This document shows positions 1-64,000 of a stretch of 64,000 nucleotides of DNA, piece by piece. The first letter of the stretch is position 1, and every line of letters starts with the position of its first letter. The notes under the pieces were generated by a model. It had not been told where the DNA came from and did not search any database. It saw nothing but the letters and a program-made list of their open reading frames with translations. Position numbers and translations under genes: made by a program. The stretch covers positions 1 through 64,000 of the forward strand of contig JAGHRS010000019.1 in assembly GCA_018066285.1 (NCBI GenBank), read 5' to 3'. This DNA comes from Candidatus Treponema caballi (GTDB taxonomy: Bacteria > Spirochaetota > Spirochaetia > Treponematales > Treponemataceae).

Positions 1-2
1 CC

Positions 3-245
3 AATGGTTATGTTTCCGAAAAGGAGTATTTGTACGGATACAATAATCGCGTAAAGCAAATTGAATTGACGGATGCAAATGATTCTTCCTATCACCAGAT
101 AATCACATTGGAAGATACAGCTGTTCCTCAATATATAAAAATAGACAATCGCCCAGGCAGACATGTTTTACTGAAGATTTTGGATGTGTATCAGGGATCA
201 AAATGGAATGATACATGTATAAACTTCATTTTGAAAATCCTCTGA
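3..245 (+). CDS. C-terminal fragment of a NADase-type glycan-binding domain protein (5' end outside window)
   Basis: The reading frame is open from the window edge, so this is the tail of a longer gene; the codon at 30 is not a genuine start. The last residues read LKILDVYQGSKWNDTCI, which closely matches the end of the next gene (LEILDVYPGTKYQDTCI). That motif is typical of the discoidin-like, NADase-type glycan-binding domain found in secreted spirochaete proteins. The two genes are therefore tandem paralogues separated by 67 bp. The fragment is AT-rich. Ligand and full domain structure cannot be judged from this part. Confidence 0.7.
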   Translation, partial: NGYVSEKEYLYGYNNRVKQIELTDANDSSYHQIITLEDTAVPQYIKIDNRPGRHVLLKILDVYQGSKWNDTCINFILKIL

Positions 246-312
246 TTTTCATCCACACACTTTTAAAAAAAGAGGCGATAAGATTAAAATAGAGATAAAA
301 AAGGGAAAGTAA

Positions 313-1101
313 ATGAGAAAGGGATTATTCTTACTGGTTTTATTGCTGTGTTTGATTACAACCAAAATCTATTCTAATACAATTTCAAAACCAGAATGGC
401 TTTTAAATGGGTACATAGAAGATTATATGGGAAAATCTTTTGATTTCTTAGATGATGCAGTTGTATTTTTTTCCGAATACACTTCTGAAGAATTGTTTCG
501 CAGCAGCTATTTCTTTGAAGAACAGAATGGAATGACTTACATTATCCTTCCCGATGTAAATAAGCGTTTTCTTTGTCTTGCAAATGACATAGTCTGTGTT
601 CTATACGATGAGGAATCCGATAATCCCTATTTTATAGGGTATTGGTCATTAAGGGGAAGTGAATTGATTGACTATTTCAAGCCAGCTGCCTTTTCCGCTT
701 CCTCCGAGTTGAAAGAGGGCTCCATCACCTACAGTGCCGGGAACCTTGCCAGTTTTGACCAGAAAACGCCATGGGTTGAAGGTGTTGCTGGTAACGGTAT
801 TGGCGAATATGTTTCCTTCCATACAGCTTATCAATACCTCTATCTTTTCAGCGGATACATCTCGTACGACAAGCCTTATCTGTATGAACAGAATGCGCGC
901 CCGAAGAAAATCAAGATTACCATAACAGATAAAGGCAGTTCCCAGGAATTCATTTTTGACCTTGAGGATACGCCAAATCCGCAGACGCTTGCGTTCCCGG
1001 ACAGGATGTACGGAGATGCCACACTCGAAATACTTGATGTGTATCCGGGAACAAAATATCAGGACACCTGCATCCACGCCATTTTAGGAAAAGTGTTTTA
1101 G
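313..1101 (+). CDS. Secreted protein with C-terminal NADase-type glycan-binding domain
   Basis: Codes for 262 residues. Residues 1-21 form a signal peptide (basic start, a run of Leu/Val/Ile, then IYS), so the product is exported. The C-terminal ~120 residues form a predicted beta-rich discoidin-like domain ending in LDVYPGTKYQDTCI, the hallmark of the NADase-type glycan-binding family. It is a tandem paralogue of the truncated gene upstream. The first half (to about 650) is AT-rich while the second half is clearly GC-richer, so the gene looks mosaic. The A/G-rich stretch AAAAAAGGGAAAG just before ATG may act as ribosome-binding site. The domain is known for carbohydrate or surface binding; its role here is unknown. 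Confidence 0.65.
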   Translation: MRKGLFLLVLLLCLITTKIYSNTISKPEWLLNGYIEDYMGKSFDFLDDAVVFFSEYTSEELFRSSYFFEEQNGMTYIILPDVNKRFLCLANDIVCVLYDEESDNPYFIGYWSLRGSELIDYFKPAAFSASSELKEGSITYSAGNLASFDQKTPWVEGVAGNGIGEYVSFHTAYQYLYLFSGYISYDKPYLYEQNARPKKIKITITDKGSSQEFIFDLEDTPNPQTLAFPDRMYGDATLEILDVYPGTKYQDTCIHAILGKVF

Positions 1102-1104
1102 AAA

Positions 1105-1134
1105 TTCACATTTCGCCTTATTCCATGCTAGTAT
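1105..1134 (+). promoter_or_regulatory. Putative leaderless promoter of the DUF5058 gene
   Basis: TTCACA, an 18-bp spacer and TAGTAT lie 7 nt before the ATG at 1142. There is no ribosome-binding site. The predicted transcript starts at or next to the start codon. Confidence 0.5.
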
Positions 1135-1141
1135 ATCCTTT

Positions 1142-1870
1142 ATGGAACAATTTAACCCAAACAGTACATTCCTGTATGTCATTGCAGGTGCAGTCATCCT
1201 GTTTGTCCTTGCCCAGTCAGTTTTCTTCCTGATTCACGCAATCAGGCGGGCAAAGAAAATAGGGATGGACATGAAGACAGTGCGGAAGACCATCGGCTCA
1301 ACCGCAATTTTCACTATAGCTCCGGCGTTCTCCATTCTTTTGGGCGTCGTGACCCTTTCCCAGTTCCTGGGCCTTCCGCTTCCCTGGATCCGTCTCAGCG
1401 TAATCGGCGCCATCACGTATGAGCTGCCGGCGGCGACAAGCACAGCGAACGCACTCAACATCAGTCTGTCAGAAATGATTACCGAGCCTTCTGTTTACGC
1501 CGCCATTGCGTGGGTAATGACACTCGGCATCCTGCCAAGCATCGTGCTTACTCCGGTGCTCATCAAGAAGATTCAGAAAGGCGTCGTAAAGATTCAGACA
1601 AAAGACGCCGCCTGGGGTGACATTTTCATGACGTCGCTTTTCATGGGCATGATTTCTGCTTTCAGCGGCATGGTCTTCAGTCACGTCCGCGAAGGCGTGC
1701 AGGGCCTGCTTCCGATAGCGGTCCTCGTTGTTTCCGCTGTGGTCATGGGTATCTGCGGCCTGCTCGTGAAAAAGGCGAAAGTCTCCTGGCTTGAAAACTA
1801 CGCAATGCCATTCTCAATGCTTGTATCCATGTGCTTTGCGGCCTTTGCTGCGCCGCTTTTCGGTGTGTGA
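1142..1870 (+). CDS. DUF5058 family integral membrane protein
   Basis: Codes for 242 residues with about six hydrophobic segments (approx. 13-33, 52-80, 115-138, 158-178, 185-203, 222-241). The segment with AITYELPAATSTANALN is typical of DUF5058 proteins. Function of the family is not established. It is followed after 10 bp by a second polytopic protein of similar size and then by an M20 peptidase overlapping that gene, so the three probably form one operon. A two-component membrane carrier whose substrate is processed by the peptidase is a reasonable inference. No Shine-Dalgarno sequence precedes the ATG; the start fits a leaderless transcript. Confidence 0.7.
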   Translation: MEQFNPNSTFLYVIAGAVILFVLAQSVFFLIHAIRRAKKIGMDMKTVRKTIGSTAIFTIAPAFSILLGVVTLSQFLGLPLPWIRLSVIGAITYELPAATSTANALNISLSEMITEPSVYAAIAWVMTLGILPSIVLTPVLIKKIQKGVVKIQTKDAAWGDIFMTSLFMGMISAFSGMVFSHVREGVQGLLPIAVLVVSAVVMGICGLLVKKAKVSWLENYAMPFSMLVSMCFAAFAAPLFGV

Positions 1871-1880
1871 GGAGGCCATC

Positions 1881-2543
1881 ATGAATTTCGAAGAATATCT
1901 TGCTGATACACATAAAAAAGGCCAGATCTGGATATGGAGCGCGGTGTGTGCCGTTCTGTTCGTTCCTGTCGCCATCTGTGTGAAATACAATGCATGGCCA
2001 TCTTTCGGTGCCGTGCTTAAAGGACTGCTCGGCGTCGCTCCTATTTACTGGACGGTCGGCATCATTGAAATAATCACGTTTACGCCAATGCTCGGCACGG
2101 GCGGAACGTACCTGAGTTTCGTTACCGGAAACGTTACCGCTCTTAAAGTGCCTGCCGCGCTCAACGCCATGGAAAGCGCCGGTGTCAAGTCTAGTTCTGA
2201 GGAAGGCGAAATCATTTCTACGATAGCGATTGCGACGGCTTCCATCGTGACGACAATCATCATTGCAGCAGGCATCTTCCTGTTTGCACGACTGCAGCCG
2301 CTCTTAAACTCACCGTCGCTCAAGCCCGCGTTCGACAACATCATGCCGGCGCTTTTCGGCGGTCTTGGTGTTGTTTATATAAGTAAAAACTGGAAAGTTT
2401 CCATTGCACCGGTCGTGTTCATGGTCGTGCTTTTCATCTGCGTTCCAAGTCTTGCAGGCTCAGTCGGCGTTCTCGTTCCTGTCGGCGTCCTCATCGCGCT
2501 TGGTGCCGCCCGCATCATGTATAAGAAGGGCCTTTTGAAATGA
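1881..2543 (+). CDS. Polytopic membrane protein, partner of DUF5058 protein
   Basis: Codes for 220 residues. ATG at 1881 is chosen because GGAGG lies at 1871-1875; an in-frame upstream start at 1791 would overlap the preceding gene heavily. About six membrane helices are predicted, with a conserved-looking stretch TFTPMLGTGGTYLSFVTGN. It resembles the DUF5058 neighbour in size and in a central Thr/Ser/Asn-rich reentrant-like segment, so both may be halves of one carrier. It overlaps the M20 peptidase start by 4 bp (ATGA). Substrate unknown. Confidence 0.6.
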   Translation: MNFEEYLADTHKKGQIWIWSAVCAVLFVPVAICVKYNAWPSFGAVLKGLLGVAPIYWTVGIIEIITFTPMLGTGGTYLSFVTGNVTALKVPAALNAMESAGVKSSSEEGEIISTIAIATASIVTTIIIAAGIFLFARLQPLLNSPSLKPAFDNIMPALFGGLGVVYISKNWKVSIAPVVFMVVLFICVPSLAGSVGVLVPVGVLIALGAARIMYKKGLLK

Positions 2544-3916
2544 GCACAGCCGCCCTTTTGCCGCTTTCTGAAACGCAGAAAGAAAAAGCAGTCTCTGCTA
2601 TGTGCAGGATGATTCAGTGCAGGACCATCTCAAACCTTGATGACAGTCTTGTTGACTGGTCGCAGTTTGAAGCTTTCAGAAAACTGCTCCGTGAGCTTTA
2701 TCCGCATGTGTATGAAGCGGCTGAGTATTTTGAAATCGGAAAATCAGGAATCGTCCATAAGATTGCAGGGACAGAGCATGTCCCTCAACACGCACAGGTC
2801 CTGATGGCGCACTACGATGTTGTTCCGACGGAAGGTCAGGAATGGAGTTTTGACCCTTTTGCCGGAGACATTGTCGATGGCTTTATCCGCGGACGTGGAA
2901 CACTCGACACAAAGGGTACGCTCTGCGCCTGCATGGAGGCTGTGGACAACGCACTTGCCTCGGGCTGGAAGCCAAAAGAAGACCTCTACCTCTGTTTCTC
3001 CGGTGAGGAAGAGATAAACGGTGCTTCGTGTGCAGAGATTGTCAGCTGGTTTGAAAAGCAGGGCATAGCCGTAGATTTTGTGCTTGATGAAGGCGGTGCC
3101 ATTGTCGGGAACGCGTTCCCCGGTGTTTCAAAGCGCTGCGCCATGATAGGTACTGCAGAGAAGGGCTCCGTCTACATGGATGTGACTGTCGAGGGAAAGC
3201 CCGGACACGCTTCTGCGCCGCCTAAAAACTCAAGCGTGGGCCTTTTGAGCAAGGCTGTCTGCGCCATTGAAAAGCATCCGTGTAAGACTGAGTTCACGCG
3301 GCCTGCAAAAGAACTGTTCTCTGTCATGGGGCCTAACAACAAGAACGGCGCGCTCCGCTTCCTGTTCAGCAACCTCTGGCTCACGCGGCCGCTTGTAAGT
3401 CTTGCTTCAAAACTGCTTGGCGGCGAGCTGTACGCCATGCTCCACACAACGTGCGCCGTAACGCGCGCATCAGGAAGCAATGCGTATAATGTGCTGCCTG
3501 CCCGCGCGACTGCAGGCATTAACTTCAGGCTGCTCGGAAGCGATACGGTTGAAAAGGCAAAGGCGCGCGTCGAACGATATGCAAAGAAAGCGGCTGGTAA
3601 AAAGGCCAAAGTAAGCGTCACGGTCGTTTCTGAGAGCAATCCGTCGCGCGAGTCTGACACGCACTGTGAGCAGTGGGATAAGCTCTGCGGCGTCATTCAT
3701 AAAACGTGGCCGGATATTCTTGTAAGCCCGTACCTCATGATGGCGTGCAGTGACTCGCGCCACTACTGCCGCATAACGGATAAGATTTACCGGTTCAGCG
3801 GCATGTTCCTTTCAAAGGAAGAGCGCGGCATGATTCACGGTACCGATGAGCGGATAAGCTGTGATACACTCATTGAGACGGTGGAGTTTTATACGAATCT
3901 GCTGGAGTATGTATGA
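2540..3916 (+). CDS. M20 family metallopeptidase (carboxypeptidase/deacylase type)
   Basis: Codes for 458 residues with the two-zinc M20 signature: AHYDVV (first zinc His, catalytic Asp), RGTLDTKG (bridging Asp) and SGEEE (catalytic and zinc Glu) in order in the N-terminal half. A lid/dimerisation domain lies roughly at residues 205-330, and a late His (RHYCRI/MIHGTDE region) completes the metal site. Length and layout fit the ArgE/DapE/PM20D1 group that removes acyl or amino-acid groups from peptides or N-acyl amino acids; the exact substrate cannot be read. It overlaps both neighbours by 4 bp. No signal peptide, so cytoplasmic. Confidence 0.85.
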   Translation: MSTAALLPLSETQKEKAVSAMCRMIQCRTISNLDDSLVDWSQFEAFRKLLRELYPHVYEAAEYFEIGKSGIVHKIAGTEHVPQHAQVLMAHYDVVPTEGQEWSFDPFAGDIVDGFIRGRGTLDTKGTLCACMEAVDNALASGWKPKEDLYLCFSGEEEINGASCAEIVSWFEKQGIAVDFVLDEGGAIVGNAFPGVSKRCAMIGTAEKGSVYMDVTVEGKPGHASAPPKNSSVGLLSKAVCAIEKHPCKTEFTRPAKELFSVMGPNNKNGALRFLFSNLWLTRPLVSLASKLLGGELYAMLHTTCAVTRASGSNAYNVLPARATAGINFRLLGSDTVEKAKARVERYAKKAAGKKAKVSVTVVSESNPSRESDTHCEQWDKLCGVIHKTWPDILVSPYLMMACSDSRHYCRITDKIYRFSGMFLSKEERGMIHGTDERISCDTLIETVEFYTNLLEYV

Positions 3917-5862
3917 TTCATAAAACGCGTTTTTTTCTGACATTTCTTCTTATCGTTCTGCTTTGTACTGTGCTGACAGCTCAATCCGGACAGAAAATAT
4001 TTCCGGTAGATTCTCCTGTTTATAAGACAATCAGAAAAATCTATCTGCTTCAGGGGATGGCCATGCCTTCATCCACAGGTCCCTGGAGTGCTTCGGAACT
4101 CAGGATGATGCTTGAGAAAATCGATCCGGATGATTTGTCAGGAACATTGCTTGAAGAATATAGCGAGGCTCTTGAGGAAGTGCTTCAGAATGGAACACGT
4201 GGAGATACATCCATTAATTATTCTTTTGGTCGTGAAGTGAATGTTGAGACTTATGCGCATACGAATACAGACGGACCTGAAATTCACGATGTTAATTACA
4301 CTGAAGATGAAGACTTTAACAAGATAAAACTGTTTTCTGGCAGACGCAACTGGTCGTATGATCTGACAAAGATTTCCCCTGTTTTTGCCTTTCAATGGGA
4401 AACATGGGTTTCCAACAGTTTTTACGGATGGTTTGAGTTCCCGCTTCAAAATACGTTTACTACTCAGGAGCAGATTGGTGATACGTATGTCTCCACAAAC
4501 ATCCCGGCATTTCAGAACTTATCGCTGAATGGTCAGCAGATTGACATGAACTTTCCATACAGGGCTTTCGTCAGTTTCGGTGGCGACAGCTGGTCTGTGG
4601 AATTTGGCCGTGACAGGCTGAGTTGGGGATTGGGAAAGACGGGCAACCTTCTGATGAGTGACAATTTTCCCTATCATAATATGCTTCGTTACACAGCGTT
4701 TTCAAAAAAGTTCAAATACACATTCCTCGTAACAAATTATGCGCACGAGCAGAATTATTTCTATCAGCATGAGATGCCTGTTGAGGATGAATCTGATGAG
4801 GAAACAGAAGATGATGCAGAAGAGCCTCCGATTACAGATAGCAATTATGCAGATAATATAGTTGATTGTCCGGAGGTTCCGTCTTCCGGGGCTGGTCAGA
4901 CGCCTTCGCCTGAGTATGTCTGGTATTCCATGACAAGGGGTGATCATAATGATGTTGAAGGCAATGAGTTCTATATTTCTCACAGAATAGAAGGACGTTT
5001 CTTCGATGATAAACTTGCCGCTACCCTGACGGAATCGGTTATGGTCCAGTACGATTCAAATCATATCCAGTGGGAAGCTCTGAATCCGCTCAACATCTAT
5101 CACAATAACTACACTGCATCCACAAGTAATTCAATTCTGGGACTTGAACTGGACTGGACCCCGTTCAGGGGTTTTAACTGCTATGGCCAGTTTGTGCTTG
5201 ATGAACTGCAGTTGTTTGGAGAAGACACTTCCTGGCCGAATGGAACAGGCTATCTTGCCGGATGTACCTGGGCAACCTCTGTCAGAAACGGAATTTTGAC
5301 GCTTAACCTTGAAGGAGCCTATACCGAGCCATATCTGTATCTCAGGTATGGTACCTGGCAGTCAAACACCGATCCGTATGGCATAGATTTTATCGTTGCA
5401 GACAGAATATACAGTGTTGATCTGTACAACCGTGCTGTATACGAGGAGTTCTGTCTCGGATATCCGTATGGTCCTGATGCCTGCGTTGGCAATTTCAACT
5501 GCACATGGGAAAATACAAAACTCGAATTGAACGCCAATTACTTTTTCATGGCACATGGAACGCACGATTTCTGGACCAAATGGGCAATGAAATCGTCTTT
5601 TGATGATGATTACATCAGGGAAAACTACACGACACCAACTTCAAGTCATATGAGTTCAGATAATTACCGTTTTGACACATATGAACGTACAATGGTCTGC
5701 TATACAAACCGCATTACGCTTGGTGCAGCATATAAAGTACGTCCGAATCTGAAAATCTTCGGCCAGGCAGATGGCATCATTGTTGAAAATGCCTTTAACG
5801 ACTGGAACAATGGTGTAACCGGCGACGTTCAGCTTGTCCTCGGTATGAAGTATACGTTCTGA
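3913..5862 (+). CDS. Predicted outer-membrane beta-barrel protein, Wzi-like
   Basis: Codes for 649 residues with an N-terminal signal peptide (hydrophobic 7-21, probable cleavage after LTA). The body is rich in aromatic alternating beta strands (for example YRAFVSFGGDSWSVEFGRDR) and ends in YTF, the terminal aromatic typical of barrels inserted by BamA. The early motif YLLQGMAMPSSTGPWS resembles the start of capsule-assembly Wzi-like proteins. An acidic segment rich in Glu/Asp at about residues 288-310 is probably an external loop. It overlaps the M20 gene by 4 bp. Surface localisation is well supported; function is not. Confidence 0.55.
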   Translation: MIHKTRFFLTFLLIVLLCTVLTAQSGQKIFPVDSPVYKTIRKIYLLQGMAMPSSTGPWSASELRMMLEKIDPDDLSGTLLEEYSEALEEVLQNGTRGDTSINYSFGREVNVETYAHTNTDGPEIHDVNYTEDEDFNKIKLFSGRRNWSYDLTKISPVFAFQWETWVSNSFYGWFEFPLQNTFTTQEQIGDTYVSTNIPAFQNLSLNGQQIDMNFPYRAFVSFGGDSWSVEFGRDRLSWGLGKTGNLLMSDNFPYHNMLRYTAFSKKFKYTFLVTNYAHEQNYFYQHEMPVEDESDEETEDDAEEPPITDSNYADNIVDCPEVPSSGAGQTPSPEYVWYSMTRGDHNDVEGNEFYISHRIEGRFFDDKLAATLTESVMVQYDSNHIQWEALNPLNIYHNNYTASTSNSILGLELDWTPFRGFNCYGQFVLDELQLFGEDTSWPNGTGYLAGCTWATSVRNGILTLNLEGAYTEPYLYLRYGTWQSNTDPYGIDFIVADRIYSVDLYNRAVYEEFCLGYPYGPDACVGNFNCTWENTKLELNANYFFMAHGTHDFWTKWAMKSSFDDDYIRENYTTPTSSHMSSDNYRFDTYERTMVCYTNRITLGAAYKVRPNLKIFGQADGIIVENAFNDWNNGVTGDVQLVLGMKYTF

Positions 5863-5864
5863 GA

Positions 5865-5884
5865 ATTCCCGGTAATCCGGGAAT
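5865..5884. terminator. Hairpin between convergent genes
   Basis: ATTCCCGG and CCGGGAAT (8-bp stem, loop TAAT) sit between the barrel gene and nadE. There is no T-run on either strand, so it may be a transcript-end stabiliser and not a true intrinsic terminator. Confidence 0.45.
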
Positions 5885-5900
5885 GATTCAGGCACTCGTT

Positions 5901-6632
5901 TCAGAGACCTTCAAACTCCGGCGCTGGCGGGTTGATCAGCGTCTTCTTGAAAACGTTGACCTTGTGCCGTGCGCTGATCTTGTCGGCGTTCGGGGCGTCG
6001 CCCGTCTCTGAGAAAAGCTCGACGTCGTGGTACGTAAAGCCCATGTTCTCTTCATCGGTCTTGCCGCACATGCCGTCAGAGGGCGCCTTGTGCGTCAGGT
6101 CGTACGGAAGGCCGAGCAGGTCACCGAGAGCGACTACTTCTGATACGTGCAGATTGCGGAGCAGGGCAAAGTCGCCTGCGAGGTCGCCGTAAATCGTGGT
6201 GTAGCCGACATAGCCTTCGTCGAAGTTGCCTGTGTTTGCGACGCGTGCGCCCGGTGTGCAGGCAGCAATACTGTAGAGCGTGACCATGCGCAGGCGGCTC
6301 GGCGTGTTCGTCTTAAACTGCGGCGTGATTTCCATTCCTTCTGGCATCGCATCAACAATGCCCTTGTACGCATCCTGAATGTTCACCGTGTAGGTTTTGA
6401 TACCGAGCAGTTCGCAGAGGCGCTTTGAGTCGTCAATGTCAGACTGGACGCCGTTTGGCATCATGACGCCGATGACGTTCTCCTTTCCGAGGGCGCGGGC
6501 GCAGAGGGCTGCAACAACGGTGGAATCCTTACCGCCTGAAATGCCCACAACTGCGGTTGTGCCGCCTGTCTTCTTAAAAAAGTCCTTAATCCATGCAGTC
6601 TCTGTATCTAAAACTTTCTGAATGTCTTTCAT
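5901..6632 (-). CDS. nadE: NAD(+) synthetase, ammonia-type
   Basis: Codes for 243 residues. GISGGKDST near residues 30-38 is the PP-loop of N-type ATP pyrophosphatases, and the region containing NTGNFDEGYVGYTTIYGD is typical of NadE. The protein makes NAD from deamido-NAD, ATP and nitrogen. It lacks the N-terminal glutaminase domain of long NadE enzymes, so free ammonia or an external amidotransferase should be the nitrogen source. It is third in the aroB - cysteine desulfurase - nadE operon, 2 bp after the preceding stop. Confidence 0.9.
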   Translation of the reverse strand: MKDIQKVLDTETAWIKDFFKKTGGTTAVVGISGGKDSTVVAALCARALGKENVIGVMMPNGVQSDIDDSKRLCELLGIKTYTVNIQDAYKGIVDAMPEGMEITPQFKTNTPSRLRMVTLYSIAACTPGARVANTGNFDEGYVGYTTIYGDLAGDFALLRNLHVSEVVALGDLLGLPYDLTHKAPSDGMCGKTDEENMGFTYHDVELFSETGDAPNADKISARHKVNVFKKTLINPPAPEFEGL

Positions 6633-6634
6633 GA

Positions 6635-7810
6635 CTAACTCCTGTTGAATGCGCCCGCAATTTCCTTCACGGCGGCAAGCAGCTCAGCGGTGCCTTCATC
6701 TGTCGAGTGGCTTGAGAAACTGAAGCGCACTGCCGTTTCTGCCTCGTCAGCAGAAATTCCCATAGCCGCGAGAATGGGGCGAGATGCTTTCTTTGAAGAG
6801 CAGGCTGAGCCCGTTGATATGTAAAAGCCCTTTTCGCTTAATGCGCGGACCATGACTTCGCCAGGAATGTTCTTGAATGACGCCTGCACGACACCGGGAG
6901 AGTAGAGTGTGCCTTCCGTGCTGCCGTCGCGGCTGTCAGGTACAATCCTGCACCAGGGAAGCGTCTTGAGTTCAGCGATGAAGTTCCGGGTGCGCTCAAT
7001 CTGCAGGGCCAGCTTTTCGTCAGCGGCTTTACCCGGTAGAAGAGCGTACCGTTCAAGGGCGAGTGTCAGGCCGACAATGCCGAACAGGTTTTCCGTTCCG
7101 CTTCTGATGCCGTCTTCCTGGTTTCCCCCACGAAGGAACGGCTCAAAGCGCTTTGCCATATACATGAGGCCGATGCCACGCGGGCCGCAGAGTTTGTGTG
7201 CGCTTATGGCGGCGGTGTCTATTCCCTTGTGTGAAAGCGCGAGCGGTATTTTTCCAATGGCCTGAACTGCATCTACATGGAACAGAGGCCGCCGCTTACC
7301 CTGACACGCGGCAGTAATCGCATCCGCTATTTCGGTGACCGGCTGAATGGCGCCTGTTTCATTGTTGACTGCCATGACGCATACAAGAGCCGTATCCGGT
7401 GTAAGGCGGGAAGTGACTGCTTCAGGTGTAACGATGCCGCGGTTGTCGCATGGAATGGTGACGACTTTCCAGCCGGTGCGTTTCATCATTTCAGCCTGGT
7501 TCTGCAGGGCAGGGTGCTCAATCGCGCTTACGAGGATTGTGCCTTTGGACGGCCGCTGCAGCAGTGACAGCATGGGAAGATGGTCGCTTTCAGTACCACC
7601 GGATGTAAAAACTACCGACTGTTCGTTTATTCCAAGGGCAGCGGCGCAGCGCTTTCTGCAGTCGTTAATGACGTGCCGCGCTTCAATGCCCGCACCGTGT
7701 ACGCTTGAGGGATTTGCTCCGTTCTCAAGAGCAATGCGAAGGGCTTCGTTCCATATGTCTTCATCACCGGGGGCTGTTGCCGCCCAGTCAAAATAATGTG
7801 CCTTGTTCAT
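6635..7810 (-). CDS. Cysteine desulfurase (NifS/IscS-type aminotransferase class V)
   Basis: Codes for 391 residues. The PLP-binding lysine sits in SAHKLCGPRGIG and the catalytic cysteine in STGSACSS, both diagnostic of group I cysteine desulfurases, which take sulfur from cysteine as a persulfide for iron-sulfur clusters or thiolated tRNA. The start opens with HYFDWAATAP, the usual opening of the family. It overlaps aroB by 4 bp. No iscU or mnmA neighbour is visible, so the acceptor is unknown; the downstream nadE gives no direct hint. Confidence 0.9.
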   Translation of the reverse strand: MNKAHYFDWAATAPGDEDIWNEALRIALENGANPSSVHGAGIEARHVINDCRKRCAAALGINEQSVVFTSGGTESDHLPMLSLLQRPSKGTILVSAIEHPALQNQAEMMKRTGWKVVTIPCDNRGIVTPEAVTSRLTPDTALVCVMAVNNETGAIQPVTEIADAITAACQGKRRPLFHVDAVQAIGKIPLALSHKGIDTAAISAHKLCGPRGIGLMYMAKRFEPFLRGGNQEDGIRSGTENLFGIVGLTLALERYALLPGKAADEKLALQIERTRNFIAELKTLPWCRIVPDSRDGSTEGTLYSPGVVQASFKNIPGEVMVRALSEKGFYISTGSACSSKKASRPILAAMGISADEAETAVRFSFSSHSTDEGTAELLAAVKEIAGAFNRS

Positions 7811-8961
7811 GCTAAAACCGCCAGAATATCCTCATCCTTCACATCCTGAATGACTGTGCTGTTCATTTCACGCTGAAGGATGCAGCAGATGTTCTTATCC
7901 TTGTTCTTCTTGTCGTTTTTCATTGCAGCAAGCAGGCGGGCGGCAGTCTCTTCTCGTGAGAGCTTGAGCGCTGAAAGGGCAGGGTGCTGAGGTTCCGTGC
8001 ACCAGCCGTATCTTTCAAGGAGAGCGAACACGTCGTTTTTCCAGGAATCGTCTTCGGTGAGCCCCAGACGACAGCTGAGTTCCATTGCGCGTGCACAACC
8101 CCAGGCAACGGCGTCTCCGTGCGTTACCACACCAAGACCGGCGCACGTCTCGAGTGCATGACCGAACGTGTGGCCCAGATTGAGCTGCTTGCGTTCTCCG
8201 CTTTCCATGAGGTCGCGTTCGACGACTGCGGCTTTTGAACGGGAAGAGCGCAGGACCATGTCCATAAGAGTTTCCGGATCCCGCCGGTCAACAGCATCCT
8301 TCTGTTCAGACAGAATCATGAAAAGCTTTGGAGCGTAGAGCATTGCCATCTTTACAACTTCAGCAAGACCTGATTTGTATTCTTTTTCAGGAAGGAACTG
8401 AAGGAATTCTGTTGCCATGAAAATTCTGGAAGCAGGATAGAACGTTCCTATCATATTCTTGTAGTTCTGGAAATCACATCCGGTTTTGCCTCCGATTGAT
8501 GCATCCACCATGGCAAGCAGTGTCGTCGGAACAAGTTCAAGACCAGCTCCGCGTTTGAAAAGGCTTGCAGCCATTGCCGTCATATCGGTTATGACGCCGC
8601 CTCCGATTCCTGTGAACACGGATGTGCGGGTCATGCCGGCATCAATTGCTTTTGTAACTATCTTGAGCACGTTTTCAAACGTTTTTGCCTCTTCACCTGC
8701 ATCAAGTACAATGGAGACTGATGAGTCAGGAATGCTTTCAAGGAACTGATGTACCTGCGGCAGGGCTGCGACATTTGTATCAGTGACATATACGCGCCGG
8801 ATTTCTTCAGTTCTGAGGAATGAACCGTCATAGGCAAGGACTTCCCGTCCTTTTTTCAGTGTTTCAAAAACATCTTTACAATCATTGTAAAAAAAGATTT
8901 CTGTTGCCTCTGTTCCCGGATGAACCGCGGAATAAGGGATTTTCATAGATTCGTGCTGCAT
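7807..8961 (-). CDS. aroB: 3-dehydroquinate synthase
   Basis: Codes for 384 residues. The nucleotide-binding GIGGGVITDM, the conserved VPTTLLAMVDASIGGKTG stretch, KSGLAEVVK and LGHTFGHALE with metal-binding histidines identify AroB, which converts DAHP to 3-dehydroquinate in the shikimate pathway. It is the first gene of the operon with a cysteine desulfurase and nadE. The ATG at 8961 follows a TTTACA-N17-TACAAT promoter by only 6 nt and has no Shine-Dalgarno site, suggesting leaderless translation; the Met at residue 6 is an alternative. Confidence 0.92.
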   Translation of the reverse strand: MQHESMKIPYSAVHPGTEATEIFFYNDCKDVFETLKKGREVLAYDGSFLRTEEIRRVYVTDTNVAALPQVHQFLESIPDSSVSIVLDAGEEAKTFENVLKIVTKAIDAGMTRTSVFTGIGGGVITDMTAMAASLFKRGAGLELVPTTLLAMVDASIGGKTGCDFQNYKNMIGTFYPASRIFMATEFLQFLPEKEYKSGLAEVVKMAMLYAPKLFMILSEQKDAVDRRDPETLMDMVLRSSRSKAAVVERDLMESGERKQLNLGHTFGHALETCAGLGVVTHGDAVAWGCARAMELSCRLGLTEDDSWKNDVFALLERYGWCTEPQHPALSALKLSREETAARLLAAMKNDKKNKDKNICCILQREMNSTVIQDVKDEDILAVLA

Positions 8962-8967
8962 GGCTCT

Positions 8968-8996
8968 ATTGTAGCGTTTTTGTTCGCGTATGTAAA
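8968..8996 (-). promoter_or_regulatory. Putative leaderless promoter of aroB
   Basis: On the minus strand TTTACA, a 17-bp spacer and TACAAT end 6 nt before the aroB ATG. The predicted +1 is the A of the ATG. Confidence 0.6.
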
Positions 8997-9004
8997 TTTA
9001 CCTA

Positions 9005-9033
9005 TTCTCATTTAAGATTTCTTTAAGTACAAT
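9005..9033 (+). promoter_or_regulatory. Putative promoter of the Gld-like ABC operon
   Basis: TTCTCA, 17 bp, TACAAT. The predicted start near 9040 gives a leader of about 30 nt with GGAGG at 9063, a conventional leadered arrangement and divergent from aroB. Confidence 0.5.
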
Positions 9034-9071
9034 AGTAGAAAATAGACATCAGGAAAAATAGTGGAGGATAT

Positions 9072-10010
9072 ATGATAGAAGTTGAACACGTTTCCCGTTC
9101 TTTCGGAACCTTCCGCGCAGTTGATGATATAAGCTTTTCCATTCAGACAGGCGAAATTGTAGGTCTTCTCGGACCTAATGGCGCTGGAAAAACCACAACG
9201 ATGCGGATGATTACCGGATTTCTTGAACGGTCATCCGGAACAATCAAGGTAGACGGCCGTGATATTTCAGAAGACCCTGTTGCCGCAAAGAGGAAGATTG
9301 GCTATATGCCGGAATCTGCTCCTCTGTACAGCGATATGATTGTTGCTGATTATCTTGCGTATGTTGCAGGGATGCAGCAGGTCGATCCTGCCGTAAAAGT
9401 TCCCCAGCTTGCAGAAGTCTGCGGATTAAAAGAGGTCATGCACAAGAATGTCGGCGACCTTTCCCGCGGATACCGCCAGCGCGTCGGCCTTGCGCACGCA
9501 CTTATGAACGATCCTGAAATCCTTATTCTTGATGAGCCGACAAGCGGACTTGATCCTAACCAGATTACAGAGGTTCGTGCTCTTATCAAGGAAATCGGTA
9601 AGACACGTACGGTCATCATTTCAACCCATATCCTTGGCGAAGTAGAAATGCTTTGCGACCGCATCATCATCATTGCACGCGGCAAGATAGCCGCTGATGC
9701 ACCGACTGCAGAGCTCAAGACCAGGTTCGGCAATAACGCCGTCGTCAACGTAAAGGCAGACGGATGCACGGGTGATGAACTTACTGCTGCCGTCAAGGCT
9801 GCTGTTGCTTTTGCCGGAGATGCGGTCAGTGTTACATCAGACGGAAATACTGTTGCAGTTGCTGTAAATGGCGATGTTGAAATCCGTCCGCAGATTGCAG
9901 AATCAATTGTAAAGAAAGGCTGGCGCCTGTATGAGCTCTCTCTGCAGAAAAACAGCCTTGAAGACATTTTCCATGCACTTACAACAGATACTGAGGAGGT
10001 TTCAGCATGA
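9072..10010 (+). CDS. ABC transporter ATP-binding protein, GldA-like
   Basis: Codes for 312 residues. Walker A is GPNGAGKTT (about residues 37-45), the signature is LSRGYRQRVGLAHAL and Walker B is ILILDEPTSGLDPNQ. The C-terminal ~90 residues form the extra domain of the GldA/CcmA-type ATPases. GGAGG precedes the ATG. It is the first gene of a four-gene set with a permease, a GldG-like protein and a DUF4340 protein. In Bacteroidetes GldA/F/G support gliding; in non-gliding bacteria the role of the homologues is unsettled. Confidence 0.88.
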   Translation: MIEVEHVSRSFGTFRAVDDISFSIQTGEIVGLLGPNGAGKTTTMRMITGFLERSSGTIKVDGRDISEDPVAAKRKIGYMPESAPLYSDMIVADYLAYVAGMQQVDPAVKVPQLAEVCGLKEVMHKNVGDLSRGYRQRVGLAHALMNDPEILILDEPTSGLDPNQITEVRALIKEIGKTRTVIISTHILGEVEMLCDRIIIIARGKIAADAPTAELKTRFGNNAVVNVKADGCTGDELTAAVKAAVAFAGDAVSVTSDGNTVAVAVNGDVEIRPQIAESIVKKGWRLYELSLQKNSLEDIFHALTTDTEEVSA

Positions 10011-10735
10011 GTTCTCCAAGAAAACATGCCGCTGTTGGCGTAATGGTAAAGCGCGAACTTGGTGCATGGTTCAATTCGTTTATCGTCTGGCTTGTAACTT
10101 CCCTTTTCATCCTGATTACAGGCTTTATGTTCTTCAGCACGTTCTTCCTTGCTAACGAGGCAGATCTGCGCTATTTCTTCGAACTGCTCCCGGTTCTGTT
10201 CGCTTTCTTCATTCCTGCAATCACCATGCGTGTCTTTGCTGAGGAAAGCAGATCAGGCAGCCTTGAGACGCTTCTGACTCTGCCTGTTTCAGCAGGAGAT
10301 GCAGTCGCCGGAAAGTACCTTGCATCCCTTATTTCATGCGCGGCACTTCTTGTACCTTCGCTTTTCTACGTGCTTGTCTGCTGTATTTTCGGCTCTCCTG
10401 ATGCGGGCCCGATCATCGGCGGCTATCTTGGTGCGCTGCTGCTTGCGGCTGCGTTCTGTGCCATCGGACTGTTCGCTTCTGCAATCAGCAAGAACCAGAT
10501 AGTTGCGTTCTTCGTAGCATTTGCAATCTGCATAGTGCTTGCCATGATTGATCAGTTTGCAATCATTCTGCCGGCCCGTCTTGCTGATTTCCTGACATTC
10601 TTCTCTGCAGGTTCTCATTTCTCATCAGTTTCAAAGGGAATCATCGACAGCCGTGATGTCATCTATTTCCTGAGCGTAATCTGTATTTTCCTTGGCTTTA
10701 CCGTCAAGGCTGTTAAAACAAGGAGGAACGCATAA
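10007..10735 (+). CDS. ABC transporter permease, GldF-like
   Basis: Codes for 242 residues with about six membrane helices (first near 25-45, then 60-80, 100-128, 138-158, 165-188, 218-236). The motif FAEESRSGSLETLLTLPVSAGDAVAGKYL is the cytoplasmic coupling region typical of ABC-2 type permeases of the GldF family. It overlaps the ATPase gene by 4 bp and its stop overlaps the next start. It should form the membrane channel with the GldA-like ATPase. Confidence 0.85.
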   Translation: MSSPRKHAAVGVMVKRELGAWFNSFIVWLVTSLFILITGFMFFSTFFLANEADLRYFFELLPVLFAFFIPAITMRVFAEESRSGSLETLLTLPVSAGDAVAGKYLASLISCAALLVPSLFYVLVCCIFGSPDAGPIIGGYLGALLLAAAFCAIGLFASAISKNQIVAFFVAFAICIVLAMIDQFAIILPARLADFLTFFSAGSHFSSVSKGIIDSRDVIYFLSVICIFLGFTVKAVKTRRNA

Positions 10736-12816
10736 TGAAAAAGTTCCTTGCATGGCTTAAAAGTCCCAAAAGCGATTTTGCTCTTTTCATCATTGTCCTC
10801 ATTCTGCTGAATCTTGTAGGACAACGTGCATTTTTCAGATTCGACCTTACATCATCCCGTTCTTATTCCCTTTCAGAGGCAAGTAAACAGGTTGTTCAGT
10901 CTCTTGACCAGCCACTTACTGTGAAGGTGTTCTTTTCTGATAATCTTCCATCTCCCTACAACACGGTAGATCAGTATCTTGAAGACCTTCTTGTTGAATA
11001 TAAGGGAAACTCAAATCATAAGTTCTCCTATGAGTGCTTTGATATGAGCAAGCCGGAAAATGAGGAAATTGCCGAAGAGTATGGAATCACCCAGTACCAG
11101 GTACAGGAAGTAAGCAATAACGAAGTAGGCATCAGGGCTGTTTACATGGGCCTGGTCCTTATTTACAGCGACCGCATTGAGATTGTTGATCCTGTCCAGA
11201 CAACAGATGGTCTTGAGTACAAACTGACTACGGCAATCTCCAATATGGTTTCTACGACAAATACGCTTGCAGGCCTTAAAGACAGAGTTCAGATGACACT
11301 GTACATCTCATCCCGCCTGTCAGAATTCGGCATTCAGGGATTTGATCAAGTAGAAAAAGCTGTCATGGATGCATACTATAAGGTAAATGAAAAGAATCTT
11401 GACAGAATCGAATATGACAGAGTATATCCTGAATCTTCCGAGATTTCTGCTCTTGCAGAAAAATATGGTCTGCAGTCTCTCAGTGTCAGAAATCAGGATG
11501 GCTCCATAACCAACTGCGCTCTTGGTCTTGTTCTTGAACATGGTGGTGTTTCAAAGACAATTCCTATCCAGATAAGCCAGTCTTTCTTCGGTTATGCTGT
11601 TGAAGGTCTTGATACACTTGAAACGACGATTTCAGACAGCCTCAGAAGCCTTGTGTCACGTTCACTTGAAATCGGTTACATTACAGGACACGATGAAAAC
11701 GGTCTTGATGACCAGCAGACAGCACATGGCGCCGCGTTCCTGCCGGGTCTTGTAAGTGACACGTATTCGCTTACTCAGATCAACCTTGCGGAAGAAAACA
11801 TTCCTGGACGCATTTCTGCCATCATCATCAACGGACCGAAGAGTTCCTTCTCTGATGATGAACTGTATAAGATTGACCAGTTCCTGATGCGCGGTGGAAA
11901 CGTCATGTTCTTTATTGATCCGTTCACAGAAGAAGCTGACTATTCGCTGTACAACTATACAGGACAGGTTACCACAGCATACAAGCCTCTCAGTACCGGA
12001 CTTGAAAAGCTGCTTGATGCCTATGGCGTCTCTCTGGGCAGCAATTACGTCATGGATGAGGAATGTTATTCTCAGGCAAACCAGCAGTATGGAAAGCTCA
12101 GCCTGTACTGGATTCCGATCATCCGCGACAGCAATATCAATCAGGAACATCAGATTTCAAAGAACCTTGGAAATCTTGTATACCTGCAGACTGGTAACGT
12201 AAACATTCTGCCGTCAGTGACAGCTGATGCAACTGTTCTTCTGAAATCTTCTCCCAAAGCCTGGACACAGAGCGAGGCAATCATGCTCAATCCGCTGTAT
12301 ATGGATCCGGCAGAAGAAGAGCAGCAGGAAAACATAGCTGTCATTCTTGAAGGCTCTTTCAGGAGCGCTTTCGATGGCAATCCTGCCGCAGCTGCTGAAA
12401 ACGGAGATGTTACTGCTTCTGACTATCTGGCTTCGAGCATTCAGCCTGGAAAGGTGTTTGTTACAGGAACGTCCTATATTACTTCAATCCAGCTGATTGA
12501 TGAGGACTGTACGCAGCCTGTTTCCGTGTTTGTCCGTAACGTCATTGATTACATGAATAACGCCGGTGATTTGTGCCTGATGAGATCAAAAGGCCTTTCA
12601 GTCAACTCTCTGACCGTCAACAACCAGAAGGCTGCAACATTCTGGCAGCTGTTCTGTCAGTACGGTCTTGTTGTTGTCGCCCTTATAATTGCATTTGTTT
12701 TGTGGCGCATCAGGCTTGCACGCCGCCGTCAGATCCGCCTTATGTACGATCCGGATGACAGCCGCGAAGAAGAAAACATTCAGAAAACTGTTACTGATGA
12801 GGAAGGTACAAAATGA
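10735..12816 (+). CDS. GldG-like ABC auxiliary membrane protein
   Basis: Codes for 693 residues. One helix near residues 15-33 anchors the N-terminus and another near 640-660 precedes a basic tail (RIRLARRRQ). Between them lies a large extracytoplasmic region of the ABC_transp_aux type found in GldG, including IIINGPKSSFSDDELYKIDQ and RGGNVMFFIDP. It probably works with the GldA/GldF-like pair. Start and stop overlap neighbours (TAATG and ATGA), so translation is likely coupled. Cargo and role are unknown. Confidence 0.8.
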   Translation: MKKFLAWLKSPKSDFALFIIVLILLNLVGQRAFFRFDLTSSRSYSLSEASKQVVQSLDQPLTVKVFFSDNLPSPYNTVDQYLEDLLVEYKGNSNHKFSYECFDMSKPENEEIAEEYGITQYQVQEVSNNEVGIRAVYMGLVLIYSDRIEIVDPVQTTDGLEYKLTTAISNMVSTTNTLAGLKDRVQMTLYISSRLSEFGIQGFDQVEKAVMDAYYKVNEKNLDRIEYDRVYPESSEISALAEKYGLQSLSVRNQDGSITNCALGLVLEHGGVSKTIPIQISQSFFGYAVEGLDTLETTISDSLRSLVSRSLEIGYITGHDENGLDDQQTAHGAAFLPGLVSDTYSLTQINLAEENIPGRISAIIINGPKSSFSDDELYKIDQFLMRGGNVMFFIDPFTEEADYSLYNYTGQVTTAYKPLSTGLEKLLDAYGVSLGSNYVMDEECYSQANQQYGKLSLYWIPIIRDSNINQEHQISKNLGNLVYLQTGNVNILPSVTADATVLLKSSPKAWTQSEAIMLNPLYMDPAEEEQQENIAVILEGSFRSAFDGNPAAAAENGDVTASDYLASSIQPGKVFVTGTSYITSIQLIDEDCTQPVSVFVRNVIDYMNNAGDLCLMRSKGLSVNSLTVNNQKAATFWQLFCQYGLVVVALIIAFVLWRIRLARRRQIRLMYDPDDSREEENIQKTVTDEEGTK

Positions 12817-13718
12817 AAGCTAGAAAAATAGTTCTTTTAAGTCTTATTGCCATTCTTTTGTGCGTATATATTGTTCAGATTGCTTCTGTAAACAGAGGTT
12901 CCGTAAAGCAGGTTACCCTGTCTGATGAGCCGGATAAGTTTATTCTTGAGTCTGCCGTAAACGGAAAGGTTGTTCTTTCTAAGAAGGATGGCGTCTGGTA
13001 CCTTGGTGAAAACCAGCAGTATGAGACTCTTGAGAGTGAAGTAAACATTCTGATTAATGCAATGAGCAGTTATTCTATCCTGCAGACTGTTTCAAAGGGT
13101 GGTGATGAAATCCTGTACGGTCTTGATGATGAGTCAAAGATCTCTGTCTCCGCGTATCTTGGAGATACTGTCCTCTGTGCATTTGATGTAGGAAAAGATG
13201 CTTCGTCAGTCCGCCAGTCATATATCCGCAGGGCTGATTCATCTGATATCCTGCTTGTTTCAGACTCATTCAACAGCGTATTCAATATCACTCCGGATGA
13301 TGTCCGTGTCAGAACCGTTTACTCATGCGATTCCAATACAATTAAACAGGCGTTTCTTATTACAAAAGATGTTGGTGTAATTCAGATGGTCTGTAATGAG
13401 GAAGGTGAATGGGGTGGATTCATTAACGGTGAATATCAGGAAAACATGACAAGTGACGGTATTGAATCATGGATTGCCTCCATTTCAATCCTGAACTCAG
13501 CTGGCTGGCTGCCGGACGACTATCAGCCATCTGCAGATGCTGTCGGCGTCATCATGTTCCAGATGGAAGACGGTACTTCCATTACTGACTCAATCTATCC
13601 TGTTGAAGGCGAGGAAGGACGCTATATTGGTCAAAGCTCTGTATGTCCGTATGCATTCTACATGTCTGAATACACCGTTGGAAAATTCCTTCGCTCTGCA
13701 GACGACTTCTCTGAATAA
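12813..13718 (+). CDS. DUF4340 domain-containing membrane-anchored protein
   Basis: Codes for 301 residues. A single N-terminal helix (about 6-25) is followed by an extracytoplasmic beta-rich region; the segment VVLSKKDGVWYLGENQQYETLESEV matches the DUF4340 pattern commonly encoded directly after GldG homologues. It is last in the operon, overlapping the GldG-like gene by 4 bp. It probably belongs to the same envelope complex. No catalytic residues were recognised. Confidence 0.75.
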   Translation: MKARKIVLLSLIAILLCVYIVQIASVNRGSVKQVTLSDEPDKFILESAVNGKVVLSKKDGVWYLGENQQYETLESEVNILINAMSSYSILQTVSKGGDEILYGLDDESKISVSAYLGDTVLCAFDVGKDASSVRQSYIRRADSSDILLVSDSFNSVFNITPDDVRVRTVYSCDSNTIKQAFLITKDVGVIQMVCNEEGEWGGFINGEYQENMTSDGIESWIASISILNSAGWLPDDYQPSADAVGVIMFQMEDGTSITDSIYPVEGEEGRYIGQSSVCPYAFYMSEYTVGKFLRSADDFSE

Positions 13719-13747
13719 TCGACTTTCATTCTCTTATCCTGTATACT
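13719..13747 (+). promoter_or_regulatory. Putative leaderless promoter of the first MATE gene
   Basis: TCGACT, 17 bp, TATACT, then 6 nt to the ATG at 13754, starting directly after the DUF4340 stop codon. There is no ribosome-binding site. Confidence 0.55.
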
Positions 13748-13753
13748 TACCAT

Positions 13754-15097
13754 ATGCAGGATAAGACTGATTTTTCTACCGGGTCTGTCTGGAAACGCAT
13801 TCTTGAAATGTCTGTTCCCCTGACAGCAGCCCAGTTCATAAATCTCCTTTACAACATAGTAGACCGCATATACATAGCCCGCATTCCTGAAACGGGAACG
13901 CTCGCATTGACCGGAGTCGGTCTCTGCTTTCCCATAATCCTTCTCATAACAGGTTTTTCCCGGCTTTTCGGAACTGGTGGATCACCGCTCTGTTCAATAG
14001 AACTTGGAAAAAACAATAGGGATGAAGCTGAGCACATAATGCAGACTTCCTTTGTCCTGCTGACCGGAGCCGCCGTCCTCATTATCGCTGCCGGCTACAT
14101 CTTCATGAAGCCGTTTCTCATGACATTCGGTGCAAGTGAGGCAACATACGGATTTGCTTCGGACTATCTTTCAATTTATCTGCTTGGTACGGTATTCGTC
14201 ATGTACAATACCGGCATCAACTGTTACATCACCTGTCAGGGGTATGCGAAAACGGGAATGATGACTGTCGTTATAGGAGCTGTAATGAACATCATCCTCG
14301 ATCCCGTGTTCATTTTCGTTCTCGGCCTTGGTGTCCGCGGCGCTGCAATTGCTACTGTCATTTCTCAAGGTGTTTCCTCTGTCTGGATGCTTGTTTTCCT
14401 TACAGGAAAAAAGACACAGATAAGACTGCAGTTTTCATCATTCAGATTCAGTTTCAAGACTGCTTTCAGAATCATGAGCCTTGGCTTTTCCAGTTTCATC
14501 ATGTCGTGTACGTCCAGTCTTGTTCAGCTCGTCTGCAATACCTGCCTGTCCCAGTATGGCGGCGACATTTACATAAGTGCAATGACAATCCTTATGTCGG
14601 TACGGGAACTGTGCTGCGTTCCGTCACAGGGAGTCAGCGATGGTACAATTCCTGTCATCAGTTACAATTACGGCCAGAAAAACTTCAAGCGTGTGAAATC
14701 ATCAATCCGGTTCATGTCCGTTTCCATGATTGTCTATATGTTTGCTGCCTGGCTGCTTCTTATCCTGTTCCCACGTTTTTTCATAAGCATATTCAGCAAT
14801 GATCCCGTTCTTACGGAAATAACCGTTCAATCGTTGAAGATTTATTTCTTCGGTTTTGGATTCATGGCACTGCAGTTTGCCGGCCAGACTGTGTTCCTTG
14901 CAATGAACAAACCTGTCAGGGCTATCATCTTTTCGTTACTCAGAAAGGCTGTCATTGTCGTTCCCCTGACACTTATTCTGCCACATTTTGTGGAGCCTGC
15001 CGTTAATGGTGTTTTCCTTGCTGAACCTGTATCCAATTTCATCGGAGCAACAGCCTGTTTTGTAACCATGCTCTGTACAATTTTCGCAGAATTGTAA
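13754..15097 (+). CDS. MATE family efflux transporter
   Basis: Codes for 447 residues with about twelve membrane helices in two homologous halves. The opening WKRILEMSVPLTAAQFINLLYNIVD and the phrase GTGGSPLCSIELGKNN are typical of the MATE/PfoR-like branch of multidrug and toxin exporters, which expel organic cations using sodium or proton gradients. The internal GYAKTGMMTVVIGAVMNIILDPVFIF marks the half-repeat. The ATG at 13754 lacks a Shine-Dalgarno site and lies 6 nt after a TATACT box. The substrate cannot be predicted. Confidence 0.88.
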   Translation: MQDKTDFSTGSVWKRILEMSVPLTAAQFINLLYNIVDRIYIARIPETGTLALTGVGLCFPIILLITGFSRLFGTGGSPLCSIELGKNNRDEAEHIMQTSFVLLTGAAVLIIAAGYIFMKPFLMTFGASEATYGFASDYLSIYLLGTVFVMYNTGINCYITCQGYAKTGMMTVVIGAVMNIILDPVFIFVLGLGVRGAAIATVISQGVSSVWMLVFLTGKKTQIRLQFSSFRFSFKTAFRIMSLGFSSFIMSCTSSLVQLVCNTCLSQYGGDIYISAMTILMSVRELCCVPSQGVSDGTIPVISYNYGQKNFKRVKSSIRFMSVSMIVYMFAAWLLLILFPRFFISIFSNDPVLTEITVQSLKIYFFGFGFMALQFAGQTVFLAMNKPVRAIIFSLLRKAVIVVPLTLILPHFVEPAVNGVFLAEPVSNFIGATACFVTMLCTIFAEL

Positions 15098-15125
15098 TCT
15101 TTTCCTTGTTTGGTTGCCTTTTTTC

Positions 15126-15154
15126 TTGTTAGGACGGATAAGAAATGATATAAT
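15126..15154 (+). promoter_or_regulatory. Strong putative leaderless promoter of the hybrid kinase
   Basis: TTGTTA, 17 bp and a consensus TATAAT. The ATG at 15162 is 7 nt downstream, so the predicted +1 is 1 nt from, or on, the start codon. Confidence 0.65.
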
Positions 15155-15161
15155 CTTTAAT

Positions 15162-16307
15162 ATGAAGGAAAATGATATTATTTCAAGGGTAAGTCATGAG
15201 CTCAGAACGCCACTTACCTCAATTATGGGATTAAATCAGATAATTCATGAGAATCCCACAGATGAAGCATGTGTAGCAGATTGCTCCAAGAAAATTGCTA
15301 CAGCTTCGGAATTTTTACTTTCTCTTGTTAACAATATCATCACTCTTGAAGAATTTGAGGGTGGAAAGGCTGTTCTTGATCAAAGCCAGTTTAATCTGCG
15401 CAAGATGATTGCGTCTGTCGTAACGGTCTATGAATCAGCTTCTGAGAACGAAGGGCTGAATTTCTCCTATACAGAGTCTGAAAACTTCCCTGAGTATGTC
15501 CAGGGTGATAAGAACAAGCTTTCACTTATTATCAACAATATTCTTTCAAATGCTGTCCGCTTCAATAAGAGAGGCGGTCATATCGACTTTACTGCTGAAG
15601 ATATGACAGGACAGGGTGTTGAGCGTACATTCCGCTTTGCAGTTTCCGATTCCGGAATTGGTATTTCAGAAGAAATGCTGCCGCATCTGTTCTCAAAGTA
15701 CGAAACTGCGGATGCAGCTCCGGAATATCAGACGCTTGGTGGAGCCGGTGTTGGCCTTACCGTTGCCAATGAAGCAATCAAGCTTATGGGCAGCAGCATT
15801 CATGTACGCAGCACGGAAGGCGCAGGAAGTACTTTCTGGTTTGATGTTACTCTGCCTGTTGTTGATGCAGAGGAAATCAAGCCTGTAGACAGCCAGCATG
15901 ACCTTGAGGGAAAAACAATCCTTGTTGCAGAAGACAACATGGTTAACTCACATATTGTACGCCATCTGCTTGAATCATTCGGCTGTATTGTAGAGACAGC
16001 TACGAACGGAAAAGATGCACTTGCTCTGTTCTCCGCTTCTGAGCCGTATCACTATGATGCAATCATCATGGATATCCGCATGCCGGTAATGGATGGTCTT
16101 GAAGCTACAAAGAAGATTCGTGCACTTGGTGGAGAAGGCTGCTACAGCCCGGATGCTCTGGAGATTCCAATTATTGCACTTACAGCAAATGCACTTGATG
16201 AAGACAGAAAGGAAACAATGGAAGCTGGCATGAACGCGCACCTTACAAAGCCGATTGATGCTGCTGAACTGTTTACTGTTCTGGCCGCATACATGCGCAA
16301 AGACTGA
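15162..16307 (+). CDS. Hybrid histidine kinase without a sensor domain
   Basis: Codes for 381 residues from ATG 15162. The phosphoacceptor helix begins at once: SHELRTPL is at residues 11-18. HATPase_c follows (N-box LIINNILSNAVRF, G-boxes DSGIGISEEML and GGAGVGLTVANE), then a receiver domain from about residue 250 with acceptor Asp in AIIMDIRMPVMDG. There is no membrane segment or sensor domain, so input must come through a partner or from cytoplasmic signals. A farther upstream TTG start would place translation upstream of the promoter. The lone Hpt protein at 50580-50933 could be a relay partner (inference). Confidence 0.85.
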   Translation: MKENDIISRVSHELRTPLTSIMGLNQIIHENPTDEACVADCSKKIATASEFLLSLVNNIITLEEFEGGKAVLDQSQFNLRKMIASVVTVYESASENEGLNFSYTESENFPEYVQGDKNKLSLIINNILSNAVRFNKRGGHIDFTAEDMTGQGVERTFRFAVSDSGIGISEEMLPHLFSKYETADAAPEYQTLGGAGVGLTVANEAIKLMGSSIHVRSTEGAGSTFWFDVTLPVVDAEEIKPVDSQHDLEGKTILVAEDNMVNSHIVRHLLESFGCIVETATNGKDALALFSASEPYHYDAIIMDIRMPVMDGLEATKKIRALGGEGCYSPDALEIPIIALTANALDEDRKETMEAGMNAHLTKPIDAAELFTVLAAYMRKD

Positions 16308-16341
16308 TGTGAACGTTCAGTTTTTACAAAGCGTTTACTGA

Positions 16342-16387
16342 AAGACAAAAAAAAGACACAACATATGTTGTGTCTTTTTTTTGTCTT
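16342..16387. terminator. 46-bp perfect palindrome, bidirectional terminator
   Basis: Two 23-nt arms are exact reverse complements around the centre between 16364 and 16365. The inner stem AGACACAACAT/ATGTTGTGTCT is flanked by eight A and eight T, so it can terminate the kinase gene on plus and cheX on minus. The outer AAGAC/GTCTT also pairs. Confidence 0.9.
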
Positions 16388-16401
16388 CTTGTCTTGTACC
16401 G

Positions 16402-16860
16402 TTACTTGAAGCAGACGTCTACTTCAAACGGTCCGTATTTCGTTGAAAACGGAATTGCAATGACAGGGAAACCCGTCGGCCAGGAGATGACGTGATCTTT
16501 TCCTGAAATAGTTACTGGCGGCGAAATGTCCAGATTAACATGAGTCAGTGCGGATACCGCATTTCCTGAAATGATGTTTGTAAACTCACTTACAAGTCCT
16601 TTCGCCATTTCGTCCTGTTCTTCGGGTTTACACGCCATCCCGGCAAGTTCCAGCATTTTAAGCGAAAGAATCCTGTGCAGTCTGAAGGCAACGACACCAC
16701 TGCAGTCACCTGTTACACCCAGAATACCGGATACTTCCCATGGATGTCCCTGAACTCCTTTGAGGATATAGGGTTCCTTGTTTGTTGCTTCAATGCCGAA
16801 CATTGTCTGGAATGCATTCATTCCAGCCGTAAGAAACTCATTGATGATTTTAACGTCCAT
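16402..16860 (-). CDS. cheX: Chemotaxis phosphatase CheX
   Basis: Codes for 152 residues, the normal length. The helix SEFTNIISGNAVSAL contains the E-x-x-N dephosphorylation motif of the CheC/CheX family, which removes phosphate from CheY-P. The VTGDCSGVVAFRL strand region also fits. Spirochaetes use CheX as the main CheY-P phosphatase. It converges on the hybrid kinase and shares a bidirectional terminator with it. The ATG follows TAAAAT by 6 nt without ribosome-binding site. Confidence 0.85.
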   Translation of the reverse strand: MDVKIINEFLTAGMNAFQTMFGIEATNKEPYILKGVQGHPWEVSGILGVTGDCSGVVAFRLHRILSLKMLELAGMACKPEEQDEMAKGLVSEFTNIISGNAVSALTHVNLDISPPVTISGKDHVISWPTGFPVIAIPFSTKYGPFEVDVCFK

Positions 16861-16866
16861 ATAACA

Positions 16867-16896
16867 ATTTTATCATTGAAACGAAATGGCCGTAAA
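16867..16896 (-). promoter_or_regulatory. Putative leaderless promoter of cheX
   Basis: Minus strand: TTTACG, 18 bp, TAAAAT, then 6 nt to ATG at 16860. Confidence 0.5.
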
Positions 16897-16951
16897 GGAA
16901 AACCAGAAAAGTGTTTTTTTAATGATTTTTTTTCTTTTTTTGTGGAAGATA

Positions 16952-16980
16952 TTGCAAGTTACTTTCATTTTCATTAATAT
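16952..16980 (+). promoter_or_regulatory. Putative promoter of the carB leader
   Basis: TTGCAA, exactly 17 bp, TAATAT. The predicted start near 16987 gives a carB leader of about 163 nt. Confidence 0.55.
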
Positions 16981-16990
16981 GTTTCTTGGT

Positions 16991-17071
16991 ATGAAAACAA
17001 TAGGTATCTTAGGAAAATTAAAGAAAATCGTAGAACCTGTTGCTATTATTGTCCGTAATTTTCAAGACTGA
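16991..17071 (+). CDS. Possible 26-residue leader peptide of carB
   Basis: A small ORF with ATG at 16991, about 4 nt after the predicted start site, ending in TGA at 17069-17071. It begins MKTIGILGKLKKIVEPV. The stop codon lies inside the left arm of the terminator at 17064-17092, so a ribosome finishing it would cover that arm and block the hairpin. No runs of diagnostic codons are seen. Translation and regulatory role are inference; it may be non-coding leader RNA. Confidence 0.35.
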   Translation: MKTIGILGKLKKIVEPVAIIVRNFQD

Positions 17072-17099
17072 ATTCCTCCGGGTGTTCAGTCTTTTTTTT
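17064..17099 (+). terminator. Intrinsic terminator (possible attenuator) upstream of carB
   Basis: AAGACTGAA (17064-17072) pairs with TTCAGTCTT (17085-17093), a 9-bp stem with a 12-nt loop and a T-run through 17099. It lies between the leader promoter and carB, the position of an attenuator. Confidence 0.8.
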
Positions 17100-17104
17100 A
17101 TAGT

Positions 17105-17127
17105 CATGCTGAACTCGTTTCAGCATG
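17105..17127. repeat. REP-like hairpin before carB
   Basis: CATGCTGAA and TTCAGCATG form a 9-bp perfect stem around CTCGT. It resembles palindromic repeats that I recall being common between genes in several phyla. It lies 10 nt before the carB ribosome-binding site. Confidence 0.6.
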
Positions 17128-17149
17128 CTAAACTGATGAGGAGAAAAAT

Positions 17150-20398
<3,249 letters not shown>

Positions 20399-20406
20399 TT
20401 ATTTTG

Positions 20407-20440
20407 AGCCCGCTGGATTTTTTGGTCTGGCGGGCTTTTG
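20407..20440 (+). terminator. Terminator after carB
   Basis: AGCCCGC (20407-20413) pairs with GCGGGCT (20430-20436), with inner GA/TC pairs, followed by TTTT. Confidence 0.8.
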
Positions 20441-20471
20441 TTTATCCGTAACGCCATCCGCATTTTCTCCG

Positions 20472-20501
20472 TTTCATACTGATACACTCTTGTGTTATAC
20501 T
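20472..20501 (+). promoter_or_regulatory. Putative leaderless promoter of the CPBP protease gene
   Basis: TTTCAT (weak -35), 18 bp, TATACT at 20496-20501, then 6 nt to ATG 20508. No ribosome-binding site. Confidence 0.5.
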
Positions 20502-20507
20502 TATATC

Positions 20508-21329
20508 ATGAATAAAAAAGTGCGCTTTATAATCGGGCTGGGGGCTTTTGTACTTACCCTGCTGGCCTTCATTTTTCTGTCGTTTGGGCTAGATTGGAAA
20601 GGTGTTCTTATCCGGCTGCTGCTGACTGCAGTTCTTGTCGGTCCTGCTTATGTATTGGGTGGTTCTGGAGATTTCAGAAGAGTTACGCATGAATTCAGAA
20701 ACTCTTTCCGGAGCGCAAAGGTAATTCTTATCATTACGATGGTAATCTTCATTGTATGTGTGGTTTGCATAATAATTGTATGGAGCGTTCTTCCTGCATG
20801 TTCTGTTTCATTAATTCTGAGGCTCTTCTGTCTCTGTATCATCGTCGGGCTCTTTGAAGAATTGATGTTCCGCATCGTCCTTACAAAAACCATTTTTACG
20901 TTGACAAAAGGCAGTAAAAAGGCATGGATTGTATCCGGTGTCATATCATCACTGCTGTTCGGTTATATGCATGTTATGAAGGACATATATTTCGGCATGA
21001 GCGGAAATGAACTGATTCAGGCGTCTGCTAAAATTCTGTTGACAGCGAGCTTCGGATTTCTGCTTTTCACCGTCTATACCCGGCACGCAAATTTCTATGC
21101 AATTGCCTCTCTTCATGCTCTGTATGATTTTGTTCCTCTTCTGGCGTGCACCATTATTATGGGAGAAATAAAGGATATGGAATATGTGACTCCAGGCGCA
21201 TCTACTGCAACGCTAATCATCCAAATTGTCGTGTCATTGGTGATTACGGTGCCATGCCTTATAAGTGCAATACGGCAGCTAAAGAAAGCGGATGTTCCAG
21301 TCCTTCTGCCGTGCGATAAATCTCTGTGA
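20508..21329 (+). CDS. CPBP family intramembrane glutamic protease (CAAX/Abi type)
   Basis: Codes for 273 residues from ATG 20508, with about eight membrane helices. The active-site pattern is present: EELMFR (paired Glu and Arg) in the middle, YMHVMKD with the second-motif His, and SLHALYDF with the third-motif His. The family includes prenyl proteases and bacterial immunity or maturation proteins. No bacteriocin or peptide gene is seen next to it, so its substrate is unknown. A monocistronic gene between the carB terminator and a lipoprotein. Confidence 0.8.
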   Translation: MNKKVRFIIGLGAFVLTLLAFIFLSFGLDWKGVLIRLLLTAVLVGPAYVLGGSGDFRRVTHEFRNSFRSAKVILIITMVIFIVCVVCIIIVWSVLPACSVSLILRLFCLCIIVGLFEELMFRIVLTKTIFTLTKGSKKAWIVSGVISSLLFGYMHVMKDIYFGMSGNELIQASAKILLTASFGFLLFTVYTRHANFYAIASLHALYDFVPLLACTIIMGEIKDMEYVTPGASTATLIIQIVVSLVITVPCLISAIRQLKKADVPVLLPCDKSL

Positions 21330-21351
21330 CCATAATTCCATCTGTTCTTTC

Positions 21352-21381
21352 TTGCTTTTCTCACTTCCTTTGTGCTACTAT
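21352..21381 (+). promoter_or_regulatory. Putative leaderless promoter of the small lipoprotein
   Basis: TTGCTT, 18 bp, TACTAT, then 7 nt to ATG 21389. Confidence 0.5.
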
Positions 21382-21388
21382 CAGCGGC

Positions 21389-21901
21389 ATGAGAAAGTTT
21401 ATCATTGTACTGGCGTGCAGCCTCGCCATCCTTTCTGGCTGCGTTTCCTTTGACTATTCTTCCTATGAGAAGGACCGTGCCGCGCTTCCGGGAGCCGCTG
21501 AAATCCTGCCGGATGTAGAACTGCTTGAACGTGTCGCTGACACCCGCTACAACCACAAGACAAAGCGTGAAGCGCTTATTTTTGTGACAGAGACTATGGC
21601 CGTTCAGCTCGATATGACACCTGAGATGTACGCGGCTGAAAAAGCGCGCCTTCTTGCTTCATCCTCATTCCAGACTGTGCCGCCTAAAGACGGGTTTGGC
21701 CACATCTCTATTGATGAGACTGAAGTTACCGTGTACGGCTATGATTTCAGGCTGCTCAGCACGCCATCTTCATCATATCCAAAAGTATTCGGCTTCATCG
21801 GTTTTGATGACAGTAACTGCAGCATTGCATGGCTGTACTGTAACGACCCGGATCTTGATTATGTTGAATCTGAGGATTTCATCACCGAGTTTTTCTTCTA
21901 A
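21389..21901 (+). CDS. Small lipoprotein of unknown function
   Basis: Codes for 170 residues. The signal peptide ends in the lipobox LSGC (Cys18), so the mature protein should be lipid-anchored. The start at 21389 is chosen because it begins the signal peptide (MRKFIIVLACSLAILSGC) and follows a -10 box by 7 nt; in-frame sequence farther upstream would disrupt the signal. The rest is a soluble domain with alternating beta strands and no family that I recognise. Confidence 0.65.
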   Translation: MRKFIIVLACSLAILSGCVSFDYSSYEKDRAALPGAAEILPDVELLERVADTRYNHKTKREALIFVTETMAVQLDMTPEMYAAEKARLLASSSFQTVPPKDGFGHISIDETEVTVYGYDFRLLSTPSSSYPKVFGFIGFDDSNCSIAWLYCNDPDLDYVESEDFITEFFF

Positions 21902-21991
21902 AAATGCTCTAAAACTACACTTTCGGGTAGTGTACAGTAGGTAAAAAGGGTTTACGATTACTCCGGTTTAAAACAGAAAACGGAGGTTTCT

Positions 21992-23224
21992 ATGAAAAAG
22001 ACCCTTTTTACTTTTTTAGTCATGCTTATGAGCATTGTCTGTGTATTCGTGCTTACAGGATGCCCCAGCCCAGAAGATCCTGCTGCCCCTGAGGATCCTG
22101 CAACTCCGGATCCGGCTCCCTATGTACGTCCGGAAGTGACTGGTAAAATCGGCAGGTATGGTACTCCTTATGAAGTCGGTGATATCGTCTTTACCGATGG
22201 TAGTGCAACGCCAGCAGCCGACATTGAGAGTCGTGCTGATGTTGATTCTGTAACGGGAACAAAACTCACCGTTGCAGAAAAGAATGCCATCGTCGCATAC
22301 ATTTTCTACGTTGGAAATGAACTGAACAATGGTAATGACACAACGACCAGAACGCTCGGTGTAGGTTTTGAAGTATTCCCATATTCTAATGTATGGATTA
22401 GCTTTTGGGTAGGGGTACCTGATTATTCTATAGATAGTCTGACTTGTTCGGTCACTGGTACTTCTGGAGCGTATTCTTTTTCAGGAATAAAAAATGGAAG
22501 AGGTAAACTGGATGACGCTTTTAATGCTTACAGAGCCTATTCAGAATTATTGGTTGAGGAAACAAAAACAAAAATTGAGGTAATGCTGCCAAATGTCACT
22601 ACATATCTCGAAGAAGCAATTAACATCGCCACTGGAAATGAAGATGCTTTGACATACCTTTCCAATATATCAGGAGAAGATATTAATGAGGATAAGGAGT
22701 CTTTTGACGCGTATGTGAACGCTTCTGGACCAATAGATACAGATCACCTTGTGTCAATACTTGGGTCAATAAGTGCTAATTTCCATGAAATTTATGATGC
22801 TTTTTTATCGGCTGCAGGTGAATTTGATATTGGATCTGAAGAAAGTGACCTGTTGTACTCTTATTCTACTGAAGTTTTCGACTATTGTGAGGAGCTGGAT
22901 TCGATTCATCTTTTTTCAATAGAGCGAAATGATTTCGTTGCTTTTGTAAGTGCTGAAGAGTACGGTTCTGCTTTCTCTTCATATTCTGACGGCTGGTATT
23001 TACCAACCATTGCCGAGCTGTACGAAGTCTGGAAAAAGAAAGACGACCTGTGTGCCATTATGGGAGAAGAGTATGATTATGAACAAGTAGTCTCTGCAAC
23101 ACAGGCTGCTGACGCAGGTAAATGTGATCTTCTGAATTTCAGTTCTGGTGAAATCTCTTCCGGATCAAAAACAAGCGGTAATTATTATGCTGCTTTCGCC
23201 ATCCGCGAGTTCCCTGCTGAGTAA
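21992..23224 (+). CDS. Lipoprotein with C-terminal DUF1566-like domain
   Basis: Codes for 410 residues. The signal peptide ends in LTGC (Cys24) and is followed by a Pro/Glu/Asp-rich linker (PSPEDPAAPEDPATPDPAP). The C-terminal part contains DGWYLPTIAELYEVWKK and ends with YYAAFAIREF, the layout of DUF1566/Lcl-type domains common in Treponema lipoproteins. GGAGG precedes the ATG. The middle (about 22380-22960) is AT-richer with different codon use from both ends, as if the variable central region had been exchanged. Surface exposure is likely; function unknown. Confidence 0.6.
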   Translation: MKKTLFTFLVMLMSIVCVFVLTGCPSPEDPAAPEDPATPDPAPYVRPEVTGKIGRYGTPYEVGDIVFTDGSATPAADIESRADVDSVTGTKLTVAEKNAIVAYIFYVGNELNNGNDTTTRTLGVGFEVFPYSNVWISFWVGVPDYSIDSLTCSVTGTSGAYSFSGIKNGRGKLDDAFNAYRAYSELLVEETKTKIEVMLPNVTTYLEEAINIATGNEDALTYLSNISGEDINEDKESFDAYVNASGPIDTDHLVSILGSISANFHEIYDAFLSAAGEFDIGSEESDLLYSYSTEVFDYCEELDSIHLFSIERNDFVAFVSAEEYGSAFSSYSDGWYLPTIAELYEVWKKKDDLCAIMGEEYDYEQVVSATQAADAGKCDLLNFSSGEISSGSKTSGNYYAAFAIREFPAE

Positions 23225-23232
23225 ACTCGTGT

Positions 23233-24621
23233 TTATTTAATCAGACCAAGCAGCCTGGCATTCCAGACTGCCTGGTTTGAGTTTGCGGCATTGAGCTTGG
23301 TGTATATTTTTTTCAGGTGATACTTTACAGTGTTCACGCTTATGAAAAAATAGGTTCCAATGTTTTCAAGCGTTTTGCCCTGCTGCAGAAGATTCAGCAT
23401 TTCAACTTCCATTTGTGAGAACTGCTGATTGTTTTTATAGCGGGGCTTAAGATACAGCGGATACATGATTGCCATGCGACGGGTGTTTTCTGTGAATCGG
23501 GGCAGACCTGGCTCGTCAGGGGTTCGTTCTGCATAGGCAAGAAGCAGTTCAAAAAGAGCTGCGCCTTCATCCGCGACAAGCCGGTAATACTTTCTGCGGC
23601 GGGCTCCTTTAAGCGCACGTGCAAGCGGCTCAAAGGCTTCTTCAGTTTTTCCTGCAGCATACAGCGTTTCTGCAAGCAGCAGGTCCAGCTCGCACAGGTC
23701 TATGTGCCGCTTCCCGCGTTCAAGAAGAGGGCGCAGTTTTTCTATAAGGGCAACCGCCGCGCTCAGTTCTTCCTGAACAATGTAGCAGCGTATCTTTATC
23801 ATGTATCTGTACAGATCGAGCATGTTGAAATCACCGGCTTCATCCGGTGCTTCACCTGCCAGCCATGACGTGATGATGTCATAGTTCCCGCTGTACAGGG
23901 AAAGATGCACTTCACACGCGTTTATGTTCATGGAAAACTCTGCTTTTCCAACTTCTGTAACACGTCTTTTTATATCAGCAATGTATTCAGCCGGTTTGAC
24001 GATGGTTCCCATTGCAAGAGCATTCTTTGCTTCAAGGAAAAGTGCAGCGAACAGGAAACGGAATTCGTCTTTTTTGTCAAATTCCTTGATGGTACGGCTT
24101 ACAAGTAATTCTGAATCCATGACTCTGTTCTGCTGGTAATAGTATTCAGCAAGACAAAGGTTGTACAATGATGAAGTGCATTCAGTTCCGTACAGGAATG
24201 ATACGTCTTCAATGAAAAGGTCTTTATGATGCGCAAGTAAGGGACCTATGCGGGTAAAGTCATTGAAACCATTCAGCAGATAAGGGCGGCCGGCAGTGAG
24301 AACGACATTGTTGATAGGTCTGTTGTTCCTTTTCAGTTGATTTATGATATGTATGAACTCTTTCCAGGTGACAGTCGGGTTCGCAAGTGTCAGTCCAATA
24401 CGGAATATATTGTCTTCAGGCAGAGTCGCAAGAATAGCATTTGCTTTATCGAGCTCGCCGTCAATGAAGAGATTCAGGATATAGCCAACCATGCATATCG
24501 GATTGCTGGCAAAATCCTTCAGGGGCAAAGAATAATACTCATCCCTGTCCTTATGGACATCAGAGAAAAAGTAGGTAGTAGAGAATGAAAGTATCTTTTT
24601 TTCTAACTCTTCAACATTCAT
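23233..24621 (-). CDS. LuxR-type transcriptional regulator with TPR-like sensor region
   Basis: Codes for 462 residues. The C-terminal ~60 residues are a LuxR helix-turn-helix (QMEVEMLNLLQQGKTLENIG followed by ISVNTVKYHLKKIYTKLNA). The remaining ~390 residues are helical repeats resembling the MalT-like TPR region, without the ATPase domain of full MalT/LAL regulators and without a receiver. It starts 3 nt after the chemoreceptor stop, so the two are co-transcribed, which hints at a link between sensing and gene expression. Target genes unknown. Confidence 0.8.
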   Translation of the reverse strand: MNVEELEKKILSFSTTYFFSDVHKDRDEYYSLPLKDFASNPICMVGYILNLFIDGELDKANAILATLPEDNIFRIGLTLANPTVTWKEFIHIINQLKRNNRPINNVVLTAGRPYLLNGFNDFTRIGPLLAHHKDLFIEDVSFLYGTECTSSLYNLCLAEYYYQQNRVMDSELLVSRTIKEFDKKDEFRFLFAALFLEAKNALAMGTIVKPAEYIADIKRRVTEVGKAEFSMNINACEVHLSLYSGNYDIITSWLAGEAPDEAGDFNMLDLYRYMIKIRCYIVQEELSAAVALIEKLRPLLERGKRHIDLCELDLLLAETLYAAGKTEEAFEPLARALKGARRRKYYRLVADEGAALFELLLAYAERTPDEPGLPRFTENTRRMAIMYPLYLKPRYKNNQQFSQMEVEMLNLLQQGKTLENIGTYFFISVNTVKYHLKKIYTKLNAANSNQAVWNARLLGLIK

Positions 24622-24624
24622 TAG

Positions 24625-26688
24625 TTACAATTTGAACTTGTCGATGTTGCTCTTGACGATGGCAATGTTCTCTTTTGTCTTGTTTGCCATCTCAGAAACA
24701 TTCTGAGCAGATGAGTTGATTTCCTGAACTCCGTTTGTCATTTCATCCATACTGCCTGCGACTGTTTCAGAAATCATCGTCAGATTTTCTGCTGCTGCTG
24801 AAACGTTGTTTATGCCGGCAGAAATCTCCTTTGATGTTGTCTGAACTTCGTTTGTGGATTCAGTAACATCCTTGAGTGCTGCCAGAACCTGCTTTGATGA
24901 AGCCTGCTGCTCTGTCATTGCGCTTTCAATCTGGGTAACAAGAACTTCAGTACTGCTTGTCTTTGAAGTAATCTGTTCGAACCCTTCAACGGACTCAAGC
25001 GTATTGTTGACAACTTCGTTGATTGTTTCCGAAATTTCAGCAAGTTCTTCAGAAATAACCCGTGACTGCTCTGATGAGTCCTCTGCGAGCTTTCTGATTT
25101 CATCAGCAACAACAGAGAATCCCTTTCCTGCGTCTCCTGCATGAGCAGCCTCAATAGCAGCGTTCATAGCGAGCAGGTTTGTCTGGGAAGCAATCTGAGA
25201 GATGACTTCGTTTGCTTCAGAAAGATGCTGTGACTGCTCTGCCATTTCCTTGATCTGGTCTGCAACATTGTTCTGCCGCTCTTTCTGTGCGTCGGTTATC
25301 TGCATGAGTTCCTTGTATTCTTCTGCCATCTTGCCGACCGTCTGGTTGACGGATGCGATGTTTCCGAGCATTTCCTCAATAGCGGCTGAAGATTCAATAA
25401 TGCCGGCAGACTGATTCTCAATGAGGGAGTCGAGGGACTCGATACCATGAATATTCTTTCCAAGGACAATCTGTACTTCATTAAGTGCGTTATGTTGCTT
25501 GTTGACGTTACGGTTGACACTTTCAATGTTAGCCATAATCTCAGAGATTGCAGCTGCGGATTGCTGGGAACTTGAGGCGAGGTTCTCGCCGATTGAGTAC
25601 AGAGTGTCGTTTGCTTCCTTAACCTTTGAAAGAAGTCCCTGTTGTGAATTGATGAACGTATTGATTGACTGGCTCATTGCACCAATTTCATCATTTGAAG
25701 CAGCCTTGATACGCATGGTAAGGTCTGCGACACCGGAGCCACCGTTAAGGTCTTCAAATGCTTTTTCCGTCTTCTTGAGAGGCTTCATGATGAATGTTGA
25801 GACGAGGATGAGAATAACTATGAGCAGTACTGCAAAAGAAGCAATGATGATAGGAATAAGTTGTTTTGACATTCCGGTAACTGTCTCTTCAATTGTCTTT
25901 ACAGATTTTCCCATGAAAATCATGGTGTTCAATCCGCTGTCATTGCTGAATGGAATGTATACTGTCTGGTAAGATTCTCCGTTAATAATATTTGAGCCTT
26001 CATAGGTGACGCCTTCATTATAGACTGCGTTATAGATGACGTCATTGTTGAGGGCTGTTCCTGTAAGGTACTGCCCGTCTGCGGTTCTGATTGTCGTAGC
26101 CATGCGGATATCATCAATGAATACAGTAAGGACCTTATTCATGAGAGAACTATAATGCTCAAGTAATTGTGTGTTGCTGAAAATCTTCTCAAAGACGATG
26201 TAACTGTCTCCAATCTGAGCAGCACAACAGAACAATACAGTATCATTCGTAACAACGGTGCTGACTCTTGATATACCGGATACAAATTTATCCAGGCAGG
26301 CCATTTCCCCTTTGTTCAGATATGTATCATGATAAGCTTCGTTACACATCAGAATTTTACCTTCAGGAGATACTGTCATGGCACGTTTCAGACCAAATGA
26401 AGCACAACATCTGTTCAGATATGAAGAACTTACGCTGTCAATGGAAGGAGCTGTTGCTCTTATGAAAGCTAGTGCATCTGATACTTTTCCTTTTTCAGAT
26501 TCTATTTCATACAAAAGAACGCGGACGCTTTCATTAAGCTCTTCCTGAACCTGCTTTGTCATGATTGAGCTGATGCTCTTTTCAATTACAACTGAAGTAA
26601 TAAAACATCCGAGAATTGCCACAAGTAAAGCAGGAATAACAAGTTTTGTATAAAGTGTTCCTCTTTTTTTTGATGTTGTAGTCGTCAA
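24625..26688 (-). CDS. Methyl-accepting chemotaxis protein
   Basis: Codes for 687 residues. Helix 1 (about 13-33) and helix 2 (about 280-303) flank a periplasmic ligand domain of ~245 residues of the Cache-like size class. A HAMP region follows, then a long coiled-coil signalling domain with the highly conserved hairpin tip [20 protein letters not shown]. It should form receptor arrays with CheA/CheW. AAGGAG lies 8 nt before the ATG. The ligand is not predictable. Co-transcribed with the LuxR-type regulator. Confidence 0.93.
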
Positions 26689-26802
26689 AATGTACTCCTT
26701 AACAGGTAAACTTCCCTACTTATATATGTTATCACCTTTATAGGCATATTTCATAGGGTTATCTTCATGTTTTCATAAATATATTACGTTAAGGGAGAAT
26801 AC

Positions 26803-26831
26803 TTAACCTTTTCCTAAAAAAGCCTTAAAAT
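26803..26831 (+). promoter_or_regulatory. Putative leaderless promoter of yqeK
   Basis: TTAACC, 17 bp, TAAAAT, then 6 nt to ATG 26838. Confidence 0.5.
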
Positions 26832-26837
26832 ACGGAC

Positions 26838-27404
26838 ATGACAGACTATGCATCCCTTTCGAAAGTAATAGATGAATTCGTGAAAAATCATGTGAAAAAA
26901 TCACGGTACGAGCATTCCGTCCGTGTTGCTGAATGCGCCGTCATGCTGTGCCGGAAATTCGGCCTTGATGAAACAAAAGGCTGGTTTCTGGGGATTGCGC
27001 ATGATATGTGCAAGGACTTTGACAGGGCTGAACTGCTTTCCCTTGCAGAGAAGGACGGCATGCCCGTTTATGACATGGAACGCGAGAAGCCGTCGCTTTT
27101 TCACGGCCGCGCCGCTGCTGTGTACCTGAAGGAAGTGTATGGTGTTGACGACAGAGACATTCTTGAGGCCATTGCCGTGCACGTGTCAGGTGCCGTCGGC
27201 ATGGGCGATTATGCTAAAATCCTGTACATAGCTGATAAGACAGAAGCTGGCCGTGACCATCTTTCTGCAGAGTACCGGAAGGAATTGTACGCTCTTCCGC
27301 TCGACGCAATGATGCGCAAAGTCCTGACTGATAATTACGGGTACATAAAATCTCAGGGATACTCAATCTATCCGGGAACGGAAAAGCTTATACAGACTTT
27401 GTAA
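26838..27404 (+). CDS. yqeK: YqeK-type HD-domain nucleotidase (Ap4A hydrolase family)
   Basis: Codes for 188 residues. The HD-domain metal ligands appear in order: RYEHSVRVAE (His), GIAHDMCKD (His-Asp), FHGRAAA (His) and YIADKTEAGR (Asp). This arrangement, with IADKTE near residue 133, is that of YqeK, a symmetrical diadenosine tetraphosphate hydrolase. The 3' end overlaps the end of the convergent MATE gene by 17 bp. It is not next to nadD or rsfS as is frequent in Firmicutes. The start fits leaderless translation. Confidence 0.8.
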   Translation: MTDYASLSKVIDEFVKNHVKKSRYEHSVRVAECAVMLCRKFGLDETKGWFLGIAHDMCKDFDRAELLSLAEKDGMPVYDMEREKPSLFHGRAAAVYLKEVYGVDDRDILEAIAVHVSGAVGMGDYAKILYIADKTEAGRDHLSAEYRKELYALPLDAMMRKVLTDNYGYIKSQGYSIYPGTEKLIQTL

Positions 27405-28755
27405 GGTCTTTTACCCACTTGTATTTCTTGTAATGAACAAGAACCCACGGAATCTTTCCGACTTCATCAAGACAGGTGCATGCGTAAACAAGAAGCGGAT
27501 TCCAGTGGAAGACAAATGTTCCGAGTGCCGCAAGCGGGATTGCTATTCCCCACATGCAGACAGGAAGTGAGTACATGTCAAAAAGCGTATCACCACCGGC
27601 GGCGAAAATACCGTTGATGATGACCGTATTTGCCGTTCGTCCGATCATGTAGAACGCCATGATGATCATCATGCCCTTCAGGTAATAGGAAGCGCCGTCG
27701 GTCAGTTTCACAAAGTTCATGGAAAGCGGCGTCAGCAGCAGCATGATTGCGGTACACGCAAAACCTGCCACAAAGGATATGACAAGCAGCCTGTCTCCGG
27801 CTTCTTTGCCGCGGTCAAGCTTTCCTGCTCCCAGTTCGTTGCCTACCAGAATGCCGCCGCCCGCACTGATGCCGTTTGCAAAACAGCAGACCAGGTCACG
27901 GATGACGGCTGAAACTGAGTTTGCGGCCGCTGCATCCGTTCCAAGATGACCCATGAACGCAGAATATGACGTGAAGCCGACGCCCCAGAGCATTGAAGCT
28001 CCAAGCAGCGGCCAGAGAATGTGGATGAAGTCCTTTGTGAGTACGGGAATGTGCGCGAAAAGCCTTGTGAACTTCGGGTGGATGTAACTCTTTTTATAAG
28101 AGACGATGATGCACCAGGCAAGTTCAACAATGCGCGCAATAAGAGTGGCGGTTGCCGCTCCCTGAACGCTCATGGCTGGGAATCCCAGAAGTCCGAAAAT
28201 GAAGATTGCGTTAAGGATGATGTTGAGGACAACGGTACAGGAGCTGACAAGTGCGGCTGTTGAAGCGTGCTCACTTATCTTCATTGTGGCCAGGTGGCAC
28301 TGCGAGATTCCTGTAAGAAGATATGACCAGCCTGCTATTTTCAGATAACTGCAGCCAATACTGATGAGCGCTTCTTCGTTGGTGAAGATAAGCATGAGCG
28401 GCCGTGGGAAGAATACGCATCCAATAAAGAACAGAATGGAGACACCGACTGAGAATCTGAGGCTCAGGCAGAAGATGTCGTTTACGGCATTAAGGTCACC
28501 GCGGCCCCAGTATTGGGCGCCCAGAATGGCAACGACAGACACGATGCTGAACACGAACATGTTCTGTACGAACTGAATCTGTGTCGCAAGGCTGACAGCA
28601 GACATGGCATTCTGTTCAACACGTCCGAGCATGAATGCATCTGCAGCAGCAACGGCCGCGAGCATGAGGCTCTGGAAAGCAATCGGTAATGTAAGCTTAA
28701 TGAGCTTTGCGGTAAACTCTTTACCATGAAAAAGGGATGGCGTTTTGTTCTTCAT
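27388..28755 (-). CDS. MATE family efflux transporter (second)
   Basis: Codes for 455 residues with about twelve helices. LIKLTLPIAFQSLMLAAVAAADAFMLG is a typical MATE opening, and the half-repeats are separated near residue 230. It belongs to a different subfamily from the MATE gene at 13754 (little obvious similarity outside the general pattern). Its 3' end overlaps yqeK by 17 bp in convergent orientation. ATG follows TATAGT by 6 nt with no ribosome-binding site. Substrate unknown. Confidence 0.88.
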   Translation of the reverse strand: MKNKTPSLFHGKEFTAKLIKLTLPIAFQSLMLAAVAAADAFMLGRVEQNAMSAVSLATQIQFVQNMFVFSIVSVVAILGAQYWGRGDLNAVNDIFCLSLRFSVGVSILFFIGCVFFPRPLMLIFTNEEALISIGCSYLKIAGWSYLLTGISQCHLATMKISEHASTAALVSSCTVVLNIILNAIFIFGLLGFPAMSVQGAATATLIARIVELAWCIIVSYKKSYIHPKFTRLFAHIPVLTKDFIHILWPLLGASMLWGVGFTSYSAFMGHLGTDAAAANSVSAVIRDLVCCFANGISAGGGILVGNELGAGKLDRGKEAGDRLLVISFVAGFACTAIMLLLTPLSMNFVKLTDGASYYLKGMMIIMAFYMIGRTANTVIINGIFAAGGDTLFDMYSLPVCMWGIAIPLAALGTFVFHWNPLLVYACTCLDEVGKIPWVLVHYKKYKWVKDLTKSV

Positions 28756-28761
28756 ATACTC

Positions 28762-28790
28762 ACTATATCTGTTTTTTGAAATAATGCACA
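28762..28790 (-). promoter_or_regulatory. Putative leaderless promoter of the second MATE gene
   Basis: Minus strand: TGTGCA, 17 bp, TATAGT, then 6 nt (GAGTAT) to ATG 28755. Confidence 0.5.
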
Positions 28791-28807
28791 GATAGAGTCA
28801 TACCCAC

Positions 28808-28836
28808 TTGACAAAAGATTTACGAAAGAGTATGTT
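28808..28836 (+). promoter_or_regulatory. Promoter of tRNA-Gln
   Basis: Consensus TTGACA, 17 bp, TATGTT; tRNA begins 15 nt after the -10 box. Confidence 0.75.
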
Positions 28837-28851
28837 AATCGAGCATTGCAT

Positions 28852-28922
28852 TCCCCGATTGTGTAATGGTAGCACCGCAGATTCTGGTTCTGCTTGTGGG
28901 GGTTCGAATCCTCCTTGGGGAA
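28852..28922 (+). tRNA. tRNA-Gln (CTG)
   Basis: Acceptor TCCCCGA pairs with TTGGGGA; the anticodon stem GCAGA/TCTGC holds loop TTCTGGT, giving anticodon CTG (reads CAG). The T-arm contains GGTTCGAATCC. CCA is not encoded. Confidence 0.92.
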
Positions 28923-28924
28923 AG

Positions 28925-28957
28925 AAAAGCTGGACCTCAAAAAGTTCAGCTTTTTTT
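28925..28957 (+). terminator. Terminator-like hairpin between tRNA-Gln and tRNA-Glu
   Basis: AAAGCTGGAC and GTTCAGCTTT form a 10-bp stem (one G-T pair) followed by T7. Only about 9 bp separate it from tRNA-Glu, which has no clear promoter of its own. Confidence 0.7.
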
Positions 28958-28965
28958 ATCAGATT

Positions 28966-29037
28966 GGTTCCTTCGAATATCGGCTAGTTCGTGGCCCTCT
29001 CAAGGCTAAAAGATGGGTTCGATTCCCATAGGAACCG
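28966..29037 (+). tRNA. tRNA-Glu (CTC)
   Basis: Acceptor GGTTCCT pairs with AGGAACC. D-stem GAAT/GTTC holds loop ATCGGCTA. Anticodon stem TGGCC/GGCTA has loop CTCTCAA, anticodon CTC (reads GAG). CCA not encoded. It depends on read-through of the hairpin after tRNA-Gln or on an unseen promoter. Confidence 0.85.
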
Positions 29038-29045
29038 TTTAACGA

Positions 29046-29070
29046 AAGAGGCACCCGTTGGGTGCCTCTT
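29046..29070. terminator. Strong hairpin after tRNA-Glu
   Basis: AAGAGGCACCC (29046-29056) pairs with GGGTGCCTCTT (29060-29070), loop GTT. The T-run is short, so it may also serve the minus-strand gene that ends at 29167. Confidence 0.75.
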
Positions 29071-29130
29071 ATCATTTTAAGCTTCCCAGACATTTATCTA
29101 CAGACATTGCTTTTTGAACTGAATAAAGCT

Positions 29131-29150
29131 GTTCCTATGGGAATCGACCC
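29131..29150. repeat. Inverted copy of the tRNA-Glu 3' end
   Basis: GTTCCTATGGGAATCGA (29131-29147) is the exact reverse complement of the T-arm/acceptor end of tRNA-Glu. It is followed by CCCCC, four bases and TGAGCGC, a pattern shared with the block after tRNA-Arg. It looks like a truncated member of the tRNA-linked repeat family. Confidence 0.7.
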
Positions 29151-29166
29151 CCGCATTGAGCGCTGC

Positions 29167-29394
29167 TTAATCTATTACCCAGCCGGCTGCTATCATTGCT
29201 TCTTTGTTTTTGAAGGTTGCGATTACCTCATTTGTGGGAACCGGCATGTAGTTCTTTGTTTCAACGCCTTTCAGCGTGATGCTGCCATCTGCTTCCGGAA
29301 AATATGCGCCAAAGTTCCAGTGGTCATCTTTTACGATTGCACCCGGGAAAATGTCATATCTTGTTCTGTCCTGCAACTCCTTGCTCCATGCCAT
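29167..29394 (-). CDS. Small conserved-looking protein, function unknown
   Basis: Codes for 75 residues, rich in Trp/Tyr/Phe (WSKELQDRTRYDIFPGAIV), no signal peptide or helix. The gene is supported by AAGGAG 8 nt before the ATG and by a TATAAT box at 29439-29444 on the minus strand, giving a leader of about 40 nt. It is divergent from the YfiH-type gene. I do not recognise a family; composition looks like a small folded cytoplasmic beta protein. Confidence 0.55.
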   Translation of the reverse strand: MAWSKELQDRTRYDIFPGAIVKDDHWNFGAYFPEADGSITLKGVETKNYMPVPTNEVIATFKNKEAMIAAGWVID

Positions 29395-29505
29395 ACAGTA
29401 TCTCCTTGTGATGCATCAGCAGCATCTCATCTGGTTTCATTATAATATAGTGGAAATGCGGCGGAAAATTTCTTTTTTTTTACTTTTTTTCTGATTTATT
29501 TTTCG

Positions 29506-29534
29506 TTGACGCCGTTCTGTGTGTCGCGTACACT
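29506..29534 (+). promoter_or_regulatory. Leaderless promoter of the YfiH-type gene
   Basis: TTGACG, exactly 17 bp, TACACT, then 6 nt to ATG 29541. The clearest example of the leaderless layout in the window; no Shine-Dalgarno sequence. Confidence 0.65.
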
Positions 29535-29540
29535 AATCTC

Positions 29541-30341
29541 ATGAATGAAACGCTTTCTTTTCAGTTTCCAGACCTTACTCCAGAAGAAGCTGCACGCGCC
29601 CCGGCCGCGTTCCTGACGACGCTTGCCGCAGGAAAAATGCGCTTCCGGTGGGATGAGACGAATCCGCTTCGGGATGCATACTTCGCACGAGTTCTGCCTG
29701 AAGGAAAGACGCTTGTGCCGCTTGAGCTCATCCATTCGCGGACGGTGTTCTGTGTTGAAAGCGGCGCTGTTTCCGCAGCCGAAAGCGAAGACGTAACGCC
29801 GGTACTCTCGCTGCCGGACGGTTCCCGCGTGAAGGCAGAGGGCGCTCAGGGAGACGGACTTGTGTCAGCCGTCCGCGCATTTGTTCCCGTCATTACCGTG
29901 GCCGACTGCATGCCGCTCTGGCTGTATGATCCGGTGACCGGCGTATTCGGCGTGCTTCATTCTGGCTGGAAGGGAACGGGCATTGCAGGGGAAGCTGTCC
30001 GGTTTGCTCAGAAACGTTTTGACGCACGGCCTGAAGATATCCGCTTTGTGATAGGCCCGCACATTGAGCCGTGCTGTTACCGTGTGGACAATGAGCGTGC
30101 AGATTATTTCATCCGCGAGTTCGGTGAAGCGTGCGTGTCTGACAGGACAGAAGAGGGCAGCCGCCTTTCGCTTACGGAAGCGAATAAGGCAGTTCTTGCC
30201 CGTGAAGGTGTTTTACCGGAACACATTCTGATTACAGGCGGCTGCACGAGCTGTTTTGAAGAAAACGGTGCGTATCCGTATGCTTCGTTCAGACGCCAGG
30301 GACCCGAGAAATTCGCCCCTATGGCTGCGTATATTGTCTAG
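29541..30341 (+). CDS. YfiH/LACC1-type polyphenol oxidase / purine nucleoside phosphorylase
   Basis: Codes for 266 residues. TVADCMPLWL, VLHSGWKGTGI and GPHIEPCCY are the conserved metal-site motifs (two Cys and two His) of the multicopper-oxidase-like YfiH family. Members have purine nucleoside phosphorylase and adenosine deaminase activity, and in E. coli YfiH also corrects peptidoglycan precursors. A short central insertion (about residues 72-95) lengthens it slightly. It converges on and overlaps by 4 bp the acyltransferase-like gene. Confidence 0.85.
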   Translation: MNETLSFQFPDLTPEEAARAPAAFLTTLAAGKMRFRWDETNPLRDAYFARVLPEGKTLVPLELIHSRTVFCVESGAVSAAESEDVTPVLSLPDGSRVKAEGAQGDGLVSAVRAFVPVITVADCMPLWLYDPVTGVFGVLHSGWKGTGIAGEAVRFAQKRFDARPEDIRFVIGPHIEPCCYRVDNERADYFIREFGEACVSDRTEEGSRLSLTEANKAVLAREGVLPEHILITGGCTSCFEENGAYPYASFRRQGPEKFAPMAAYIV

Positions 30342-31231
30342 TCTACATCCTCAATGACTTCGGGGCGCTCATCGAGTACTTCCGGATGCAGCAGTATATC
30401 CCTTAACTGATGGAAGGCTGCTGCATAGTAAAAACCGTCGCAGATGCGCTCATCCGTTGAAACAGTGAACTCAAAATAGCGCTGCGGTTTTACGCTGCCG
30501 TCCGACTGCAGCTCATTTTCGTGCTTGACTGCGGAGAATGCCATGAAAACTGGCACGTTTCCGAAGTTGTACAGATGATGGAAAATAGGCGGTATGCCAA
30601 GGGAACCCATTGACGTCATGACGATTGAGCCGTGAAACGGACTTAACGCTATAAGACCCGCCGGCAGCAGACCGAAGTAGTCAAAGAACTTCAGGCAGCC
30701 AACGACAAAGCGGAGCAGAAGCCGCGGAATGTAGTTCAAGAGGTTTGCCAGCTTATCAAACGCGTTTTTCTCATCTCCCTGATTCTTGACTTCGCTTACG
30801 ACACGGTCAAACTGCTCGAAAACTTCAACAGCAGTTGCATCACGTTCAAAATCGAGCTTGATCATTGTTTCTTCACCGTTTAGGGACATTTCCTTTTTGA
30901 CAGCCATAATCAGCTGGACAGTAGGTCGTGCATACAGCGTCTGTCCGCTTAAGAAGCGGTTGATTGCAGGTTTCTGTGAAACGGTGCGTACGTATGCCGC
31001 TGCGAAAACGTGCATGAGGCCGAAGTTTTTGTAGCCTTCCTTTCGCTTTTTGTGGACGTAATCGAGCATGGCATTGATGGGAACCGCATCCCTGAAAAGA
31101 TTCATGGAGCCGATTCTGTCTGGCATGATGAAATAGGCGACCCTGCTCATCGGGTCTATAGAGTGAAGTTTCCGGCCATCCTTACGGTCGCCGAATCTTC
31201 TCCTGCGCTTTATATTTTCATTTTTTTTCAT
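30338..31231 (-). CDS. E2/chloramphenicol-acetyltransferase-fold protein with altered active site
   Basis: Codes for 297 residues from ATG 31231, chosen because GAAGGAAG lies just upstream. The C-terminal part has the fold pattern of 2-oxoacid dehydrogenase E2 and CAT acyltransferases (SIVMTSMGSLGIPPIFHHLY; STDERICDGFYYA). In active enzymes the last motif reads H-x-x-x-D-G; here Glu replaces His, so the usual general base is missing. There is no lipoyl domain. A hydrophobic stretch near residues 180-215 (LLLRFVVGCLKFFDYFGLLP) may contact membrane. A non-catalytic or divergent acyl-binding role is possible. Confidence 0.65.
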   Translation of the reverse strand: MKKNENIKRRRRFGDRKDGRKLHSIDPMSRVAYFIMPDRIGSMNLFRDAVPINAMLDYVHKKRKEGYKNFGLMHVFAAAYVRTVSQKPAINRFLSGQTLYARPTVQLIMAVKKEMSLNGEETMIKLDFERDATAVEVFEQFDRVVSEVKNQGDEKNAFDKLANLLNYIPRLLLRFVVGCLKFFDYFGLLPAGLIALSPFHGSIVMTSMGSLGIPPIFHHLYNFGNVPVFMAFSAVKHENELQSDGSVKPQRYFEFTVSTDERICDGFYYAAAFHQLRDILLHPEVLDERPEVIEDVD

Positions 31232-31249
31232 GTTTTTCTTCCTTCTTTC

Positions 31250-31279
31250 AGCATAGTGGTATCTCTTCAAAAAAGTCAA
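31250..31279 (-). promoter_or_regulatory. Promoter of the E2-like gene
   Basis: Minus strand: TTGACT, 18 bp, TATGCT, giving a leader of about 15-20 nt containing the GAAGGAAG site; divergent from the DUF6062 gene. Confidence 0.55.
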
Positions 31280-31289
31280 TAAAGTGTGG

Positions 31290-31295
31290 TACTAT
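31290..31295 (+). promoter_or_regulatory. -10 box of the DUF6062 gene
   Basis: TACTAT ends 7 nt before ATG 31303; the -35 is poor. AAGG lies only 3 nt from the ATG, too close for normal use. Confidence 0.35.
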
Positions 31296-31302
31296 TAAGG
31301 AT

Positions 31303-31953
31303 ATGATAAACGACAAGCATGTGAACTATTTTGCCCTTCAGAAGGCGTGTGAAAAACCCGGTTGTCCCATTTGTGACATTGTGAATGAGCGGATTGACCG
31401 TTATATTGACGGAATGCTGTTTGAGCATATTTCAGACCGTGTATTCCGTGCGCAGTACCGTGAGGCAGGCGGTTTCTGCAACCGTCATTCACAAGCGCTG
31501 CTTTCCTATAGGGACGGTCTCGCTGTCGCCATTCTCGGACAGGGCGAGATTTCTGAAAAGATTGAAGACTTCAAAAAGAAAAAGATGCGCAAATATAAGA
31601 TGCCCTGTCCGGCCTGTGCGGAACAGGAACGCATTGAGAACGAATTTCTGCAGTTTATGGCGGAATCCGGCAAGCTTGATGAAGCTGACGAAAAGGAACT
31701 GATTTCGTTTGTGACAAAGGGTGACGGGCTTTGTGTTCCGCATTATGCAAGACTGGTACAGCTTATGGGCAAGAAGGTACCAAAGTGGCTTGTTCAGTTT
31801 CAGGAAACGAAGTTTGCTTCATTGCTCGAAAGGACAAACAGATTCATTGATTTTTCAGCCTGGGGAAAGCAGAAACAGTTTGAGGCGCTTCCTCCTGAAG
31901 ACAAGGTTGTCTGGAAGGAACTTGCTGCAAACCTGCGCGGAAACATACAGTAA
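31303..31953 (+). CDS. DUF6062 family protein with paired cysteine motifs
   Basis: Codes for 216 residues. It contains two C-x-x-C motifs followed by Cys/His pairs: CPIC then GFCNRH, and CPAC then GLCVPHY. This duplicated Cys-x2-Cys...Cys-x2-His arrangement is that of DUF6062 and suggests two zinc-binding or redox sites. The linker (about 85-105) is lysine-rich and helical. It lies divergent from the E2-like gene and stands alone. Cytoplasmic; function unknown. Confidence 0.7.
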   Translation: MINDKHVNYFALQKACEKPGCPICDIVNERIDRYIDGMLFEHISDRVFRAQYREAGGFCNRHSQALLSYRDGLAVAILGQGEISEKIEDFKKKKMRKYKMPCPACAEQERIENEFLQFMAESGKLDEADEKELISFVTKGDGLCVPHYARLVQLMGKKVPKWLVQFQETKFASLLERTNRFIDFSAWGKQKQFEALPPEDKVVWKELAANLRGNIQ

Positions 31954-31998
31954 TTTTTTCTGATTATTCTTGTTTCCTTAAGTTATTTGCCTGAAGTA

Positions 31999-32027
31999 TT
32001 GATAAAAAAAGACAATTACGATACTAT
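31999..32027 (+). promoter_or_regulatory. Promoter of the secG/V-ATPase region
   Basis: TTGATA, 17 bp, TACTAT. The predicted start near 32034 gives a ~56-nt leader with AGGAG before secG. It could drive the following long collinear gene run. Confidence 0.6.
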
Positions 32028-32089
32028 CGGTATATTGCGTAATATGCGTTCATCCGTTGTTCGGGATGAACTTTAATAGGAGAATAAAA

Positions 32090-32401
32090 ATGAGCGTTAT
32101 TGGTATTATCCTGATGGTTGCATTTGTCATCATCTGTATCCTTCTGATTTGTGTCGTTCTTCTTCAGAACGAAGAGGGTGAGGGTCTTGGCGGACTTTTT
32201 GGCGGTGCTGGAACACAGGCATTCGGTGCAAAATCAGGCAACGTTCTTACAAAGACAACATACGTCCTCGTAACTCTTTTCTTCCTGGCAAGTCTTGGTC
32301 TTGCACTGCTGAACAAGACACCATCTGTCCGTTCAATTGATGATGGTTCTTCAGCTGTTGAAAACACCTGGGTTGAAGCAGGTGAGGATGCTGCAGAGTA
32401 A
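32090..32401 (+). CDS. secG: Preprotein translocase subunit SecG
   Basis: Codes for 103 residues from ATG 32090 (AGGAG at 32078-32082). Two helices (about 3-25 and 56-76) flank the Gly-rich loop GEGLGGLFGGAG and TQAFG, the SecG signature, with an acidic tail. It is part of the SecYEG channel for protein export. It is the first gene of the collinear run that continues with a PTS IIA protein and the V-ATPase subunits. Confidence 0.88.
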   Translation: MSVIGIILMVAFVIICILLICVVLLQNEEGEGLGGLFGGAGTQAFGAKSGNVLTKTTYVLVTLFFLASLGLALLNKTPSVRSIDDGSSAVENTWVEAGEDAAE

Positions 32402-32418
32402 AAGGACGGAGGTGCTGA

Positions 32419-32880
32419 ATGATTCTTGGTAAAGTTTTCAGTCCAAAGACAATCAGCATCAATCTGGAAAGTGAAGATAAAGAAGAAGCTTTTGAAGAGC
32501 TTGCTGTGCTTCTTCATTCTTCATATCCGGAAATCAACCGCGAAGAAGCGCTGAAAGTAATCCGTGAGCGTGAACAGAAGATGAGTACTGGTATTAAGGC
32601 TGGTATTGCTGTTCCTCATGGTAAGATTTCAACTGCAAAAGGTGTACAGGGCGTCATTGGTATTTCCCGGCAGGGCATTGATTACCAGTCTCTTGACGGC
32701 AAGCCTGTACATCTTGTTTTTATGCTCCTTTCATCTCCGGATGAATGTGAGTATCACCTGCGTGTTTTACGCCACCTTTCTCAAGTTCTTGATAAGCCTG
32801 GCTTTTATGACGAAATAATGAATCAGCAGAATGCTGACGGTGTTTATTCCGTTTTGTGTAAATACGAAAATCAGCTGTAG
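32419..32880 (+). CDS. PTS sugar transporter subunit IIA (fructose/nitrogen type)
   Basis: Codes for 153 residues, one EIIA(Fru/Ntr) domain. The phosphorylated histidine is His67 in AVPHGK, and the later LDGKPVHLVFMLLSSP strand fits the family. No IIB or IIC domain is attached or adjacent, so a regulatory role like PtsN is likely. GGAGG precedes the ATG. Its position between secG and the V-ATPase subunits suggests co-regulation of phosphate signalling with ion pumping (inference). Confidence 0.85.
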   Translation: MILGKVFSPKTISINLESEDKEEAFEELAVLLHSSYPEINREEALKVIREREQKMSTGIKAGIAVPHGKISTAKGVQGVIGISRQGIDYQSLDGKPVHLVFMLLSSPDECEYHLRVLRHLSQVLDKPGFYDEIMNQQNADGVYSVLCKYENQL

Positions 32881-32915
32881 TTGATGCAGTTGTAATGCAA
32901 GAGGAGAGTGTATCT

Positions 32916-33221
32916 ATGGAAGAAACAGATGTAATCAGTCATCTGATTGAAGTTGAGCGCCAGGCTGCGACTCTGCTTATGGATGCACAGTCTGAAGCTG
33001 ATAATCGTATTTCTGCAGCAAAAACAAAAGCTGATGAGAAATATAAGGCTGGATACGAAAAAGCGGTTGCTGATGTTGAAGCTGGATACAATGCATCTGT
33101 TGCTGAAATCAGCGTTAAGCATGACGAAGTCTTTTCAAAATATACTGATGAGGTGAAGGCAGTACCTAAAGATACAGCTGCTTTCAACAAACTGCTGGAC
33201 TCTCTTCTGTTCGGGAAATAA
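32916..33221 (+). CDS. V-type ATPase stator subunit, G/H-like coiled coil
   Basis: Codes for 101 residues from ATG 32916, chosen because GAGGAG lies 9 nt upstream; an ATG at 32895 precedes that site. The protein is an almost continuous amphipathic helix rich in Ala/Glu/Lys (AATLLMDAQSEADNRISAAK), like the G/H subunit that pairs with E to form peripheral stalks. It is followed after 3 bp by subunit C. Assignment rests on composition and position. Confidence 0.65.
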   Translation: MEETDVISHLIEVERQAATLLMDAQSEADNRISAAKTKADEKYKAGYEKAVADVEAGYNASVAEISVKHDEVFSKYTDEVKAVPKDTAAFNKLLDSLLFGK

Positions 33222-33224
33222 GCC

Positions 33225-34238
33225 ATGGATAAATCGGGTGCTTCTGCGTACGTCTTTGCTAAAGCAAGCGGCATGCTGGCCCGTTCCTTTGTAGGACCCC
33301 GTTCAGCTGTTCTTTTTGAGCAAAAAACACTTGCAGATTTATGGTCTCTTATCTTCAATACAGAAGTTCCTCCGCTTCCGGAAGTTCTGCTTGCCCAGGA
33401 ACTGGAACATAAGGCAGAAGCTCAGTTTATCAGTGATTTCACCATGCTGCTTGACTGCTATTCAAAGCCGGAACCGGTGGCAGAAGCTCTGCTGCGTGCT
33501 TACGATTATTCAAATCTGAAAGATATTTCTCATGCATTAAGTGATGGCAAGACTGAACTGCCGCATATTGCTGATATTGGCATCCATTCCCAGCTTCGTG
33601 TTGACCAGTGGCCAGACCTTGCCGCAATTACTGAAGAAACCCCTTTTTCATGGTATAATAAAGTGCCTGAACGGTCTGAACAGAAGGATGTTGACCACCG
33701 GCTTGACGTGCAGTACACCATGACGCTCTGGAATGCACTTGAAAAAGTGCCTGCCGCTGAGCGTGGACCTGTACGGGACCTTATCCGTTATGACATCCAG
33801 ATGACAAACTGTCTTTGGGCGCTTCGTCTTCGCGTTTATTATGACATGAAAGACGAAGAAATCATCCGCAATCTTGTTACACTTTCATCAACACCTGATG
33901 AAACAGACTTGCTTGCAGGAGAAGCAATAAAAATGCTTGCTTTCCCGCTTGATGATTACGACAGCTGGAAAAAATGGCATTTTTTTGATTGTCTTAATCC
34001 AAAAGACCCTGCGGATTTCTGGAAGGCAGATCCCCGCTGGGTAGACAGAGCTGCAAGGGCAGAACTACAGAAGATGGCAATGAAACGTTTTCATCGTTAT
34101 CCATTTACTGCGTATATCCTTGCTGCATGGTACAAGATAAAACAGCACGAACTTTACTGCATCCGCCTTGCTTCAGAAGGTCTGCGTCTTTCTGTAGACG
34201 AAGAACAGCTGAAGGAATTTGCGGGAATTGAGAGGTAA
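33225..34238 (+). CDS. V-type ATP synthase subunit C (AC39 family)
   Basis: Codes for 337 residues, the expected length, mostly helical. The opening ASAYVFAKASGMLARSFVG and the repeated helix-bundle pattern fit the AC39/subunit C (d) family, which caps the rotor ring and couples the central stalk to it. Ends 5 bp before subunit I. Motif content is weak by nature, so the operon context supports much of this call. Confidence 0.8.
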   Translation: MDKSGASAYVFAKASGMLARSFVGPRSAVLFEQKTLADLWSLIFNTEVPPLPEVLLAQELEHKAEAQFISDFTMLLDCYSKPEPVAEALLRAYDYSNLKDISHALSDGKTELPHIADIGIHSQLRVDQWPDLAAITEETPFSWYNKVPERSEQKDVDHRLDVQYTMTLWNALEKVPAAERGPVRDLIRYDIQMTNCLWALRLRVYYDMKDEEIIRNLVTLSSTPDETDLLAGEAIKMLAFPLDDYDSWKKWHFFDCLNPKDPADFWKADPRWVDRAARAELQKMAMKRFHRYPFTAYILAAWYKIKQHELYCIRLASEGLRLSVDEEQLKEFAGIER

Positions 34239-34243
34239 AATAA

Positions 34244-36226
34244 ATGGCAAAAACCACAGAGATGAAACTTATTGAACTCATGGTCCTGAGGGAGGATATT
34301 GATCCTGTCCTTGAATTCCTCGGAAAAAAGGAGAACTTTCAGTTTCAGAACCAGCTTGATGAAGCCGGCCAAAGTGGTGCAAATCCTTCTCGTGATGTAT
34401 ACGAGCGCCTTCAAACTGCACGCGCATTCCTTGGTCTTGAGGATGCTGAAGGTTATGCAGAAGATACGACTCTTCCGACTGATGCCGATCATGCAGCAGC
34501 TGATGAAATCCTTTCCGCAATTGATGATTTCCGCAATCAGGAAGTAAAAGCAGCTGAAAACCAGAAACGTGTCAATGATGCCTATAACGAGGTTCTCGCT
34601 TTTTCAAACCTTAAACTTGCCTCAAGTGAGCTTGATCACCTGTCATTCCTTTCACTGCGTATTGGAAAGATTGATCCTTCCGTTATTGAAGAATTGAAGT
34701 TTGCAGTTGGAAACCGTGCGGTCATCGTTCCGCTTGGTGATGATAAGACCCGTATCCTTACGGCTTCCTCAAAAAAGGGCCGTTTTGCTCTCGATTCAGA
34801 ACTCAGAAAGTTCGGTTTCATTCCACTTGAGCTTCCTAAAGATTTCAAGGGTATTCCTGATGATGTCATTGACAGCCTGCGTATTCAGACAGTCAAGTCA
34901 CAGCAGGAAATGGAAGAGCTTGCTGTTCAGCATAAGAATTATGCTGAAACTCATGCAGAAACACTGATTCATCTGCTTCGGACCTTCTCTCTTGGCATGC
35001 AGGTGCAGGATGTCAGAAACAAGCTTGAGTCAACACAGCTTATCTACCGTGTAACTGGCTGGATTCCGGCTGCCGACAGTGACGTCATGATGAAGAACCT
35101 TGACGAGCTTACTGAAGGCCGCATTGCAATCCGCGAGTATTCACCGCACGAAGTTCCTTCCGTACGTTCCGGCCGTGAAAAGGTACCGGTAAAGCTTACT
35201 CATGGAAAGGTCGTCGGCAGTTTTGAGCGCATGATCTTCAGTTACGGTTCTCCGTTGTACGGTACTGTTGATCCGACGCCGTTTGTCGCGTTCTTCTTTA
35301 CCCTGCTGTACGGCATCATGTTCGGTGATGCAGGCCAGGGACTTGTGTTCCTGCTTATCGGCATCCTGTTCACGACGCACACTGTTCCGTGGTTCAAGAG
35401 CTGGCAGAAGTTCGGACCTGTCTTCATCTGTATCGGCTGTTCAAGTATAGTGATGGGATTGCTGACCGGCGAGTTCTTCTGTAACGAAGAGATTCTGAAA
35501 CCGTTCGCTTATTGGGCAACCGGGCTTTTTGTGGGCCCTGAGAACGCATTTGCACCAATCCTGCATATGATGCCTTCGTCAGACACCATTGCCAAAATGT
35601 TCTATTTCTTCGGATTTACGATTGCTGTCGGTTTCATCATCAACTCAATTGGTATTGTCATCAACATCGTCAACAATTTCTCACTGCGCCGCGTCGGAAA
35701 AGCCCTGTTCGGCCGTACCGGTATTTTCGGTGCCGTGTTCTTCTGGTGGGTTGTCGCGCTGGTAATCCGTATTTTTGCCTTTGGGGCTTCCATTCAGCTG
35801 TATGACTGGATTGTCATTGGTGTAACGCTTTTCGGCGTGTTCATGGAAGAGCCGCTGACCCGCCTCGTCCAGGGCGAGCGTCCTGTTTTTGAGAACGGCG
35901 TCTTTGGTGCCGTTATTGAAGGTATTGTTGCTTTGCTTGAAATTGTTTCAAGCACGCTGTCAAACACGGTCAGTTTCGTCCGTGTCGGTGCCTTCGCTCT
36001 TGCCCATGCAGTTCTGGGCTATATCGTCTTTACGCTGACTGAACTGACTGGTTCAATCGGCGGCGTTGCCGTGTCCATTTTCGGTAATGCTATTATCGTT
36101 GTGCTCGAAGGTATGATCGTAGCAATACAGGTCATCCGTCTGCAATATTACGAGTTTTTCTCGAAGTTCTTTACAGAGACTGGAAAGGAATTCATTCCAT
36201 TCAAGTTTGTCTATAAAGGAAAGTAA
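34244..36226 (+). CDS. V-type ATP synthase subunit I
   Basis: Codes for 660 residues. The N-terminal ~330 residues are cytoplasmic and coiled, the C-terminal half has about seven or eight helices. TPFVAFFFTLLYGIMFGDAGQG and SFVRVGAFALAHA carry the family signatures; the Arg in VSFVRVGAFAL corresponds to the essential channel arginine facing the rotor. Subunit I (a) forms the ion half-channels and stator anchor. AGAGG precedes the ATG. Part of the complete operon. Confidence 0.93.
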   Translation: MAKTTEMKLIELMVLREDIDPVLEFLGKKENFQFQNQLDEAGQSGANPSRDVYERLQTARAFLGLEDAEGYAEDTTLPTDADHAAADEILSAIDDFRNQEVKAAENQKRVNDAYNEVLAFSNLKLASSELDHLSFLSLRIGKIDPSVIEELKFAVGNRAVIVPLGDDKTRILTASSKKGRFALDSELRKFGFIPLELPKDFKGIPDDVIDSLRIQTVKSQQEMEELAVQHKNYAETHAETLIHLLRTFSLGMQVQDVRNKLESTQLIYRVTGWIPAADSDVMMKNLDELTEGRIAIREYSPHEVPSVRSGREKVPVKLTHGKVVGSFERMIFSYGSPLYGTVDPTPFVAFFFTLLYGIMFGDAGQGLVFLLIGILFTTHTVPWFKSWQKFGPVFICIGCSSIVMGLLTGEFFCNEEILKPFAYWATGLFVGPENAFAPILHMMPSSDTIAKMFYFFGFTIAVGFIINSIGIVINIVNNFSLRRVGKALFGRTGIFGAVFFWWVVALVIRIFAFGASIQLYDWIVIGVTLFGVFMEEPLTRLVQGERPVFENGVFGAVIEGIVALLEIVSSTLSNTVSFVRVGAFALAHAVLGYIVFTLTELTGSIGGVAVSIFGNAIIVVLEGMIVAIQVIRLQYYEFFSKFFTETGKEFIPFKFVYKGK

Positions 36227-36260
36227 CATCTTAATTAACCTACTATAGAGGAGTAGTTTT

Positions 36261-36560
36261 ATGAAACGCAGAACAATTATCATCGCCGTACTTTTGATGC
36301 TTTTTGCCGTAACCGGAGTTTACGCAGAAGGTGAAGGAACTGCTGACACAGCAAGTGTTGCAAAGTACATTGCAGCTGCAATTGCAGTTGGTGTTGCCTG
36401 TATCGCAGGTGGTATGGCTGTAGGTAAGATTGGTGCCGCAGCAATGGGCGCAATGAGTGAGAATGCCGAACTTTCCGGTAAAGCACTTCCATTCCTTGGT
36501 CTTGCTGAAGGTATCTGTCTGTGGGGCTTCCTTGTTGCCCTGCTGATGATCATCATGTAA
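36261..36560 (+). CDS. V-type ATP synthase subunit K (rotor ring proteolipid)
   Basis: Codes for 99 residues. An N-terminal hydrophobic segment (4-20, ending VYA) is a signal-like or extra helix, followed by two ring helices (about 33-58 and 74-98). The second holds the ion-carrying glutamate in LGLAEGICLWGFLVAL. Only one hairpin is present, unlike the duplicated 16-kDa proteolipid of many V-ATPases. GAGGAG lies 9 nt upstream. Whether it carries protons or sodium cannot be settled by eye. Confidence 0.9.
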   Translation: MKRRTIIIAVLLMLFAVTGVYAEGEGTADTASVAKYIAAAIAVGVACIAGGMAVGKIGAAAMGAMSENAELSGKALPFLGLAEGICLWGFLVALLMIIM

Positions 36561-36573
36561 TGCGGAGAATCTT

Positions 36574-36924
36574 TTGCAATATTTTGTGATAGGTGAACGG
36601 GAAATTGTCCTCGCTTTTGCCCTTGTAGGTGTTGAGGGATCTGTCGCCATGAACCGTGACGAAGCCCTTAACGCTTTCAATAAGGTTACAGGTCGTGGAC
36701 GCTTTACTGCCGGAGAAACAACGGCAGTACTTCCTGTTGACCAGCGCCCTAAAGTCCTCATTCTGACAGAAGACGTCTCGAATATGCTCGAAGAAGAAGT
36801 CACTGAATGGCAGATGGAAGGGCAGTATCCTCTTGTTGTGGAAATTCCCGGTCTTGGCGGACATTTATCCGGCAGGAAAACGCTTACGGAATCAATCCGT
36901 GAAGCAGTTGGTATCAGTGTGTAA
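36574..36924 (+). CDS. V-type ATP synthase subunit F
   Basis: Codes for 116 residues from a TTG start at 36574 (GGAGA 6 nt upstream). A Rossmann-like alternation of beta strands (YFVIGEREIVLAFALVGVEG; KVLILTEDVSNML; QYPLVVEIPG) matches subunit F of the central stalk. The usual start pattern of F, V-I-G-[DE]-x-[ED]-x-V-x-x-F, is present. It follows subunit K by 13 bp. Confidence 0.85.
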   Translation: MQYFVIGEREIVLAFALVGVEGSVAMNRDEALNAFNKVTGRGRFTAGETTAVLPVDQRPKVLILTEDVSNMLEEEVTEWQMEGQYPLVVEIPGLGGHLSGRKTLTESIREAVGISV

Positions 36925-36964
36925 CTGCGTATGGCAGTTTACTTTAATAATGTGGTATTAGCGT

Positions 36965-37594
36965 ATGGAAGAGCTTCGTTCTACTGAAATACTTGATAAG
37001 GAAATTCAGGAAGATGCCCGCAGAAAGGCAGAGCGTATCCTGAAGGACGCAGATGACGAATGTACAAGGATGATGGCCGATGTAGAAGACCGCATCCAGA
37101 AAGGACGTGATGCTCGCAAGGCTTCTTATGATGAGAAACTTGCCGCAAAACGCCGTGATTCTGAAGCTGCAATTCCGCTTGAAAAACAGCGGTTTCTTAT
37201 TTCATTTGAGAATTCAGCAGTCCAAGATGCATGTGCGGCATATCTTGCAGCATTGAAACCAGCTCAGAAGCTTGAGTTGATTGAAAAGTTGCTTGATCAG
37301 AAAAAAAACGTACTTAAAGACAGAAAATTCAACGCACAGGTGTGCGGATTTGATATATCAGCAGTTAAGAAGATGCTTGAGGCGGGACTTGGTGCAAAAT
37401 CAATCCTTTCCTGTGTTGAGGCAGATGTTAACTGTATAAAGGCTGCAGGTGGCACTTTTGAGGGCTGTCTGCTTGAAAGCGATGATCGGACAGTTAAATG
37501 CCGTTTGACTATTGCTGAGATTATTGACGGTATTGCAGATACACAGCGAGAAGAGCTTGTGGCTGCTCTGTTTGCGGGGAGATTACCGGAATGA
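36965..37594 (+). CDS. V-type ATP synthase subunit E
   Basis: Codes for 209 residues. The first ~80 residues form a charged coiled coil ([20 protein letters not shown]), the rest a globular domain ending in [11 protein letters not shown], as in subunit E that forms the peripheral stalk with G/H. A clear ribosome-binding site is not visible. The gene overlaps subunit A by 4 bp. Confidence 0.82.
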
Positions 37595-39363
37595 GTGAAG
37601 TTGTTGGAAAGATTACCCGCATTTCAGGCCCGATTGTGTATGCAGAAGGTCTTGAGAGCTGCGGATTATATGATGTTGTCGATGTTGGTGACAAAAAACT
37701 CATCGGCGAAATCATCCGGCAGAAAGAGGGTATGTCTACACTGCAGGTCTACGAGGATGACACAGGCATGCATGTCGGTGAGTCTGTCGTATGCCACCAG
37801 CGCCCGCTTTCAGTACGCCTTGGCCCTGGCCTTGTAGGCACGATTTATGATGGTATTCAGCGTCCGCTTGCTTCTATGTTTGAGAATGCGGGTGCGTACC
37901 TTAAGCCTGGCGAACGCACAGAGCCGCTTGATACACAGAAAAAATGGGACTATGTTCCGTTGCTTAAGGAAGGAGATGCAATTGAACCTGGCATGCCGGT
38001 TGGTACTGTTCAGGAAACAGCCTCCATCCTGCATAAAATCATGGTACCGCCCACAATAAAGGGAAAGAAACTCGCTTCCGTAAAAGCAGCCGGCTCATAC
38101 ACCATCGACGAGACTGTTGCCGTTACCGAGCTTGGTGAAGAGATTCAGCTTTCCCAATACTGGCCGGTCCGTAAGCCGCGTCCGTACACTGAAAAGCTCA
38201 CGGTCACCGAGCCGCTTATCACCGGGCAGCGCGTTATTGACGTGTTCTTCCCGCTTTCAAAAGGCGGTACGGCCGCAATCCCTGGCGGTTTCGGAACCGG
38301 AAAGACAATGACTCAGCACGCTATTGCAAAATGGTGTGATGCTGACCTTATCGTATATATCGGCTGTGGAGAGCGCGGAAACGAAATGACCGACGTTCTC
38401 ACTGAGTTCCCGGCATTGAAGGACCCGCGCACTGGCCGTTCCCTCATGGAGCGCACCATCCTGATTGCGAACACCTCAAACATGCCGGTTGCCGCCCGTG
38501 AAGTTTCGCTGTATTCAGGCATTACGCTCGCGGAATATTACCGCGACATGGGTATGGCAGTCGCCATCATGGCTGACTCAACAAGCCGCTGGGCAGAGGC
38601 TCTCCGTGAGCTTTCAGGCCGTATGGAAGAAATGCCTGCAGAAGAAGGCTTTCCGGCATATCTGCCGACACGCCTTGCTGAGTTCTACGAGCGCGCAGGC
38701 CGCGTTAAGGCTCTGTGTGGTCAGGAAGGAAGCGTTTCCGTCATCGGTGCTGTTTCGCCACCTGGAGGCGACTTCTCAGAGCCAGTCACCCAGCATACAA
38801 AGCGCTTCATCCGCTGCTTCTGGGCACTGGACAGGGAGCTTGCAAATGCACGCCATTACCCGGCCATCGGCTGGATAGAATCATATTCAGAGTATGCAGA
38901 CGAAGTGCGTACCTGGTGGGATAACCTTGACCCGCGCTGGGCCGGGGTCCGCCTTGAGGCTCTCGATTTGCTGAAACGCGAGCAGCGCCTCCAGCAGATT
39001 GTCCGCCTGATAGGCCCTGATGCGCTCCCTGATGCTGACCGTCTTGTGCTTACCATCGCCGAGATGATTAAGAACGGCTTCCTGCAGCAGAGCGCCTTCG
39101 ATGAGATTGATGTGTACTCTGTTCCTGAAAAGCAGATTCTCATTTTGCAGCTTATTATGGAGTTCTATCGCCGTGCTGCTGCTATCATCAAGATGGGAGC
39201 CCCGCTCATCCGCATTACGGATCTGCCGGTCCGCGAGGAAATCGTCAGAATCAAGACGTCTGTTCCAAACGACAAGCTTGATCAGATCGGTATTGTTGAG
39301 GCTCACATGAACGAGCAGCTTTCATCCATTGAGCGGTTGTACCGCAAGGTAGTCGACTTATGA
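37591..39363 (+). CDS. V-type ATP synthase catalytic subunit A
   Basis: Codes for 590 residues, full length. The P-loop GGFGTGKT (about residues 231-238), the arginine/glutamate region with [16 protein letters not shown], and [15 protein letters not shown] identify the catalytic A subunit; the non-homologous bulge typical of A lies between residues 110 and 190. It hydrolyses or makes ATP at the A/B interface. ATGA overlaps link it to E and B, ensuring coupled synthesis. Confidence 0.97.
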
Positions 39364-40742
39364 AAGGTATAGAATACAGAGGCGTACAGTCCGTTGACGG
39401 ACCAATCATCGTCGTCCGCCGCTCAGAAAACGTTTTCTACGGTGAAATTGTTGCCGTGCGCGACCGCTTTGGTGAAAAAAGAACCGGCCGTGTCATTGAC
39501 GTTTCAACAGAATACGCAATCGTACAGATTTTCGGTTCAACAACAGGAATTGACCTTGAGGAGACAACATCTGAGTTCCTTGAAACTCCGATGGAACTCC
39601 GCGTTGGAACCGGTCTTTTAGGCCGCATCTTCAACGGACTCGGACAGCCGATTGACGGACACCCTGAAATCATGTCCTCAAAGAAGGTCAACGTAAACGG
39701 CTACCCGATCAATCCGTACGCACGCGTTTATCCGCGCGACTTCATTCAGACGGGTATTTCATCCATTGATGGCATGAACACGCTTATCCGTGGCCAGAAA
39801 CTGCCGCTTTTCAGTGGTAACGGTCTGCCGCACAATAAACTTGCCGCTCAGATTATCCGCCAGGCAAAAATCCTTAACAGTGACGAAAAGTTCGTCATGG
39901 TTTTTGCCGGCATGGGTATCAAGTACGACGTCGCCCAGTTCTTCGTCAAGACATTCGAAGAGTCAGGCGTTCTGTCCCGCGTTGTCATGTTCCAGAGCCT
40001 TGCTGATGCGCCTTCTATCGAGCGTATCATTACGCCTCGCTGTGCTCTGACAGCAGCAGAATATCTTGCCTACGAGCAGAACATGCACGTTCTTGTCGTG
40101 CTTACTGATATGACCAACTACTGTGAGGCTCTCCGTGAAATCAGTACGACACGCGGTGAGGTTCCTGGCCGAAAGGGATATCCTGGATACCTGTATTCAG
40201 ACCTTGCCGAGCTGTACGAACGCGCAGGAAAAATCAAGGGCTCAAAGGGTTCCATCACCCAGATTCCGATTCTTTCCATGCCTAACGATGATATTTCACA
40301 TCCTATTCCTGACCTTACCGGTTACATTACTGAAGGCCAGATTGTTCTTGACCGCGAGCTTTCTCAAAAAGGCCTGTATCCGCCGATTGCGCCGCTTCCA
40401 AGCCTTTCACGCCTTATGAAGGACGGTATTGGTGAAGGCATGACGCGTGAAGACCACAAGGATGTATCGAGCCAGCTGTTCGCAGCATATTCAAAGGTAA
40501 AGAGCATCCGTAATCTGGCGGCTATCATCGGTGAAGAAGAACTTTCTTCCCTTGACCGCTGCTATCTGCGTTTCGGTGAGGCTCTTGAAGAGCAGTTCTT
40601 TACTCAGGGCGAGTACGAAGACCGCTCTATTGAAGAGACGCTCAACATCGGCTGGAAGGTGCTTTCCATCCTGCCACGTGCAGAACTGTACCGTATCAAG
40701 CCTGAACTTATTGCGAAATACATGCCGGAGGATGCACAGTAA
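39360..40742 (+). CDS. V-type ATP synthase subunit B
   Basis: Codes for 460 residues. It matches the B (non-catalytic) family: [28 protein letters not shown] in place of a P-loop, [16 protein letters not shown] and [18 protein letters not shown]. The absence of GxxxxGK[TS] is expected in B. The arginine finger lies in the later [19 protein letters not shown] part. It overlaps subunit A by 4 bp. Confidence 0.97.
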
Positions 40743-40745
40743 CTT

Positions 40746-41369
40746 ATGGCACGCATGAACATTGCGCCTACAAAATCAAACCTCCTCACCGTAAAAGAAT
40801 CATTGACTGTTGCAAGAGACGGCTACGACCTGCTTGAACAGAAGCGTGAAATCCTCGTCATGGAACTCATGCGCATGGTTGAAAAAGTCAAGTTGCTTGA
40901 GCAGTCAATCGACAAGAAGGTGAGTGAGGCGTATCCTGCCCTGAAGAACATGCTAATGGCTGTCGGAGGAGACCAGGTAGAGCGCATTTCACGTGCTGTT
41001 CACTATGACTTCAAGATAAATGAAGTCCCCGTGAACGCTGCCGGCATGCAGTTCCGTTCCATCAATGTAGAACTTCCCAAGCGTGAGCTTTTCTACTCGT
41101 TCATGGATTCTTACGCTGACACCGATAATGTAATGGTGAACTTCTTTGAGCTTCTGACCCTTCTGACTGAAATGGCTTCAATCAGGACGATGGTCTGGCG
41201 CCTTGCTGGAGAAGTTAAGAAAACACAGCGTCGTGTCAATGCGCTTGATAAGATGGTAATTCCGCAGACTGAAGAAACCTGCAGGTATATCGAAGGCGTT
41301 CTTGAGGAGCGTGAGCGTGAAAACGTGTTCGTCCTTAAGAATCTTAAAGCAAGGAGCTCTGAAAAATGA
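40746..41369 (+). CDS. V-type ATP synthase subunit D
   Basis: Codes for 207 residues, mostly two long helices that form the rotor shaft. The opening IAPTKSNLLTVKESLTVARDGYDLLEQKREIL is the strongest signature of subunit D, and VNALDKMVIPQ marks the C-terminal helix. It starts 3 bp after B and overlaps the universal stress protein gene by 4 bp. Confidence 0.95.
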   Translation: MARMNIAPTKSNLLTVKESLTVARDGYDLLEQKREILVMELMRMVEKVKLLEQSIDKKVSEAYPALKNMLMAVGGDQVERISRAVHYDFKINEVPVNAAGMQFRSINVELPKRELFYSFMDSYADTDNVMVNFFELLTLLTEMASIRTMVWRLAGEVKKTQRRVNALDKMVIPQTEETCRYIEGVLEERERENVFVLKNLKARSSEK

Positions 41370-41854
41370 TTAAGCCCCTCATGCAGAAAGTCTTGATTGT
41401 CGTAAGCAGCGCCGATTCCTCTATTCACGCTGCAAAGTATGGTATCCTTCTTTCAAAATTGTATCATTCAACGTTAAAAGCTGTTTATGTTGTTGATACG
41501 GCAACGCTTCGTCAGCTTACACTGAACAAATTCTTTGTAGCTGATGAAAGCCGTGAGTACGAGGAAAGTCTTGAACGTGACGGCGAACGGTATCTTGAGT
41601 ATGTTCAGGAACTTGGAGAGCAGAAAGGCGTCAAAATTGAGACTCAGCTTTTGCGCGGTTCTGTATGGTCTGAGGTTGTGAAGGCGGCAAACGTCATGGG
41701 TGCTGACCTTATCTTGCTCGGTGGCATTGAAAACCGTGGCGATGACAGACGTGATGTGCTTTCAACGGCATACCGAGAAATCCTTACCAATGCAAATTGC
41801 TCTGTCCTTATGGTCAGGGAAGAAATGATAGACCAGATGTTTCGTCTGGCGTAA
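41366..41854 (+). CDS. Universal stress protein (UspA family)
   Basis: Codes for 162 residues. An alpha/beta UspA domain with strand QKVLIVVSSADSS, AVYVVDTATL and the nucleotide-binding-type end GADLILLGGIENRGDD...NANCSVLMVRE; the glycine pattern suggests ATP binding. It overlaps subunit D by 4 bp, so it is co-translated with the ATPase. A role in reporting energy state is inference. Confidence 0.82.
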   Translation: MIKPLMQKVLIVVSSADSSIHAAKYGILLSKLYHSTLKAVYVVDTATLRQLTLNKFFVADESREYEESLERDGERYLEYVQELGEQKGVKIETQLLRGSVWSEVVKAANVMGADLILLGGIENRGDDRRDVLSTAYREILTNANCSVLMVREEMIDQMFRLA

Positions 41855-41875
41855 GTAAAAAGAAGGGAGGCAGAA

Positions 41876-42286
41876 ATGCGCGTATTACTTCTCTCATATA
41901 CAAAATCAGATAACAGAAAACAGACAGAAATTCTTAAAAAACTTGAACAGACTGCAGTTTCATGTGGCCATCAGGTCGATGTGAAATCTGGCGAAAAAGA
42001 TATAGAAGACATTCATCTTATCATTTATGATTATATTGCTGTCATTGTACCGGCATCTCCGCTTTTCGGAGCAAAGGTTCCATCAAAGCTGCCGGAAGTT
42101 CTTTCTCAGTGTGGTAATGTAAGCGGAAAGAAAGGTGCTGCTCTTGTCATAAAGAGTGGTTTCTCTTCAGCAAAGATGTGCAACGTCGTCATGAAGGCGA
42201 TGGAAAAAGAAGGCATGTTTGTTGACTACTTTGAAGTAGTTGAAAGCGTTGATCACGCAACCGCAGTCGGCCGTAAGATAGGATAA
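41876..42286 (+). CDS. Flavodoxin-like protein
   Basis: Codes for 136 residues. The beginning MRVLLLSYTKSDNRKQTEIL resembles the phosphate-binding loop of flavodoxin-like proteins, and YIAVIVPASPLFGAKVPSKL and KKGAALVIKSGF fit the alternating fold. The P-loop is degenerate (no T/S-x-T-G-x-T), so FMN binding is uncertain. GGGAGG precedes the ATG. It continues the same operon, 21 bp after the stress protein. Confidence 0.55.
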   Translation: MRVLLLSYTKSDNRKQTEILKKLEQTAVSCGHQVDVKSGEKDIEDIHLIIYDYIAVIVPASPLFGAKVPSKLPEVLSQCGNVSGKKGAALVIKSGFSSAKMCNVVMKAMEKEGMFVDYFEVVESVDHATAVGRKIG

Positions 42287-42293
42287 TACTAAC

Positions 42294-43109
42294 GTGGAAG
42301 ACTACTACCGCATCCTCGGAGTCCAGCCGACAGCATCAGCTGCCGAGATTAAGCGTGCCTACAGAAAAAAAGCAAAGCTCCTGCATCCGGATGTGGCGGG
42401 TTCTGATAACAGCGTTGAGGCGGAAGAGCAGTTCAGGCTTTTACAGAAAGCGTACGAAATACTTTCAGACATGCATCAGCGCTCAATGTTCGATGAGTCT
42501 TTCGCCGTTCATTCACGTTATGAGGCAGGACGCAGAAGCGAGAACACGTTCAACTACCGCGCCTGGCTTGCTGCTCGCACGGATGAGGAAAGCCGCTGCA
42601 AACTCATTTTCTTTGACTTGATGCATGATCGCGAAGATGATGCCGTAGTCCTTTTCAAGAAGATGAATACCGAAGTTGCAGGCTTTTCACTCTCACACTG
42701 GTTTACGCGCGAAGACTTCATGGATTACGGCTTCATCCTTTCTGAAGAGCTGGTGCTGCGCGCTGAGTATTATGACGCAATCCTGCTTCTTGAGCAGATA
42801 ATCAAGATGGAAAGAAGCTATGCGTATTTCAAGCATTTCTTTCCGGAAGTGATGAGTCTTGCACGCGATGTGCTCCGCCGCCAGCTTGCGGGTTCCGTTC
42901 CTGATGAACTTGCTCTTGATGCGTGGGAACGCGCGCTGGAACTCGGCTTTGAAAAGAAGGACGAAGCGTGCTTCCTCCTCAAGATGGCAGAAACATACGA
43001 CCGCATGGGTGATTCCCGTACGGCGCGCATCTGCCTTCAGGAAGCGGTTCGCCTTGACCGGAGTATGCATGTGCCGCGCGCGCTTAAAGGGATGCTGACG
43101 GCGCTTTAG
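42294..43109 (+). CDS. J-domain protein with TPR-like C-terminus
   Basis: Codes for 271 residues from GTG 42294. Residues 1-67 are a J domain (EDYYRILGVQPTASAAEIK, with LLHPD holding the HPD triad that stimulates DnaK ATPase). There is no Gly/Phe region or zinc finger; the rest is helical with two TPR-like units (LLEQIIKMERSYAYF; ETYDRMGDSRTARICLQEAV). It is probably a co-chaperone with a specific client. It ends the V-ATPase gene run. Confidence 0.8.
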   Translation: MEDYYRILGVQPTASAAEIKRAYRKKAKLLHPDVAGSDNSVEAEEQFRLLQKAYEILSDMHQRSMFDESFAVHSRYEAGRRSENTFNYRAWLAARTDEESRCKLIFFDLMHDREDDAVVLFKKMNTEVAGFSLSHWFTREDFMDYGFILSEELVLRAEYYDAILLLEQIIKMERSYAYFKHFFPEVMSLARDVLRRQLAGSVPDELALDAWERALELGFEKKDEACFLLKMAETYDRMGDSRTARICLQEAVRLDRSMHVPRALKGMLTAL

Positions 43110-43126
43110 AGAGAACAAAGAGGCGT

Positions 43127-43229
43127 GTGATAAAAAGTACATCCGTGTACTTTTTATCACTGTAGTTTGTCCATGCGTTGCATGGTCAAACTACGGATTC
43201 TCGCCATCCATGGCTCGCCGCAACAGCGG
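43127..43229. repeat. Cluster of four hairpins between the J-domain gene and map
   Basis: Four perfect or near-perfect palindromes in series: 43127-43160 (15-bp stem, loop TCCG), 43162-43194 (8 + 6 bp with one T-T mismatch), 43203-43214 (GCCATCCATGGC) and 43218-43229 (CCGC/GCGG, loop AACA). The first carries A5/T5 and may act as terminator. A similar cluster follows argG. Confidence 0.75.
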
Positions 43230-43247
43230 TGGTTTAAGAGGTATTTT

Positions 43248-44006
43248 ATGATACGTTTGAAGAATGAAAAACAGATTGCAGGAATCCGCGAATCGTGCCA
43301 TCTGCTTGCCCGCCTGTATAACGAGCTTATCCCAATCGTGAAGAATGGCGCCGGCATGTCCACACGCGACATTGATGACTTCTGCGTTGAGTTCATCAAG
43401 AAGCATGGCGGCGTTCCTGCCTGGTATGCAGAAGATTTTGACGGGGCTGCCTGCATTTCAATAAACGATGAAGTCATTCACGGCATTCCAAGCAAGAAAC
43501 GCAAAATACACAACGGCGACCTTGTTTCCCTTGATATTGGCATTGACCTTAACGGTTACATCAGTGATTCTGCTACGACTGTTCCTGTTGGCAAAGTTTC
43601 AGATGAAGCTGAAAAGCTTATGAAAGTCACCCGCGAATGTCTTGCTGCCGGCATTGCAGCATGTAAGGCCGGAAACCGCATCCGTGACATAGGCATTGCC
43701 GTGAGCAACATTGCAGAAGCCAACGGATATGGCGTCGTCTACGATTTCTGCGGACACGGCGTTGGCCTTGCCGTTCATGAGGACCCGTCTGTACCGAACC
43801 TGCCGATGTCCGGGGCTAATCCGCGCATCCAGCCTGGAATGGTGCTTGCCATTGAACCGATGATCAACCTTGGCGTTCCTGAAGTAGAGGAACTTGAAGA
43901 CGGATGGACAATCGTAACTGCAGATGGCAAGATTTCATGCCATGAAGAGCACACGGTCGCAGTCTTCGCAGACCACACAGAAGTCCTTACCGATAGAAAT
44001 CTGTAA
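43248..44006 (+). CDS. map: Methionine aminopeptidase, type I
   Basis: Codes for 252 residues from ATG 43248, chosen for AAGAGG just upstream; farther starts would run through the hairpin cluster. Metal ligands are recognised: SLDIGIDLNGYISDSA (two Asp), CGHGVG (His), VLAIEPM (Glu) and HEEHTV (Glu). The enzyme removes the initiator methionine from new proteins. Absence of an N-terminal zinc domain and of the type II insert fits type Ia. Confidence 0.95.
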   Translation: MIRLKNEKQIAGIRESCHLLARLYNELIPIVKNGAGMSTRDIDDFCVEFIKKHGGVPAWYAEDFDGAACISINDEVIHGIPSKKRKIHNGDLVSLDIGIDLNGYISDSATTVPVGKVSDEAEKLMKVTRECLAAGIAACKAGNRIRDIGIAVSNIAEANGYGVVYDFCGHGVGLAVHEDPSVPNLPMSGANPRIQPGMVLAIEPMINLGVPEVEELEDGWTIVTADGKISCHEEHTVAVFADHTEVLTDRNL

Positions 44007-44066
44007 CTTTAAGATTGCTTTAATCATTTAGTATTAGTATTTTAAAAGTACTATCGGAGGAATAAA

Positions 44067-45539
44067 ATGAAGATCTGGAAGAAACGTATTTTCATCTGTT
44101 TCTGTGCAGTTTGCACCCTTATTCTTTTTTCATTTTCATGCAGTAAAGTTGACGGAGTAGCAGGACAGCGCTCCGCAAATACCGTATATGCAGATACAAG
44201 TCCCGCAGTGACAATCCCGACAGAAGCGCTCAGTGTCATTGAGGCTCTTCAGGAAGCAAGCCGCGCAGTTTCATCACAGGTTCTGCCTTCAATTGTTGAA
44301 CTTGATGTTGTAGAAACCGTAAAAAGTACGGCACAGTCAATGAATCCGTTTGATTTCCTGTTTGGTCAGGGAAACTCAACACCACAGGAATATCAGCAGA
44401 GCGGACTGGGCTCCGGTGTCATCGTACGGAAAGCAGGAACGCACTATTATGTCCTTACAAACAACCATGTCGCCGGTAATGCGGATGAAATTACCGTAAA
44501 ACTGAATGATGACACAGAATACGAAGGAACGCTTGTCGGTGCCGATGACAGAAAGGATATCGCGCTTGTCGTCTTTGACAGCGATGATGACATTCCTGTT
44601 GCAAAGCTTGGTGATTCTGACAGTGTTCAGATTGGAGACATCTGCTATGCAATGGGAACTCCGCTCGGCTACCATTCATCAGTAACGCAGGGTATTGTCA
44701 GTGCAACAGGCCGTTCTGGTTCAAGCATTGATAACATCAGTGACTTCATTCAGACAGATACAGCAATCAACCAGGGAAACTCTGGTGGTGCGCTCGTCAA
44801 TATTTATGGCGAAGTAATCGGCATCAATACCTGGATTGCCTCTCAGTCAGGCGGTTCAATAGGTCTTGGTTTCAGCATCCCGATTAACAATGTTAAGAAA
44901 GCAATTGATGACTTTATCCGCGACGGAAAGGTTACGTATGGCTGGATGGGTGTTTCACTCGTTGAAGTAACGAAAGATTTCCAGCAGGAACTGGGAGTCG
45001 GAAATACAAATGGCGCCTTTGTTGCTAACGTATATCTTGATTCTCCTGCAGCAAAGGGTGGCCTTCAGGCTGGCGACTTTGTCATTGAGCTTAACGGAAA
45101 GAAGGTAAAGGATGTAGATCAGCTCGTCCGCGATGTTGGCGATCTGACAGTCGGTGAGAAGGCAGAATTCACTGTAATCCGCGGAGGAAAGCAGCAGCTC
45201 CTTACTGCAACGATTGAGAGCAGGGAAGACAGTGTCGTTTCTGACAACTCAAAATACTGGCCGGGCTTTGTTGCACAGCCGCTCACTGATGATATCCGCA
45301 AGGCATACAATATCGGTAATGATGTAAAGGGTGTCGTTGTCGCAAGCGTAACGGCAAAATCACCTGCAGCTGCCCTGCGCCTTCAGGTTGGTGATGTAAT
45401 CACTGCGGTCAATGATGAAAAGGTTACCAGTATCAAGGAATTCTATGAAAAACTTGATATTTCTGGAAAGAAAGAAATATGGTTTGATGTTTTCAGTGAA
45501 GGAATTACTCTTTCTACGAGTCATTATAAGCTTAACTAG
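44067..45539 (+). CDS. HtrA/Deg family periplasmic serine protease
   Basis: Codes for 490 residues. The signal peptide (about 8-24) ends in FSFSC, so it may be a lipoprotein or membrane-tethered. The trypsin-like domain has His in TNNHVAGN, Asp in RKDIALVVFD and Ser in GNSGGALVN. Two PDZ domains follow (GWMGVSLVEV...; PGFVAQPLTDD...). It is a quality-control protease/chaperone of the envelope. GGAGG precedes the ATG. Monocistronic, followed by the tRNA-Pro promoter. Confidence 0.9.
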   Translation: MKIWKKRIFICFCAVCTLILFSFSCSKVDGVAGQRSANTVYADTSPAVTIPTEALSVIEALQEASRAVSSQVLPSIVELDVVETVKSTAQSMNPFDFLFGQGNSTPQEYQQSGLGSGVIVRKAGTHYYVLTNNHVAGNADEITVKLNDDTEYEGTLVGADDRKDIALVVFDSDDDIPVAKLGDSDSVQIGDICYAMGTPLGYHSSVTQGIVSATGRSGSSIDNISDFIQTDTAINQGNSGGALVNIYGEVIGINTWIASQSGGSIGLGFSIPINNVKKAIDDFIRDGKVTYGWMGVSLVEVTKDFQQELGVGNTNGAFVANVYLDSPAAKGGLQAGDFVIELNGKKVKDVDQLVRDVGDLTVGEKAEFTVIRGGKQQLLTATIESREDSVVSDNSKYWPGFVAQPLTDDIRKAYNIGNDVKGVVVASVTAKSPAAALRLQVGDVITAVNDEKVTSIKEFYEKLDISGKKEIWFDVFSEGITLSTSHYKLN

Positions 45540-45568
45540 TTGACCAAAAGTTAAATCTTTAGTATAGT
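45540..45568 (+). promoter_or_regulatory. Promoter of tRNA-Pro
   Basis: TTGACC, 17 bp, TATAGT, beginning at the last base of the protease stop codon. Confidence 0.7.
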
Positions 45569-45608
45569 CTTGACTGTTGCACCGCAAGATGCAGCAGTCA
45601 TAAACCAT

Positions 45609-45681
45609 CGGGATGTAGCGCAGCTGGTAGCGCGTCTGGTTTGGGACCAGAATGTCGCAGGTTCAAATCCTGTCATCCCGA
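45609..45681 (+). tRNA. tRNA-Pro (TGG)
   Basis: Acceptor CGGGATG pairs with CATCCCG; anticodon stem TCTGG/CCAGA with loop TTTGGGA, anticodon TGG. T-arm contains GGTTCAAATCC. Reads CCN proline codons. CCA is not encoded. Confidence 0.93.
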
Positions 45682-45683
45682 CA

Positions 45684-45719
45684 AGGACCTTTTCGTGAAA
45701 GCGGAAAGGTCTTTTTTTT
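45684..45719 (+). terminator. Terminator of tRNA-Pro
   Basis: GACCTTT pairs with AAAGGTC around CGTGAAAGCGG-type loop, followed by T8. Confidence 0.75.
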
Positions 45720-45746
45720 GTCCTGTCAGTATTACTAATGCCGCAG

Positions 45747-45829
45747 CAGGATTTGAACCGAGCGAAAACGCGAGCAGTGCGGAGCGTTTTCACGACGGCG
45801 GGTCCGGAGGACCAAATCCTGTCATCCCG
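45747..45829. repeat. tRNA-linked GC-rich hairpin element after tRNA-Pro
   Basis: The left end CAGGATTTGAACC (45747-45759) is the reverse complement of the tRNA-Pro T-arm; the right end CAAATCCTGTCATCCCG (45813-45829) is a direct copy of the tRNA 3' end. Outer arms CAGGATTTG/CAAATCCTG pair. Inside are two hairpins: GAAAACGC/GCGTTTTC and GGTCC/GGACC. The loop of the first holds GAGCAGTGCGGA, a motif shared with other GC-rich blocks here. Confidence 0.8.
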
Positions 45830-45830
45830 G

Positions 45831-46249
45831 AGGTGAGGCTTTTAAAATGAAGAAGACACGAAGCCTTTCCGCTTTATCAAAATCTGTCTTTCTCCCTGTC
45901 TTTCTTACGCGTTCGCGCGGAGAAACGTGTCTTTCCGCTTTACTTTCCGCAAGGGATTGGAGCACGCACGGCTGACTTTGGCAGACGTGCTCCACCGGAG
46001 CACGCTATGAGCGGGCGAGGAGGATGAGCGTGAGCGAAGTGCGGAAAGCCCGGTGACGGCGCGGAGCGGCGTCATGCGGCCAAAAATGCATGAAAAAATC
46101 TTTTCTTTCTTTTTTCCCTATAACCGTAAATTCTTTAATTACATAAAAATTGTTGTCAGATATAATGAGTACGATTTAATGTGGTGGGGAATACGCAGGT
46201 AAAAAGTCCAAAAAAAAAGAGCACAAAACTTTTTTTATGAGGATGTGAT
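45831..46249. repeat. Gene-free region with GC-rich repeat island
   Basis: No gene is supported. It holds three copies of CTTTCCGC (about 45865, 45931, 45944; the first two extend to CTTTCCGCTTTA), an inverted pair AGACACG/CGTGTCT, a hairpin GGAGCACG/CGTGCTCC (45959-45993) with a second GGAGCACG at 45997, and GAGCGAAGTGCGGAAAGC (46032-46049), related to the cores of the tRNA-linked elements. The final ~160 bp are AT-rich, with a TATAAT box near 46160 as probable promoter of the HD-GYP gene. Confidence 0.6.
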
Positions 46250-47485
46250 TTGGGCGAATTTCTTTCAAAAGATGACCCGTTTTATCTGGATAATATCAAA
46301 CGGATCAACCGGTTTGTTGTAATAGTTCTCGCGTGTATTATTCCTGTGGGGCCGCTGTTTGCTCTGGCGACGCTGATTGGCATGTTTGCCATTCCCTATT
46401 GTTACTGTCTTGTTCTGACCGTTGTTGCATGCCTTTTTACGTGTATCCAGTACTGTACGGTAAAATACGGAAAGGGTGGCCGCTGGACGATGTTCCAGGG
46501 ATTTGCGCTCTTCCTGCTTATCACGACTTTCATTCTTGTCATTCCGGGCGTTGGTGTCAGTATTGTGCTTGCGTTTGCGGTCATTCCGTTTCTTTCATGC
46601 CTGTACCTGAATTTCAAGTTTTCCATAGGCGTCTGTTTCCTGTCGTACAATCTGTTTGTGCTTGGTTTCTGGTTTAAATCAGAGGAACTTGCAGCTCAGC
46701 TTGCAAGCGGCATATCTCATACTGACTGGTTTTTCTCTGAACTTTCAGGATATACGATGGTTTCTGTGTTTGTCCTTCTTGGAACCATCAGCGTTTCCCG
46801 CATGCTCAACAGGGCATTCAGCCGCGTTCGTGATACAACCATGCAGGTAAATCACATCCAGTCTAAGCTGATAAAGGCGTTTGCAGACACTGTTGAGTTC
46901 AATGATGAGACGACGGGCCTTCATGTAAAGCGCACAAGTGAGTATGTAAAACTAATTGCTCACCGTCTTGCTGAAATGGGCTACTATAAGGATGAGCTGA
47001 CACCGCTTCAGATTGATCTGTTCATTCAGGCAGCTCCTCTGCATGATATCGGTAAGTTCAGCGTGCCTAACACGATTCTGTGCAAGCCTGGTAAGTACAC
47101 GCCTGAAGAATATGAGGTGATGAAGAAGCATGCTCAGGCGGGTCATGAGCTGATTGAGCGTGAGTTCCACGGACTTGAGGATGAAGAGTTCGTCAGGACG
47201 GCGAGCAATATGGCGTGGTATCATCATGAGAAGTGGGATGGTACGGGATATCCGCGCGGCATTAAGGGAACTGACATTCCGCTGTGTGGCCGCATCATGG
47301 CTGCCGCCGATGTTCTTGACGCTCTGTTAAGCCGCCGTCTCTACAAGGACGCTTTTGAGATGGAAAAGACGTTCGAGATTATTGAAGGCCTGAGGGGAAA
47401 GCAGTTTGAGCCGTGCATTGTTGATGCGCTCATCTCGCTCAAGCCTGAAATATCAAGAATCCTGTCGGAAGATGGCGTCGATTGA
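46250..47485 (+). CDS. HD-GYP domain protein with N-terminal membrane region
   Basis: Codes for 411 residues from a TTG start at 46250, supported by GAGG 10 nt upstream. Five or six helices occupy residues 20-190. The C-terminal half is HD-GYP: HVKRTSEYVKLIAH, PLHDIGKFSVPNTIL, HAQAGHELIE, YHHEKWDGTGYPRGI. The Gly-Tyr-Pro motif and metal ligands are intact, so it should degrade cyclic di-GMP. There is no recognisable periplasmic sensor, so the membrane region may be the sensor. Confidence 0.9.
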   Translation: MGEFLSKDDPFYLDNIKRINRFVVIVLACIIPVGPLFALATLIGMFAIPYCYCLVLTVVACLFTCIQYCTVKYGKGGRWTMFQGFALFLLITTFILVIPGVGVSIVLAFAVIPFLSCLYLNFKFSIGVCFLSYNLFVLGFWFKSEELAAQLASGISHTDWFFSELSGYTMVSVFVLLGTISVSRMLNRAFSRVRDTTMQVNHIQSKLIKAFADTVEFNDETTGLHVKRTSEYVKLIAHRLAEMGYYKDELTPLQIDLFIQAAPLHDIGKFSVPNTILCKPGKYTPEEYEVMKKHAQAGHELIEREFHGLEDEEFVRTASNMAWYHHEKWDGTGYPRGIKGTDIPLCGRIMAAADVLDALLSRRLYKDAFEMEKTFEIIEGLRGKQFEPCIVDALISLKPEISRILSEDGVD

Positions 47486-47515
47486 CGTTTTGAACGGCTT
47501 TATTTGTTTTCTGTA

Positions 47516-47544
47516 TTGACAAAAAATATCTTTTTTGTTATGGT
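47516..47544 (+). promoter_or_regulatory. Promoter of tRNA-Val
   Basis: Consensus TTGACA, 17 bp, TATGGT; the tRNA begins 12 nt after the -10 box. Confidence 0.75.
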
Positions 47545-47556
47545 ACTAGACGTTCC

Positions 47557-47629
47557 GGGCGATTAGCTCAGCTGGGAGAGCACCTGGTTTACACCCAGGT
47601 TGTCGGGGGTTCGATCCCCTCATCGCCCA
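47557..47629 (+). tRNA. tRNA-Val (TAC)
   Basis: Acceptor GGGCGAT pairs with ATCGCCC; anticodon stem CCTGG/CCAGG with loop TTTACAC, anticodon TAC. T-arm GGGGGTTCGATCCCC. CCA not encoded. Confidence 0.94.
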
Positions 47630-47662
47630 TAGCCGTCGGTCACCTCCGACGGCTATTTTTTT
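47629..47662 (+). terminator. Terminator of tRNA-Val
   Basis: ATAGCCGTCGG pairs with CCGACGGCTAT (11 bp, loop TCACCT), followed by T8. Confidence 0.9.
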
Positions 47663-47744
47663 TCTCTTAAAAAGAGAAGTTAGTAAGCCGTCAGAAGCGG
47701 CAAAAAAAAGGTACCGGGTTAGATACAGATTCCCGCTTTTAATC

Positions 47745-47818
47745 GGGATCATAGCTCATCTGGATAGAGCAACTGCCTTCTAAGCAGTAGGTAGGGGGTT
47801 CGAGTCCCTCTGGTCCCA
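47745..47818 (+). tRNA. tRNA-Arg (TCT)
   Basis: Acceptor GGGATCA pairs with TGGTCCC; anticodon stem ACTGC/GCAGT, loop CTTCTAA, anticodon TCT (reads AGA). T-arm GGGGGTTCGAGTCCC. No distinct promoter was seen; it may be transcribed by read-through from tRNA-Val. Confidence 0.92.
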
Positions 47819-47822
47819 TTAT

Positions 47823-47854
47823 TCAAAAGCAGTCCAAAGCGGGCTGCTTTTTTT
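47823..47854 (+). terminator. Terminator of tRNA-Arg
   Basis: AAAGCAGTCC pairs with GGGCTGCTTT (one T-G pair) followed by a T-run. An exact copy occurs 200 bp downstream. Confidence 0.85.
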
Positions 47855-47882
47855 TATTACAGGAAAACTTATTATAGCAGAT

Positions 47883-48054
47883 GGACTCGAACCCCCGGCG
47901 TGAGCGCCGAGCAGGTGCGAGGAAGAGCGCGCAGGACGCGCGCGGCAGCGAACAGAGGCGGGGTGGAGGACGCATACAGGAAGTATGCGTCCGTAACCTT
48001 CGAGTCCCTCTGGTCCCATTATTCAAAAGCAGTCCAAAGCGGGCTGCTTTTTTT
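47883..48054. repeat. tRNA-linked GC-rich hairpin element after tRNA-Arg, with duplicated tRNA end and terminator
   Basis: The left end GGACTCGAACCCCC (47883-47896) is the exact reverse complement of the tRNA-Arg T-arm. From 47999 the sequence repeats 47799-47854 exactly (56 bp, offset 200 bp), covering the tRNA 3' end and the whole terminator. GGACTCGAA pairs with TTCGAGTCC as outer stem. Three inner hairpins: GGCG/CGCC, GCGCG/CGCGC, and GGACGCATAC/GTATGCGTCC (10 bp). It holds GAGCAGGTGCGAGG. No gene is supported inside. Confidence 0.85.
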
Positions 48055-48059
48055 ACGTC

Positions 48060-48088
48060 TTGCGCCTTATCCTGCCTTTTCTTATACT
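48060..48088 (+). promoter_or_regulatory. Leaderless promoter of the ACT-domain gene
   Basis: TTGCGC, exactly 17 bp, TATACT, then 6 nt to ATG 48095. It starts directly after the duplicated terminator. Confidence 0.6.
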
Positions 48089-48094
48089 GTAATC

Positions 48095-48367
48095 ATGAAT
48101 AACGCGATAATTACTGTGGTCGGCTCAGACCAGGTCGGCATCATTGCAAAGGTGAGTGCCTTCCTTGCAGAAAAGAAGATAAACATTGCTGACATCAGTC
48201 AGACAATTCTTTCAGGCAACTTTGTCATGATGATGATGGTTGATATGTCAGGTTCTGAACTTGCAATGGATGAACTCAGGTCAAGTCTTGATGAACTTGG
48301 TAATTCCATGGGTGTTGATATAAACGTCATGCACGAACGTGTGTTCAGTGCAATGCATCGTGTCTGA
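48095..48367 (+). CDS. ACT domain-containing protein (UPF0237 type)
   Basis: Codes for 90 residues: a single ACT domain (IITVVGSDQVGIIAKVSAFL, INIADISQTILSGNFVMMMMVD). ATG 48095 is set by the promoter 6 nt upstream; longer in-frame readings run into the repeat element. The family is regularly paired with UPF0210, as here (15 bp apart), and probably senses an amino acid or similar ligand. Confidence 0.88.
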   Translation: MNNAIITVVGSDQVGIIAKVSAFLAEKKINIADISQTILSGNFVMMMMVDMSGSELAMDELRSSLDELGNSMGVDINVMHERVFSAMHRV

Positions 48368-48381
48368 TATAAGGGAGAGCC

Positions 48382-49743
48382 ATGTTATTTACCAGTGGTG
48401 AAATTCAGGAAACAGTAAACATGTTCCGTCATGAGAATCTTGACGTACGCTGTATTACTATGGGTATTTCCCTTCTTGACTGCGCGGATGAAGACAGCAA
48501 AAAAGCCTGTCAGAAGATATACGACAAGATAATGAAACAGGCAGGAAACCTTGTTCCTGTCGGTCAGGATATTGAAAAGGAATTCGGCGTTCCAATAATC
48601 AACAAGCGCATTTCCGTTACGCCGATTGCGCTTGTTGCAGGCGCAAGCAAAGCGGGCAGTTACGTTGAGTACTGCCGGACGCTTGATCGCTGCGCACGGG
48701 AGCTGGGCGTCAACTTCATAGGCGGTTTTTCAGCGCTTGTCCAGAAAGGCATGACGACGGCAGACCGCATTCTGATTGATTCAATTCCTGAAGCACTTGC
48801 AACGACTAACTGCGTCTGTTCAAGCATAAACGTCGGCAGCACGAAAAGCGGCATCAACATGGATGCGGTGAAGCTGCTTGGCGAGACTATCGTAAAGACT
48901 GCGGAGGCGACAAAGGAAAACGACAGCATTGGCTGCTCAAAGCTTGTCGTCTTCTGTAACGCTCCTGAGGATAATCCGTTTATGGCAGGCGCATTCCACG
49001 GACCTGGAGAAGGAAACGCTGTCCTTAACGTTGGCGTTTCAGGCCCCGGCGTCATTCTTGCAGCAGCGCGCGAGTACCGCGGCCGCCCGATCAACGAGCT
49101 TGCAGACGGCATTAAGAAAATGGCGTTCAAGATTACGCGCATGGGGCAGCTTGTCGGCTCAGAAGCCGCGGCGAGACTTGGCGTTGATTTCGGCATTCTT
49201 GACCTTTCACTGGCACCGACGCCGGCTGTCGGCGATTCTGTCGCACGTATCCTTGAGGAATGCGGCATTGAGGGAGCAGGAGCGCCTGGAACTACGGCCG
49301 CTCTTGCCATGCTTACCGACATGGTGAAAAAAGGCGGCGTCATGGCATCAACAAATGTCGGCGGACTTTCCGGCGCGTTCATTCCCGTATCTGAGGATGA
49401 AGGCATGATAAACGCTGTGCGCCAGGGTTCCATCTGCCTTGAAAAGCTTGAGGCCATGACGACAGTCTGTTCTGTAGGACTTGATATGATTGCCGTTCCT
49501 GGGGATACGCCTGCTTCAACGCTGAGCGGCATCATGGCCGACGAGTTCGCCATTGGTATGGTAAACAACAAGACAACTGCCGTCCGCCTCATTCCCGTTA
49601 TAGGAAAGAAGGAAGGCGAATGGGCTGAGTTTGGTGGATTGCTTGGCGGCGCACCGATTATGCCGGTAAGCCACTTCAGCTGTGCAGACTTCATCAACAG
49701 AGGAGGAAGAATCCCTGCCCCGATTCACAGTTTCAGGAACTGA
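48382..49743 (+). CDS. UPF0210 (PFL/DUF711) family protein
   Basis: Codes for 453 residues. [43 protein letters not shown] and [17 protein letters not shown] match the conserved UPF0210/DUF711 family, related in fold to anaerobic glycyl-radical-like alpha/beta barrels but without a proven reaction. It follows the ACT protein, the standard gene pair, and is followed closely by a TatD hydrolase. GGGAGAG is upstream. GC-rich codon use suggests good expression. Confidence 0.88.
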
Positions 49744-49749
49744 TTGCTT

Positions 49750-50565
49750 ATGACACGCCTGTACTCCGATGCTCATCTTCATCTGACGTCCCTTGCTGAA
49801 AATGCCGTAGAAGCCGTTCTTTCCGGTCCCGACAGCATGCTCTGTTCTTCTGCGTTTACCCTGAAAGAGTGGCAGGAGTTGTGTTCTATAGAGGAAGCGG
49901 TGAAAGGTGATGTGCGCATCCTGAAAGCGTTCGGCATTCATCCGCAGAATCCGGATATCGAAGGGTTGGAGATATTGGAGAAACTTCTTTCTGAAAGCGG
50001 AACAGGAGCACCCGATGCAATCGGGGAAGCCGGTTACGATTTCTTTACCAAGGTCTTTGAAGCGCAGGAGAAGCAGCAGGATGAAGCCTGGTACGGTCAA
50101 CTGGAACTTGCTGCAACGTACGGAAAGCCGCTTGTCGTTCATCTGCGGCATGCTGTTGACCGCATGTTCCGTGATGCATCGATCCTTAAGAAAGTGCCGT
50201 CCGTCATATTTCACTCGTTCCCGGGCTCGCCGCTTGAGGCAGAAGCTTTGAGAAAGCGGGGCATAAACGCGTATTTCTCGTTTGGTAAGCCTGTCATGAA
50301 TAAACGGAAAAACAGCATTGAGTGTGTGCAGAAACTGCCGGACGAATGGATTTTTTTTGAAACGGATGCGCCTTTTCAGACGCTGAAAGGCGAGACTTCT
50401 ACTCAGATAGCAGATATTGCCCGTATTTTTGAAGTTGCAGCGCTGCTCCGCGGATATGGCATAACCGTGGAGAGTGCAGAAAATCAGGAAGGTTTACAGA
50501 GCGGTCCTGAAAAGCTCGCCGCCATTGCAGGGGCGAACTTCAGGAAAGCGTATATGCTTGATTGA
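49750..50565 (+). CDS. TatD family metal-dependent hydrolase
   Basis: Codes for 271 residues from ATG 49750. YSDAHLHL carries the first two metal His, AIGEAGYD the metal Glu, PLVVHLRHA and IFHSFPGS further His, and FFETDAPF the catalytic Asp. This is the TatD deoxyribonuclease/hydrolase layout. It lies 6 bp after the UPF0210 stop and is probably co-transcribed. The natural substrate of TatD-like enzymes varies (DNA ends, D-amino-acyl compounds). Confidence 0.85.
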   Translation: MTRLYSDAHLHLTSLAENAVEAVLSGPDSMLCSSAFTLKEWQELCSIEEAVKGDVRILKAFGIHPQNPDIEGLEILEKLLSESGTGAPDAIGEAGYDFFTKVFEAQEKQQDEAWYGQLELAATYGKPLVVHLRHAVDRMFRDASILKKVPSVIFHSFPGSPLEAEALRKRGINAYFSFGKPVMNKRKNSIECVQKLPDEWIFFETDAPFQTLKGETSTQIADIARIFEVAALLRGYGITVESAENQEGLQSGPEKLAAIAGANFRKAYMLD

Positions 50566-50579
50566 ATGAAGGCTCCTGA

Positions 50580-50933
50580 TCAGATGCCTTCTTTGAGGTA
50601 GCGCTGCAGTTCCTTTGATGTTTCATCAAAAAGGTAAATGACAGCATCCTTTGCTGCAGTAATGTCGCCTTCAATGCGTCCGCGCAGAATGTCATCAAGT
50701 GTCTTGCATGCTGCAAACAGCTGGTCAGCGCCAAGTGTGCCTGCAACGCCTTTAAGCAGATGGGCAAGCTTTGCGGCTTCTTCATTTTTTCCTGCTGAAA
50801 GAAGGTTTTCAAGGTCTTCAGGTTTAAACTGCGGATCATCAAAGAACATGTTTACAAGGTCATCATACAGTTCCTTGTCATTATCAACGCGCAGCATTGC
50901 ATCTTTATAGTTTACGAGAAACTGGTCACTCAT
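50580..50933 (-). CDS. Stand-alone Hpt phosphotransfer protein
   Basis: Codes for 117 residues, one four-helix Hpt domain. The phosphorylated histidine is in KLAHLLKGVAGTLGA, with the following Lys and Gly of the motif intact. It should pass phosphate between a hybrid kinase receiver and a response regulator. GGAGG is upstream, with a TACAAT box giving a short leader. It is divergent from lepB. The sensorless hybrid kinase at 15162-16307 is the only hybrid kinase in this window. Confidence 0.85.
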   Translation of the reverse strand: MSDQFLVNYKDAMLRVDNDKELYDDLVNMFFDDPQFKPEDLENLLSAGKNEEAAKLAHLLKGVAGTLGADQLFAACKTLDDILRGRIEGDITAAKDAVIYLFDETSKELQRYLKEGI

Positions 50934-50984
50934 TTTTTTCCTCCGTCTTATGTAACTATTGTAGCCTATTATCCGTTTAATTGC

Positions 50985-50990
50985 TATATT
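50985..50990 (+). promoter_or_regulatory. Extended -10 promoter of lepB (leaderless)
   Basis: TGC precedes TATATT, forming an extended -10; the -35 is poor. ATG 50997 lies 6 nt after the box. Confidence 0.45.
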
Positions 50991-50996
50991 AAGATT

Positions 50997-52802
50997 ATGA
51001 CAAAGAAGTTCACTATATTAAACTGCGGTACTATTCTCTTTTGCGTACTGTTTACTTTTTTTCAGATTAATTTTGTCGGTGACATATCCGTTACGGCGTT
51101 TCCGCTGTGTCTTGCCTTTACCGGCGTACTTGCTTATTTTTTCATCCGCTGTGTATTTCAGGTCCGCGTTTCAAGCCTTCCTGTGCTCAGAAAGCTTCTG
51201 GAATATGTTCCGTTTGTTTTTCTGACCTCTTTTGTCCTCCGTCGTGCAGGTGAGGATGGAACTTCTTTTGGCTATGATGTCATCACCGTCATTTTGTGGG
51301 TTCTTTCCCTTGGTTTTTCAATAATCTCTCTGGTACTCCTTTCAGAAAAGCGCGTATACGCGCAAAATAAGGCCTTTGCTGAGGCCAAAGAGGCCTGGGA
51401 CGCTGAATATCCCCAAGAGAAGAAAAAGATTGGTCTGAAGGTCTTTATTGAGGCCGCTGGATGGATTGATGCACTGGTACAGGCTGTTTTCACTGTGGTG
51501 CTCATCAATATCTTCATCTTCCAGCTGTACGAGATTCCTTCTGAGTCCATGGTGCCTGAGTTCCTAATAAAAGACCGCGTCGTCGTCTTCAAGTTCATGT
51601 CAGGACCTAAGTTCCCGCTTTCAGATGTCGGGCTTCCTGAGTTCCGCTCATACGAACGCGGCGATGTCGTCGTTTTCAGGAATCCGCACTACAGCATGGA
51701 CAGAAAGAGCGAGGTAAAGACGTTCGTGTCTCAGCTCGTATACATGCTTTCCTGTACGACCGTCAACCTGAATGTGGATGAGAACGGCGACATGAAGGCT
51801 GATCCGCTTGTAAAGCGCGTTGTCGGTGTTCCCGGAGAGCAGCTCATGCTGCAGGATGGCATTCTGTACCACAGAGTAGCGGGGCAGACCGAGTTTACGC
51901 CTGTGGAAGAAGACGCTTCCTGGGCTGAATGGAATGCCTCTGCGCTTCCAAAGGACATAAAGAGCCAGATACGCGATATTCCGATTACCGCAGACCAGTA
52001 TAAGATCATGATTGATGTTGAACAGGAACGCCGTAACCTTGATATGGATGCGCTTGCTGCTGAATGCCGCTCTCTTGCAGCTGAGTTTACCGTTCTCCGT
52101 AACATGAACGATCCGTCTCTCCGTCTCGAAGAAGGCGAGGCTGTTCCTGCTCTTTTGAGGGAATCTGATTCTACTGTCTATAACCTTTTCACCAAGGCTG
52201 ACAACCTGACGCTTAAGTTTTCAACGGTGAAAGGCGGCGCTGAGTTCTTCTCTGCATATGTAGCAGGCTGGGCTGATGAATACGAAAAAGCGCGTGCTGC
52301 CGGAGAAAGCGAGATAGGCGGCAATCTGTACGATGAGTCCATGTTCCGCCTGAATGCAATGATAAAGACCTGTTTTGCACGTCTTATCGTTCGGAATGCA
52401 GAACTTAACGCAGAAGGCATTTCTTCATCAAGCCGCCGTTCTGATGAAATCAGGACGAAGACAATTACGGAAGCAGATCATCTGTATCTGTATACGCTGC
52501 TCATCAACAGCCGCAATATGCCGGTGTTCCCTGCAAATGATGCAGACGGAAACGCTCAGTACATTCCGGAAGGCAACTACTTCATGATGGGCGACAACCG
52601 CTTCAATTCTCTGGACATGCGTCATTCTTACGATGAATGGAGTGAGCCGATAACAGCACGCGATGCATATCCGGTTTATTACGTGTCTAATGTAGAACCG
52701 CAATATGTAAGTTCAAAGCGTATTCTCGGCATTCCTAATCTGCGTTTCATGCCGGTTTCCCGCTTCGGTGTTCCGGGGCATACGGCAACGGTTAAAAACT
52801 GA
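50997..52802 (+). CDS. lepB: Signal peptidase I, unusually long
   Basis: Codes for 601 residues, far above the usual 180-330. Several helices lie in residues 8-125 and the anchor helix near 155-175. Box B IPSESMVPEF gives catalytic Ser184; box D PLVKRVVGVPGE gives the general base Lys273; box E GDNRFNSLDMR starts near residue 532. About 255 residues separate boxes D and E (about 125 in E. coli), so a helical insertion of roughly 120-150 residues is present. It cleaves export signal peptides. It begins with a leaderless-type start and is followed after 21 bp by the response regulator. Confidence 0.92.
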   Translation: MTKKFTILNCGTILFCVLFTFFQINFVGDISVTAFPLCLAFTGVLAYFFIRCVFQVRVSSLPVLRKLLEYVPFVFLTSFVLRRAGEDGTSFGYDVITVILWVLSLGFSIISLVLLSEKRVYAQNKAFAEAKEAWDAEYPQEKKKIGLKVFIEAAGWIDALVQAVFTVVLINIFIFQLYEIPSESMVPEFLIKDRVVVFKFMSGPKFPLSDVGLPEFRSYERGDVVVFRNPHYSMDRKSEVKTFVSQLVYMLSCTTVNLNVDENGDMKADPLVKRVVGVPGEQLMLQDGILYHRVAGQTEFTPVEEDASWAEWNASALPKDIKSQIRDIPITADQYKIMIDVEQERRNLDMDALAAECRSLAAEFTVLRNMNDPSLRLEEGEAVPALLRESDSTVYNLFTKADNLTLKFSTVKGGAEFFSAYVAGWADEYEKARAAGESEIGGNLYDESMFRLNAMIKTCFARLIVRNAELNAEGISSSSRRSDEIRTKTITEADHLYLYTLLINSRNMPVFPANDADGNAQYIPEGNYFMMGDNRFNSLDMRHSYDEWSEPITARDAYPVYYVSNVEPQYVSSKRILGIPNLRFMPVSRFGVPGHTATVKN

Positions 52803-52823
52803 ATCTGAGAGCGGAAGTGCGTT

Positions 52824-53495
52824 ATGTACAGAATGTTCGTTGTAGAAGATGATCCCGGCATTGCAGAAGCTGTCTGTGAGCAGGCATCTTCCTGGGACAT
52901 AGAGGCCTGTACGGTAAAGAACTTCCGTGATGTTGCTTCCGAAGTTGCAGCTTTTCAGCCGCACATCATCCTGCTTGATATAAAGCTTCCCTGTTTCAAC
53001 GGTTTTCACTGGTGCACTGAAATAAGAAAGTTTTCACGCGTTCCCATTGTGTTCATCTCCTCTGAGTCAGACAACATGAACATTGTCATGGCGATGAACA
53101 TGGGCGGCGACGATTTCATTGCCAAGCCCTTTGACGGCGCCGTCCTCATGGCAAAGGTACAGGCACTGCTGAGACGAACCTACGATTTTGCGCAGTCTAA
53201 TCCCGTACTGGAACACCGTGGCGCCATTCTTGATACGGGTGAGAAACGGCTTATCGCTGCCGGAAAGCACATGGAGCTTACAAAAAACGAATACCGCATC
53301 CTTTTTACGCTGATGCAGAATAAGTGCAAGGTCGTGAGCCGCGAAAAGCTGATGGAAGCACTCTGGCAGACTGACTGCTTTGTTGATGAGAATACGCTTT
53401 CCGTAAACGTAAACCGCCTGCGCCACAAGCTTGATGACGCGGGGCTTTCCGATTTCATAACGACACGTTTTGGTGAAGGCTACATCATCCAGTGA
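52824..53495 (+). CDS. OmpR-family response regulator, BceR-like
   Basis: Codes for 223 residues. The receiver opens with MFVVEDDPGIAEAV, with acceptor Asp in IILLDIKLPCFNG and Lys in DDFIAKPFDGAVL. The C-terminal winged helix (ELTKNEYRILFTLMQ ... ENTLSVNVNRLRHKL) binds DNA. It lies next to a BceS-like kinase and a BceAB-type transporter. A box TTACA-N4-TGTAA upstream of the transporter fits the known BceR target. Confidence 0.9.
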   Translation: MYRMFVVEDDPGIAEAVCEQASSWDIEACTVKNFRDVASEVAAFQPHIILLDIKLPCFNGFHWCTEIRKFSRVPIVFISSESDNMNIVMAMNMGGDDFIAKPFDGAVLMAKVQALLRRTYDFAQSNPVLEHRGAILDTGEKRLIAAGKHMELTKNEYRILFTLMQNKCKVVSREKLMEALWQTDCFVDENTLSVNVNRLRHKLDDAGLSDFITTRFGEGYIIQ

Positions 53496-53504
53496 GGCTG
53501 TGAC

Positions 53505-54491
53505 GTGAAGTTTTTCCGCCTGTTTCTTAAAAAGCACAGACTCACCCTGGTTACAGCAGCGCTGTTCATCCTTGTTTTTGCGATAGTCCTCAGGCTGTAT
53601 GGCATTGACCTTATGGTAATTGCCTATCCGGTGTCAGTATGCGCTTTCCTGTTCATCATCATGATGGCGGTCGCTTTTCTCCGCGAACGTCGGCGCTTCG
53701 AATACATAAAAAGTCTTGAAAGCGTTGTTCCGCATGTACCAAAGCTTACCAAAGCAGACAGCCCTGTTGAGGACGAGCTTATGGCAATCGTTTCGCTCAT
53801 GAAGGAACAGCAGGCGCGGCTCAACACCGGCTGGGAAGGCCGTTACAATGATATGGTCGAGTACTACAGCATCTGGGTGCATCAGATTAAAACGCCGATA
53901 GCCGCGATGAAACTGACGCTTGAGAACATGGACTCTCTTGAAAGCCGCCGTCTTTCCCGCGACTTGCAGCGGATAGAGCGCTATGTTGAGATGGTGCTGA
54001 CGTATCTCCGCCTTGAATCTGAGACAAGCGATTACGTTTTCAAGGAATATGAGCTTGATGACATTGTGCGTGGTGTCATCCGCCAGTTCGCTTCTGAGTT
54101 CATTGAGCGCCGCCTTACGCTGCATTTTGAAGGCGTACAGATGAAGGTTGTGACAGATAAAAAGTGGCTTTCATTCATTATTGAGCAGCTGCTTTCAAAT
54201 GCGCTCAAGTACACTGCTGAAGGAAGCATTTCCATTTTTCTGGAAGGCGGCGCGCTCTGCATAAAAGATACCGGTATGGGCATTGCAAAAGAGGACTTGC
54301 CGCGTCTTTTTGACAACGGCTTTACGGGCAGAAACGGCCGTCTGGACAACAAATCATCGGGGATCGGGCTTTATTTGTGTAAGCGCACCGCCGACCGACT
54401 GGGACATGAGTTGTCCCTGGAGTCTGAACCTGATGTAGGCACGATTGCGCGCATCCGTTTTGCTCAGGATGTGGCAGGAAAGTTCGAATAG
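53505..54491 (+). CDS. Intramembrane-sensing histidine kinase, BceS-like
   Basis: Codes for 328 residues. Two helices (about 13-32 and 38-57) are joined by a loop of only a few residues, so there is no extracytoplasmic sensor; such kinases get their signal from the partner ABC transporter. The phosphorylated His is in WVHQIKTPIAAMKL, and N and G boxes (IIEQLLSNALKY; DTGMGIAKEDL; SSGIGLYLCKR) follow. It starts 9 bp after the regulator gene. Confidence 0.9.
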   Translation: MKFFRLFLKKHRLTLVTAALFILVFAIVLRLYGIDLMVIAYPVSVCAFLFIIMMAVAFLRERRRFEYIKSLESVVPHVPKLTKADSPVEDELMAIVSLMKEQQARLNTGWEGRYNDMVEYYSIWVHQIKTPIAAMKLTLENMDSLESRRLSRDLQRIERYVEMVLTYLRLESETSDYVFKEYELDDIVRGVIRQFASEFIERRLTLHFEGVQMKVVTDKKWLSFIIEQLLSNALKYTAEGSISIFLEGGALCIKDTGMGIAKEDLPRLFDNGFTGRNGRLDNKSSGIGLYLCKRTADRLGHELSLESEPDVGTIARIRFAQDVAGKFE

Positions 54492-54499
54492 CAGACTTC

Positions 54500-54513
54500 T
54501 TACAGAAATGTAA
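54500..54513. promoter_or_regulatory. BceR-type operator upstream of the ABC transporter
   Basis: TTACA, four bases, TGTAA: an exact match to the inverted repeat TNACA-N4-TGTAA known for Bce-type regulators. A half-site ATGTAAGAAG follows at about 54530. Confidence 0.75.
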
Positions 54514-54568
54514 GAAATTTCCCGCAAAATGTAAGAAGAACAAATAGAAGGTGACTCTGTACATCCCG

Positions 54569-54574
54569 TATACT
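54569..54574 (+). promoter_or_regulatory. -10 box of the Bce-type transporter operon
   Basis: TATACT; no good -35 lies 17 bp upstream, as expected for a promoter that needs the response regulator. The leader of about 45 nt includes CCGCATATGCGG and AGGAG before ATG 54625. Confidence 0.5.
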
Positions 54575-54624
54575 TAGCATGACATCAGAAAACCGCATAT
54601 GCGGATTATTACAGGAGAGACGAT

Positions 54625-55398
54625 ATGAGTTTATTGACTGTATCAGGATTAAAAAAGATTTACAAAACACGCTTTGGCGCACATCAGGTTGAAGCACTTA
54701 AAAACGTAACGTTCTCAGTAGAGAAGGGCGAGTACATTGCAATCATGGGCGAGTCCGGCTCTGGAAAGACAACGCTTCTTAACATTCTTGCAGCACTCGA
54801 TAAGTCGACTGCAGGTTCAGTTATGCTTGATGATATGGATCTGACTCAGGTTAAGGAAGAGCAGATGGCTGCTTTCCGACGCGACAACCTCGGCTTCGTG
54901 TTCCAGGAGTTCAACCTGCTCGACACGTTCAGCGTAGAAGACAATATCTTCCTGCCTCTCGTGCTTTCAGGCAAGAGGAACGAAGAGATGAAAGAGCGTC
55001 TGGAACCAATTGCAAAGCGTCTCGGTATTGAGAAACTGCTTGCAAAGTATCCGTACGAGATTTCAGGCGGACAGAAGCAGCGTGTCGCTATTGCCCGCGC
55101 TTTCATCACATATCCGCAGATCATCCTTGCTGATGAGCCGACAGGTGCGCTTGATTCAAAGAGTACAGATGACATTCTCCGGGCGTTCGCAGACCTTAAT
55201 TCGCTCGGTCAGACAATCCTTATGGTAACGCACTCTACAAAAGCCGCAAGCAAAGCCGGACGCGTCCTGTTCATCAAGGATGGTGAGGTGTTCCATCAGA
55301 TTTACCGCGGCGAATCTTCTGACGGTGAGATGTACCAGAAGATTTCAGATACGCTCACCATGTTGCAGAAGAATGACGCAGAAGAGGTTGCAGAATGA
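54625..55398 (+). CDS. ABC transporter ATPase, BceA-like
   Basis: Codes for 257 residues. Walker A GESGSGKTT, signature SGGQKQRVAIARAF and Walker B IILADEPTGALDSKS, with the LolD/MacB-type pattern (FQEFNLLDTFSVEDNIFLPL). It pairs with the large permease by a 4-bp overlap. Such modules sense and resist cell-envelope antimicrobial peptides such as bacitracin or lantibiotics; the target here is not known. Confidence 0.92.
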   Translation: MSLLTVSGLKKIYKTRFGAHQVEALKNVTFSVEKGEYIAIMGESGSGKTTLLNILAALDKSTAGSVMLDDMDLTQVKEEQMAAFRRDNLGFVFQEFNLLDTFSVEDNIFLPLVLSGKRNEEMKERLEPIAKRLGIEKLLAKYPYEISGGQKQRVAIARAFITYPQIILADEPTGALDSKSTDDILRAFADLNSLGQTILMVTHSTKAASKAGRVLFIKDGEVFHQIYRGESSDGEMYQKISDTLTMLQKNDAEEVAE

Positions 55399-57434
55399 AC
55401 AGGGGCTTTTATGCACAGCTGGCATGGACCGGCATCAAGAAAAACAGGAAGCTGTACCTTCCGTATATCATCACCTGCATCGCCATGGTCATGATGTACT
55501 ACATTACGGCGTATCTGGCTCATTCCCCGCTCATAAATGGAATGCGCGGCGGTGATGAACTTCAGATGATGATGGCGTTCGGAATGGTCGTAATCGTCGT
55601 GTTTGCAGTCATTTTCCTTATTTACACAAACTCATTTGTCAACCGCCACCGTAAAATGGAATTCGGTCTGTACAACATCCTCGGTATGGGAAAAAAGAAC
55701 ATTGCAGGCATTCTGTTCTATGAGACGCTGTTTACTGCAGGAATCGCCATTGTTTCAGGTGTTGTGGGCGGCATCCTTTTCAGCAAGCTCGGTGAGATGA
55801 TTGTCCTGAACATGCTCGATCAGACGCCTGATTACTCGTTCTACATTTCCTGGAAGGATGTGGGCAATACCGCAAGTCTGTTCCTGATCATCTTTTTTGT
55901 ACTCATGTTCAAGAACCTGCTTGGCGTGAAGGTCAGCAATCCGATTGATCTTCTTCACAGTGAAAAGACAGGTGAAAAGCCGCCGCGCGTAAACTGGTTC
56001 CTGGGACTTGCTGGCTTTGTCATCCTTGGCGTTGCGTACTATATTGCGGTAACAATCGATAATCCGATATCCGCAATTCCCCTGTTCTTTCTTGCTGTGC
56101 TGCTCGTCATTATTGCGACATACCTTATTTTCATTTCAGGCTCCGTCGTACTTTGCCGCCTGCTTCAGAAAAACAAAAAGTACTACTACAAGACACAGAA
56201 CTTCATCTCTGTTTCTTCAATGATGTACCGCATGAAAAGGAACGGTGCAGGCCTTGCTTCCATCTGCATACTTGCGACCATGGTGCTTGTCATGATGGGC
56301 TCAACGGCGTGTCTGTTCATCGGCTCTGAAGACAGCATAAACGCGCAGTGCCCTAACGACATATGCGCATCTGCTTACTTTACGGACCCGGCTGATCTTA
56401 CGCAGGAAGTGTGTGATGAAATGACGGGAAATGTTTTCCGCATTCTTGAAGAACAGAACGTACAGAACGCTTCTGTCTCTTCATACCGTGAGTTCAGTGA
56501 TCTGGCTGTCATCCGTGATGGTGTGATTCTTACTGATTATGAGCAGATGGAACTTACGAGCGGTATGGTTTCTGATGCCTTTTTCATGATGGCAATCAGC
56601 CGCGATGATTATCTCAAGATGACACGGACGCCGGTTACTACCGGTCCTGATGAGCTGATTGTATTTGGAAATACAGAAAAGCTTTCAAAAAACACGCTGA
56701 CAACTCCTGATGGAAAGCAGTATATGTTGAAATTCGTGGAGGATACATCCATTTATGAGGCAGATGCAGAAAGCTTCCTGATTTCTGAACTCATGTTTGT
56801 CTTTGATAATCCTGAAGAATTCGTGCATATGTTCGGTGGAACAAATACTGCTGGCGAAGATATGAGTTGCAGTGCAAGCTGGCGTCTGGGAATAAATGCG
56901 CCGCTTGATGATGGTCAGATTGAAAGACTGTACGCTGCGATAAATGATGAGGTGCTCATGCTTACGGGAAAGTTCGATATCCGTAACTCAAGAGTCCTGA
57001 CAAAAGCCAGTCTCAAGGATGACCTTTATTCTTCCTATGCAGGTCTGTTCTTCCTTGCCATCCTTCTGAGCATCGTGTTCCTGTTCGCGACTGTCCTCAT
57101 CATCTACTACAAGCAGATTACCGAGGGCTACGAAGACCAGCAGCGTTTTGACATCATGATGAAAGTAGGCATGACAAGAAAGGACATCCGTAAGAGCATC
57201 AACACACAGATGCTGACTGTCTTCTTCCTGCCGCTTCTGGGAGCCGGGCTTCACATGGTGTTCGCCTTCCCGATGATAAAGCAGCTGCTTGTCCTGTTCA
57301 GTCTGTACAACATACCGCTGCTGATCAAGACGGTTGTTGCAAGCTTCATTGTGTTCGCAGTGTTCTACGTCATTGTCTACCGAATTACGACTAATGCGTA
57401 CTACAGCATTGTTTCAACGAAGGATGAAGAGTAA
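55395..57434 (+). CDS. ABC transporter permease, BceB-like (FtsX family)
   Basis: Codes for 679 residues with about ten helices. A typical BceB layout: helices 1-8 in the first ~300 residues, a large extracytoplasmic domain (about residues 310-540) between helices 7/8 region and the last ones, and a final FtsX unit (QRFDIMMKVGMTRKDIRKSI). The big domain is thought to bind the peptide and to drive the kinase. It ends in front of a strong terminator. Confidence 0.9.
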   Translation: MNRGFYAQLAWTGIKKNRKLYLPYIITCIAMVMMYYITAYLAHSPLINGMRGGDELQMMMAFGMVVIVVFAVIFLIYTNSFVNRHRKMEFGLYNILGMGKKNIAGILFYETLFTAGIAIVSGVVGGILFSKLGEMIVLNMLDQTPDYSFYISWKDVGNTASLFLIIFFVLMFKNLLGVKVSNPIDLLHSEKTGEKPPRVNWFLGLAGFVILGVAYYIAVTIDNPISAIPLFFLAVLLVIIATYLIFISGSVVLCRLLQKNKKYYYKTQNFISVSSMMYRMKRNGAGLASICILATMVLVMMGSTACLFIGSEDSINAQCPNDICASAYFTDPADLTQEVCDEMTGNVFRILEEQNVQNASVSSYREFSDLAVIRDGVILTDYEQMELTSGMVSDAFFMMAISRDDYLKMTRTPVTTGPDELIVFGNTEKLSKNTLTTPDGKQYMLKFVEDTSIYEADAESFLISELMFVFDNPEEFVHMFGGTNTAGEDMSCSASWRLGINAPLDDGQIERLYAAINDEVLMLTGKFDIRNSRVLTKASLKDDLYSSYAGLFFLAILLSIVFLFATVLIIYYKQITEGYEDQQRFDIMMKVGMTRKDIRKSINTQMLTVFFLPLLGAGLHMVFAFPMIKQLLVLFSLYNIPLLIKTVVASFIVFAVFYVIVYRITTNAYYSIVSTKDEE

Positions 57435-57453
57435 TCAGTCTGATTGATGATGA

Positions 57454-57486
57454 AAAGAGTGGGCCTGCAACCCACTCTTTTTTTAT
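57454..57486 (+). terminator. Terminator of the Bce-type operon
   Basis: AAAGAGTGGG pairs with CCCACTCTTT (10 bp, loop CCTGCAA) followed by T-run. Confidence 0.9.
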
Positions 57487-57514
57487 TGTACGTGCGCCAT
57501 TTATCAGTTATAGT
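57486..57514 (+). promoter_or_regulatory. Leaderless promoter of the HAD phosphatase gene
   Basis: TTGTAC, exactly 17 bp, TATAGT, then 6 nt to ATG 57521. No ribosome-binding site. Confidence 0.6.
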
Positions 57515-57520
57515 GAAAGC

Positions 57521-58168
57521 ATGTACGACTGGCTTTTTTTTGACCTTGACGGCACCCTCACTGATCCTGCAGAGGGAATCACCAATTCTGTAGTGCACGC
57601 TCTGAAAGCTATGGGCGCTGAAGTTCCATCCTATGAAACGCTCTGTACGTTTATCGGACCGCCGCTTAACGACTCGTTCCATAACATTGCAGGCATACCG
57701 ACAGAACAGCTCCCTGAGGCGATTGCAAAATACCGCGGGTACTTTTCGACAAAAGGCATTTTTGAAAACAAGGTATACCCGGGTATTGCGGATATGCTTG
57801 AGCGCCTTCAGAAAGCGGGAAAAAAGCTCGTTGTTGCAACGTCAAAGCCTGAAGACTTTTCGGTACGCATCATAGAACACTTCGGTCTGACCCGCTTTTT
57901 CGAAAACGTCTGCGGCAGCTGCATGGACGAGACCCGCACAAAAAAAGGGGAAGTCATTGAGTACGCTCTTGAGCGGAACGCCATCGCTGATAAAAGCCGC
58001 GTCCTCATGATTGGCGACAGAAAGCACGACGTCATAGGCGCGCACGAGAACAGCCTTCCCTGTTGCGGTGTGCTCTACGGTTACGGGCCGCGCGCAGAGC
58101 TTGAGGAAGCAGGCGCCGACATCATTGCCGCTGATCTCCCGGAACTCGAAAAGATCTGCTTGAAGTAG
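57521..58168 (+). CDS. HAD-family phosphatase, phosphoglycolate phosphatase-like
   Basis: Codes for 215 residues. Motif I is FFDLDGTLTD (nucleophile and acid Asp), motif II Thr/Ser in LVVATSKPED, motif III Lys in the TRTKKGE stretch and motif IV VLMIGDRKHDVIGA. The helical cap after motif I is of the C1 type. This is the PGP/Gph-like subfamily; the substrate could be phosphoglycolate, pyrophosphate or a sugar phosphate. Monocistronic, with a leaderless-type start. Confidence 0.85.
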   Translation: MYDWLFFDLDGTLTDPAEGITNSVVHALKAMGAEVPSYETLCTFIGPPLNDSFHNIAGIPTEQLPEAIAKYRGYFSTKGIFENKVYPGIADMLERLQKAGKKLVVATSKPEDFSVRIIEHFGLTRFFENVCGSCMDETRTKKGEVIEYALERNAIADKSRVLMIGDRKHDVIGAHENSLPCCGVLYGYGPRAELEEAGADIIAADLPELEKICLK

Positions 58169-58217
58169 TACTGTCGCGGATCGCGTGTGCTTTCGCAGGG
58201 ACGAAATCTGGCTGATT

Positions 58218-58246
58218 TTGAACTATCAGAAATATCTTTTTATATT
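58218..58246 (+). promoter_or_regulatory. Promoter of the 130-residue protein gene
   Basis: TTGAAC, 17 bp, TATATT. The predicted start (about 58253) lies in or next to GGGGG, giving a very short leader before ATG 58264. Confidence 0.5.
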
Positions 58247-58263
58247 ATACAGGGGGTGCGTAT

Positions 58264-58656
58264 ATGAACAGCATGACTTTTAACGGATGGACTGTATCCA
58301 CATATGATGACATTCCGGCAGCATGTGCGGATTGTACCGGCATTCCAGAAAAGGAGGATCAGGAACGGATTTCAGAAAACGACCCGATGTTGCGTATTGT
58401 CGCAAGCCGCGATTATGTCGGCCATACCGCAAAGATTTATCTTGATTATGGGTGGGCCGTTCATCCGGATGGAACCGGCCGGCATATCCTTACTATTGAT
58501 GACCAGTGGGTTCAGGTTGAAGAAAGTGCAATCCTGTTAATGGCGTACGCAGACCGTGTATGCACTGTTGATAACGAAGAGTGCCGTGAAGAATACGTCA
58601 GCCGCTGTAAAGACGGGGAACTGCAGACAGTCGCGTTTTTGGATGATGTGATGTAA
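58264..58656 (+). CDS. Protein of unknown function (130 residues)
   Basis: Starts MNSMTFNGWTVSTYDDIP; acidic, soluble, no signal peptide or helix. Codons follow the usual bias of the window, and a good promoter and GGGGG support translation. Trp/Tyr/Asp-rich stretches (KIYLDYGWAVHPDGTGRH) suggest a small beta-sheet protein. Four cysteines are scattered (two early, two late). No family recognised; possible orphan. Confidence 0.55.
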   Translation: MNSMTFNGWTVSTYDDIPAACADCTGIPEKEDQERISENDPMLRIVASRDYVGHTAKIYLDYGWAVHPDGTGRHILTIDDQWVQVEESAILLMAYADRVCTVDNEECREEYVSRCKDGELQTVAFLDDVM

Positions 58657-58672
58657 TTGGCATATAAGACCA

Positions 58673-58701
58673 TAAAAAAAGCGCTTCTTAACGAAGCGCT
58701 T
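58673..58701 (-). terminator. Terminator of argG
   Basis: AAGCGCTTC and GAAGCGCTT form a 9-bp stem with loop TTAAC; on the minus strand it is followed by a T-run (A-run at 58673-58680 on plus). Confidence 0.85.
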
Positions 58702-58707
58702 GCTGTG

Positions 58708-58787
58708 CCGCATGGATGCGGTACCAAACTGAGACAGTTTCACAAAGTGAAACTGTCAGTCATGAATTGGCATGGATGCCAATTCAT
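58708..58787. repeat. Cluster of three perfect hairpins downstream of argG
   Basis: CCGCATGGATGCGG (58708-58721), an 11-bp stem GACAGTTTCAC/GTGAAACTGTC with loop AAA (58733-58757), and a 12-bp stem ATGAATTGGCAT/ATGCCAATTCAT with loop GG (58762-58787). Two of the three share the core CATGGATG, also found as CATCCATG at 43205-43212. Confidence 0.8.
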
Positions 58788-58791
58788 AAAC

Positions 58792-60057
58792 TTACTCCGT
58801 AGGGCGTTTTTTCAGTGACTTACTCTCTGTAATAGCCTGACCTTCGCCAACACTCTGCTCCATGAGGGCGCGAACCTTGAGTGGCAGACCGAACAGTGTG
58901 ATGAAGCCCTGTGCGTCTTTGTGGTCGTACAGGTCACCTGTTGTGAAGGAAGCAATGTTCTCGTTGTAGAGGCTGTACTTTGAGTATGAGCCTGCACCGC
59001 GGATTGAACCCTTGTACAGTTTCAGGTTTACCCAGCCTGTGCATGTTTCCTGTGTCTTGTCGATGAAAGCCATGCAGGAATCCATGAGGGTTGTGAACCA
59101 CTTTCCGTCGTAAATCAGCTCTGACATGCGGAGTGAAATCTGCTGCTTGAAGTGATAGGTGTCTCTGTCGAGGCAGAGGTGATCGATCATTTCGTGTGCA
59201 GCGTACAGGATTGCTCCACCTGGTGTTTCGTATACACCGCGGCTCTTCATACCGACGCAGCGGTTTTCGCAGATATCAACGAGACCGACGCCGTTTCTGC
59301 CGCCAATCTTGTTGAGCTCGAGCATCATTTCAAGAGCGCCCATCTTCTTGCCGTTTACTGCAACTGGAACGCCTTTCTCAAACTCAATCTTTACATATTC
59401 GCCAGCTTCAGGAGCTTCCTCAGGAACTGTGGTGAGCTGGAGCATGTGTTTGTAGTTAGGCTCGTTTTCTGTCTTCTCAAGTTCAAGACCTTCGTGTGAA
59501 AGGTGCCAGATGTTCTCATCGCGTGAGTATGACTGGTCCTTCTTCATAGGAACTTCAAGACCGCGGTCTTCAAGGAACTTGATTTCAGCGTCGCGGCTGT
59601 CCATGTTCCATTTGTCATCGCGCCATGCTGCAATAACCTTAAGGTCTGGAGCAAATGCCTTGATTGCAAGCTCAAAGCGGATCTGGTCATTTCCTTTTCC
59701 TGTAGCACCGTGGCAGATTGCTACAGCGCCTTCCTGGCGTGCGTACTCAACAAGAATCTTTCCGATAAGAGGACGTGCAGTTGAAGTACCGAGCAGGTAC
59801 TGGTCCTCGTATTTGCAGTTAGCCTTTACAGCCGGCCAGATGTAGTCTGTGATGTATTCTTCGCGTGCATCAACAACGTAGCATGCTGAAGCACCTGTCT
59901 TAAGGGCTCGGTCCTTAATCTTCTTCCAGTCGTCTCCCTGACCGACGTCGATACAGACAGCAATTACGTCGTAATCGTAGTTTTCCTTGAGCCATGGGAT
60001 GATAACAGTTGTATCAAGTCCACCAGAATAAGCAAGAATAACCTTGTCCTTTGCCAT
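58792..60057 (-). CDS. argG: Argininosuccinate synthase
   Basis: Codes for 421 residues. AYSGGLDTTVIIPWL is the N-type ATP-binding loop; ATGKGNDQIRFELA, YSRDENIWHLSHEG and GGRNGVGLVDICENR are the family signatures. It joins citrulline and aspartate to argininosuccinate. GAGG precedes the ATG. It has its own terminator and an upstream array of ARG-box-like palindromes. No argH is next to it in the window. Carbamoyl phosphate from carB could feed the same pathway. Confidence 0.97.
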   Translation of the reverse strand: MAKDKVILAYSGGLDTTVIIPWLKENYDYDVIAVCIDVGQGDDWKKIKDRALKTGASACYVVDAREEYITDYIWPAVKANCKYEDQYLLGTSTARPLIGKILVEYARQEGAVAICHGATGKGNDQIRFELAIKAFAPDLKVIAAWRDDKWNMDSRDAEIKFLEDRGLEVPMKKDQSYSRDENIWHLSHEGLELEKTENEPNYKHMLQLTTVPEEAPEAGEYVKIEFEKGVPVAVNGKKMGALEMMLELNKIGGRNGVGLVDICENRCVGMKSRGVYETPGGAILYAAHEMIDHLCLDRDTYHFKQQISLRMSELIYDGKWFTTLMDSCMAFIDKTQETCTGWVNLKLYKGSIRGAGSYSKYSLYNENIASFTTGDLYDHKDAQGFITLFGLPLKVRALMEQSVGEGQAITESKSLKKRPTE

Positions 60058-60079
60058 ATATACACCTCATATTCAAAAA

Positions 60080-60146
60080 ATGCTTAAAATATGCATAAAA
60101 ATGCATGAAATATACACGAAGTATACTGATTATGCATTTTTATGTA
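60080..60146. promoter_or_regulatory. Array of ARG-box-like operators upstream of argG
   Basis: ATGCATAAAAATGCAT (60091-60106) and TATGCATTTTTATGTA (60131-60146) resemble the ArgR half-site pair TGNAT-W4-ATNCA. A third, ATGCTTAAAATATGCAT, overlaps at 60080-60096, and TATAC/GTATA forms an inverted repeat at 60111-60125. They sit where the argG promoter should be. Confidence 0.6.
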
Positions 60147-60163
60147 AATAGGTTTGGGAAAAA

Positions 60164-61000
60164 TTAGAAAAGATACCAGGTTCCTGGCTGTACGAAGCCC
60201 ATGAAGCCGTCGTTTTCTGGGGTTTTCTTTTCTGCTGAGCTGTTATAATGGACGAGCAGCATTTTTGCTTTTGTGGCTGCATCGAGGGTTTCGAGCTGAC
60301 GGTAGGAGGCATGAACGCCTTCTGCATATCCGCTTACGTCGCAGTCATGGATAATCAGTTCTACAGGGTAACGGTTCTGGAAGTATTCAAGATACTCAGG
60401 TCTGAACTGACTGTCACCTGTGAAAAGAATGCGGTTGTCTATGAGAACGCCGTAGGAAATCTGTGAGCGTCTTAAGTTGTGTGCTTTTGTCGTAATATGG
60501 CGGGAACGGAAAATCTTCAGGTTGATGCTGCCAATGTTCGTTTCATAGATTTCAAAAGGCTTCTTCGCAATCAGTTCCGGTTTTATCTGGTTAAAATAGT
60601 CATCAAGCTTCATGTGGCCAGCTTCACTGTAATGAAGACCGCCTTTAACTGATTGTTTCCAGAGGATTTTCTTGAACTTATCGTTGATGATCAGATTGAG
60701 CTTTCTTTTAGCGACATATCTTCCTGTCAGGGCGAATTCCTCAAGGCTTCCTATATGATCTGCGTGAGGATGTGTGACAAAGATGTTTTGAATTGATGTG
60801 ACAGGTGTGTTGTATACCTTTTCGAGAGCATAAGCACACAAAGTGCCGCAATCAACAAGAATATGCTCATTACCTTTTACAATGAGAAAGTTAGTCTGAA
60901 AGTACTTTTTGGAAAAGGCACTGCCGGTACCGATGAAGAATAAAGATAGTCTTCCATCATTGGTAAGCTGCAGGGTGTCTTTGAACTCACTTATAACCAT
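60164..61000 (-). CDS. MBL-fold metal-dependent hydrolase (RNase Z-like)
   Basis: Codes for 278 residues from ATG 61000, chosen because TATAAT lies 7 nt upstream; a longer form would begin at 61027. FVTHPHADHIGS is the H-x-H-x-D-H metal motif; the Asp in LFTGDSQF and late His (VHYNSS) complete the site. It resembles the RNase Z/ElaC-like branch, but lacks a recognisable flexible arm, so the role as tRNA 3' nuclease is unproven. Located between a kinase-like membrane protein and argG. Confidence 0.75.
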   Translation of the reverse strand: MVISEFKDTLQLTNDGRLSLFFIGTGSAFSKKYFQTNFLIVKGNEHILVDCGTLCAYALEKVYNTPVTSIQNIFVTHPHADHIGSLEEFALTGRYVAKRKLNLIINDKFKKILWKQSVKGGLHYSEAGHMKLDDYFNQIKPELIAKKPFEIYETNIGSINLKIFRSRHITTKAHNLRRSQISYGVLIDNRILFTGDSQFRPEYLEYFQNRYPVELIIHDCDVSGYAEGVHASYRQLETLDAATKAKMLLVHYNSSAEKKTPENDGFMGFVQPGTWYLF

Positions 61001-61007
61001 CCCTTTC

Positions 61008-61036
61008 ATTATATCACAAAATGTCAAAAATGTAAG
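61008..61036 (-). promoter_or_regulatory. Putative leaderless promoter of the MBL-fold gene
   Basis: Minus strand: CTTACA, 17 bp, consensus TATAAT, then 7 nt to ATG 61000. Confidence 0.5.
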
Positions 61037-61038
61037 GG

Positions 61039-62763
61039 TCAGTTAAGTTCCATGAGACTGAGAACTCTCTGGTATTCGGTAGCGTTCCATCCATCCAGAA
61101 GCTGCTGCTTTCCTTTCAGTATTTCTTCTTCTGTTGGTAACCATGGATACTTATCTTTAAGCTGTGAAAGAATATAGCTTCCCTGATCGATAGAGTATTC
61201 TTCCGGCTGAAGTTCAATTGCTTCTTTCGTGAGTTCCACGGCTGCCTCTTCGTACGGAATTGATTCAATCGTCTCAAATCCGGTGACAATCCAGCGGTCT
61301 TTCTTCCAGCTGATTGTAATTATGTCAGTCTGATCAATGTAGGAGAACTCTTCGTTACCCATATTGTAAACGATGTAATAATGAACTTTCCAGGAGAATG
61401 CATCTGCTGTGTCTGCCGGATAATCAGCAGGTGGCGTTTCTCCAAGCGGAGTGAAAGTCAGATGGGTAAGACCAAAGACGTATGTATTTGTGAGTACTTT
61501 TGTGCTGAGCCATTGATTCATGGTATAGGAACCCATGCCTTCGTAGGACTGGCGCATTTTTGAGGTGACAAACATAGTTGAAAGATAGTTGGATGCATCT
61601 TTTGCGCAGTCGTCAGTGTGGGATACGTCAAAAAGTGTCGCGTCGAGCTGGTCAAAGGAATCATAGAACATGACAAGAACTTCTTCCGGTTCCATGCCTT
61701 TCGTAGTTGGTGCGTTGAGTTTATCCTTTATGAGCGAGCCTGCAAAAAAGAGCAGGACTGCAGCGCCGATTGAGCACCACTTGATTGCAAGGCTGTTCTG
61801 GCGGATAAAGCGCGTTTTTTTAAGTTTCTTCTGCTGTGACTGATATTCTGAGCTGAGCGCATAACTTGAAAGTTCGCGGCTTTCATATGCGGGAAGGTCA
61901 GGCAGGGGAACGCTCTTAGACTCTTCTGCAGGAGCCTTGCGTGAAGCCTTTCTCTTCTTTTTTGCAGTTTCCTGTACGGGAGCTGCTTTTGAAAGGTTTG
62001 TGCGTATTGCGCTGTACAGGTCTTTTGTATCAATGACGGCTGTTTCTTTTCCATCAGCAGGCGCTTCATCCTTCAGAGAGCAGAACCACTCAAGCGGAAT
62101 GAAGTTTTTGTCAAAATAATCTGCGGCACGAAGCTGGGAATCGTCCTGCGGAAACGCGGTCCTTCCGCAGATGTAACGGTATGCATAACAGGCAAGTGTG
62201 AAGCGCCAGGCGTCAATGCCCTGAAGACCGGTGTTTTTCCAGCAGCCTGCAAAGCGCGAGGCGTCTCTGTCAGAACGGGACTCGAGCGCGCGGATGAAGA
62301 CGTTTTCTGGAAGCAGCAGAATGTTGCCGTCATCTGCAACAAGCGTACCGAGCGGGCCGTTGTTTACCAGAGTAATGCCTTTTTCAGCAGCATCTTCTGC
62401 GACAAATGAAAGCGTGTTTATCGCGCGTCTGAGTTTTTCCCGAACGGCTCTGGATGCGGCGGAGTCTGACTCATCAGAAACTGTATCCGCTTCATCCATG
62501 AGTGTGAGCAACGGCTTACCGTCAAAAGGTTCACCATCAACGTAGACAGAATAATTCTTCCGTCCCGGTGCAATGTCTTCGTGAGAACCAGTCCAGTGCC
62601 AGGAACTGTAATTAATTGTTCCGTCTGCTGAAACGCTGATTATGACACCGCTTTCAGTCTGATGCTGGGACAGTTTTGCTGTTCCGGCCTCACGTGCTGA
62701 AAGACCTGTATCAATGGTAATTCCTTCTGGTGTAACTGTAAGTAAGCCGTCGCCGTATGTCAT
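61039..62763 (-). CDS. Membrane protein with degenerate kinase-like N-terminal region
   Basis: Codes for 574 residues. Residues about 1-215 hold faint protein-kinase-like landmarks: LVADDGNILLLPENVF, like the loop after the catalytic loop, and GIDAWRFTLACYAYRYICGRTAFP, like subdomain IX. A catalytic HRD and DFG are absent, so it would be inactive. A basic linker (AKKKRKASRKA) leads to one helix near 330-350, then a ~220-residue outer domain resembling an NTF2-like fold. The ATG overlaps the hflC stop, so it belongs to the hflKC operon. Fold assignments are inference. Confidence 0.4.
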   Translation of the reverse strand: MTYGDGLLTVTPEGITIDTGLSAREAGTAKLSQHQTESGVIISVSADGTINYSSWHWTGSHEDIAPGRKNYSVYVDGEPFDGKPLLTLMDEADTVSDESDSAASRAVREKLRRAINTLSFVAEDAAEKGITLVNNGPLGTLVADDGNILLLPENVFIRALESRSDRDASRFAGCWKNTGLQGIDAWRFTLACYAYRYICGRTAFPQDDSQLRAADYFDKNFIPLEWFCSLKDEAPADGKETAVIDTKDLYSAIRTNLSKAAPVQETAKKKRKASRKAPAEESKSVPLPDLPAYESRELSSYALSSEYQSQQKKLKKTRFIRQNSLAIKWCSIGAAVLLFFAGSLIKDKLNAPTTKGMEPEEVLVMFYDSFDQLDATLFDVSHTDDCAKDASNYLSTMFVTSKMRQSYEGMGSYTMNQWLSTKVLTNTYVFGLTHLTFTPLGETPPADYPADTADAFSWKVHYYIVYNMGNEEFSYIDQTDIITISWKKDRWIVTGFETIESIPYEEAAVELTKEAIELQPEEYSIDQGSYILSQLKDKYPWLPTEEEILKGKQQLLDGWNATEYQRVLSLMELN

Positions 62764-63746
62764 TAACGTTTTCCTTCCGGTGAGTACAGATAATCGAAGT
62801 AGTCCATATCAGTACTCAGTGTAGCATCAAAGTTTTTGAAAGTTTCCTTGTATGATTCAAGGCTCTTCCAGAATGTGTAGAATTCCGGATCTATGTCGTA
62901 GGCTTCTGCGTAAATGCGGGTAGCCTCAGCATCAGCGTTACCCTTGATTTCCTCGGATTCGCGGTATGCTTCTGATTCAATGGTGAGCTTATCCTTTTCA
63001 AGCTTACCAAGATAATCAGCCTTGCGTCCTTCGCCGACAGAACGATAGGCCTGTGCGACCTGGTTACGTTCCTTGATCATGCGGCTGTAAACGCTGTCTG
63101 TCATTTCGTCAGAGTACTTAATCTGGCGTGGCAGGACATCAATGAGGTCAATACCGTATCCGGAGATTGTCTTGCGTGCTTCTGCAGCCATTTCAAGACT
63201 GAGCTGGCGGCGTCCCTTGATGACTGTTTCGCTTGTCGTCTTTGCGTTGACAAGTGAATCAATCTGGGCTGCTGTCTCATCCTCAAGGCCTTCTGTTGTT
63301 TCTGCAGTAGATTCCTCGTTGATGATGTTTGAGGTGCGGACAATTTCGCTCAGTCTGTTCTGAGTGACAATGGTGCGTGTTGCAGAATCGATGATGTCAC
63401 TGATTCTGGTGTATGCGTTATCCAGCGTCTTGAATGACTTGTAGAATTGAACAGGATCACTGATCTGCCAGCGGCTTGTCGTATCTACGATGATGAACTG
63501 GTTTTCCTTTGTCGGAATGCGCTGCGGATCACCGTCGAGTGACAGAATGAGCTTTGGATATGTGGTAACAGCGTCAATGAACGGTACCTTGAAGTAAAGG
63601 CCTGCTTCTGTATGTGAATTGACGATTTCACCGAAACGGGTAACGACGACCTGATAGCCTTCGTTAACAATGTAGAGAGGTCCCATCATGAAGAAGATGA
63701 TGAGAAGGACTGCGATAATGCCAAGTGTTGTCCAGAACTTTTTCAT
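62763..63746 (-). CDS. hflC: HflC membrane protease regulator (SPFH/prohibitin)
   Basis: Codes for 327 residues. One N-terminal helix (about 7-23), then the SPFH domain (IVNEGYQVVVTRFGEI, GLYFKVPFIDAV) and a helical part with SYKETFKNFDATL at the end typical of HflC. With HflK it forms a cage around FtsH and limits membrane proteolysis. GGAGG precedes the ATG at the end of hflK. An insert of ~25 acidic residues (about 140-165, TAETTEGLEDETAAQ) is longer than in E. coli. Confidence 0.92.
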   Translation of the reverse strand: MKKFWTTLGIIAVLLIIFFMMGPLYIVNEGYQVVVTRFGEIVNSHTEAGLYFKVPFIDAVTTYPKLILSLDGDPQRIPTKENQFIIVDTTSRWQISDPVQFYKSFKTLDNAYTRISDIIDSATRTIVTQNRLSEIVRTSNIINEESTAETTEGLEDETAAQIDSLVNAKTTSETVIKGRRQLSLEMAAEARKTISGYGIDLIDVLPRQIKYSDEMTDSVYSRMIKERNQVAQAYRSVGEGRKADYLGKLEKDKLTIESEAYRESEEIKGNADAEATRIYAEAYDIDPEFYTFWKSLESYKETFKNFDATLSTDMDYFDYLYSPEGKR

Positions 63747-63747
63747 G

Positions 63748-64000
63748 TCAGTTACCTCCGTTTCCTGTCAGAGTCTTAACAGGCAGGACGTTTTCAAGTT
63801 CACTGTCTATAAGAGTCTGGTTAGTCTTGCTCTTGAAGAGTTCTTCCATTGTTTCAAGATAGAGACGCTCGCGGGTAATAGCCGGCGCTTTTTTGTACTC
63901 TTCATAAACTGAAACGAAACGGGCGACGTCACCTTTTGCCTTGTTGACGCGTTCGACGGCATATCCTTCTGCAACCTTGATCTGCTGGTCAGCCTGACCC
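63748..64000 (-). CDS. hflK: HflK, C-terminal part (5' end outside window)
   Basis: The frame is open to the window edge and ends at TGA (63748-63750 on minus). The part reads GQADQQIKVAEGYAVERVNK then APAITRERLYLETMEELF, the pattern of the HflK tail (A-P-x-x-T-R-x-R-x-Y-L-E-T-M). It precedes hflC by 1 bp, with GGAGG for hflC inside its last codons. The N-terminal helix and SPFH domain lie beyond the window. Confidence 0.88.
   Translation of the reverse strand, partial: GQADQQIKVAEGYAVERVNKAKGDVARFVSVYEEYKKAPAITRERLYLETMEELFKSKTNQTLIDSELENVLPVKTLTGNGGN

Follow-up and report, generated by a model that had tools for sequence, protein, structure and literature searches.

The block at positions 45747-45829 of the stretch shown above raises the question of whether one kind of element can stand behind different tRNA genes and carry, at its ends, the T-arm of whichever gene it adjoins. 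The window analysed here is the whole stretch of 64,000 nucleotides from Candidatus Treponema caballi. On balance, and with considerable reservation, we favour the interpretation that the elements represent a widespread class of small, non-coding and non-autonomous residents of tRNA tails, RtT-like in design, whose insertion into the T-loop would not disrupt the tRNA.

The two elements of the window

Both loci share one design: the tRNA gene is followed by a terminator, an inverted T-arm copy, a GC-rich folded core and, lastly, the 3' end of the tRNA repeated in direct orientation. The individual parts were located as follows, R1 being the covariance model of the core that is described below.

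45609..45682 (+): tRNA-Pro(tgg), host gene of the Pro element (ARAGORN and Rfam)
45684..45718 (+): terminator-like hairpin with T-run in the gap between tRNA-Pro and the element (read from the sequence)
45747..45759 (-): inverted T-arm copy of the Pro element, CAGGATTTGAACC (13/13 against 45660-45672, i.e. tRNA-Pro positions 52-64)
45760..45812 (+): short-form folded core of the Pro element with the GCGAGCAGTGCGGAGC loop and the GGTCCGGAGGACC hairpin (R1 match 45748-45814; fold)
45813..45829 (+): direct copy of the Pro element, CAAATCCTGTCATCCCG (17/17 against tRNA-Pro positions 56-72)
47745..47818 (+): tRNA-Arg(tct), host gene of the Arg element (ARAGORN and Rfam)
47825..47854 (+): terminator behind tRNA-Arg, first copy (sequence)
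47878..47896 (-): inverted T-arm copy of the Arg element (18/19, 95%, against tRNA-Arg positions 49-67; the exact stretch is 47883-47896)
47897..47998 (+): full-form folded core of the Arg element (R1 match 47895-47961; fold)
47999..48054 (+): direct copy of the tRNA-Arg 3' end (47999-48018) with a perfect copy of the terminator (56/56 bases)

The exact matches of its inverted copy (13/13) and of its 17-bp direct copy (17/17) confirm that the Pro element is real. The sequence-only reading had placed the inverted copies 66 nt after tRNA-Pro and 65 nt after tRNA-Arg; the latter figure holds and the former has to be corrected, both copies starting at the 65th base after the tRNA. It was right that the two interiors are related, but the GAGC-AGTGCGR motif it proposed is in fact looser, reading GCGAGCAGTGCGGAGC in the Pro and GCCGAGCAGGTGCGAGGA in the Arg element. 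The direct repeat of the tRNA 3' terminus that it described is indeed present; more precisely, this segment supplies or duplicates the terminus, sometimes together with the terminator, and the tRNA gene is therefore intact. Neither window locus holds a tandem array, each consisting of a single unit.

A 155-aa open reading frame with a GTG start (47900-48367, +) begins within the Arg element and extends into a short downstream gene, its first ~65 codons being element sequence. The real start of this gene is probably the ATG at 48096 (MNNAIITVVGSDQVG...), which would make the longer frame an annotation trap.

Furthermore, a second GC-rich block, in which GAGC and AGTGCGGAAAGC motifs occur and T-arm copies are absent, lies 3' of the Pro element (45936-46080). 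Blocks resembling it were detected behind tRNA-Ala(cgc) in locus L023 and behind tRNA-Gly(ccc) in L042; they possibly constitute another repeat family with core motifs in common.

Unit structure and its relation to the adjoining tRNA

The sequence downstream of the tRNA genes was read throughout the 2.9 Mb draft genome (75 contigs, 43 tRNA matches), and an element, whole or remnant, was found behind about 10 of the 43 tRNA genes. The same design follows Pro-tgg, Arg-tct, Ser-gga, Ser-cga, Asn-gtt and Gly-ccc, a larger form of it follows Ala-ggc, and truncated or eroded forms follow Pro-cgg, Met-cat and Glu-ctc. The distance from the tRNA to the start of the inverted copy is usually 60-70 nt. 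The repetition of the design at a second tRNA was thus correctly recognised from the sequence, but it is not limited to two loci and belongs to a large family that reaches other phyla. One of the eroded forms lies in the window:

29126..29161 (-): eroded remnant at tRNA-Glu(ctc), a 36-nt inverted repeat, 81% complementary to 29005-29040

This remnant comprises an inverted copy of the T-arm and the acceptor 3' strand of tRNA-Glu(ctc), followed by GAGCGC, and contains neither a recognisable core nor a direct copy.

Inverted-arm scores ranged from 11 to 19 at several loci of the genome, whereas the best score among the 36 tRNA genes of a genome of the same genus (G004), in which none of them (0/36) is followed by an element, was 8. 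In G004 the SRP RNA is located ~10 nt behind tRNA-Ser(gga), while a unit lies in between in G000, and this patchy presence supports insertion.

The covariance model R1 was derived from ten core sequences with the T-arms left out, and the Pro and Arg elements of the window were outside its training set. It matches both of them (E ~1e-4 and ~1e-6, respectively) as well as 84 of the 145 genomes of the treponemal family, representing 13 of its 20 genera. A matching tRNA was detected directly upstream of 36 of 40 fetched R1 loci by automatic search, and tRNA sequence was recognised at this place by eye in three more (L092, L120, L121). The units measure about 150-220 bp and are frequently arranged in tandem among the inspected loci. 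Gene-carrying units were not noticed in the search of the 145 genomes, no pair of R1 matches being separated by a gene-sized gap.

A unit comprises the part of the tRNA that extends from the T-loop to its 3' end, the terminator, a short spacer, the inverted T-arm and the folded core. In most units, namely those behind tRNA-Pro, -Ser, -Gln, -Met and -Asn, the inverted arm covers positions ~54-65 in tRNA numbering and the direct copy begins at C56. The Thr units and several Ala units have an inverted arm of ~45-58 and a direct copy from 49-50, and in the Glu units and the Arg-tct unit of the window the direct copy begins at 54. Inverted arm and direct copy can together form a closing stem of ~10 pairs, with fewer in some Thr units. 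The core interior contains two or three hairpins with purine-rich GAGC...GCGA joints and a GCGAGCAGTGCGSAGC loop.

The core folds with strong covariation and with a bias towards the tRNA-sense strand. In the core alignment 96.7% of cells pair, and double changes occur at 23 of 25 pairs among 85 distinct sequences, in an alignment that leans towards structure because it was fitted to it; an independent MAFFT alignment of six sequences showed double changes at 16 of 37 pairs. The covariation lies far above that of shuffled sequences and of slid partners. The stems are close to perfect Watson-Crick pairing, and wobbles favour the tRNA-sense strand with 40 G-T against 7 A-C (11 against 2 in an unbiased count). 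Covariation and wobble bias would also fit a functional RNA, an explanation to which we return below.

Each end had been claimed to match its own neighbouring tRNA and not that of the other locus. We therefore scored the inverted arm, its position set by the R1 hit and hence independently of any tRNA, against the adjoining tRNA and against every tRNA of a different isotype in the set. The claim was borne out: among 71 units the mean score was 11.7 for the own tRNA and 5.8 for the others, and the own tRNA was strictly the best in 61. Several of the failures represent interrupted or misplaced arms, including the Pro hit of the window. This result contradicts the possibility, named beforehand as the one that would overturn the claim, that the ends merely reflect the generic T-loop consensus.

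The cores, in turn, are shared across isotypes. The Pro core of G125 is 90% identical over 100 nt to the Met core of G154 and 91% identical over 102 nt to an Ala core of the same genome, with differing ends in both cases, and the Glu core of G151 is 96% identical over 76 nt to an Ala core of G125. As a reservation, in the G125 Ala unit with the Pro-like core only 9 of 12 bases of the inverted arm match the adjoining tRNA. Besides this sharing, the nearest neighbour of a core belonged to the same isotype in another genome in 25 of 84 cases (~11% expected). Some cores thus keep one isotype across genomes, and much of the pattern is therefore plain inheritance. Taken together, units occur behind many isotypes, in tandem in many genomes and not at all in a close relative, with a core common across isotypes.

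Two simple sources of the inverted arm were considered and rejected. A convergent neighbouring tRNA gene was found by ARAGORN at this place in only 2 of ~82 hits, both without an upstream tRNA. Snap-back copying at the terminator hairpin is not claimed as the origin since the arms of the window lie, by eye, ~20 nt off symmetry; in some Clostridia they are, likewise by eye, nearly symmetric around the terminator.

Distribution of the design and comparison with RtT

A search of 84,980 species genomes with a pattern of the design, in which the centres of the T-arm, the inverted copy and the direct copy were fixed and the gaps variable, matched at least 120 stretches. Nearly all of those listed have a tRNA upstream and none at the inverted copy. 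A validation filter requiring that 8 or more of the 11 positions 63-73 match was passed by 94 of the listed stretches, which match there by construction. On the unfiltered side of these 94 loci the identity of the direct copy was 1.00 at position 56, 0.20 at 55 and 0.07 at 54, and 61 of the 94 spacers between tRNA and core contain a T-run. The reversed pattern gave no hits in 36 genomes from the search, compared to 63 listed hits in the forward direction; together with the element-free genome G004 (best score 8) this control excludes an origin by chance.

According to the record titles, the matches listed include Spirochaetes, Clostridia, Coriobacteriia, Cohnella, Elusimicrobia, Omnitrophota and many Patescibacteria. 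The single archaeal matches L137, which stems from a metagenome bin, and L209 call for caution. The loci L141, L145, L153, L175 and L201 and other Oscillospiraceae show a clade-specific core with CAACAGTCCGGTGGACTGTTG-type hairpins and, just 5' of the direct copy, a AAATGCAAA joint. Three candidate-phylum loci (L144, L196 and L202) have the same GCTCGCGTGAG stretch ahead of the inverted arm and form a possible sub-family.

The closest described counterpart is RtT (RF00391), which in the literature searched is named for Gammaproteobacteria alone. In the 178-bp RtT repeats of E. coli K-12 tyrT/tyrV, the tRNA is followed at ~60 nt by an inverted T-arm, and positions 58-76 are present as a direct copy. 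The RF00391 model matched 50 of 274 gammaproteobacterial genomes, and in 25 of 30 fetched loci we found the inverted arm, the tail copy or both at the upstream tRNA (Tyr, Ser, Gln, Thr), the tail copy mostly starting at 58 or 59. RtT and the treponemal elements have, as judged from their sequences, the same anatomy: both lie behind tRNA genes, with an inverted T-arm copy (30-60 nt after the tRNA in RtT), a folded GC-rich core, a copy of the tRNA 3' end and tandem units. They differ in the sequence and the fold of the core, in the start of the direct copy (A58 in RtT, C56 in most treponemal units) and in the terminator, which lies between tRNA and core in Treponema, whereas none is obvious before the core in E. 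coli. The T-loop junction is sharp in either case, at 55|56 in most bacteria examined and at 57|58 in Gammaproteobacteria.

Identity with this Rfam family could be rejected, since RF00391 matched neither the window nor 11 element loci (E up to 0.5) nor any of 58 genomes of the order. Conversely, R1 gave weak hits on the E. coli repeats (E 0.3), and common descent of the two cores is therefore not claimed. No description of the same design outside RtT was found in the literature searched, which consisted largely of openly accessible journal papers and included surveys of structured RNAs. What appears to be new within this literature is that there is an inverted arm, that the ends track the adjoining tRNA, that the T-loop junction is fixed and that the design occurs in several phyla.

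Origin of the elements

In the interpretation favoured here, the core would enter the T-loop of a tRNA gene, and the T-arm pieces at both sides would derive from the target. The unit has a tRNA 3' end on either side, which keeps the tRNA gene whole, so that insertion would be nearly neutral. Further tandem units might then arise by repeated insertion or by unequal recombination.

Three enzyme classes were compared across the family genomes by hand counts from tables of related species, and no mobilising gene was found among them; neither an excised form nor a fresh insertion was seen among the units examined. An integron integrase above the curated cut-off is encoded by 26 of the 84 carriers (~24 expected) and lacking in 58, including the genome studied here, a Y1 transposase by 26 (~21 expected; 58 without) and a reverse transcriptase by 20 (~21 expected). 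This genome has one PF01797 hit and PF00078 hits. None of the three tracks the element and none appears to be a required partner, whereas occasional help would still be compatible with such counts. A host recombinase or an unrecognised trans-acting protein would therefore be the likeliest agent.

We tentatively consider, with more doubt than conviction, a further-reaching version in which the units are pan-bacterial minimal tRNA-tail mobile elements that gain target-complementary arms each time they insert, through an undescribed enzyme or a step guided by nucleic acid, RtT being their sole named branch.

Among the alternatives a functional small RNA survives best, and we regard it as unlikely though by no means negligible. 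It would be transcribed with the tRNA or by read-through from it and processed at the tRNA-like ends, as has been reported for RtT in E. coli, and the arms would match the tRNA because they have to pair with it or with the tail copy. The double changes at 23 of 25 pairs and the wobble bias (40 to 7; unbiased 11 to 2) are consistent with this proposal, as are the annotation of E. coli RttR, which ends at the CCA of the tail copy, and the description of RtT as an RNA released from tRNA transcripts (PMC4986893). However, in Treponema and most other phyla a terminator precedes the core and leaves ~10-25 nt for a promoter, and the presence of the units is patchy, many isotypes hosting one or going without.

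It is rather improbable that the pattern arose without any element-specific enzyme, by replication slippage that multiplies the tRNA 3' end in tandem, with template switching between inverted arm and tRNA (quasi-palindrome correction) keeping the arms matched. The perfect duplication through the terminator at tRNA-Arg, the tandem units and the nearly perfect Watson-Crick stems point in this direction, but a single core at many isotypes and the same sharp T-loop boundary across phyla would be left unexplained.

The units resemble integron attC cassettes in forming a folded single-strand structure, with a closing stem at the recombination point, and arrays at a fixed site. The T-arm and core might thus serve as attC and the tRNA T-loop as attI for an integron integrase. 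The attC box has the consensus GTTRRRY, from which the GTTCRA of the T-loop differs, and no genes were seen in the units. As a general explanation this mechanism is already contradicted by the distribution of the integrase, which 58 of 84 carriers lack and whose 42 genomes include 26 with the element, about the number expected by chance (24); we consider it very improbable.

Equally improbable are remnants of ordinary tRNA-targeting islands, the direct repeat being the att pair of a deleted phage or integrative element: the T-loop junction of the direct tRNA 3'-end copy is typical of islands (PMC9897764, PMC1762012), but the same core and inverted arm recur at ~180-220 bp in dozens of genomes and isotypes, and no intact island with them was seen. 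Islands and prophages integrated by tyrosine recombinases likewise leave the tRNA gene restored and its 3' end duplicated, and the units also show the direct repeat next to an intact tRNA gene; the sublocation in the T-loop is known from tRNA-integrating phages such as Ms6 (PMC1762012). The units differ from them in their small size of ~150-220 bp, with no integrase gene and no room for one, in the inverted T-arm and folded core and in the many isotypes occupied per genome. With REP/BIME elements, which go with a Y1 transposase, the units have in common that they are short, palindromic, non-autonomous and intergenic, but they are tied to tRNA 3' ends, have target-matched arms and occur in 58 of 84 carriers without that transposase.

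Few bacterial genes are as conserved as tRNA genes or serve as often as integration sites. The comparison indicates that the decades-old oddity of E. coli tyrT/RtT is one branch of a class of structured, tRNA-tracking elements that also occurs in Spirochaetes, Clostridia, Coriobacteriia, Patescibacteria, Elusimicrobia, Omnitrophota and others. If the matching of the ends is the work of an enzyme, its target for small DNA would be the T-loop, a nearly universal sequence. The class also accounts for some partial tRNA hits and false open reading frames in annotation.

Two further observations concern related repeats. In locus L041 (G009) the loop motif GCGAGCAGTGCGGAGC occurs twice near position 1500 in an intergenic stretch with different hairpins and without a tRNA nearby, and the motif may accordingly lead a life outside tRNA tails. 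In L104 two tandem units, at ~340-420 and 608-690 nt after tRNA-Met, have their direct tail copy split after position 68 by an identical short GC-rich palindromic insert, which suggests a second small repeat that targets these tails or brings about their decay.

Follow-up and report, generated by a model that had tools for sequence, protein, structure and literature searches.

A gene-less and apparently mobile repeat family 3' of bacterial tRNA genes whose conserved shape points to folded single-stranded DNA

The block that follows the tRNA-Arg(tct) gene in the 64,000-nt stretch of Candidatus Treponema caballi DNA analysed here (the window) is one copy of a widespread repeat family that carries no gene and lies 3' of tRNA and tmRNA genes. 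The family is apparently mobile and apparently undescribed so far: a description of such an element was not found in the open-access literature searched, and in an Rfam search the gathering score was reached by tRNAs only, with no family for the element. Furthermore, the pairing pattern of its core points to a shape that is conserved as folded single-stranded DNA, not as RNA.

In the window, the host tRNA-Arg(tct) gene is intact (47745-47818, plus strand; ARAGORN; Rfam RF00005, 66.6 bits) and is followed by its terminator (47825-47851). The segment running from the T-loop to the tRNA 3' end and through this intrinsic terminator (A and t; 47799-47854, plus strand) recurs with 100 % identity at 47999-48054, which bears out the 56-bp direct repeat with a 200-bp offset described in an earlier, sequence-only reading of this DNA. 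The inverted T-arm copy reported there (A'; 47883-47896, minus strand), a segment that is locus-specific in other copies, is likewise exact over 14 nt (GGACTCGAACCCCC) and reaches 95 % identity over 19 nt (47878-47896). On the right, the second copy of the tRNA 3' end (A; 47999-48018, plus strand) forms a closing stem with A' and is followed by the second terminator copy (48025-48051, plus strand); the proposed 9-bp closing stem was indeed found, with GGACTCGAA and TTCGAGTCC as its arms. Between the arms lies the core (47896-47998, plus strand), a three-way junction and a hairpin domain that score 101.9 bits with our covariance model R1. Covariation defines Domain 1 (47900-47953, plus strand) with the stems P2 (47900-47905/47948-47953), P3 (47907-47912/47917-47922, with tandem G.A) and P4 (47927-47933/47937-47943), and Domain 2 (47962-47998, plus strand) with P5 (47962-47964/47996-47998) and P6 (47968-47977/47983-47992). 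Thus, the 10-bp perfect hairpin of the earlier reading survives as P6, whereas its drawing of the inner hairpins gives way to the P2/P3/P4 junction with tandem G.A, plus P5/P6. Compared with shuffled sequences, the folding of the block gave z = -5.3 as RNA and z = -4.0 as DNA, and as the core recurs beside other tRNAs together with the 3' ends of those tRNAs, the structure in the window is far from chance. A GTG-started ORF of 155 aa (47900-48367) also extends from the core into the next gene; the start of that gene is more likely the ATG near 48096, so an annotation stretched into the element would be wrong.

A second element (45747-45829, plus strand) lies 3' of tRNA-Pro(tgg) (45609-45682), with A' at 45747-45759 and A at 45813-45829. 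It is a short-core variant of about 55 nt, versus 103 nt, with the same A'/A layout (45683-45840 of the window). Its hairpin holds the motif GCGAGCAGTGCG, which was also seen in variants with a long P3 beside tRNA-Gly (L023), tRNA-Asn (L086) and tRNA-Met (L095). Downstream of tRNA-Glu(ctc) (28965-29038), a 17-nt inverted copy of the tRNA 3' end (29131-29147, minus strand) probably represents a decayed element, its core being degenerate or unrecognisable and a right copy A not being found. Across the whole genome, an element or remnant accompanies about 11 of the 43 tRNA genes, and at about 32 of them both A' and core are absent.

A blastn search with the window block gave matches in 18 of 40 relatives (14 of 32 genera), some of which covered the tRNA end only; a tRNA or tmRNA gene lay near the core in 19 of 20 fetched stretches, the remaining one being a contig edge. 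Model R1, built from the core alone with the arms excluded, matched 181 of 294 genomes of the host order (58 of 83 genera), further members of the spirochaete phylum and, beyond it, Deltaproteobacteria MAGs (14 of 297 genomes of that phylum). The search for further copies beside tRNAs that the earlier reading had called for therefore yielded hundreds, a lower bound since the large surveys scored no more than 11-13 candidates in each genome, and those examined adjoin tRNA or tmRNA genes, which supports its suggestion of a mobile or duplicating element aimed at tRNA 3' ends. With the core-only model, a tRNA or tmRNA lay within about 500 nt of 80 of 85 copies, and 79 of these 80 were on the same strand as the tRNA, with the tRNA on their 5' side. 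A spacing of 18-82 nt separates the tRNA end from the first copy, beyond which any further tandem copies are found. The sole inverted case among the 80 is an A'-core-A block beside a tRNA-Leu (L016, 905-1060). Three other cores (L047, L219 and L452) have A'/A-like or near-A'/A arms with no tRNA detected upstream in the fetched stretch; possibly these are tRNA pseudogenes or moved fragments.

On either side of each element stands a copy of the 3' end of its own tRNA, inverted on the left (A') and direct on the right (A). For the right copy A, the match to its own tRNA had a median length of 18 nt (C56 to base 73), and that to other tRNAs a mean of 5.6 nt; for A', the respective values were 12 and 6.1 nt. 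As both arms copy the end of the host tRNA, the closing stem follows the host: it measured at least 8 bp in 49 of 61 copies, compared with 10 % when arms were swapped between tRNA kinds. The tRNA genes of the second phylum include CCA, and there A typically measures 21 nt and has CCA as its last bases. Copying from mature tRNA was rejected, as the spirochaete copies are without the CCA that is added post-transcriptionally. The join lies within the T-loop, most commonly between positions 55 and 56. Many right junctions start at C56 or R57, and since some lie at T54 or R57, the cut site is not confined to a single base. Beyond the tRNA, the match was shorter than 10 nt in 23 of 44 copies, which thus combine an identical A with unrelated flanking terminators.

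As one genome per species was available, the evidence for mobility is comparative. At L051, a perfect 67-bp direct repeat flanks a 114-nt insert consisting of A' and core, which has the appearance of a young insertion. The orthologous tRNA-Ser(cga) locus holds a short spacer and no element in about a dozen related genomes. Four others have a truncated unit there, standing alone in one genome and preceded by one, one and three full units in the remaining three; where there are three, the spacer of the tRNA-proximal unit differs from the others. Arrays reach 5 units in G480, and successive units of a tRNA-Asn array have differing terminators. Such changes in array length could also stem from ordinary unequal recombination. 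In a genome of the same genus (G003), the tRNA-Arg(tct) site is empty and the tRNA-Val(tac) site is occupied, while the window's genome has no element at tRNA-Val(tac). Furthermore, the core in the window is closest to a tRNA-Glu copy of another genus (84 % identity), and its identity with the compared copies of its own genome is at most 69 %. At L448 (G773:C24), two copies lie 2.5 kb apart, each after a 3' piece of tRNA-Leu and with peptidase-like ORFs between them; this locus was rejected as a cargo-bearing version, because it resembles a segmental duplication that took in part of a tRNA-Leu.

In the core of about 103 nt, a conserved three-way junction (P2, P3, P4) precedes a hairpin domain (P5, P6). 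Across 85 copies, 705 double-change cells were counted versus a shuffle mean of 216, in an alignment that was fitted to the model and with which an independent MAFFT alignment (A2) agrees; when the partner was slid by one column, covariation fell from a score of 0.61 to about 0.06. The covariance modelling suggested earlier thus revealed a strongly conserved and covarying fold, unlike what a decayed scar would leave. The core pairs comprised 2223 Watson-Crick, 25 G-T, 19 A-C and 376 G.A pairs, the latter mostly at fixed tandem sites, whereas in 295 tRNAs of these loci the acceptor and T stems together had 2010 Watson-Crick, 167 G-T and 27 A-C pairs. A structural RNA should tolerate G-U far more than A-C, which the core does not, suggesting that selection acts on folded DNA. 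Together, the near absence of G-T and the fixed tandem G.A point to folded single-stranded DNA and not to RNA. The fixed G.A pairs would be C/T mismatches on the opposite strand, so the tRNA-sense strand is presumably the folded one.

Which enzyme might act on such a fold was approached through co-occurrence. No gene, and hence no integrase, is encoded within the insert of about 114-200 bp. The Y1 transposase PF01797 occurs in 15 of 40 relatives and is absent from the carriers G001, G009, G011, G030 and G039; owing to this misfitting distribution, a REP/RAYT (TnpA-REP) system was rejected. The integron integrase TIGR02249 gave no match at E<=1e-20 in the window's genome or in the carriers G111 and G172, and is present in non-carriers such as G020, G040, G065 and G081. 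Reverse transcriptase PF00078 was absent from the carriers G030, G037, G039, G055, G070, G075, G111, G241 and G286, and an element driven by it (retron, group II or retrotransposon) was rejected for this lack of co-occurrence. At L382 (G031:C49), a 394-aa tyrosine recombinase (532-1716) ends 82 nt upstream of an element-bearing tRNA-Asp. It has an extra N-terminal region of about 110 aa without Pfam match, and its family, frequent in family f5, resembles integron integrases minus their extra segment. A survey of the Treponematales-type tyrosine recombinase (alignment A4) across the 294 genomes, counted by hand, placed it in 38 of 72 f5 carriers and in 14 f5 genomes lacking the element; of about 75 carriers from the window's own family, only 2 have it. 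Being rare in the latter family and present in f5 non-carriers, it is not an obligate partner. Searches of phages, plasmids and viral contigs revealed no element, the listed viral pattern matches being chance by the covariance model.

To account for these observations, we lean modestly towards a non-coding mobile cassette of about 180-200 nt, with the unit [A - terminator - A' - core], that moves by single-strand exchange at the tRNA T-loop. The tRNA-sense strand would fold as single-stranded DNA, and in a folded circle [A-t-A'-core] the A'/A stem would reproduce the target tRNA gene's 3' end in double-stranded form. A putative recombinase supplied in trans might then exchange single strands at the T-loop, similar to attC and CTX-phi, followed by replication. 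Insertion of such a circle would give tRNA(1-55)-A-t-A'-core-A-t, which matches the observed order and would leave the tRNA functional, and repeated insertions would build tandem arrays. Against this model, simple recombination does not explain the match of A' at each new tRNA, and no surveyed recombinase tightly co-occurs with the element.

The main rival, which we regard as unlikely although to be taken seriously, is a replicative, transposon-like insertion in which the core caps a cut T-loop and the direct repeat arises when the break is repaired from the sister chromosome. The core would bridge the two strands on one side of the break, linking the 3' end of the bottom strand (A') to the 5' end of the top strand (A), so that both arms are made afresh from each target. 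This directly explains why A' and A invariably carry the sequence of the tRNA that hosts them, and it likewise explains the long direct repeats with A' right after them in young copies and the spread to nearly all tRNA kinds. However, an enzyme for it was not found, and the copies with identical A next to unrelated terminators (23 of 44), as well as the tandem arrays, are better explained by cassettes. Improbable, in our judgement, is a stationary tandem duplication that is expanded by homologous recombination, its A' kept complementary by quasi-palindrome correction, and that does not move between tRNAs. Unit-length changes in arrays fit it, as does the high mutual identity of neighbouring tRNA-Ser copies, but one core family occurs at many unrelated tRNAs and tmRNA in two phyla, the closest relative of the window core is the tRNA-Glu copy in another genus, and relatives have empty sites. 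A structured or regulatory RNA gene derived from tRNA 3' ends, the other option of the sequence-only reading, appears still less probable: its strong covariation, stable fold and nearly constant position beside transcribed RNA genes would suit such a gene, yet G-T is as scarce as A-C in the conserved stems, the element sits behind a terminator, no Rfam family matches at a usable score, and presence at the same tRNA varies between relatives. Finally, tRNA-targeting integrases usually leave a direct repeat of the tRNA 3' end, but a scar left at the attachment site by a prophage or genomic island since lost is a very improbable source, being contradicted by a core and fold conserved in hundreds of copies, by the unexpected inverted A', and by the lack of phage or plasmid matches.

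Returning to the cassette model, the closest parallels are folded single-strand recombination sites. The integron attC is such a site in cassette arrays, its structure being more conserved than its sequence (PMC3053210). Similar to integron cassettes, the element forms arrays of units joined at one boundary, with a folded strand, non-canonical stem bases and variable sequence. Unlike them, however, its unit holds no gene, its target is the tRNA T-loop and not attI, its stem arms are the host tRNA 3' end within a multibranched fold, and it is not tracked by an integron integrase. Its arms read NTYGAAC/GTTCRAN as opposed to RYYYAAC/GTTRRRY in integron core sites (PMC3053210), the T-loop GTTCRA differing from GTTRRRY at the fourth base, where C56 is not R. 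In CTX-phi, the attP(+) used by host XerCD is single-stranded DNA that folds so that its stem imitates a double-stranded site (PMC4792948), and the element might act alike; CTX-phi is, however, a phage with dif as its target, whereas the element is gene-less, targets many tRNA genes and has a locus-specific stem. REP elements are also short, non-coding palindromic repeats dispersed in trans through a folded single strand, yet the element adjoins tRNA genes and not general intergenic regions, and its multidomain fold is longer. With tRNA-targeting islands, ICEs and phage satellites it shares the tRNA 3' end copied at the right border and an intact tRNA. In contrast to these, it measures about 200 bp without integrase or other gene, has the inverted copy A', and belongs to a single core family that occupies tmRNA and nearly all kinds of tRNA. 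As some tested defining features did not hold, namely the core motif and integrase of integron cassettes, the transposase of REP elements and the encoded integrase of islands, we file the element under none of these; its mode of action most resembles that of a recombination cassette made of a folded single strand. More tentatively, and with somewhat less than even confidence, we hypothesize an integron-like platform in which tRNA and tmRNA genes serve as insertion sites for gene-less folded cassettes of single-stranded DNA, which would rewrite their arms for each tRNA and deliver a fresh working 3' end and terminator.

If true, a common class of bacterial repeats would have been overlooked, one that is gene-less, acts as folded single-stranded DNA and has nearly the whole tRNA set of a cell as landing sites. 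It would constitute a further natural case of folded-single-strand recombination besides integrons and CTX-phi and, with an arm copied from the target, might offer a simple setting for the origin of single-strand recombination sites. It would also account for the paired tRNA 3' ends found beside tRNA genes in spirochaete genomes.
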